Source: a virus
Direction: 5' to 3' (one strand)
DNA: 23,467 nt
IMG/VR virus record: IMGVR_UViG_3300004463_000518
Span: 1-23,467 of that record
The notes under the pieces were generated by a model that did not search any database, was not told the origin of the DNA, and worked only from the letters and a program-made list of their open reading frames with translations. Position numbers and translations under genes: made by a program. Numbering within the stretch: position 1 is the stretch's first letter; each line of letters begins with the position of its first letter. Of the stretch, positions 1-23,467 are shown piece by piece.

Positions 1-1
1 G

Positions 2-952
2 AAGTTGCTGCGCAAGCCGAACCCGTACATGACGATGCTGAACTTCCTCAAGTTCGTCGTCGTGAACATGGCGCTGCGCGGCAATGCGTTTGCCCTGGTC
101 GAGCGCAACCGCAACGGCGATGCGATAGGCCTCGTCCCGCTGGGCATCGACTCGGTCACCATCGACACCGACGAGGACCTGCTCTATTGGGTGCAACCCA
201 AGGACGCCGCCCGCTTCCCCGTTTCACCGGAGAACATGCTGCATTTCAAGATATTCAGCCTGGATGGCCTCGTCGGGATGTCGCCCATCGAGTATCAGGC
301 CGAAACCATGGGCCTGGCCAAGGCGGGGCAGCAGTGGTCATCGCGCTTCATGCGTAAGGGCGGCTTCACCGGTGGCTACGTCATCTACGAGCAGTTCCTG
401 ACCGATGCGCAGCAAAAGCAGATCCTCGCCAAGTTTCCGGACGTGCGTGAGGGCGATGCCGATGACATCGGCAAGATGGCCATCCTTCAGGGCAACCCCA
501 AGATCGTGCCCGCCGGGCTGAGTCAGAAAGACGCTCAGTTCATCGAGTCCCAGCAGTTCCAGGAAGAGGCGCTCGCCGGTATCTACGGCGTGCCGCTCTG
601 GCTCGCCAACCGCGCGGGCAAGACCTCGATCATGGGCTCGAACCTGGAGCAGCAGCTGATCGGCTTCGTCACCTTTGGCCTGAAGCCCTACATCGATGTG
701 GTCGAGGACGAGTTCAACGACAAGCTCTTTCGCTCATCCGGCCGCTTTGTCGAGTTCGTCGTGGAAGGCCTGCTGCGCGCGGACAGCGCCGGGCGCGCCG
801 CCTACTACACCGCGGCGCTAGGTGGCTCGGGCGGCTCGGGTTGGCTTTCGATCAACCAGGTGCGTGCCAAAGAAAACGAGCCGCCGCTCGATGGCGACGA
901 ATACAACCGGGTCACCCGATGGGAGATGCAGACCAATGCTCAGCAAACTTGA
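2..952 (+). CDS. Phage portal protein, HK97 family (5' end missing)
   Basis: Portal subunits form the dodecameric ring at one capsid vertex through which DNA is packaged and ejected, and to which the connector and tail attach. The reading frame is already open at the window edge, so the true start lies upstream. About 316 codons are visible against a usual 380-430 in the family, so roughly the first quarter is missing. The visible part shows portal-like features: an MTMLNFLKFVVVNMALRGNAF stretch near its start, the FKIFSLDGLVGMSPI motif, a region with a SQQFQEEALAGIYGVP motif, and a Gly-rich tail. The stop overlaps the protease start by 17 bp, the expected portal-protease-capsid order. The family call is from recognised motifs and context. 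No terminase is visible because the window starts too late. Confidence 0.93.
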   Translation, partial: KLLRKPNPYMTMLNFLKFVVVNMALRGNAFALVERNRNGDAIGLVPLGIDSVTIDTDEDLLYWVQPKDAARFPVSPENMLHFKIFSLDGLVGMSPIEYQAETMGLAKAGQQWSSRFMRKGGFTGGYVIYEQFLTDAQQKQILAKFPDVREGDADDIGKMAILQGNPKIVPAGLSQKDAQFIESQQFQEEALAGIYGVPLWLANRAGKTSIMGSNLEQQLIGFVTFGLKPYIDVVEDEFNDKLFRSSGRFVEFVVEGLLRADSAGRAAYYTAALGGSGGSGWLSINQVRAKENEPPLDGDEYNRVTRWEMQTNAQQT

Positions 953-1580
953 TTGCCCCTTCGAGGTGAAGGCCGCCGACGACGCCGGCAACTTCGAGGG
1001 TTACGCCGCGGTGTTCGACAACGTCGACCTGGGCGATGACGTCATCCTCAAGGGTGCATTCACCAGCGTCAAAACGGCGCGCAACGGTCGGCTGAAGCTC
1101 GCTCTGTATCACGACCTGACCCGGCTGGTCGGCACCTCTGAATTCAGCCAGGACGACCACGGCCTATACCTCAAGGGGCGCGTCAACCTCGCGGTCAGCT
1201 ACGCGCGCGACGCCTACGAGCTGATGAAGGACGGCTCGCTGGACAGCATGTCGATCGGCTTCAACACCCTGGAAGCGGACCACCAGCAACGCGCCGGCCG
1301 CAACGTGCGCGTCATCAAATCCGCTGAGCTCTGGGAGGCGTCGTTCGTGCCCTTCGGCATGAACCCCGAAGCCCAGGTGCTCAGCGTCAAGTCGGATATC
1401 CGGCTGTTCGAGAATGCCCTGCGCGAACGCATGGGGCTCTCCCAAAAGGAAGCGGCAGCAGTCGCTTCGCTCGGCTATCCCGCGCTGCGCCGTGACGGCG
1501 GCAGCGAGGCCACGGCGATCGTGGATGAGCTGAAAAGCATTTCCAACCTGTTCACCCACCATTTCGGAGTATCGCCATGA
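936..1580 (+). CDS. HK97-type prohead maturation protease
   Basis: This serine protease (peptidase family S78, HK97 gp4-like) is packaged into the procapsid, where it cleaves the capsid delta domains and itself before DNA packaging. The open frame extends back to 822, but ATG 936 is chosen because it gives the usual N-terminus, has GGGAG 10 bases upstream, and overlaps the portal by only 17 bp. The product is 214 aa, normal for the family. Visible motifs are FEGYAAVFDNVD (residues 19-31), the likely catalytic His59 in LALYHD, Ser106 in SMSIGF, and the WEASFVPFGMNPEA segment (133-146). The last residues overlap the capsid start in an ATGA, suggesting translational coupling. The catalytic residues are assigned by analogy with HK97 protease. 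Confidence 0.93.
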   Translation: MLSKLDCPFEVKAADDAGNFEGYAAVFDNVDLGDDVILKGAFTSVKTARNGRLKLALYHDLTRLVGTSEFSQDDHGLYLKGRVNLAVSYARDAYELMKDGSLDSMSIGFNTLEADHQQRAGRNVRVIKSAELWEASFVPFGMNPEAQVLSVKSDIRLFENALRERMGLSQKEAAAVASLGYPALRRDGGSEATAIVDELKSISNLFTHHFGVSP

Positions 1581-2770
1581 GCGAAGTGAAAGAGCTGAAA
1601 GAATCCATCGAGCTGCAACTGAAGAGCGGTTTCGAGGGCCTGCAAAAGAAGTACGACGCAGCAATTGCTGAAGTCGAGAAGGGCAACACCGTCACCGGTG
1701 ACCTGAAAAAGCAGATCGAAACCCAGAAGGGCGAGCTGCAGAAGGTCATCGACCAGGTGCAGGACCTCGAGCAGAAGGGCGTTCGCCTACGCGGCCAGCC
1801 GGGCGAAGGCAAGTCCTTCATCGACATGGTCAAGGGCGACGACAGCTACAAGGACCGTCAGAAGACCGGCCTCGCCCAGATCGAGGTGACCAAATCCGAC
1901 CTCGCCACCATGAAGGAAACCAAGGTCACCAGCGCTGGCCTTGTGGTGCCGAATTACGACCCCACCATTCAGCCCGGTCTCCGCCAGGAGCTGCGCATTC
2001 GCGACCTGCTGACCTCCATCCCGGTCAGCGGCCAGAGCTACAGCTACTTTAAGGAGCTCCTGCATACCCGTGGTGCCGGCACTGTCGCCGAGGGCGCGCT
2101 GAAGCCGACCAGCAACGTGACCTTCGAGACGGTCACCGACCGCATCAAGAAGATTGCGGTGTGGATGCCGGTGACCGACGAAGCATTGGATGACGTCCCG
2201 CAGCTGTTTGGCTACATCCAGGAGCTGCTGCGCTACGACCTCAAGCTCGAGGAGGAAGCACAGATCCTCAAGGGCGACGGTACCGGTGAGAACCTGAACG
2301 GCCTCATGACCCAGGCCACCACCTACGATGCCACGCTGACTAAAGCCGGCGACAAAGCCATCGACATCATGCGCCGTGGCATCTACCAGGTGCGCAAGCA
2401 GTCCAAGCTCTCGGCCGACGGCCTGGTCATGACCGAGCTGGACTGGATGAACATTGAGCTCGAGAAGGACTCGCAGAACCGTTACCTCTTCGCCAACCTT
2501 CAGGGCCTGGTCACGCCAGTGCTCTGGGGGCGCCCGGTAATCACCTCCGACAGCTTGGACGAGGGCGATGCAACCACCGGCGGCGAGTTCCTGGTTGCCA
2601 ACTTCGCGCGCGCCGCGATCCTCTTCGACCGCATGTCGTTCCTGTTCAAGATGGGCCTGATCAACGATCAGTTCATCAAGAACGAGCGCGCACTGCTCGT
2701 GGAAGAGCGTCTGGGACTTGGTGTGCGCCGCCGCGAGGCGCTGGTCAAGGGCCAGTTCCCGACCGCTTGA
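1577..2770 (+). CDS. Major capsid protein, HK97 fold
   Basis: This is the shell protein of the icosahedral head. The 397-aa product has the two-part structure of HK97 gp5. Residues 1 to about 62 are highly charged and heptad-like, as in the scaffolding delta domain. A linker follows, and the shell domain starts near residue 112, where VVPNYDP and QELRIRDLL resemble the mature N-terminus and first strand of HK97-type capsids. The adjacent protease would be expected to cut somewhere around residues 100-115; the exact site cannot be read from sequence. The start ATG overlaps the protease stop (ATGA). The gene ends in a hairpin. Whether this capsid makes HK97-like crosslinks cannot be judged here. 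Confidence 0.95.
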   Translation: MSEVKELKESIELQLKSGFEGLQKKYDAAIAEVEKGNTVTGDLKKQIETQKGELQKVIDQVQDLEQKGVRLRGQPGEGKSFIDMVKGDDSYKDRQKTGLAQIEVTKSDLATMKETKVTSAGLVVPNYDPTIQPGLRQELRIRDLLTSIPVSGQSYSYFKELLHTRGAGTVAEGALKPTSNVTFETVTDRIKKIAVWMPVTDEALDDVPQLFGYIQELLRYDLKLEEEAQILKGDGTGENLNGLMTQATTYDATLTKAGDKAIDIMRRGIYQVRKQSKLSADGLVMTELDWMNIELEKDSQNRYLFANLQGLVTPVLWGRPVITSDSLDEGDATTGGEFLVANFARAAILFDRMSFLFKMGLINDQFIKNERALLVEERLGLGVRRREALVKGQFPTA

Positions 2771-2790
2771 ACCACCCCATAGCCACACAT

Positions 2791-2820
2791 GAGGCCGGCG
2801 CATCGCCGGCCTCGTCATTT
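2791..2820 (+). terminator. Hairpin after the capsid gene
   Basis: A perfect 10-bp inverted repeat, GAGGCCGGCG and CGCCGGCCTC, is separated by the 3-base loop CAT and followed by GTCATTT. The T-tract is poor, so this may be a weak terminator or an mRNA-stabilising hairpin behind the highly expressed capsid gene. Confidence 0.5.
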
Positions 2821-2831
2821 CTGGAGCAGAT

Positions 2832-3203
2832 ATGAAAATCAAAGCCAAGTGGGGCTTCATCGGCAATGCGCGCCTGCTCGGCGTTGCGTCGTCCAAAGTG
2901 GTCGCCGGGCAGGTGTTCGATGACGTCGACGACGAGTATGCCCACACCCTGATCGGCAAAGGCCTGGCGCAGCCGGCGGTTGACGAACCCCCGGCCAAAC
3001 CAAAGCCCGCGGCGCAGCGCACCAACAAACCCGCCGCGCCAAAGGAAACCAAGCCGGCCGAGCCGCTGCAAACGCAACTGGTTCCGGCGCCTGAAGGCGC
3101 TGCGGCAGCACCGGAGGGCAACACCGCGACGGCTGACGCTTCGCAAAGTGAAGGCAATGACGCTGCCGATCTGGTGAACACCGAAGCGGGTGGTGACGCC
3201 TGA
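2832..3203 (+). CDS. Small Pro/Ala-rich protein of the head module, unknown function
   Basis: The 123-aa protein has two parts. Residues 1 to about 50 look folded, with a short basic beta-like start (MKIKAKWGFIGNARLLG) and then a DDEYAHTLIGKGLAQP segment. Residues 51-123 are low-complexity, rich in Pro, Ala, Lys and Glu, and probably disordered. Small proteins of this shape often sit between the capsid and connector genes of HK97-like prophages, where they may be capsid accessory or tail-attachment factors comparable in position to lambda FI. That comparison is positional only. ATG 2832 has GGAG five bases upstream, and the stop overlaps the next start (TGATG). I do not recognise a defined family with confidence. 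Confidence 0.75.
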   Translation: MKIKAKWGFIGNARLLGVASSKVVAGQVFDDVDDEYAHTLIGKGLAQPAVDEPPAKPKPAAQRTNKPAAPKETKPAEPLQTQLVPAPEGAAAAPEGNTATADASQSEGNDAADLVNTEAGGDA

Positions 3204-3535
3204 TGATCATCGACTGGGCCGCGCAGCCTGAATTGCTCGACAAGCTCAAGCTCCAGGTGCGCATCGATACGGACGAAGAGGACGAGCTGCTCAAGGGCTA
3301 CGTCGAAGCGGCGCTGGCCCATGTCGAACAGCACTGTGACCGCACCCTGGTGGTGGCCACCCCAGGGGTCGACCTTACGCCCGACCAGATGGAGCTGACT
3401 GCGGATGTCTGGCAGGCGGTTGTACTGCTGGTTGCTCATTGGTATGCGAATCGTGAGGCGGTGGTCATCGGGCCGGCAGTAACGACGGTGCCGTTGGCGT
3501 TCGAGCGGCTCCTCTGGTTCCGCAAGAGGTTCTAA
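3203..3535 (+). CDS. Head-tail connector, HK97 gp6-like
   Basis: Proteins of this family form the ring beneath the portal that links the packaged head to the tail. The 110-aa product is all-helical in character, and its N-terminal half carries the typical signature of a short LKLQVRIDTDEEDELLKGYV helix followed by AALAHVEQHCDR (residues about 14-49). This resembles the gp6/QLRG-type DNA-packaging proteins. The start overlaps the previous stop, implying co-translation. Its place after the capsid gene and before the adaptor and gp10-like genes is the canonical connector slot, which supports the call. Confidence 0.85.
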   Translation: MIIDWAAQPELLDKLKLQVRIDTDEEDELLKGYVEAALAHVEQHCDRTLVVATPGVDLTPDQMELTADVWQAVVLLVAHWYANREAVVIGPAVTTVPLAFERLLWFRKRF

Positions 3536-3618
3536 CAGGCTGCTTCCCGGCCGCTATTTCGGTGATTCCTTCTATAAATGTAGCAGGCGGAGGCCAGCCT
3601 TCCGCCAAGGTTGAAGAC

Positions 3619-3789
3619 ATGGCTATTTCCAGCGAAGAAGCTCTTGCCAGGATGACCGCCGCCCTTGAGGCCAACACGCAGGCGCTGCGCGAGCTGCGTG
3701 AAGCGCTACACGAAGATAGCGGCGACAGAGAAGAGAAGGGGGTAATGGTGCCCAGCTGTTATCTAGATGGCACGCCCCTCGGAGACTGA
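3619..3789 (+). CDS. Small coiled-coil protein, unknown function
   Basis: This 56-aa ORF starts at ATG 3619, with AAGG eight bases upstream. The frame is open back to a GTG at 3562, but that start lacks a good ribosome site and would leave an unlikely N-terminus. Residues 5-33 read as a single amphipathic helix (SEEALARMTAALEANTQ and following ALRELREAL), so a short coiled coil is plausible. It sits between the connector and the adaptor, with only one base between its stop and the next start. I do not recognise the family. Placement in the connector cassette suggests a virion-assembly accessory role, which is inference. Confidence 0.6.
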   Translation: MAISSEEALARMTAALEANTQALRELREALHEDSGDREEKGVMVPSCYLDGTPLGD

Positions 3790-3790
3790 C

Positions 3791-4126
3791 ATGCACGCTG
3801 GCAAACTCCGTCATCGGATGGTTATTCAGCGCCCGGTGCAGCAACAGGATCCGACTACAGGTGAAATCGTTTCGGCCTGGGAGGATGTGCCGCCAAAAGC
3901 TTGGGCGGCAATCGAGCCCTTAAGCGCGCGTGACTTCATTTCCGCTGCGGCTCAGCAGTCCGTTATCACAGCGCGCATCACCCTACGCTACCGCGCAGAT
4001 ATCAGTGCGGACATGCGGCTAGTGCATGGTGGGACCGTCTATAACATCCACGGCGTACTGGCTGACGCGGGGACGGGCCGTGAATACCTCACGCTTCCGG
4101 TTTCCGAAGGAATTTCGAATGGCTGA
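3791..4126 (+). CDS. Head-tail adaptor (head-tail joining protein family)
   Basis: This 111-aa protein matches the head-tail joining family (SPP1 gp16 / HK97 gp7-like), which makes the stopper ring at the head-tail interface. Typical features are the start MHAGKLRHRMVIQRP, a conserved TGEIVSAWEDV turn, the segment WAAIEPLSARDFISA, and a C-terminal beta hairpin with MRLVHGGTVYNIHGV. Starting at ATG 3791 places GGAG six bases upstream and gives the usual beginning (the frame is open back to 3767). It overlaps the gp10-like gene by 8 bp. Length and motifs fit the family well. Confidence 0.9.
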   Translation: MHAGKLRHRMVIQRPVQQQDPTTGEIVSAWEDVPPKAWAAIEPLSARDFISAAAQQSVITARITLRYRADISADMRLVHGGTVYNIHGVLADAGTGREYLTLPVSEGISNG

Positions 4127-4604
4127 CGGGCTCGACTTCACCCTGGTCGGCATGGAGTCGCTGATCGGTAAGCTAGGGTCGGTAAAATACGAGACTAAGC
4201 GCCGCAGCGGGCGAACGGCGTTGCGTAAAGCCGCGCTGCTGGTCGCGCACAAGGGTAAAGAGGGCGCGCTGGCATTAGATGATAGTGAAACGGGTCGCTC
4301 AATTGCCGACAACATCGCGGTGCGCTGGAATGGGAGGCTGAACAAGCGGACCGGTGACTTAGGTTTCCGTATCGGCGTACTGAAAGGCGCCGTGCTTGAA
4401 AATGGCGGTGACCTTGGATCCGGCAGCCCCACGCCGCACTGGCGCCTGCTGGAGTTTGGCACCGAGAAGATGCGTGCCCAGCCATTCATGCGTTCGGCTC
4501 TGGCCGACAACATCAGTGCCACCGTCAACGAGTTCGCCACCCACTATGAGAAGGGCCTGGACCGCGCCATCAAGCGCGCTGCGAAGAAAGGAACCACTGC
4601 ATGA
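4119..4604 (+). CDS. HK97 gp10-like tail-completion protein
   Basis: HK97 gp10-family proteins take part in finishing the tail so it can join the head. The chosen start, ATG 4119, has GAAGGA upstream and overlaps the adaptor by 8 bp; the frame is open back to 4026 only because of GC bias. The 161-aa product has the family layout: FTLVGMESLIGKLG at the start, a basic helix RTALRKAALLVAHKGKEGA, and near the C-terminus HWRLLEFGTEKMRAQPFMR, where the EFGT...PFMR motif is the family hallmark (residues about 112-126). The C-terminus is Lys/Ala-rich. It overlaps the next gene by 4 bp. Confidence 0.9.
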   Translation: MADGLDFTLVGMESLIGKLGSVKYETKRRSGRTALRKAALLVAHKGKEGALALDDSETGRSIADNIAVRWNGRLNKRTGDLGFRIGVLKGAVLENGGDLGSGSPTPHWRLLEFGTEKMRAQPFMRSALADNISATVNEFATHYEKGLDRAIKRAAKKGTTA

Positions 4605-4966
4605 CCGCGCCGATCTTTCCCGTTTGCGCCGCATCGGCGGCCGTAACCGCCTTGCTAGGCACTGGCCCCGTACGCTTATTTCCCTTTGGCGAAGCGCCTG
4701 AGGGTGTCGCCCGGCCTTATGCCGTGTGGCAGGTCGTTGGCGGGGCGCCTGACAGCCTGCTAGCCGGCGGCGCCGACATGGACGGCTATAGCCTGCAGGT
4801 CGATATTTACGCCGACACCGGCAGCAGCGCCGAGGCCGTGCGCGCGGCCCTGCGCGATGCCATCGACCCGCACGCCACCATTACCCGCTGGGCCGCGCCC
4901 CCGCGCGACCCTACGACCGGCCGCTACCGCGTTGGCTTTGACGTCGACTGGCTTGTGCCGCGCTGA
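4601..4966 (+). CDS. DUF3168-like tail terminator/completion protein
   Basis: The 121-aa protein has the arrangement of the DUF3168 (gp17/tail terminator) family, which caps the tail tube and interfaces with the head. It has an N-terminal helix with IFPVCAASAAVTALLG, then RPYAVWQVVGGAPDSLLAG, a central YSLQVDIYAD strand, a helix with AEAVRAALRDAI, and a C-terminal YRVGFDVDWLVPR strand. It is coupled to the gp10-like gene by an ATGA overlap and followed immediately by a strong terminator. It is the last gene before the tail-tube gene, which is the expected place. Confidence 0.88.
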   Translation: MTAPIFPVCAASAAVTALLGTGPVRLFPFGEAPEGVARPYAVWQVVGGAPDSLLAGGADMDGYSLQVDIYADTGSSAEAVRAALRDAIDPHATITRWAAPPRDPTTGRYRVGFDVDWLVPR

Positions 4967-4981
4967 CCGAACACCCCTGAC

Positions 4982-5004
4982 AACCCGCCCCGGCGGGTTT
5001 TTTT
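4982..5004 (+). terminator. Intrinsic terminator between the connector and tail modules
   Basis: An 8-bp GC-rich inverted repeat (AACCCGCC and GGCGGGTT, two-base loop) runs straight into seven T residues. This is a convincing rho-independent terminator in the plus direction. It lies in the middle of what should be a continuous late transcript, so it is probably read through or antiterminated. Confidence 0.85.
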
Positions 5005-5037
5005 ACGCCTGAAACAACCCGCAGAGGAAACCGCCCA

Positions 5038-5511
5038 ATGTCCATGAAGACGCAAGGCACGTCGCTGTTTTTGCTCGCCCCGGCCGCCACGGCCGTGCTG
5101 AAAATCCCCGGCGTGACCAACCTGAACCCCGGCGGCGCACCCGCCGACCAGATCGAAACCACCACCCTGGAAGACGGCGACAAGACGTCGATCAAGGGGC
5201 TGCGCTCGCCCGGCCAGGCCACCGCCACCGTGCAGGCCGACCCGCGCAAGCCCGAGCATGTGCAGCTTTATGAGCTGTCTCAAGACGAAAGCGACGCGAA
5301 CTGCCAGTGGGTGGTCGGCTGGAGTGACGGCACCGACGCCCCGACTGTTACCGACGGCCAGCTGACCCTGCCAACCACTCGCACTTGGTTCAAGTTTGAC
5401 GGCTACGTCTCCGATTTCCCGATGGATTTCCAAGGCAACACTGTGGTGACCACCCAGCTGGCTATCCAGCGTTCGGGCAAGGGCACCTGGCATCCGAAGG
5501 GTGGGGCCTAA
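5038..5511 (+). CDS. Major tail tube protein (lambda gpV-like)
   Basis: The 157-aa protein is predicted to polymerise as hexamer rings into the tail tube. It shows family features: an N-terminal short segment TQGTSLFLLAPAATAVLKIPGV, the acidic ETTTLEDGDK loop (residues 39-48, typical of tube proteins), and C-terminal strands with FKFDGYVSDFPMDFQ and NTVVTTQLAIQRSG. No C-terminal immunoglobulin-like domain is present, unlike full-length lambda gpV. AGAGGA lies nine bases before ATG 5038. It lies after the terminator at 4982 and directly before the tail-chaperone genes, the position of V in lambda. Confidence 0.92.
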   Translation: MSMKTQGTSLFLLAPAATAVLKIPGVTNLNPGGAPADQIETTTLEDGDKTSIKGLRSPGQATATVQADPRKPEHVQLYELSQDESDANCQWVVGWSDGTDAPTVTDGQLTLPTTRTWFKFDGYVSDFPMDFQGNTVVTTQLAIQRSGKGTWHPKGGA

Positions 5512-5514
5512 GCC

Positions 5515-5955
5515 ATGCAGCTGACCCTCGACACCCTGAAAGCCTCCGGGGCCTTTACCGGCCCCCCTGTCCTCAAGTCCATTACCTGGCAGAACGAAGC
5601 GGGCGAAAGCATCACCGCCGACGTTTACGTGCGCCGCCTGTCGTTCGCCACGCTGGTGGATGGCTACAAGGCCGCCGCCGCGGCGGGCTTCGACCCGGTG
5701 GCGCAGAAGATCGCGAGCTGTATCTGCGATGCCGAAGGCAAACCCGTGATGACGGCCGGCGACGTAAACGGCGAAGCCGACCCCGAGCGCGGCCCGCTGT
5801 GCGCCGCGCTGACCGAGGCCCTGCTGGCCGTGATTGGCGAGGTCAACGGGCTGGGAAAGAAGAAGGCGAAGCCGAAAGCGTCGACGAAATCTGGCACGAA
5901 CTCGTCCTCAACGGCATCGGCGGGCGCACCATCGCGGAAGCCAAAGAACGCCTGA
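5515..5955 (+). CDS. Tail assembly chaperone G (lambda gpG-like)
   Basis: The 146-aa protein is the zero-frame product of the G/G-T pair. In lambda these chaperones bind the tape-measure protein and bring tail-tube subunits to it; they are not in the finished tail. The sequence has the family's N-terminal LTLDTLKASGAF, then a beta-strand region, the helical segment FATLVDGYKAAAAAGFDPVA, and a Lys/Ser/Ala-rich C-terminal tail from about residue 115. The last 31 codons follow a slippery GGGAAAG and would be replaced in the G-T product. ATG 5515 comes three bases after the tube-protein stop. Confidence 0.88.
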   Translation: MQLTLDTLKASGAFTGPPVLKSITWQNEAGESITADVYVRRLSFATLVDGYKAAAAAGFDPVAQKIASCICDAEGKPVMTAGDVNGEADPERGPLCAALTEALLAVIGEVNGLGKKKAKPKASTKSGTNSSSTASAGAPSRKPKNA

Positions 5956-6167
5956 GCTTCGCCGAGTTTCGCCAGTGGCAGGCGTACCGCGAGCGCCGCG
6001 GTTCGCTAAACGTCGGCATGCGCGTGGAGTGGGGCAGTGCGCAGTTGGCCGCTATGTATGCCAGCCGCAACAGCAAGCGCCCCGAGGGTTACACCCCGTA
6101 CAGCTTCGCCACGCACCACGACGAGCCGGAACTGAGCCTGGAACGGGCCATGGAGACATGGACCTGA
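5515..6167 (+). CDS. Tail assembly chaperone G-T, made by -1 frameshift
   Basis: A -1 shift at the heptamer GGGAAAG (5853-5859; zero-frame reading G GGA AAG) joins the first 115 G codons to 102 codons in the -1 frame, giving about 217 aa. The T part has EEGEAESVDEIWHEL and then a clear protein-like sequence with AKERLSFAEFRQWQAYRERRG and SAQLAAMYASRNSKRPE, ending at TGA 6165-6167. It has no ribosome site of its own, as expected for a frameshift-made extension. Lambda uses the same heptamer. The low ratio of G-T to G is needed for tail assembly in lambda. The coding of the T segment and the heptamer phase are both visible; the shift itself is inferred. Confidence 0.85.
5853..5859 (+). promoter_or_regulatory. 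Slippery heptamer for programmed -1 frameshift
   Basis: GGGAAAG lies in the correct phase (G GGA AAG) for a tandem -1 slip to GGG AAA, as in lambda G-T. The downstream -1 frame stays open to 6167 and encodes a T-like domain. No downstream pseudoknot was assessed. Confidence 0.85.
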
Positions 6168-6177
6168 TTGCTTCTAC

Positions 6178-6198
6178 AGCCCGCTGCGGCGGGCTTTT
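6178..6198 (+). terminator. Intrinsic terminator before the tape-measure gene
   Basis: AGCCCGC and GCGGGCT form a 7-bp stem with loop TGCG, followed by TTTT. It lies in the 51-bp gap between the G-T stop and the tape-measure start, the same kind of place as the other internal terminators. Confidence 0.7.
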
Positions 6199-6218
6199 AA
6201 TTGCCCAGAGGAAAGGAC

Positions 6219-8573
6219 ATGGCCAGCAAATCACTGGGCACGCTAACGCTTGATCTTATAGCCCGCGTTGGGGGCTTTGTTGCCGGCATGGATAAAGCAG
6301 AGCGAAGCTCTGCCAAATGGCGCAAGCAAGTCGAGCAGAGTGCTTCCGCTGCTGGCGCGGCGGTAGGCGCTGCGTCAGCCGTAGCCGTTGGTGCCCTGGC
6401 TGTATGGGTCAAAAGTAGCATCAGTAACGCTGCAGAGATCGAGAACCTTGCCAGGGTTGCAGGATCGTCGACCACTGAGTTTCAGAAGTTTGCAGCCGGC
6501 GCCCGCACGGTGGGCATCGAGAACGACAAGCTGTCGGACATCCTCAAAGATGTTAACGACAAGGTCGGCGAGTTTCTGGCCTCAGGCGGCGGCGAGCTAA
6601 AAGACTTTTTCGAGCAAGTAGCGCCCAAGGTCGGCGTGACGGCTGAACAGTTTCGCAATCTCTCAGGCCCCCAGGCGCTCGGGCTGTATGTCGACACCCT
6701 CGAAAAGGCAGGCGCCAATCAGCAGGAAATGACCTTCTTCATGGAGGCCATCGCTGATGACGCCACGCTGCTCGCGCCGCTGCTGCGCAACGGCGGGAAG
6801 GAAATGCGTGGGCTGGCTGAGGAAGCAGAGAACCTCGGGCTGATCCTCTCGGAAAAAACCATCGCTGGAGCCAAGCAGTTCCAAGATGACCTGGACCTTC
6901 TCGGGCGCGTCGCCGGCGGTGTCGGGCAGCAAATTGCGGCTGAGCTATTGCCCGAGCTGCTGAAGCTCACCAGTGAACTGCGCGATCCTGATACAGCAAG
7001 AGCTGCGGCGGACATGGCCAAGGCCGTCGTCGGATCGTTCTCGACAATCGTCACGGCTGCGCGCAACACGGTTCAGTTTATTCAGTGGGCGGCCGAGTCT
7101 GCGGCCGCATTCATGGGTGGTATCGCGGCGGATGACATCGTTCGGCTGAACGATGAAATCGAGCGGCTCGAAACGATGAAGGAATCCGGTGCGCTTGATC
7201 GCCTCGTATTCTTCGGCCGCGACGGCCTTGTTTCCTATTACAACGACAATGAGTTGGAGAGCGAGTTGGCCAAGCTCCGTGCTGCAGCCGAGGCTGCGAT
7301 GCGGGGCGGACCGCCGATTGAGTTTCCTGTCGAGCCAAAGCTCGACGGTGGCAAGCCGCCTTTAGGTCCAGGCCTAGGCATGGGCGCGGGTGGAGGCCAA
7401 TCAGAACAAGCTGAAAAGGCTGCTGCGGCACTTACAAAACAGGTCGAAGCCCTGCAGAAACAGGCCGACACCCTTGGCATGAGCAGCGAAGCGCTTGCCA
7501 TCTACAACCTAGAGCAGGCCAAGGCCAGCGATGGGCAGCTGGTCCAGGCTCGCGCTGCGCTTGAAACAATTTCAGCGTTCGAAAAACAGAAAGAACAGAC
7601 CGAAGCCTACGCTGAGTTGGTCGCCGGTTTACGCACTGAGGAAGAGCAACTAACCGACCAATTGCGCGAGCGCCTGGCCGTCCTCAAGGCCATGACCGAT
7701 ATCAGCGACAGCGAACGGTCGCAGATGGCCGAACGGATCTCCAAGGCCACGCTGAGCGAGGCCCCCGAGTTCGGCGGGCTCGATGCGAGCGTGGGCGGCG
7801 CGGCGGGTGAGCTGGTCAAGGTCGCCGAAGCTGAACAGGAGCTGGCCAAGTGGCGCGAAACCGAGCTGGCCAACCAGCAAGCGTTTCTCGATCAAAAGCT
7901 GATCAACGAAGAACAGCACGCTGCGCGCGTCGCTGAAATCACCGCCGAGAACAACGCCAAGCTGTCGAGCCTCGGCGATGCCTACAAGGTGGCCACGCTC
8001 GGCATGTTCGCCGACGTGACGGGTAACGCCGCGGACATGATGAAAGAAATGGCCGGCGAAGGGTCGGCCGCCTACAAAGTGCTGTTTCTGGCCAGCAAGG
8101 CCGCGGCCATCGCGCAAGCGGTGGTCAGCACCGAGGTGGCCGCCGCCAAGGCGCTGGAACTCGGGCCGATCATGGGCATCCCGGCCGCCAGCCTGATTCG
8201 CGGCCTCGGCTATGCCTCGGTGGGCATGATCACCGCCACCACCCTGGCGGGCATGGCCCACGATGGCATCGACAACGTGCCGCGCGAAGGCACCTGGCTG
8301 CTCGATCAGGGCGAACGGGTGGTCGACAAGCGCACCAACGGCGACCTGAAAGACTTTCTTGCCAACCAATCCGGCGCTACGGGCGGCGGCGGGGCGCCCC
8401 AGGTGCATATCACCATCAACAGCGACGGCACGTCGGACGTGTCCGCCCCCGCAGGCCTGGAGCAATTCGGTGCCGAGCTGGGCCGTTTCGTCGATGCGCG
8501 CTGGCAGCAGCTGACCGCCGCCAGCTTGAAGCCGGGCGGCATGCTCTATCGCAATCAGAACGGGAGGGGCTAA
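6219..8573 (+). CDS. Tail tape measure protein (lambda gpH-like)
   Basis: The 784-aa protein sets tail length and is ejected into the host during infection. ATG 6219 is preferred over the in-frame start at 6201 because AGAGGA precedes it and MASKSLGTLTLDLIARVGGF is the usual N-terminus. The protein is largely helical. It has an Ala/Gly-rich hydrophobic stretch near residues 45-70, long helical repeats with coiled-coil character around 400-560, an Ala-rich, hydrophobic region near 615-680 that could insert into membrane, and then GTWLLDQGERVVDKRT (about 690-706), a motif shared by many lambda-like tape measures. A predicted mature tail of roughly 100 nm or somewhat more follows from the usual ~0.15 nm per residue, an inference only. 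Confidence 0.93.
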   Translation: MASKSLGTLTLDLIARVGGFVAGMDKAERSSAKWRKQVEQSASAAGAAVGAASAVAVGALAVWVKSSISNAAEIENLARVAGSSTTEFQKFAAGARTVGIENDKLSDILKDVNDKVGEFLASGGGELKDFFEQVAPKVGVTAEQFRNLSGPQALGLYVDTLEKAGANQQEMTFFMEAIADDATLLAPLLRNGGKEMRGLAEEAENLGLILSEKTIAGAKQFQDDLDLLGRVAGGVGQQIAAELLPELLKLTSELRDPDTARAAADMAKAVVGSFSTIVTAARNTVQFIQWAAESAAAFMGGIAADDIVRLNDEIERLETMKESGALDRLVFFGRDGLVSYYNDNELESELAKLRAAAEAAMRGGPPIEFPVEPKLDGGKPPLGPGLGMGAGGGQSEQAEKAAAALTKQVEALQKQADTLGMSSEALAIYNLEQAKASDGQLVQARAALETISAFEKQKEQTEAYAELVAGLRTEEEQLTDQLRERLAVLKAMTDISDSERSQMAERISKATLSEAPEFGGLDASVGGAAGELVKVAEAEQELAKWRETELANQQAFLDQKLINEEQHAARVAEITAENNAKLSSLGDAYKVATLGMFADVTGNAADMMKEMAGEGSAAYKVLFLASKAAAIAQAVVSTEVAAAKALELGPIMGIPAASLIRGLGYASVGMITATTLAGMAHDGIDNVPREGTWLLDQGERVVDKRTNGDLKDFLANQSGATGGGGAPQVHITINSDGTSDVSAPAGLEQFGAELGRFVDARWQQLTAASLKPGGMLYRNQNGRG

Positions 8574-8576
8574 GCC

Positions 8577-8918
8577 GTGGCGCTAGAGACTTTCACTTGG
8601 TCGCCACGCGTGGGCGCCGTGGGCACCTTCGATGACCGCACCCGCACGTCACGCTTTGGCGATGGCTACGCCCAGCATGTGCGCGACGGCATAAACAGCC
8701 AGACGCAAGCCTGGCCCCTGCAGTTCACTGGCCGCGAATCCTATATCGCACCGATCCGCGACTTTCTGCGCCGCCACGGCAAGGCCAAGGCCTTTCTGTG
8801 GACGCCGCCGCTCGGCGAGCTGGGCCTGTACCGCGTGCCGGCCGAGTTCACCTTGGCCCCCGCGGGCGCTGGCATCTACACGCTGGCGGTTTCGTTCGAG
8901 ACAGCCTTTCACCCTTGA
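8577..8918 (+). CDS. Minor tail protein M (lambda gpM-like)
   Basis: The 113-aa protein matches the lambda gpM family, which helps form the tail tip at the distal end of the tape measure. It begins with FTWSPRVGAVGTFDDRTRTSRFGDGYAQ, whose 'RFGDGY' turn is the family signature, and continues with FLRRHGKAKAFLWTPPLGE and a C-terminal strand IYTLAVSFETAF. The start is GTG 8577, with GGGAGGGG just upstream inside the end of the tape-measure gene. In lambda, M is followed directly by L; here four other genes intervene. Confidence 0.9.
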   Translation: MALETFTWSPRVGAVGTFDDRTRTSRFGDGYAQHVRDGINSQTQAWPLQFTGRESYIAPIRDFLRRHGKAKAFLWTPPLGELGLYRVPAEFTLAPAGAGIYTLAVSFETAFHP

Positions 8919-8926
8919 GGTAACCC

Positions 8927-10027
8927 ATGGCACAGCAACTGATTAACCTCGGCGCCACCGGAACCGGCGCCGGGGGCGATAGTGCGCGCACCGCGTTTGA
9001 GAAGGCGGTGGCGAACTTCGCCGAACTGTATATCGCCGCGCTGCCCGGAACCACCGCGCAGAAGGCGGCGGCGCGGGCGCAGTTTGGTATCCCCACCCTG
9101 CAAACGGGGGCCGATGACCTTACGTCAGGTCGGCTAGCTCTGACGGACACTGTTCGCCGCCAACTGGCCGGAGGTTTCTATAGCATCTACTGCGACCGGC
9201 TGATTCTGCTGCACCCGCTTTACGTGTCGTCGCTGCTGCCGTATTCCATAGTTGACGGCAAAATTACCGCAACGCGAGGGGCGGCCACATCATTTTTGAA
9301 CCAGACATGCGTCGAGGTTGTGTCGTCATCTGCTTATAGCGCCCACACCACGTCGCTCTATGATCTGGGCGGGTCCCCGGCCGAGCCATGGCAAGCTGTG
9401 TCCTGTACGTATCAGGGCGTTAAGTACGCCGCCCTCATAGTGCCGTACCATGCATCCGCCTACGGTGCAGGAATTTTCTTCGAAGGCAGAGCAGTGTCAG
9501 TCGACTCGAACCAGCTGCTGTGCATCGAGTATTACAACCGCAACACAGCCGCGGTGCTGAACGCCGAGGTATACAACAGCATTGCCCCGCTGTCTGTGCA
9601 GAAGACCTTCCGGGTCGGGGGGGAGACGACCTATCACACCGGTAACGTCATCGGCACTGTTTCTCGGTCCGGCGCCGGCGCCCTGACAGGGGCAATCATC
9701 GAGCGCGGTAGCAATGCGAACGGGGAGTACGTGCGGTTTGCCGACGGGACACAGGAGTGCTGGAAATCAACGCATTCCAGCAGTGCGACTAGGTCGGCGT
9801 GGGGGAGTTCTTCCGGGCTTTACCAATCGGCAAACACGGCGTGGCAGTACCCCGCGTCGTTCAGTGAAACGCCGGTCGTTACTGGCATCAGCTACGACTC
9901 GGGGGCGGTAGGGCTGCTGTCGGCAACGAACGTCGGCACCACAAACGTAAACCTACGGGCGATTTCCCCGACTCCATCACCTACCAGCCAGATCCTATGC
10001 CCTGTTGCTAAAGGCCGCTGGTACTAA
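8927..10027 (+). CDS. Tail fibre / receptor-binding protein
   Basis: The 366-aa protein reads as a fibre with three parts. The N-terminal 35 residues (INLGATGTGAGGDSARTAFE and FAELY) look like the virion anchor of many prophage fibres. The middle (about 60-235) is unrelated to anything I recognise and is beta-rich. The C-terminal part carries the classic motifs YHTGNVIGTVS (about 236-246) and ANGEYVRFADGTQ (about 264-276), followed by a Ser/Thr-rich, aromatic tip that is likely to bind a host surface structure. ATG 8927 has GAGG upstream. Its position between M and L, rather than after J, is unusual for a lambda tail. The receptor cannot be inferred. Confidence 0.82.
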   Translation: MAQQLINLGATGTGAGGDSARTAFEKAVANFAELYIAALPGTTAQKAAARAQFGIPTLQTGADDLTSGRLALTDTVRRQLAGGFYSIYCDRLILLHPLYVSSLLPYSIVDGKITATRGAATSFLNQTCVEVVSSSAYSAHTTSLYDLGGSPAEPWQAVSCTYQGVKYAALIVPYHASAYGAGIFFEGRAVSVDSNQLLCIEYYNRNTAAVLNAEVYNSIAPLSVQKTFRVGGETTYHTGNVIGTVSRSGAGALTGAIIERGSNANGEYVRFADGTQECWKSTHSSSATRSAWGSSSGLYQSANTAWQYPASFSETPVVTGISYDSGAVGLLSATNVGTTNVNLRAISPTPSPTSQILCPVAKGRWY

Positions 10028-10039
10028 TCGGAGAAAGCC

Positions 10040-10384
10040 ATGCACATCACCCTATCCCCCGTCCGTTTAGACGAAACCATCACCGCTTCGCTGACCGGCG
10101 AAGTGCTGACCCTCAACGGCGTGCCCTTTGACTTTGGCCCGCTGCCCGAGGGTGCCACGCTGCCCGCCGAAGCCATCGCCTCGGACTGGATCACCGGCCC
10201 CGTGTCGCGCATTGACGGTGAGATGCGCCTGACCTTGCGCCTGCCGCATGGCCCGAACCCGTCGCAAGCGGTCGCGTTCCCTGAACCGATCCGCGTCACC
10301 CAGGACGGCCCGATAACGCTGCCGGCCGATCCCGTGCCGGAGCCGGAACCCCTGCCCGAACTCGACGAGGAACTGCCCGCATGA
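10040..10384 (+). CDS. Fibre-associated small protein, unknown function
   Basis: The 114-aa protein follows the fibre by 12 bp and has a good GGAGA ribosome site. It has a compact N-terminal part with alternating polar and hydrophobic residues (LTGEVLTLNGVPFDFGPLPE, about 19-38), a central RIDGEMRLTLRLPHGPNP segment, and an acidic, Pro-rich C-terminus (residues about 95-114). Short proteins immediately downstream of fibres often act as fibre-assembly chaperones. That role is suggested by position only. I do not recognise the family. Confidence 0.7.
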   Translation: MHITLSPVRLDETITASLTGEVLTLNGVPFDFGPLPEGATLPAEAIASDWITGPVSRIDGEMRLTLRLPHGPNPSQAVAFPEPIRVTQDGPITLPADPVPEPEPLPELDEELPA

Positions 10385-10701
10385 GCATCGACTTTTCCCA
10401 GATGATCACTGCCGAAGACAAGGCGCAGCAGTCCGCCCAGGCTGCCCGTGACGCCTGGAAAGCAGCGCGCGCCGAGGCCGTGCGCGGCATCGTGGTGGAG
10501 GTCGACGGCCTGCGCTTTGACGGCGACGAGACCAGCCAGACCCGCATGGCCCGCTCGGTGTCGGTCATGGACCCCGGCGAAACCATCCCCTGGGTGCTGA
10601 GCGACAACACGCCCGCCCTGGTCAGCCGTGACCAGCTGCGCGAAGCCCTGCGCCTGGCCGGCAAACGGCAAACCGAACTGTGGGTGGCTGCCGATGAATA
10701 A
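10381..10701 (+). CDS. DUF4376-like protein, possible fibre chaperone
   Basis: The 106-aa protein is coupled to the previous gene by an ATGA overlap. Residues 1-40 form a charged helix (ITAEDKAQQSAQAARDAW). The rest resembles DUF4376: IVVEVDGLRFDGDETSQTRM (about 39-58), then PWVLSDNTPALVSRDQLREALRLAG. In other prophages this domain occurs next to or fused to tail-fibre assembly proteins, so a chaperone role is plausible. The family assignment is from memory of the motif pattern and should be tested by a profile search. Confidence 0.68.
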   Translation: MSIDFSQMITAEDKAQQSAQAARDAWKAARAEAVRGIVVEVDGLRFDGDETSQTRMARSVSVMDPGETIPWVLSDNTPALVSRDQLREALRLAGKRQTELWVAADE

Positions 10702-11101
10702 GCTAGACGCCGAGGCCTACCAAGCCCGCTATGGCCGCCGGCCCTACTGGCTGTCACTGCTGATCGCCCTCGACCAGCTCGCCAACGCGCTGCTGTGGGG
10801 CTACGTCGACGAAACCCTGTCGAGCCGTGCCTACCGTAGCGCCAGGCTGCGCACGCCCGCGAAACGCCGCTGGCGGGCGGCGGAGTGGCTGATCAATCGG
10901 CTGTTCTGGCGCGACCGCCTGGGCGAGTTGCGCCATTGCCAGCTCGCGTACCTGGGCGAGCTGGCCCGCGAACACTCGCCGCCACCCGTCACGCCACCCC
11001 CACAAACCCCGCCAAGTGCGGGGTTTGTCATTGAAGGGGAGGGCTGGCAGCTCGATGCGCGCGGCGGATTCCGTTTCAACCGACCCGACAACGGGGATTG
11101 A
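10694..11101 (+). CDS. Conserved phage protein of unknown function (135 aa)
   Basis: The gene overlaps the previous one by 8 bp (ATG 10694). The N-terminal 90 residues look conserved and helical: LIALDQLANALLWGYVDETL then SSRAYRSARLR, and later a LRHCQLAYLGELARE stretch with a lone His-Cys pair (residues about 80-81). The C-terminal part is a Pro-rich linker followed by a GEGWQLDARGGFRFNR segment. The DNA coding the linker contains a perfect 11-bp hairpin, as if a former terminator had been absorbed into the reading frame. Function is unknown; similar small proteins occur near tail genes in Pseudomonas prophages, from recollection only. It ends three bases before gpL. Confidence 0.72.
   Translation: MNKLDAEAYQARYGRRPYWLSLLIALDQLANALLWGYVDETLSSRAYRSARLRTPAKRRWRAAEWLINRLFWRDRLGELRHCQLAYLGELAREHSPPPVTPPPQTPPSAGFVIEGEGWQLDARGGFRFNRPDNGD
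11002..11028 (+). repeat. Terminator-like hairpin inside a coding region
   Basis: ACAAACCCCGC and GCGGGGTTTGT form a perfect 11-bp inverted repeat with loop CAAGT, inside the Pro-rich C-terminal part of the 135-aa gene. It has the look of an intrinsic terminator stem, but only a short T-tract (GTTTG) is built into the stem and no long T run follows. Confidence 0.8.
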
Positions 11102-11104
11102 CCC

Positions 11105-11854
11105 ATGGGCATAAACGCCGACGTGCAGCTGCTGGAACCCGGCAGCGAAATCATGCTGCTCGAAGTCGATTGCACGGCCTTCGGGGGCGACGTGGCGCGG
11201 TTCCATGGCCACAACGTCGCGCATACCCCGGCCGAGCTGGCCGCCGCGGCCGACGCCCCCGAGGCGCTGCCGGCCAAGTCGATCTGGTGGCAGGGGCAGG
11301 AATACCGCGCCTGGCCGGTCAAGGTCGACGGGCTGGAGGTAACCGGCGACGGCGGCGCGCCCGAACCGAGCCTGAGCGTGGGCAATATCGACAGCTCCAT
11401 CACCGCGCTGTGCCTGGCTTTCGATGACCTGGCCCAGGCGAAGGTCGCCATTCGATACACCTTCGCGCACTACCTGGACGCTGCGAACTTCGAGGGTGGC
11501 AACCCGGCGGCCGACCCGACCCAGGAGCGGGTCGAAACGTGGTTTATCGACCAGAAAACCCGCGAAGACGGCGAGGTGGTGCAGTTCACCCTCAACTCGC
11601 CCGGCGACGTGCAGGGCCTGCAGATCCCCGCGCGGCAGATCCACGGGCTGTGCCATTGGGCCATGTGTGGCGAGTACCGCGGCGCCGATTGCGGCTATGC
11701 CGGCGGGCCGGTGGCCACGCTGGACGGCACCCCAACCGACGACCCCGCGCAGGATCGCTGCGGCGGCCTGCTGAGCGACTGCAAGGCCCGTTTCGGCGCC
11801 AACAACCCGCTGAGCCATGGCGGCTTTCCCGGTGCAGCCCTCTTGAGGCGATAA
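11105..11854 (+). CDS. Minor tail protein L (lambda gpL-like), Fe-S type
   Basis: The 249-aa protein matches lambda gpL, a tail-tip component acting between the tape measure and J. Residues 1-175 are the usual beta-rich part. The C-terminal part is Cys-rich, with Cys183, 188, 196, 219 and 226; lambda gpL binds a [4Fe-4S] cluster through four such cysteines, and the spacing 196-219-226 resembles the lambda pattern as I recall it. An extra stretch at residues 41-60 is Ala/Pro-rich. The gene is directly followed by K. Confidence 0.9.
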   Translation: MGINADVQLLEPGSEIMLLEVDCTAFGGDVARFHGHNVAHTPAELAAAADAPEALPAKSIWWQGQEYRAWPVKVDGLEVTGDGGAPEPSLSVGNIDSSITALCLAFDDLAQAKVAIRYTFAHYLDAANFEGGNPAADPTQERVETWFIDQKTREDGEVVQFTLNSPGDVQGLQIPARQIHGLCHWAMCGEYRGADCGYAGGPVATLDGTPTDDPAQDRCGGLLSDCKARFGANNPLSHGGFPGAALLRR

Positions 11855-11856
11855 GC

Positions 11857-12567
11857 ATGCGAAAACACATCCTCGACGCGGTGCGCAAACACGCCGCCGC
11901 CGAATACCCGCGCGAGTGCTGCGGCCTGGTCGTGCAGATCGGCCGCCGGCACCAGTACCTGCCCTGCCGCAACCTGGCCGCCGAAGGCCGCGACCGCTTC
12001 GAGCTGGCCCCCGAGGACTACGCCGCAGCCGAGGACCTGGGCACCGTCATCGGTGTGGTGCATTCACACCCCGACGCCACCAGCCGCGCGAGCGACACCG
12101 ACGTCGCGCTGTGCAATGCCGGCGACGTGCCCTGGTACATCCTCAGTTGGCCGGAAGGCGACTTGAACGTCCTGCTGCCAGCAGACGGCGTGCCGCCGCT
12201 GGTCGGCCGCCCCTTCGTGCATGGCACAGATTACGACTGCTACGGGCTGATCCGCGGCTTTTACCAGCTCGAATATGGCATCGCCTTGCCCGACTACCCG
12301 CGCGCGGATGAATGGTGGAACGGCGAGGCCGACCACTATCGCGACCTGTTCGCCGATGCCGGTTTCGAGCCGGCCACCGGCCCGCTGCAGCGCGGCGACG
12401 TGGTGCTGATGCAGGTTCAGGCGCCAAAGACCAACCACGGCGGCATCTACCTCGGCGACGGCCAGCTGCTGCACCACCTGTATGGGCGGCTGAGCGGCAC
12501 CGTGGCCTATGGCGGCTACTGGCTCGACCGCACCACGCTGGTGGTGCGCTACAAGGGGGCAGCATGA
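11857..12567 (+). CDS. Tail assembly protein K: JAMM plus NlpC/P60 peptidase
   Basis: The 236-aa protein has two enzymatic domains in the lambda gpK order. The N-terminal JAMM/MPN metalloprotease carries Glu20, the exact H-x-H-x7-S-x2-D motif (His69, His71, Ser79, Asp82), so zinc binding and catalysis appear intact. The C-terminal NlpC/P60 domain carries Cys128 in DCYGLIRGF, His194 in NHGGIYLGD, and His206/207. NlpC/P60 domains cleave peptidoglycan stem peptides, so the protein may help penetrate the wall at infection as well as take part in tip assembly. ATG 11857 is chosen over an in-frame upstream start because it is two bases past the L stop and gives the normal N-terminus. Confidence 0.93.
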   Translation: MRKHILDAVRKHAAAEYPRECCGLVVQIGRRHQYLPCRNLAAEGRDRFELAPEDYAAAEDLGTVIGVVHSHPDATSRASDTDVALCNAGDVPWYILSWPEGDLNVLLPADGVPPLVGRPFVHGTDYDCYGLIRGFYQLEYGIALPDYPRADEWWNGEADHYRDLFADAGFEPATGPLQRGDVVLMQVQAPKTNHGGIYLGDGQLLHHLYGRLSGTVAYGGYWLDRTTLVVRYKGAA

Positions 12568-13127
12568 ATCAACTGCGGACGGTGCGGCTGTATGGCGTGC
12601 TGGGCGCGCGCTTCGGGCGCGTTTTCAAGCTGGCCGTGGAGAGCCCCGCCGAGGCCATTCGCGCGCTATGCACCCAGCTGCCGGGGCTGGAACAGTACCT
12701 GGCCACCAGTAAGCAACGCGGGCTGGTTTATGCGGTGTTCCAAGGCCGCCAGCAGGTCGGCGAACAGCAGCTGCAGTTCGGCGGCAGCGGCGACATTCGC
12801 ATCGCCCCGGTGGTGGTCGGCAGCAAAAAGCAGGGCCTTTTTCAGACCATCCTCGGCGCCGTGCTGGTGGTGGTCGGCGTCTACTTTGGCCAACCCTGGC
12901 TGGTGGCCATGGGCGCGGGCATGGCCTTCGGCGGTGTCATGCAGATGCTGTCACCGCAGGCCAAGGGCCTGAGCGGGCGGGAGGATGCCGCCAATACGCC
13001 GAGCTATGCGTTCGGCGGCCCGGTCAACACGGTGGCCATGGGTAACCCGGTCGGCCTGCTGTACGGCAAGCGCCGGATCGGCGGCGCCATCATTTCCGGC
13101 GGCATCTACGCCGAAGACCAAATGTAA
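12564..13127 (+). CDS. Tail assembly protein I (lambda gpI-like)
   Basis: The 187-aa protein matches lambda gpI, which is needed for tail-tip assembly. It begins with a short ubiquitin-like or beta-grasp-like region (VRLYGVLGARFGRVFKL), then has a Gly-rich hydrophobic stretch (about 94-128, with GAVLVVVGVYFG) and ends in the family motif GGPVNTVAMGNPVGLLYGKR and GAIISGGIY. The hydrophobic segment could be a membrane or membrane-like helix; its role is unknown. The start overlaps the K stop in ATGA, and the in-frame upstream extension is a GC-rich artefact. A terminator separates it from J. Confidence 0.9.
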   Translation: MNQLRTVRLYGVLGARFGRVFKLAVESPAEAIRALCTQLPGLEQYLATSKQRGLVYAVFQGRQQVGEQQLQFGGSGDIRIAPVVVGSKKQGLFQTILGAVLVVVGVYFGQPWLVAMGAGMAFGGVMQMLSPQAKGLSGREDAANTPSYAFGGPVNTVAMGNPVGLLYGKRRIGGAIISGGIYAEDQM

Positions 13128-13146
13128 CCACCCCCAACACGCCCCG

Positions 13147-13174
13147 AGCCCGGCACCTGCGCCGGGCTTTTTTT
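13147..13174 (+). terminator. Intrinsic terminator between I and J
   Basis: AGCCCGGC and GCCGGGCT form an 8-bp stem with the six-base loop ACCTGC, followed directly by a run of seven T. This is a strong rho-independent terminator in the plus direction, 18 bp before the J start. Confidence 0.88.
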
Positions 13175-13192
13175 CGTCCAAAGGAAAACCCC

Positions 13193-16100
13193 ATGGCACC
13201 GCAGATCAGAGGCCGCAAGGGCGGCGAAGAAACCCCGCGCACCCCGGTTCAGGCCCCCGACAGCGTGCGGTCGGTAGCCTATGCCAAAGTGCTGCTGGCC
13301 CTGGGCGAAGGCGAGTTCGCAGGCGGCGCGGGCGGCACGTTGGACGGCCGCGATATCTATCTGGACGGCACGCCCGTACTGGCGGCCGATGGGACCGAGA
13401 ATTTCCCCGGCGTGAAATGGGAGTTTCGCCCCGGCACGCCGCACCAGACCCATATCGCCGGCCTGCCGGCGGTGGAGAATGAAACCGGCATCGGCGTCGA
13501 GCTGCGCAGCGCCACGCCCTGGGTGCGCGCGGTCACCAACCCGCAACTGTCGGCGGTGCGCGTGCGCCTGTCGTGGCCCTCGCTGCAGCAGCAGTTGAGC
13601 AACGGCGACGTGGTGGGCTATCGCATCGACTACGCCATCGACCTGGCCAGCGATGGCGGCAGCTTTGCCCAGGTGGCCGCCTACACGCTCAACGATAAGA
13701 CGACCAGCAAATACGAGCGCTCGCACCGTATCGACCTGCCGGCCGGCGCCGCCAGCTGGCAGGTGCGTGTGCGCCGCCTGACGATCAACAAAGACGACAA
13801 CCTGATCGCCGACACCATGCGCGTGGAGGCCATCACCGAAATCATCGACGCGAAACTGCGCTACCCCAATACCGCGCTGCTGTTCGTGCAGTTCGATGCG
13901 TCGCAGTTCCAATCCATCCCCCAGGTGTCGGTCGAAACGCGCGGGCGCGTCATCCGCGTGCCGAGCAATTACACCCCCGAGGCCCGCGCCTATACCGGCG
14001 TGTGGGACGGCACCTTTAAATGGGCCTGGACGGATAACCCGGCGTGGATCTGGTACGACCTCGTACTGTCGCCGCGCTTCGGCCTCGGCCGCCGCATCAC
14101 CCAGGCGCAGGTCGACAAGTGGGAGCTGTACCGCATCGCCCAGCATTGCGACCAGCTTGTGCCCGACGGGAAGGGCGGGCAGGAGCCGCGTTATACCTGC
14201 AACGTCTATTTCCAGTCGAAGGCCGACGCCTGGGTCGCGCTGCGCGACCTGACCGCGATATTCCGCGGCATGAGCTATTGGGCGAACTCGCAGATGACGG
14301 CCATCGCCGACATGCCGCGCGACGTTGACTACCAGTTCACCCGCGCCAACGTCATCGACGGCAAATTCACCTATACCGGCACCTCGCAGAAAACCCGGCA
14401 CAGCATGGCGCTGGTGAGCTTCGACGACCCCGATAACGGCTATCAGAGCGACATCGAGCCGGTGGCCGACAACGAACTGGTGCGCCGCTACGGCGTCAAC
14501 CAGCTGGATATCTCGGCCATCGGCTGCACCCGCCGCAGCCAGGCCGCGCGTGCCGGAAAGTGGGCGCTGCTGACCAACAGCCGCGACCGTGGCGTCTCGT
14601 TCCGCGTGGGGCTCGACGGCGCCATTCCGCTGCCGGGGCACATCATCGCCGTGGCCGACGAGCTGCTGGTCGGTCGCCCGCTGGGTGGGCGTATCAGCCT
14701 TGTGTCGGGGCGGCAGATCACGCTCGACCGCGACACCCAGGTAAAAGCCGGCGACCGGCTGGTGGTGAACCTGCCCAGCGGCGTGGCCGAAGGGCGCACG
14801 GTGCAGAGCGTCACCGGCCGCGCCGTTACCGTCACGACCGAATACAGCCAGGTGCCGCAGGCGCAAGCGGTGTGGACGCTCGACGCGGCCGACCTGACGA
14901 CGCAGCTCTACCGTGTACTGGGCATCAAGCGGCCCGAGTCGGGCGAGTTTGAAATCAACGCGGTGCAGCACGACCCGAACAAATATGCCGCCGTGGATAC
15001 CGGCGCGCGGCTGGAGAACCGCCCGGTTTCCGTGGTGCCGCTCGGGGTGCAGGCGCCCCCTGCCGGTGTGACGGTAACGAGCTTTACCCATGTTGTGCAG
15101 GGCATCGCCGTGACCACCCTGCGCGCCGCCTGGCAGGCGGCCACGGGGGCGGTGGCCTATGAGGCCGAATGGCGCAAGGATGACGGCCAGTGGATTGCCG
15201 TCCCGCGCGCCTCGGGGCTTGGGTTCGAGGTGCCGGGCATCTATGCCGGGCGCTATCTGGTGCGCGTGCGCGCGGTTAACCCGCTGGGCGTGGCCTCGAT
15301 TGCGGCGTACAGCGCCGAAACCACCCTGGCCGGCAAGGTCGGTGCGCCGCCTGCGCTGGCCTCGCTGACCACTACGCCGGAGCTGTTCGGCATCGGCCTG
15401 GCCTGGGCATTTCCTGCCACGGGCGCGGCCGATACCCAGCGCACCGAAATCGAGTACAACACCACGGCCAGCGCAACCGGCGCCATGCACCTGGGCGACT
15501 ACCCGTACCCGGCCAGCCGGCACAGCGTCACCAACCTGGCGGCGGGGGCAACGCTGCATTTCCGTGGCCGTCTGGTGGACCGTACCGGCAACGTCGGGCC
15601 GTGGTCGGGCTGGATCATGGGTCAAGCCAGTTCGGACGCCGGCAAGCTCCTCAACGCCCTGGCCGGGCAGATCGCAGAGACCCAGTTGGCCCAAGCGCTG
15701 CAGACGCGAATCGGCCTGATCGACGGTCCAAGCACCACGGCCGGCACGGTGGCTGCGCGCATCAAGACCGAAACCGATGCCCGCGCCGCGGCGCTGACCA
15801 AAGAGGCCCAGGACCGGGCGGCGGCGATCCTCAAGGAAGCCCAAGACCGCGGCGCTGCCGTGACGGCCGAGCAAACCGCGCGCAGCAATGCCGACACGGC
15901 GTTAGGCCAGCGCATCGACACGGTAACCGCGGCGACCAATAGCAACGCCTCGGCCATTCAGACAGAAGTGACCGCGCGCACCAACGCCGACACGGCATTG
16001 GGCCAGCGCATCGACACGGTAACGTCCACGGCCGCAGGCAATACGGCGGCGATCACGGCCGAGCAAACCGCGCGCGCCAATGCCGACACCGCGCTGGGTC

Positions 16101-17140
16101 AGCGGATCGACACGGTAACGGCCGCCAACGCGACCAATGCTGCCGCGATCACCAGCGAGCAGACTGCCCGCACCAACGCAGACACCGCGCTGGGCCAGCG
16201 CATCGACACGGTAACGGCCACGGCCGCGAGCAATACGGCAGCCATCACCGCCGAGCAAACCGCCCGCGCCAATGCCGACAGCGCCCTGGCGACGCGGGTC
16301 GACGGCGTGTACGCGCAGATCAACCCGCCGCTGGCGGGTGATACCGGCTGGAATGCCGGCAGCACGACAGTGCTGGCGGGTGTGTGGTCGGAGCAATCCG
16401 CGCGCGCGTCCGAAGACATGGCCCTGGGCGTGCGGATTGACGCGGTCACCGCCCAGGTTGGGCAGAACGCGGCGGCGATCACCGCAGAGCAGACCGCCCG
16501 CGCCACCGCCGACAGCGCCCTAGCGTCTCGCGTCGACACCCTGACGGCCAAGGTCGATGGCGATATCGCCGCTGCGCTGCAAACCGAGGCTACCGCCCGC
16601 GCGAACGCAGACGGCGCCCTGTCGACCCGTATCGACACAGCCCAGGCAAAGGCCGACAGCGCGTCGGCCTCGGTGCAAACCGTCAGCCAGGCGCAGGCCA
16701 CCACCGACGGCAAGCTGTCGGCCATGTACTCGGTGAAGCTGGGCGTGACCAGCGGCGGGCAGTATTACGCCGCCGGCATGGGCATCGGCATCGAGAACAC
16801 GCCGAGCGGCATGCAGAGCCAAGTGCTGTTTCAGGCCGACCGCTTTGCCGTCATCAACGTGGCCAACGGGCAGATCACCACCCCGTTCGTGATTCAGGGC
16901 GGGCAGGTGTTTATCAACTCGGCGGTGATCGGCGACGGCACCATCGACATGGCCAAAATCGCCACGGCGCTGCAGTCGACCAACTACGTTGCCGGGCAGC
17001 AGGGCTGGCGGTTGGACAAGAGTGGCACCTTTGAAATCAACAGCGCGGTAGCGGGCGGCGCCCGCTTAGAGCTGAAACCGGGGCTGCTGCGCATGTGGTA
17101 TCCGAGCGGGAATTTAATGATGCGATTGGGGACGTGGTAA
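13193..17140 (+). CDS. Central tail tip / host specificity protein J
   Basis: The 1315-aa protein is the lambda gpJ homologue, forming the trimeric tip and receptor-binding fibre. It starts with MAPQIRGRKGGEETPRTP, the usual J N-terminus. Residues about 1-600 hold the conserved hub region (for example NPAWIWYDLVLSPRFGLG at about 282-299). Two fibronectin-III-like stretches lie at about 622-705 and 718-805. A coiled-coil-like repeat region spans about 889-1038 in tandem 32-residue copies and continues imperfectly to about 1165. The C-terminus ends in a compact domain (AAGMGIGIENTPSGMQ, GGQVFINSAVIGDGTID). It is longer than lambda J (about 1132 aa), mainly because of the repeats. ATG 13193 has AAAGGAAAA upstream. 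Confidence 0.94.
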   Translation: MAPQIRGRKGGEETPRTPVQAPDSVRSVAYAKVLLALGEGEFAGGAGGTLDGRDIYLDGTPVLAADGTENFPGVKWEFRPGTPHQTHIAGLPAVENETGIGVELRSATPWVRAVTNPQLSAVRVRLSWPSLQQQLSNGDVVGYRIDYAIDLASDGGSFAQVAAYTLNDKTTSKYERSHRIDLPAGAASWQVRVRRLTINKDDNLIADTMRVEAITEIIDAKLRYPNTALLFVQFDASQFQSIPQVSVETRGRVIRVPSNYTPEARAYTGVWDGTFKWAWTDNPAWIWYDLVLSPRFGLGRRITQAQVDKWELYRIAQHCDQLVPDGKGGQEPRYTCNVYFQSKADAWVALRDLTAIFRGMSYWANSQMTAIADMPRDVDYQFTRANVIDGKFTYTGTSQKTRHSMALVSFDDPDNGYQSDIEPVADNELVRRYGVNQLDISAIGCTRRSQAARAGKWALLTNSRDRGVSFRVGLDGAIPLPGHIIAVADELLVGRPLGGRISLVSGRQITLDRDTQVKAGDRLVVNLPSGVAEGRTVQSVTGRAVTVTTEYSQVPQAQAVWTLDAADLTTQLYRVLGIKRPESGEFEINAVQHDPNKYAAVDTGARLENRPVSVVPLGVQAPPAGVTVTSFTHVVQGIAVTTLRAAWQAATGAVAYEAEWRKDDGQWIAVPRASGLGFEVPGIYAGRYLVRVRAVNPLGVASIAAYSAETTLAGKVGAPPALASLTTTPELFGIGLAWAFPATGAADTQRTEIEYNTTASATGAMHLGDYPYPASRHSVTNLAAGATLHFRGRLVDRTGNVGPWSGWIMGQASSDAGKLLNALAGQIAETQLAQALQTRIGLIDGPSTTAGTVAARIKTETDARAAALTKEAQDRAAAILKEAQDRGAAVTAEQTARSNADTALGQRIDTVTAATNSNASAIQTEVTARTNADTALGQRIDTVTSTAAGNTAAITAEQTARANADTALGQRIDTVTAANATNAAAITSEQTARTNADTALGQRIDTVTATAASNTAAITAEQTARANADSALATRVDGVYAQINPPLAGDTGWNAGSTTVLAGVWSEQSARASEDMALGVRIDAVTAQVGQNAAAITAEQTARATADSALASRVDTLTAKVDGDIAAALQTEATARANADGALSTRIDTAQAKADSASASVQTVSQAQATTDGKLSAMYSVKLGVTSGGQYYAAGMGIGIENTPSGMQSQVLFQADRFAVINVANGQITTPFVIQGGQVFINSAVIGDGTIDMAKIATALQSTNYVAGQQGWRLDKSGTFEINSAVAGGARLELKPGLLRMWYPSGNLMMRLGTW
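15857..16306 (+). repeat. 96-bp tandem repeat in the J gene
   Basis: Four complete 96-bp (32-codon) units start at 15857, 15953, 16049 and 16145, and a fifth partial one at 16241. Each unit encodes a pattern of Thr/Ala-rich linker, then EQTAR-x-NADTALGQRIDTV. Related but more divergent copies follow to about 16660 after a 30-residue insertion. The period suits a trimeric coiled-coil or needle-like fibre shaft. Confidence 0.9.
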
Positions 17141-17427
17141 TGCCGACAGGAATGGAGATGTTTATGCCGGCGGGTGGGTTGCTGCTTAGCTGGACGCAAC
17201 GGTATGCGCGCCTCGTCGATGTACTTAATCCTATTGCTCTGGGTGTTCCGGGATCGCGGGATTATCCAAGCCTCGACCCTGCCGCCTTGGAGTTCGTTTA
17301 TTTCCAAGGTGGGAGCCGCCTACTAACGATTACCCGAAGCGGAACAACGATCAGCTGGGCCTATGGGGATGGCTTCGCCTGGCCCGAGTTCGCAAACGAG
17401 GCGAGACTTATGGTGTGCATCCGATGA
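17140..17427 (+). CDS. Tail-tip protein encoded after J, unknown function
   Basis: The 95-aa protein starts at ATG 17140, overlapping the J stop (TAATG). It looks beta-rich, with MEMFMPAGGLLLSWTQRYARL near the start and a SGTTISWAYGDGF then ARLMVCIR end. Short proteins of this style follow J in several Pseudomonas prophages and are thought to associate with the tail tip, but the family is not firmly recognised. Its GC content is slightly lower than J, as is common for variable adhesion genes. The frame is open further upstream within J, which is ignored. It overlaps the next gene by 4 bp. Confidence 0.75.
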   Translation: MPTGMEMFMPAGGLLLSWTQRYARLVDVLNPIALGVPGSRDYPSLDPAALEFVYFQGGSRLLTITRSGTTISWAYGDGFAWPEFANEARLMVCIR

Positions 17428-18134
17428 CTGGGTTCGATTTCTTGACCGACGACGGCTACACGCTGATCGGCAGCGACTTCGCCAATCTCTGCTTTTATGG
17501 AAAGGGAACTGTTCAGTGCCCGGCTGGCGGGATAGCCGTTCCAATGGCGCCCGGCGGCGTCGTCAATTTCTATCGCAGCCAGTACCCCCTAATCGAAATT
17601 GCCGGGAAGCTGAAAATGGCTAGCCCAGGGCAATATAAAGACGGGTGGTGGTCAGGGGGCGGCCCTATTGCGGGGTGGATTGAGTACTGGTCCTTTGGTC
17701 CTCCCGATGCCCTGCCCGCCGCCAATGGCCTGGAACTGTGCGATGAGAGTGGCGCGCTAAAGTTCAGCACCGCTCGGCCTTTCTTGCGCGTTCTTGGGCG
17801 GGTCGAGGTGGCTGGCGACAGCTATCAGTCTGCCGGCGGTACGCATGTATACAAGCCGCTTTCAGCGCCAACGTCCTACACCGGCGCCGAGGCGTTCGCG
17901 CTGGGTAGCGCCCGCGCTTATTGGACCAGCGCACAGTTGACCGACGGGGGCAGTTTCTGGACTGACACCTGGCGGCATGTGCGCGGCATGCACCTAGCGG
18001 CCGATGGCTCGTTTTACTCGTCTGTCATCCAGACAGGGCAGACCCGCTATGCCGGCGGCACGGGCAACTTCAACAGGTCGCCAAATGGCGGGGTGCCTAT
18101 GTCGCTTTTGGTGGCTGATGTGTCGGGTCTTTGA
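17424..18134 (+). CDS. Tail-tip/adhesion protein encoded after J, unknown function
   Basis: ATG 17424 overlaps the previous stop in ATGA; an in-frame GTG at 17415 is an alternative. The 236-aa product begins with FDFLTDDGYTLIGSDFANLC and has Gly/aromatic-rich strands through the middle (GQYKDGWWSGGGPIAGWIEY) and a Trp-rich segment (TDGGSFWTDTWRHVRG), typical of beta-sandwich phage adhesins or fibre-tip proteins. It ends LLVADVSGL. No catalytic motif is visible. It probably contributes to host adsorption with J and the 95-aa neighbour; this is inferred from position. Confidence 0.75.
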   Translation: MTGFDFLTDDGYTLIGSDFANLCFYGKGTVQCPAGGIAVPMAPGGVVNFYRSQYPLIEIAGKLKMASPGQYKDGWWSGGGPIAGWIEYWSFGPPDALPAANGLELCDESGALKFSTARPFLRVLGRVEVAGDSYQSAGGTHVYKPLSAPTSYTGAEAFALGSARAYWTSAQLTDGGSFWTDTWRHVRGMHLAADGSFYSSVIQTGQTRYAGGTGNFNRSPNGGVPMSLLVADVSGL

Positions 18135-18266
18135 GCGAGTGGAGCGCCTGCACGGCGCCTCGCCGACCTCGTTCAGCCTGAACTATGCCGGCAATTACGT
18201 AGAGTTTTACCAACAAGGGCAACGTGTCGGCAGTGTTTGCGCGGCTGTTCATTGCGTAGCGGGGCG
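18131..18266 (+). pseudogene. Possible frameshifted remnant of a tail protein C-terminus
   Basis: Just after the 236-aa gene, protein-like sequence is spread over different frames. A TTG at 18131 starts SEWSACTAP in one frame. PTSFSLNYAGNYVEFYQQGQ then appears in the next (about 18160-18222), and VFARLFIA followed by a stop appears in the first again (about 18233-18259). Read together they resemble the C-terminal strand of phage adhesins. Either this is a decayed extension or separate small gene, or the frame changes come from sequencing errors. A 98-aa frame from ATG 18118 also covers part of it. Confidence is low. Confidence 0.3.
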
Positions 18267-18355
18267 GTGGAGTGACGCCTTGAGAAGTGCTTCGCGGCGA
18301 GCGGGTGCAAATCAGTTACATAATCCGCTCTCCCTAGCATCAAGGATGATTGCTC

Positions 18356-18484
18356 ATGAAATCGCTTTCTCTGCTCACCCTCGTTTTGCTCACCAGCTCA
18401 GTTGGGGCCGGTGACCGCAGCGAACCACAGCCCACGCCAAGCATCGTGCGCCCCGGTCAGGTACCGGTGACTTACGTGTTCTGA
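18356..18484 (+). CDS. Small secreted protein, unknown function (42 aa)
   Basis: The 42-aa ORF from ATG 18356 has AAGGA nine bases upstream. The first 18 residues (MKSLSLLTLVLLTSSVGA) form a typical signal peptide with a Lys, a Leu-rich core and a probable cleavage after VGA. The mature part would be about 24 residues and Pro-rich. Such a single hydrophobic helix could also act as a short membrane peptide. It sits between the tail and lysis genes. I do not recognise the family and cannot tell whether it is phage-assembly, lysis or cargo related. Confidence 0.5.
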   Translation: MKSLSLLTLVLLTSSVGAGDRSEPQPTPSIVRPGQVPVTYVF

Positions 18485-18566
18485 AATGGGTCGACAAAAT
18501 ACACCCTTCGCTGTGTCGTGACGCCATGCTCCTTGGGCCGGATTTGCCGGTTAACGGAGGCCCTTG

Positions 18567-18734
18567 ATGGTCGATAACGAACGCTACTTCAATGACATGA
18601 TCGCTGCGCTAGACCAGCCGGATTACCGAGATGTCGCCCATGGTCGATTGCTCGAGTGGCTGGAACTTGACCCGCCGCTCCCGCCTGATCAGCGAAAGCG
18701 GATCGAGGCCGCGCTCGACAAGCTTCCCATTTGA
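18567..18734 (+). CDS. Small acidic protein, unknown function (55 aa)
   Basis: ATG 18567 has a perfect GGAGG six bases upstream, the strongest ribosome site in this part. The 55-aa product is soluble and helical: NERYFNDMIAALDQPDY, then HGRLLEWLELDPPLPPDQRK and IEAALDKLP. No motif is recognised. It ends six bases before the terminator at 18740 and precedes the endolysin. Its role is unknown; lack of a transmembrane segment argues against a holin. Confidence 0.6.
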   Translation: MVDNERYFNDMIAALDQPDYRDVAHGRLLEWLELDPPLPPDQRKRIEAALDKLPI

Positions 18735-18739
18735 TTCAT

Positions 18740-18763
18740 AGCCCGCCCAGTGCGGGCTTTTTT
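18740..18763 (+). terminator. Intrinsic terminator before the endolysin gene
   Basis: AGCCCGC and GCGGGCT form a 7-bp stem with loop CCAGT, followed by six T. It separates the tail part from the lysis cassette in the plus direction. Confidence 0.85.
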
Positions 18764-18779
18764 ATGCCTGGAGAATGCC

Positions 18780-19331
18780 ATGCAGATAACCGAGCAGCAG
18801 CTGCTGCACGTGATGCCCAACGCCCGCCGAAACGCGGGCGTTTTTGTTTCTGCGATCAACGCGATGAGCCATCGCTGGCAGATCAACACGCCCAAGCGCA
18901 TGGCTGCGTTCCTGGCACAGATCGGCCACGAGTCCGGGCAGTTGCACTACGTGCGCGAGCTGGGCGGCGACAACTACTTGGCCAAGTACGATACCGGCAG
19001 GCTAGCGGAGCGCCTCGGCAACACGCCCGAACCGGATGGCGACGGTCAGCGGTACCGCGGACGGGGCCTGATTCAGATCACCGGCAGGTTCAACTACCTC
19101 AAGTGCAGCGTCGGCCTGTTCGGCGATGACCGGCTCCTTAAAGAGCCCGAGCTGCTCGAGCAGCCCGAGTGGGCGGCAGAGTCGGCCGGCTGGTTCTGGT
19201 TCGTGAAAGGGCTGAATGTGCTCGCCGACGCGAACGACCTTGTTGCCATCACCCGCATCATCAACGGTGGTACAAACGGCCTGGCCGAGCGCCGTGAACT
19301 GTGGGGCAGGGCGCGTGAGGTGATTGTATGA
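18780..19331 (+). CDS. Endolysin, glycoside hydrolase family 19
   Basis: The 183-aa protein is a chitinase-like GH19 lysozyme that cleaves peptidoglycan at the end of the lytic cycle. Family motifs are visible: AAFLAQIGHESGQLHYVREL with Glu51 (the likely catalytic acid) and Glu60 (likely base), then YRGRGLIQITGRFNY (92-106), WAAESAGWFW (131-140), and RIINGGTNG (159-167). There is no signal peptide, so release depends on a holin or similar. ATG 18780 is used because GGAG is six bases upstream; an in-frame start 30 bp earlier sits inside the terminator. It overlaps the spanin gene in ATGA. Confidence 0.93.
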   Translation: MQITEQQLLHVMPNARRNAGVFVSAINAMSHRWQINTPKRMAAFLAQIGHESGQLHYVRELGGDNYLAKYDTGRLAERLGNTPEPDGDGQRYRGRGLIQITGRFNYLKCSVGLFGDDRLLKEPELLEQPEWAAESAGWFWFVKGLNVLADANDLVAITRIINGGTNGLAERRELWGRAREVIV

Positions 19332-19873
19332 GCCTGACGGATCTGATCCCACCGCAATACAAGCTGCTCGCCGCCGGGTTGGTGGTTGCGCTGTTGATGG
19401 CGGTGGCCGCTACCGGCACCTGGCAGTGGCAGGCCAACAGCTACGGCAAGCGGCTGGCCGAGCAGGCCGCGGAGCATCAAAGCTTTGTCCGCACCGTGGC
19501 GGAAGCCAACGCCACGGTCATCCGGCAGCAGCAGGAAGCACGCCTCGGCCTCGAGGCGCAACTGGCCGCCATTGACGAAACCTCAACTTGGAAGCTGACC
19601 CATGCCAACGCCGAAAACGATCGCCTTGAGCGTCTCTATGTTGCTGCTGACGATGAGCGTAAGCGGCTGCGCATCGAGATCAAGCTCGCCCGCGCTGACC
19701 TGGTCGTGTCCGAAACCGCCGGTGCCGGCAGCTTGGGCGATGCAGCCAGCGTCGAACTCAGTGCAGCAGCTGGACAGGCTGTTTGGGATATCCGCCGAGC
19801 CATGATCGAGGACCGGGCGAAGCTCGAGTACTTACAAGGCTGGGCTAGAACCGTGTCTGGCCGAGCGCCATAG
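19328..19873 (+). CDS. Inner-membrane spanin, Rz-like
   Basis: The 181-aa protein has one N-terminal transmembrane helix (residues about 12-32, KLLAAGLVVALLMAVAATG) and then a long periplasmic helical region with strong coiled-coil character (about 35-125). This is the layout of Rz, which pairs with the outer-membrane lipoprotein Rz1 to fuse the two membranes in the last step of lysis. It is longer than lambda Rz (153 aa), mostly at the C-terminus. It is coupled to the endolysin by ATGA and contains an embedded +1 frame lipoprotein gene. Confidence 0.88.
   Translation: MSLTDLIPPQYKLLAAGLVVALLMAVAATGTWQWQANSYGKRLAEQAAEHQSFVRTVAEANATVIRQQQEARLGLEAQLAAIDETSTWKLTHANAENDRLERLYVAADDERKRLRIEIKLARADLVVSETAGAGSLGDAASVELSAAAGQAVWDIRRAMIEDRAKLEYLQGWARTVSGRAP
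19602..19805 (+). CDS. Outer-membrane spanin lipoprotein, Rz1-like, nested in Rz
   Basis: This 67-aa ORF lies entirely within Rz in the +1 frame, as in lambda. It begins MPTPKTIALSVSMLLLTMSV and carries a lipobox V-S-G-C with the acylated Cys at residue 23. The mature part would be 45 aa, with Ser-rich linker and a Pro-rich stretch (CPKPPVPAA), typical of Rz1. The start has no strong ribosome site, common for nested Rz1 genes. The combination of position, lipobox and proline content makes the call good. The overlap with the coiled-coil part of Rz constrains both proteins. Confidence 0.85.
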   Translation: MPTPKTIALSVSMLLLTMSVSGCASRSSSPALTWSCPKPPVPAAWAMQPASNSVQQLDRLFGISAEP

Positions 19874-19880
19874 CTGATGA

Positions 19881-19899
19881 GTGCCACGAAAGGTGGCAC
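19881..19899. repeat. Short inverted repeat upstream of the cargo genes
   Basis: GTGCCAC and GTGGCAC (7 bp, loop GAAAG) lie eight bases after the Rz stop and 38 bp before the next gene. There is no T-tract on either strand, so it may be an operator or an mRNA hairpin rather than a terminator. Confidence 0.45.
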
Positions 19900-19937
19900 A
19901 ATGCTGTCATTCGGATCGCAGGGATGAAGGCATCGGT

Positions 19938-20801
19938 ATGAATAGCGCAGCGGTGTTAAAGAAAAGTCTGGATTTAATATTGTTTGGGGTGGTTATTGCC
20001 GTAGGTACGCCTATTGCCATTGGCTACTTTTCTTATCAATGGATTGCTGATGCCTTTAGCGATAGCAGTAGTATATCTTTTGCTTCCGAATGTAGAGGCC
20101 GAATCATAGGCGCCGATAATTCAATGTCTCGGTTTGTCTTCTACGGTGAGAACAAATCCGGTGCCTCGACGCTTCAAGAGCTGTGCGTTACGGATCTCAA
20201 TGAAGGTGCGGTCGAGTTTTACGATCATCCGGAAGGATATAAAAATAAGCGGGCACTAGGGAGGCACCTAATAGTCAATTCCCGCTTTAGTGTCTTGCCG
20301 CCTGAGTTGGCGAAGCCATTTAAGTCGGCAGACCTGCCAAGGTTCCAATTCAACTCGCAGGGCTTGTTGCTTGTGAGAGAAGAATATGGTGATCGGATAG
20401 AGGCTGCGGCCTTTTCGTATGAAGAGCTTGGGCTTGCAGGCTATAGTTTTTCGGACTGGCCTGCGGACTCGTTTGCTGGGTTTTCATCAGGTCTTCTCGT
20501 CAATTATGAGAAAATCTATAACGATGATGACGAGTATAACGTTTCTGTAACCAATGGCTCGGAACAACTCGCGTCATTCAATCTGCGACAAACTGAGGCG
20601 TGGGGGCAGGGCCTTGTGGTTCGTAACCATGTTTTGATTCCTATGGATGACGAGGTAGCTATCTACGATTTTTCCGGACGCCAAACGGGTGACGGCTTCT
20701 GTTGTGCGGAGCGAATTAGGTTGCTGCCGGGACATCCTGATTGGATATTGGCAGAGAGCGACGAGTTGCGGCTGTGGAAGGTTAGCGAACTTGGTCTGTA
20801 A
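19938..20801 (+). CDS. Membrane-anchored protein, unknown function (moron candidate)
   Basis: The 287-aa protein has one clear N-terminal membrane segment (residues about 11-32, LDLILFGVVIAVGTPIAIGY) preceded by Lys8 and Lys9, so the C-terminal domain is predicted to be periplasmic. That domain is beta-rich, with scattered Trp/Tyr and four cysteines (52, 83, 255, 256), and ends in a WD-like LRLWKV. A propeller-like fold is possible but unproven. The DNA is visibly poorer in GC than the phage genes around it, which suggests separate acquisition. ATG 19938 is chosen because the upstream frame contains no better start. It ends five bases before the nuclease-like gene, so the two are likely co-transcribed. 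No family is recognised. Confidence 0.75.
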   Translation: MNSAAVLKKSLDLILFGVVIAVGTPIAIGYFSYQWIADAFSDSSSISFASECRGRIIGADNSMSRFVFYGENKSGASTLQELCVTDLNEGAVEFYDHPEGYKNKRALGRHLIVNSRFSVLPPELAKPFKSADLPRFQFNSQGLLLVREEYGDRIEAAAFSYEELGLAGYSFSDWPADSFAGFSSGLLVNYEKIYNDDDEYNVSVTNGSEQLASFNLRQTEAWGQGLVVRNHVLIPMDDEVAIYDFSGRQTGDGFCCAERIRLLPGHPDWILAESDELRLWKVSELGL

Positions 20802-20806
20802 ATCGA

Positions 20807-21370
20807 ATGAGTAAGATCATACACAGCGTAATTGCCGATGCCGCCGCTACGCTCGATAAAAGTCTGAACTATTTTTACCCAGCTTGGGGTAAGAATGGAT
20901 TTAACGAGCGAAACCTTACGTATCAGATGGCAAAGGCGTTTGAAAGGCGCAAGGCCTCGTGCGCGTTTATGGAAATACCGTTTTTTGACCAAGAGAGAAA
21001 AGTCTACGGCAAACATGTAGATGCTTTAATGTTCGACCCTTATCTGGCTCTTTTTATCGAATCAAAACGGCTTTATAGCGCAGAAAAGCTACAGGAACTT
21101 AAGCTAGACTACGAGCGGATGACTAGCTCCAATCTACAGCCCGTATTGGATGATCTTTGTTTGCGCCTGTCTGGCAGAAGGCAAGCCTATCGGGTAATCC
21201 TGGCTGAAACTTGGAGTGCTAGAGTTGCGCATTGGTGGGTCGGTGAGAAAAGCTCGCTAGACTGGGATCGTTCTTGGTTGCCAAGCGCTACGAGCATTGT
21301 TCCTGTACGTACTTGGAGCGATTCAGGATCTACGCTTTTCTGGCTATATGCTTTTGCTCCGTTGGGCTAA
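20807..21370 (+). CDS. PD-(D/E)XK nuclease-like protein (moron candidate)
   Basis: The 187-aa protein shows a credible PD-(D/E)XK arrangement: Glu35 in a first helix (GFNERNLTYQMAKAF), Asp72 in a short strand (HVDALMFDP), and Glu85-x-Lys87 in the next strand (ALFIESKRL), 12 residues after Asp72. This is the core of many restriction-type and repair nucleases. The C-terminal 80 residues are Trp-rich and may bind DNA or a partner. It has no signal peptide and is probably cytoplasmic. It follows the membrane protein by 5 bp and shares its lower GC. A defence or superinfection-control role is inferred; no activity can be proven from sequence. Confidence 0.72.
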   Translation: MSKIIHSVIADAAATLDKSLNYFYPAWGKNGFNERNLTYQMAKAFERRKASCAFMEIPFFDQERKVYGKHVDALMFDPYLALFIESKRLYSAEKLQELKLDYERMTSSNLQPVLDDLCLRLSGRRQAYRVILAETWSARVAHWWVGEKSSLDWDRSWLPSATSIVPVRTWSDSGSTLFWLYAFAPLG

Positions 21371-21556
21371 ACGGCAGCGGGTGATCTGGCTTGACGTTGG
21401 GTTGGTTGTGTCAGAAAGCATGAGTACCAGCGGCCCAGTGATGCCGTTGCTTCTAGCTAAGAGCAACAGCCGGATAGGCTGTTCGGCATATCCGCAGCGC
21501 CATAGACGGCCGAGTGAGATCAGCTATCTGCATGAAAGGGCAAGGGCGGTTGCCCA
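21371..21556. other. Intergenic region between plus- and minus-strand genes
   Basis: No convincing gene; an 87-aa plus-strand frame here looks non-coding. Two weak inverted repeats lie at 21446-21467 (GTTGCT/AGCAAC) and 21471-21494 (CGGATA/TATCCG). It is where plus- and minus-strand transcription converge. Confidence 0.5.
21535..21555 (-). terminator. Possible weak terminator of the SOS-linked gene
   Basis: On the minus strand GGGCAA and TTGCCC (6 bp, loop CCGCCC) are followed by TTTC, starting two bases after the stop of the minus-strand gene. Stem and T-tract are both short. Confidence 0.4.
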
Positions 21557-22297
21557 CTAGCACCGCCAGCGAAACCGAGCTGGGGATTCCGTAACAAAGC
21601 CTCGCCCGTTGCATTCAATGCAGTCTTCCCGCCTGCTGAAGACATCCTCGCAGGCGGGGCAGGGCATGAACACCGAAATGCTGGCTCGCGTCGTTAGGCT
21701 GTCGTGCCGTTGTATGTCTCCGCGCTCGGCGGTGTGCTGAATCGCATCGAGTAGGGCCCGGTAGATATCGGGGTCATCGATGGCATGGGTTTCCACGTTG
21801 ACAACGATCCGCGACGTTTCGACCAGCTCGTAAACCTCGCCGTCGGCCGTAATGTATTCCTTGCCCTCTACGCGGCCCACCACCTCAAAGTACTTGCTGA
21901 TTGCCTCCAACCCATTGCCCGTGCGTTCTATCCGAGCGGTATACATGTTTGGCGGCAAATCGCGCGTGGAGGCGCCCAGGTACAGGCGGCAGCCTCGGGC
22001 TTCGCCAACTCGCGCCCCGTCCTGCAGCAGTTTGTAATTACCGGGCCCTATGTAGTACCGGCGAAGTACAAGCTGCTCTTCGATCTCATGCTCGTACGCG
22101 GCATTCGCCATTTCATCCATGTCGAACCGCTCAAGACAATCGATGACGCCGCGGCGCTGTAGATCCTCACTCAGGTTCAACAGGTTGTCGCGGTAGATCC
22201 TCGGCATGTCCCGTAACAGCTTGGTGTCGTCGAGCATGACCCGCCATCGCTCCAGCGAACTGTCATTTCGCACCGGTTGCGAGATATCCCGTCCCAT
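21557..22297 (-). CDS. Unknown protein with C-terminal zinc-ribbon motif, SOS-controlled
   Basis: The start ATG at 22297 (minus strand) has AAGG seven bases upstream; a GTG six bases earlier is an alternative. The 246-aa protein has a charged helical N-terminal part (residues 1-80, with DDTKLLRDMPRIYRDNLLNL), a mixed central domain (80-205), and a C-terminal CPAC (213-216) and CIEC (226-229) pair, the second followed by NGRG as in DnaJ CxxCxGxG zinc-binding motifs. Zinc or nucleic-acid binding is plausible. A near-perfect LexA box lies 15 bp upstream, so DNA damage should induce the gene. I do not recognise the family. Whether it is phage or host is unclear. Confidence 0.78.
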   Translation of the reverse strand: MGRDISQPVRNDSSLERWRVMLDDTKLLRDMPRIYRDNLLNLSEDLQRRGVIDCLERFDMDEMANAAYEHEIEEQLVLRRYYIGPGNYKLLQDGARVGEARGCRLYLGASTRDLPPNMYTARIERTGNGLEAISKYFEVVGRVEGKEYITADGEVYELVETSRIVVNVETHAIDDPDIYRALLDAIQHTAERGDIQRHDSLTTRASISVFMPCPACEDVFSRREDCIECNGRGFVTESPARFRWRC

Positions 22298-22308
22298 CGT
22301 CACGCCTT

Positions 22309-22332
22309 GATACTGTATTCATATACAGTATC
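22309..22332 (-). promoter_or_regulatory. LexA (SOS) box
   Basis: CTGTATTCATATACAG at 22313-22328 fits the gamma-proteobacterial LexA consensus CTG-N10-CAG with the usual AT-rich centre. The symmetry extends to a 24-bp palindrome with 10-bp arms and a 4-base centre. It lies just upstream of the minus-strand 246-aa gene, where it would overlap the promoter. Confidence 0.88.
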
Positions 22333-22372
22333 AGGCGAGAGGGGTGATGATCGATACCGGGCAGACCGCTGG

Positions 22373-23071
22373 CTACAGCGCAGGGTCACTGATTCTTTCG
22401 ATGAGATGCGCGCCATCGTTGCGCACGTTGCCAACGGCGGCAGGCACGGGATACCAGGTGAACTCTTCGATACACAGCCCGTGCTCCAGCGCGATCTCCT
22501 CGGCTTCTTCAGGCGATAGCTCCGGGTCTAACCAGTGGGCTGCGCACTCGGCTGAGAGCACGAGCGGGCGCCGGTCGTGAATATCGACCATTCCGGCGTC
22601 GCTGGCCGAGGTGATGATCACCATGCCGTCCCCATCTCTCGGCGGTAGCCCACCGCGTGAGAACTGCCCCAGCGCTGCAAAGAACATCGGGTCGCCGCCA
22701 TTCAACGTGATGTAGTAGGGCTGCTTGATCTTCGGGTTGGCTTCGTCCTTCTTCCACTCGAACCACCCATCCGCGGGCACGATTGCGCGGCCGGCCTTCC
22801 AGATGTCGCGGAAAAACTTGCTCGTCGCGGCTGTCTCCACCCTGGCATTGATCGCCGGCGGTCTCTTCCCCTGCGCCCACCACGGGGCGTATCCCCAACG
22901 CACCCCGTCCATTCGCAACCCATCGTCGTCTTGGTGCAGCAGCTGGACCATCGACTGCGGTGGCAAGTTATACCGCCCGAGCGGCTCAGAGGGCGGCGCG
23001 CTGATCGTCGTCAGGTTAAGTTGGTTCAGGTAGTCGACTGCGTGTCGGTACTGTGTGATTCGTCCGCACAT
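22373..23071 (-). CDS. SRAP-domain protein (YedK/HMCES family)
   Basis: This 232-aa protein matches the SOS response-associated peptidase family. Its members use the N-terminal Cys to form a covalent crosslink with abasic sites in single-stranded DNA, shielding them. The key residues are present: Cys2 exposed after Met removal (MCGRITQ), Asn75 in INARVET, Glu105 in GWFEW, and His165 in IHDRRPL. The start at 23071 (minus strand) is required to expose Cys2 and has GGAGG upstream; the in-frame extension of 15 residues is rejected. The length is normal (E. coli YedK 222). It is transcribed away from trpG toward the SOS-linked gene. It may be host or prophage cargo. Confidence 0.92.
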   Translation of the reverse strand: MCGRITQYRHAVDYLNQLNLTTISAPPSEPLGRYNLPPQSMVQLLHQDDDGLRMDGVRWGYAPWWAQGKRPPAINARVETAATSKFFRDIWKAGRAIVPADGWFEWKKDEANPKIKQPYYITLNGGDPMFFAALGQFSRGGLPPRDGDGMVIITSASDAGMVDIHDRRPLVLSAECAAHWLDPELSPEEAEEIALEHGLCIEEFTWYPVPAAVGNVRNDGAHLIERISDPAL

Positions 23072-23217
23072 AGAATTTCCTCCGCGGCCCAATTCACAAT
23101 CAGAGGCTGCCTGCACCCTGTTCGTTCGGCTTGCTGAGGTTTTAGGCGCGCACGGTATAGTGATACTGTACGGGTAACCGACGTACCCTCTGCGTCGGCC
23201 TGTAAACGAGATCTCCT

Positions 23218-23286
23218 GTGAAAATCAGCAACTCCCTCCTGATGCGAGTGATTAAAGGCCACGCCCGTTGGCGATGGCGTGCGTGA
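23218..23286 (+). CDS. Possible trpGDC leader peptide (Trp codons)
   Basis: A 22-codon ORF from GTG 23218 (or 14 codons from the in-frame ATG 23242) ends RWRWRA and then TGA, with Trp codons at 23269-23271 and 23275-23277, just before the stop. It lies 127 bp upstream of trpG on the same strand. Pseudomonas putida trpE and trpGDC are reported to be attenuated, so a leader peptide is expected in this place. I could not find a clear terminator hairpin with T-run after it, and the ribosome site is weak, so this stays tentative. Confidence 0.42.
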   Translation: MKISNSLLMRVIKGHARWRWRA

Positions 23287-23338
23287 CACATCACTCCGAA
23301 GACTGCATTACTTCGATGCTCGCCCCAGCAAAACAAAT

Positions 23339-23358
23339 AGCGGGTACATGAGCGGGTA
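23339..23358 (+). repeat. AGCGGGTA direct repeat pair, possible attachment-region element
   Basis: Two copies of AGCGGGTA start at 23339 and 23351, exactly 12 bp apart. Similar closely spaced GGGTA-type repeats occur as arm-binding sites of tyrosine integrases next to attachment cores. No att core duplication can be seen in this window. Confidence 0.35.
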
Positions 23359-23412
23359 TCAAATAGAGGCAATTGCAGGAAAGTCTTTGTATATCAATAG
23401 GTTGGTATAATT

Positions 23413-23467
23413 ATGTTGCTGATGCTGGATAACTACGATTCCTTTACCTACAACGTCGTGCAGTACC
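23413..23467 (+). CDS. trpG: Anthranilate synthase component II, TrpG (5' end only)
   Basis: Only 18 codons are present before the window ends. They read MLLMLDNYDSFTYNVVQY, the almost invariant N-terminus of TrpG/PabA glutamine amidotransferases (DNYDSFTYN). TrpG supplies ammonia from glutamine to TrpE for anthranilate synthesis in tryptophan biosynthesis. In Pseudomonas, trpG is followed by trpD and trpC and is separated from trpE, so trpG rather than pabA is preferred, but PabA cannot be excluded from so short a fragment. It marks the host side of the prophage. Confidence 0.87.
   Translation, partial: MLLMLDNYDSFTYNVVQY

Follow-up and report, generated by a model that had tools for sequence, protein, structure and literature searches.

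Among the stand-alone PD-(D/E)XK defence proteins, Shedu SduA and GapS1 are encoded by a single nuclease gene in mobile contexts, and Shedu, like the type IV enzymes, relies on its own target discrimination. Anti-phage genes are also carried by prophages, examples being Tab of JBD26, which blocks tail assembly, Tha, a HEPN protein triggered by tail proteins, and BstA, which acts at phage replication sites (PMC10884400, PMC11087260). Vibrio integron cassettes are reported to form another reservoir of small anti-phage genes, a review giving 16 of 179 cassettes for V. cholerae and, for V. parahaemolyticus, 9 of the 57 that were tested, the comparison with the present locus being made at the level of cassettes as a class (PMC12409362).

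Here, we analyzed a viral DNA stretch of 23,467 nt (IMGVR_UViG_3300004463_000518), hereafter called the window, in which two neighboring genes, A and B, had been proposed from the sequence to form a system of a membrane-anchored protein and a nuclease. The observation as such was accurate and the nuclease call was right, while the two-gene system was unsupported by co-occurrence. Instead, B is probably an undescribed stand-alone nuclease directed against phages or plasmids, and A is perhaps a separate or lineage-specific envelope companion, such as a superinfection-exclusion factor.

The cargo slot of the prophage

The window represents the right-hand part of a lambda-like siphoprophage. PHROG matches were obtained for the portal (phrog_12, 3.5e-87), prohead protease, major head protein, tape measure, minor tail proteins and the host-specificity protein J, followed by a GH19 endolysin and then by Rz and Rz1 according to Pfam. 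Identity to P. aeruginosa phages is 82% in the capsid region, and part of the lysis region is similar to Stutzerimonas phages. The i-spanin gene Rz (19328–19873, plus strand; Pfam Phage_lysis, 1.2e-11), with Rz1 nested in it (19602–19805; Pfam Rz1, 8e-10), forms the left border of the cargo slot. Gene A (19938–20801, plus strand; 287 aa) and gene B (20807–21370, plus strand; 187 aa) follow as real ORFs on the same strand as the lysis genes and 5 bp apart, as had been read from the sequence. The ATG of A at 19938 comes with a credible ribosome site, and the GTG at 19881, which would lengthen the protein, is not required as a start. On the far side of the slot and outside the cargo lies a phage gene of 248 aa (21557–22303, minus strand; phrog_19595, 2e-45), and the right border is a SRAP/YedK-type gene (22373–23116, minus strand; Pfam SRAP, 6.7e-48).

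The two genes are foreign in composition. The GC content is 48.1% in A and 47.0% in B (GC3 49% and 47%), compared with 59–68% (GC3 72–86%) in J, GH19, Rz, the 248-aa gene and SRAP, which places their GC3 some 25–35 points under that of the neighbors and agrees with the lower GC content noted before. In the Stutzerimonas phages PG1 and pAN, Rz and SRAP (63–79% identical) are present with neither A nor B, and a single small hypothetical gene separates them; A and B are therefore an optional insertion. With this site lacking both genes in related phages and with the differing base composition (GC 47–48%), A and B are best read as a moron insert of host or MGE origin, placed between Rz/Rz1 and SRAP in a Pseudomonas siphoprophage, and their description as cargo held.

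The viral contig L001 (IMGVR_UViG_3300011871_000045) carries Rz, A, B and SRAP in the order of the window, with amino acid identities of 63%, 57%, 71% and 58%, respectively. There, B starts either with a TTG 5 bp past A or with a GTG having a 1-base overlap with the stop codon of A. The fractions of codons differing between both copies at positions 1/2/3 are 0.35/0.19/0.61 for A and 0.26/0.13/0.51 for B, and by this sequence comparison each gene is under purifying selection relative to its other copy. Since order and slot are repeated in this diverged second prophage, the A-B pair exceeds chance. A perfect 7-bp hairpin between Rz and A (GTGCCAC-GAAAG-GTGGCAC; 19881–19899, plus strand; folding z −2.3) has no T run and is thus not an obvious terminator; the corresponding gap of 20 bp in L001 did not show it.

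A consensus scan detected no promoter for A and B and no terminators beyond chance, and an Rfam search of the cargo region gave no match. Because A and B follow Rz in its own direction and the scan gave them no promoter, they may be expressed late. A gene for defence is expected to be active during lysogeny; late expression would fit a lysogen-protecting gene poorly, and expression timing is the weak point of a defence reading. A B homologue of a different clade on the viral contig L016 is also located close to an Rz/lysozyme-like pair, the pair being identified by eye.

Beyond the lysis genes, SRAP is retained in the window, L001, PG1 and pAN (58–79% identity); this retention of a DNA-damage protein suggests a common phage use. 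A perfect LexA-type box (CTGTAT-N4-ATACAG) is present at 22313–22328 of the window and at 6212–6227 of L001; in both prophages it lies a short way upstream of the minus-strand gene that adjoins SRAP (the phrog_19595 gene in the window). The number of such matches expected by chance, even allowing two mismatches, is ~0.2 for the window and ~0.1 for L001. With this box upstream in both prophages, the gene is probably SOS-controlled. The last 55 bases of the window (23413–23467), MLLMLDNYDSFTYNVVQY, are what we take to be the start of host trpG/pabA, and the right end of the window is thus apparently host DNA; the integration would be near trpE-trpG, a known site of pyocin and prophage clusters.

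Predicted structures of B and A

The window B protein yielded nothing significant in Pfam, NCBIfam, PHROG, PADLOC or PDB sequences, and no solved structure covering the B family was found in a search of the family against PDB sequences. Neither A nor B matched any PADLOC-DB 2.0.0 model at E up to 10, in agreement with the earlier reading, in which neither was recognized as a known defence family. An AlphaFold2 model of B obtained with 14 homologues as input reached a pLDDT of 91.7 and a pTM of 0.88; thereby, the modeling suggested for checking the original prediction returned a nuclease fold. The model has the alpha-beta-beta-beta-alpha-beta core of the PD-(D/E)XK superfamily. Helix 2 comprises residues 34–45 with Glu34 at its start, Asp72 is located in strand 66–76, and Glu85-x-Lys87 in strand 80–88; both the order of the elements and the placement of the catalytic residues are canonical for PD-(D/E)XK proteins (acid in helix 1, Asp72 in beta-2, Glu85-x-Lys87 in beta-3). 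In the alignment, Tyr24, Pro25, Gly31, Glu34, Glu56, Asp72, Glu85, Lys87 and Arg88 are invariant in all 27 B homologues. The PD-(D/E)XK core initially proposed was thus recovered with its fold, Asp72 and Glu85-x-Lys87, while the helix acid is Glu34 and not Glu35; Glu56 is as invariant as Glu34 across the 27 homologues.

Nearly all leading structural matches of B are nucleases with a restriction-endonuclease fold. Top ranks in Foldseek against the PDB were R2 retrotransposon endonuclease domains, NucC, cap-snatching endonucleases, RecE and Hjc, those in VIA-align were CidB/CinB, EcoRV, XisH, BamHI, McrC and Card1, and a BFVD search gave phage PD-(D/E)XK proteins. All of these matches are distant (Z up to 6.9, best PDB E 3e-3) and therefore support the superfamily and not a family; the lack of a closer structural match was not read as proof of a new fold. 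Judged from the model, it is close to certain that B adopts a PD-(D/E)XK nuclease fold, and there is good reason to expect that it is catalytically competent.

We infer the topology and function of A. The protein has one N-terminal hydrophobic segment (peak residues 13–31, Kyte-Doolittle 2.24), as had been predicted, and since Lys8-Lys9 precede this single helix, the C-terminal domain is expected to be periplasmic and probably is. Four Cys residues are common to both copies. The beta-rich domain also ascribed to A was seen solely in a poor AlphaFold model (pLDDT 54 overall, 70–87 in the last 100 residues), in which the part beyond the helix is beta-rich. The likeness to beta-propeller proteins (BamB, YncE, WD40) lies in the matches of this low-confidence model, which are mostly propellers such as BamB and YncE; the difference lies in the pLDDT of 54, TM-scores of ~0.2 and the lack of a sequence match, A having none in Pfam, PHROG, PADLOC or PDB sequences. 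Because a fold cannot be named from so weak a model, the propeller match was taken as a hint only, and a beta-propeller-like domain is assigned to A with low confidence.

Distribution of B and its relation to A

Relatives of B occur sporadically in four bacterial phyla, the hosts being Pseudomonas, Aeromonas, Photobacterium and other Vibrionaceae, an alphaproteobacterial MAG, Bacteroidales, Fibrobacter and a Clostridiales MAG; B is also present on one Vibrio plasmid and on three viral contigs besides the window. It was detected in 7 of 399 Pseudomonas, 3 of 37 Aeromonas and 6 of 247 Vibrionaceae genomes, and in 1 of 369 Gammaproteobacteria, the sole carrier there being the centre genome of that search. 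The phage collection gave no tblastn match to A or B, the plasmids yielded one distant B and no A, and two further viral scans with clade-specific alignments revealed no new carriers. In the tree, the B proteins of the window and L001 fall into a Pseudomonas clade (7 rows, 100/100), apart from a second Pseudomonas/prophage clade. In the Vibrionaceae loci L002, L048 and L049, B is a single-gene integron cassette directly flanked by attC-type repeats (TAACAAA...GCGTTA). Elsewhere, it is often a lone insertion, as in P. viridiflava (L004), where it has an AraC-type regulator on one side and the gene of a 687-aa enzyme on the other. Going by these sequence searches, the B family is undescribed and horizontally scattered, with no Pfam, NCBIfam, PHROG or PADLOC model.

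Two loci deviate from this picture in their gene structure. In L032, a Pseudomonas relative of L004, an extra gene for 582 aa (6147–7895) is located 60 bp upstream of the B homologue and is absent from the same site in L004; its product has no Pfam match and a weak Tmn match (5e-5). In the Vibrionaceae locus L051, the B homologue is split in two frames (7964–8541) and apparently decayed.

This distribution bears on a role of B in DNA repair, recombination or genome processing in the service of phage or host, not in defence. Such a role would be in line with some of the structural matches (Hjc resolvases, RecE, RecB-like exonucleases), with a weak uracil-DNA glycosylase match adjoining the B copy of L010, and with SRAP, a DNA-damage protein, next door. 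However, the occurrence of B is very sporadic, its sites are single-gene cassettes and slots outside replication modules, and PG1 and pAN do without B although they have the same SRAP, so that we consider this role unlikely.

The original prediction had taken A and B as a sensing/nuclease pair and had named conserved co-occurrence as a check. A is present in 2 of the 27 B loci, namely the window and L001, whose A was found among viral contigs via a two-row alignment of A; an HMM of the two A copies detected none in the other 25 loci. The pair was thus seen in one other prophage only and not across unrelated hosts, and B is a self-contained single-gene cassette in the Vibrionaceae integrons. 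Also, a recurring partner gene for B was sought in the 27 loci, and none was found. A was not found in 399 Pseudomonas genomes or in 398 genomes taken at the family level (Pseudomonadaceae), which is a weak negative because these samples hold no positive control. B is genetically independent of A.

A two-component defence module restricted to the prophage lineage of the window, in which A would be the envelope sensor and B the cytoplasmic nuclease, would nevertheless agree with the close spacing in both copies (5 bp or a 1-nt overlap), the kept order, the purifying selection on both genes, and the fact that A (57%) and B (71%) have drifted yet stayed together. Its single other example stands against the 25 B loci without A, among them five other members of the Pseudomonas clade of B (100/100). 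A, in turn, was never found without B. Such a module is unlikely in our view.

A nuclease that inhibits growth in an abortive or toxin-like manner, its control being absent or encoded at an unlinked site, would suit a small accessory gene of integrons and of a T6SS-like surrounding (L031, near a PAAR gene identified by eye); the 27 loci contain no conserved small partner gene, however, and the family is stable alone, which makes this reading very unlikely. That A and B are a functionally irrelevant relic or decaying cargo, as the one split Vibrionaceae copy might suggest, is highly improbable for a window B copy with strong third-position bias and a fully conserved active site.

Proposed role of B and comparison with known systems

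Homologues of B are sometimes found beside known defence systems. Within ~6 kb of B, Gabija GajA (1.3e-285) was detected in L030, Lamassu LmuB (1.2e-73) and LmuA (3e-54) in the prophage L015, BstA (2.4e-121) in L050, and Tin (5e-69) in L048. For 104 neighbors of B from 15 loci, 98 PADLOC models were matched at 1e-10 among the matches listed, including GajA, Lamassu, BstA and Tin as well as Uzume and type IV restriction models, versus 22 models, chiefly helicases and RtcR-type regulators, among the matches listed for 104 control proteins from 10 distant regions of the same genomes; these counts are inflated by many GajA models and come from a small sample and a small control, and the enrichment over the control is suggestive. 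Because defence genes abound in integron arrays and prophages in general, the neighborhood is weak evidence for a defence role of B, and the majority of the copies from Pseudomonas and Aeromonas have ordinary genes around them.

Some of these surroundings showed further details. In L015, the Lamassu-type operon adjoining B (8777–13267) consists of LmuB, a 142-aa gene, a protease-like LmuA-related protein and a second LmuA-type protein. A membrane-anchored NERD-type gene is located directly upstream of B in two Aeromonas species (L005, 6987–7859; L007, 6940–7833), and an integron array of the Vibrionaceae contains a NERD look-alike at a distance of 3.5 kb from B (L048, 12116–12907).

With the structural model and the distribution taken together, a stand-alone nuclease damaging foreign DNA is the best reading of B overall, one for which the arguments for and against are about evenly balanced, and we are equally divided over a role of B in defence. 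For B, we infer nuclease activity, DNA as the target, a trigger and this defence role. The prophage would carry B as a single-gene defence nuclease that protects its lysogen. Since B has no recurring partner, it would need its own discrimination of the target. Foreign DNA, on entry or during replication, would be recognized by some feature and cut via a metal ion held by Glu34, Asp72, Glu85 and Lys87. A, as an inner-membrane-anchored periplasmic protein, would have joined B once, in the phage lineage of the window, and would act separately at the envelope in the manner of superinfection exclusion, or would only adjust the role of B. A bolder version, according to which B founds a scattered single-gene anti-phage nuclease family and is here wired to A as a periplasmic propeller-type sensor, the two forming an alarm across the membrane by which contact of a phage with the envelope sets off DNA cutting, is a long shot.

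If B is a defence nuclease, it would be a compact one-gene system of ~190 aa, detected by none of the libraries searched, with copies on prophages, in integrons of Vibrionaceae and on chromosomes from four phyla. A B profile, once added to such libraries, would annotate a set of "hypothetical" cassettes, and the prophage and integron copies would offer a ready comparison of the same small nuclease in different mobile elements.

Compared with described proteins, B shares the fold and the E...D...ExK active-site pattern with the PD-(D/E)XK superfamily and differs in having no family-level match, all matches being distant. For NERD (PF08378), the likeness consists of weak HMM similarity in 3 of 15 B-family members (best E 0.001) and of the separate NERD gene adjoining the Aeromonas B copies; in contrast, the window B has no Pfam match to it at E up to 1, the gathering score is not reached, and B is one short domain that lacks the Zn ribbon of the neighboring NERD protein. 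An assignment of B to GapS1 (NF047931) was rejected, as the curated cut-off was not reached, with one family member at a chance-level E of 0.056 and the window protein giving no match. B resembles Shedu SduA and GapS1 in being a lone nuclease-fold gene in mobile contexts, and differs from them in that no PADLOC model matches it at E up to 10. With Tab of JBD26, BstA and Tha, A and B have in common that they are accessory genes on a prophage, whereas B differs from these three as a predicted PD-(D/E)XK protein.
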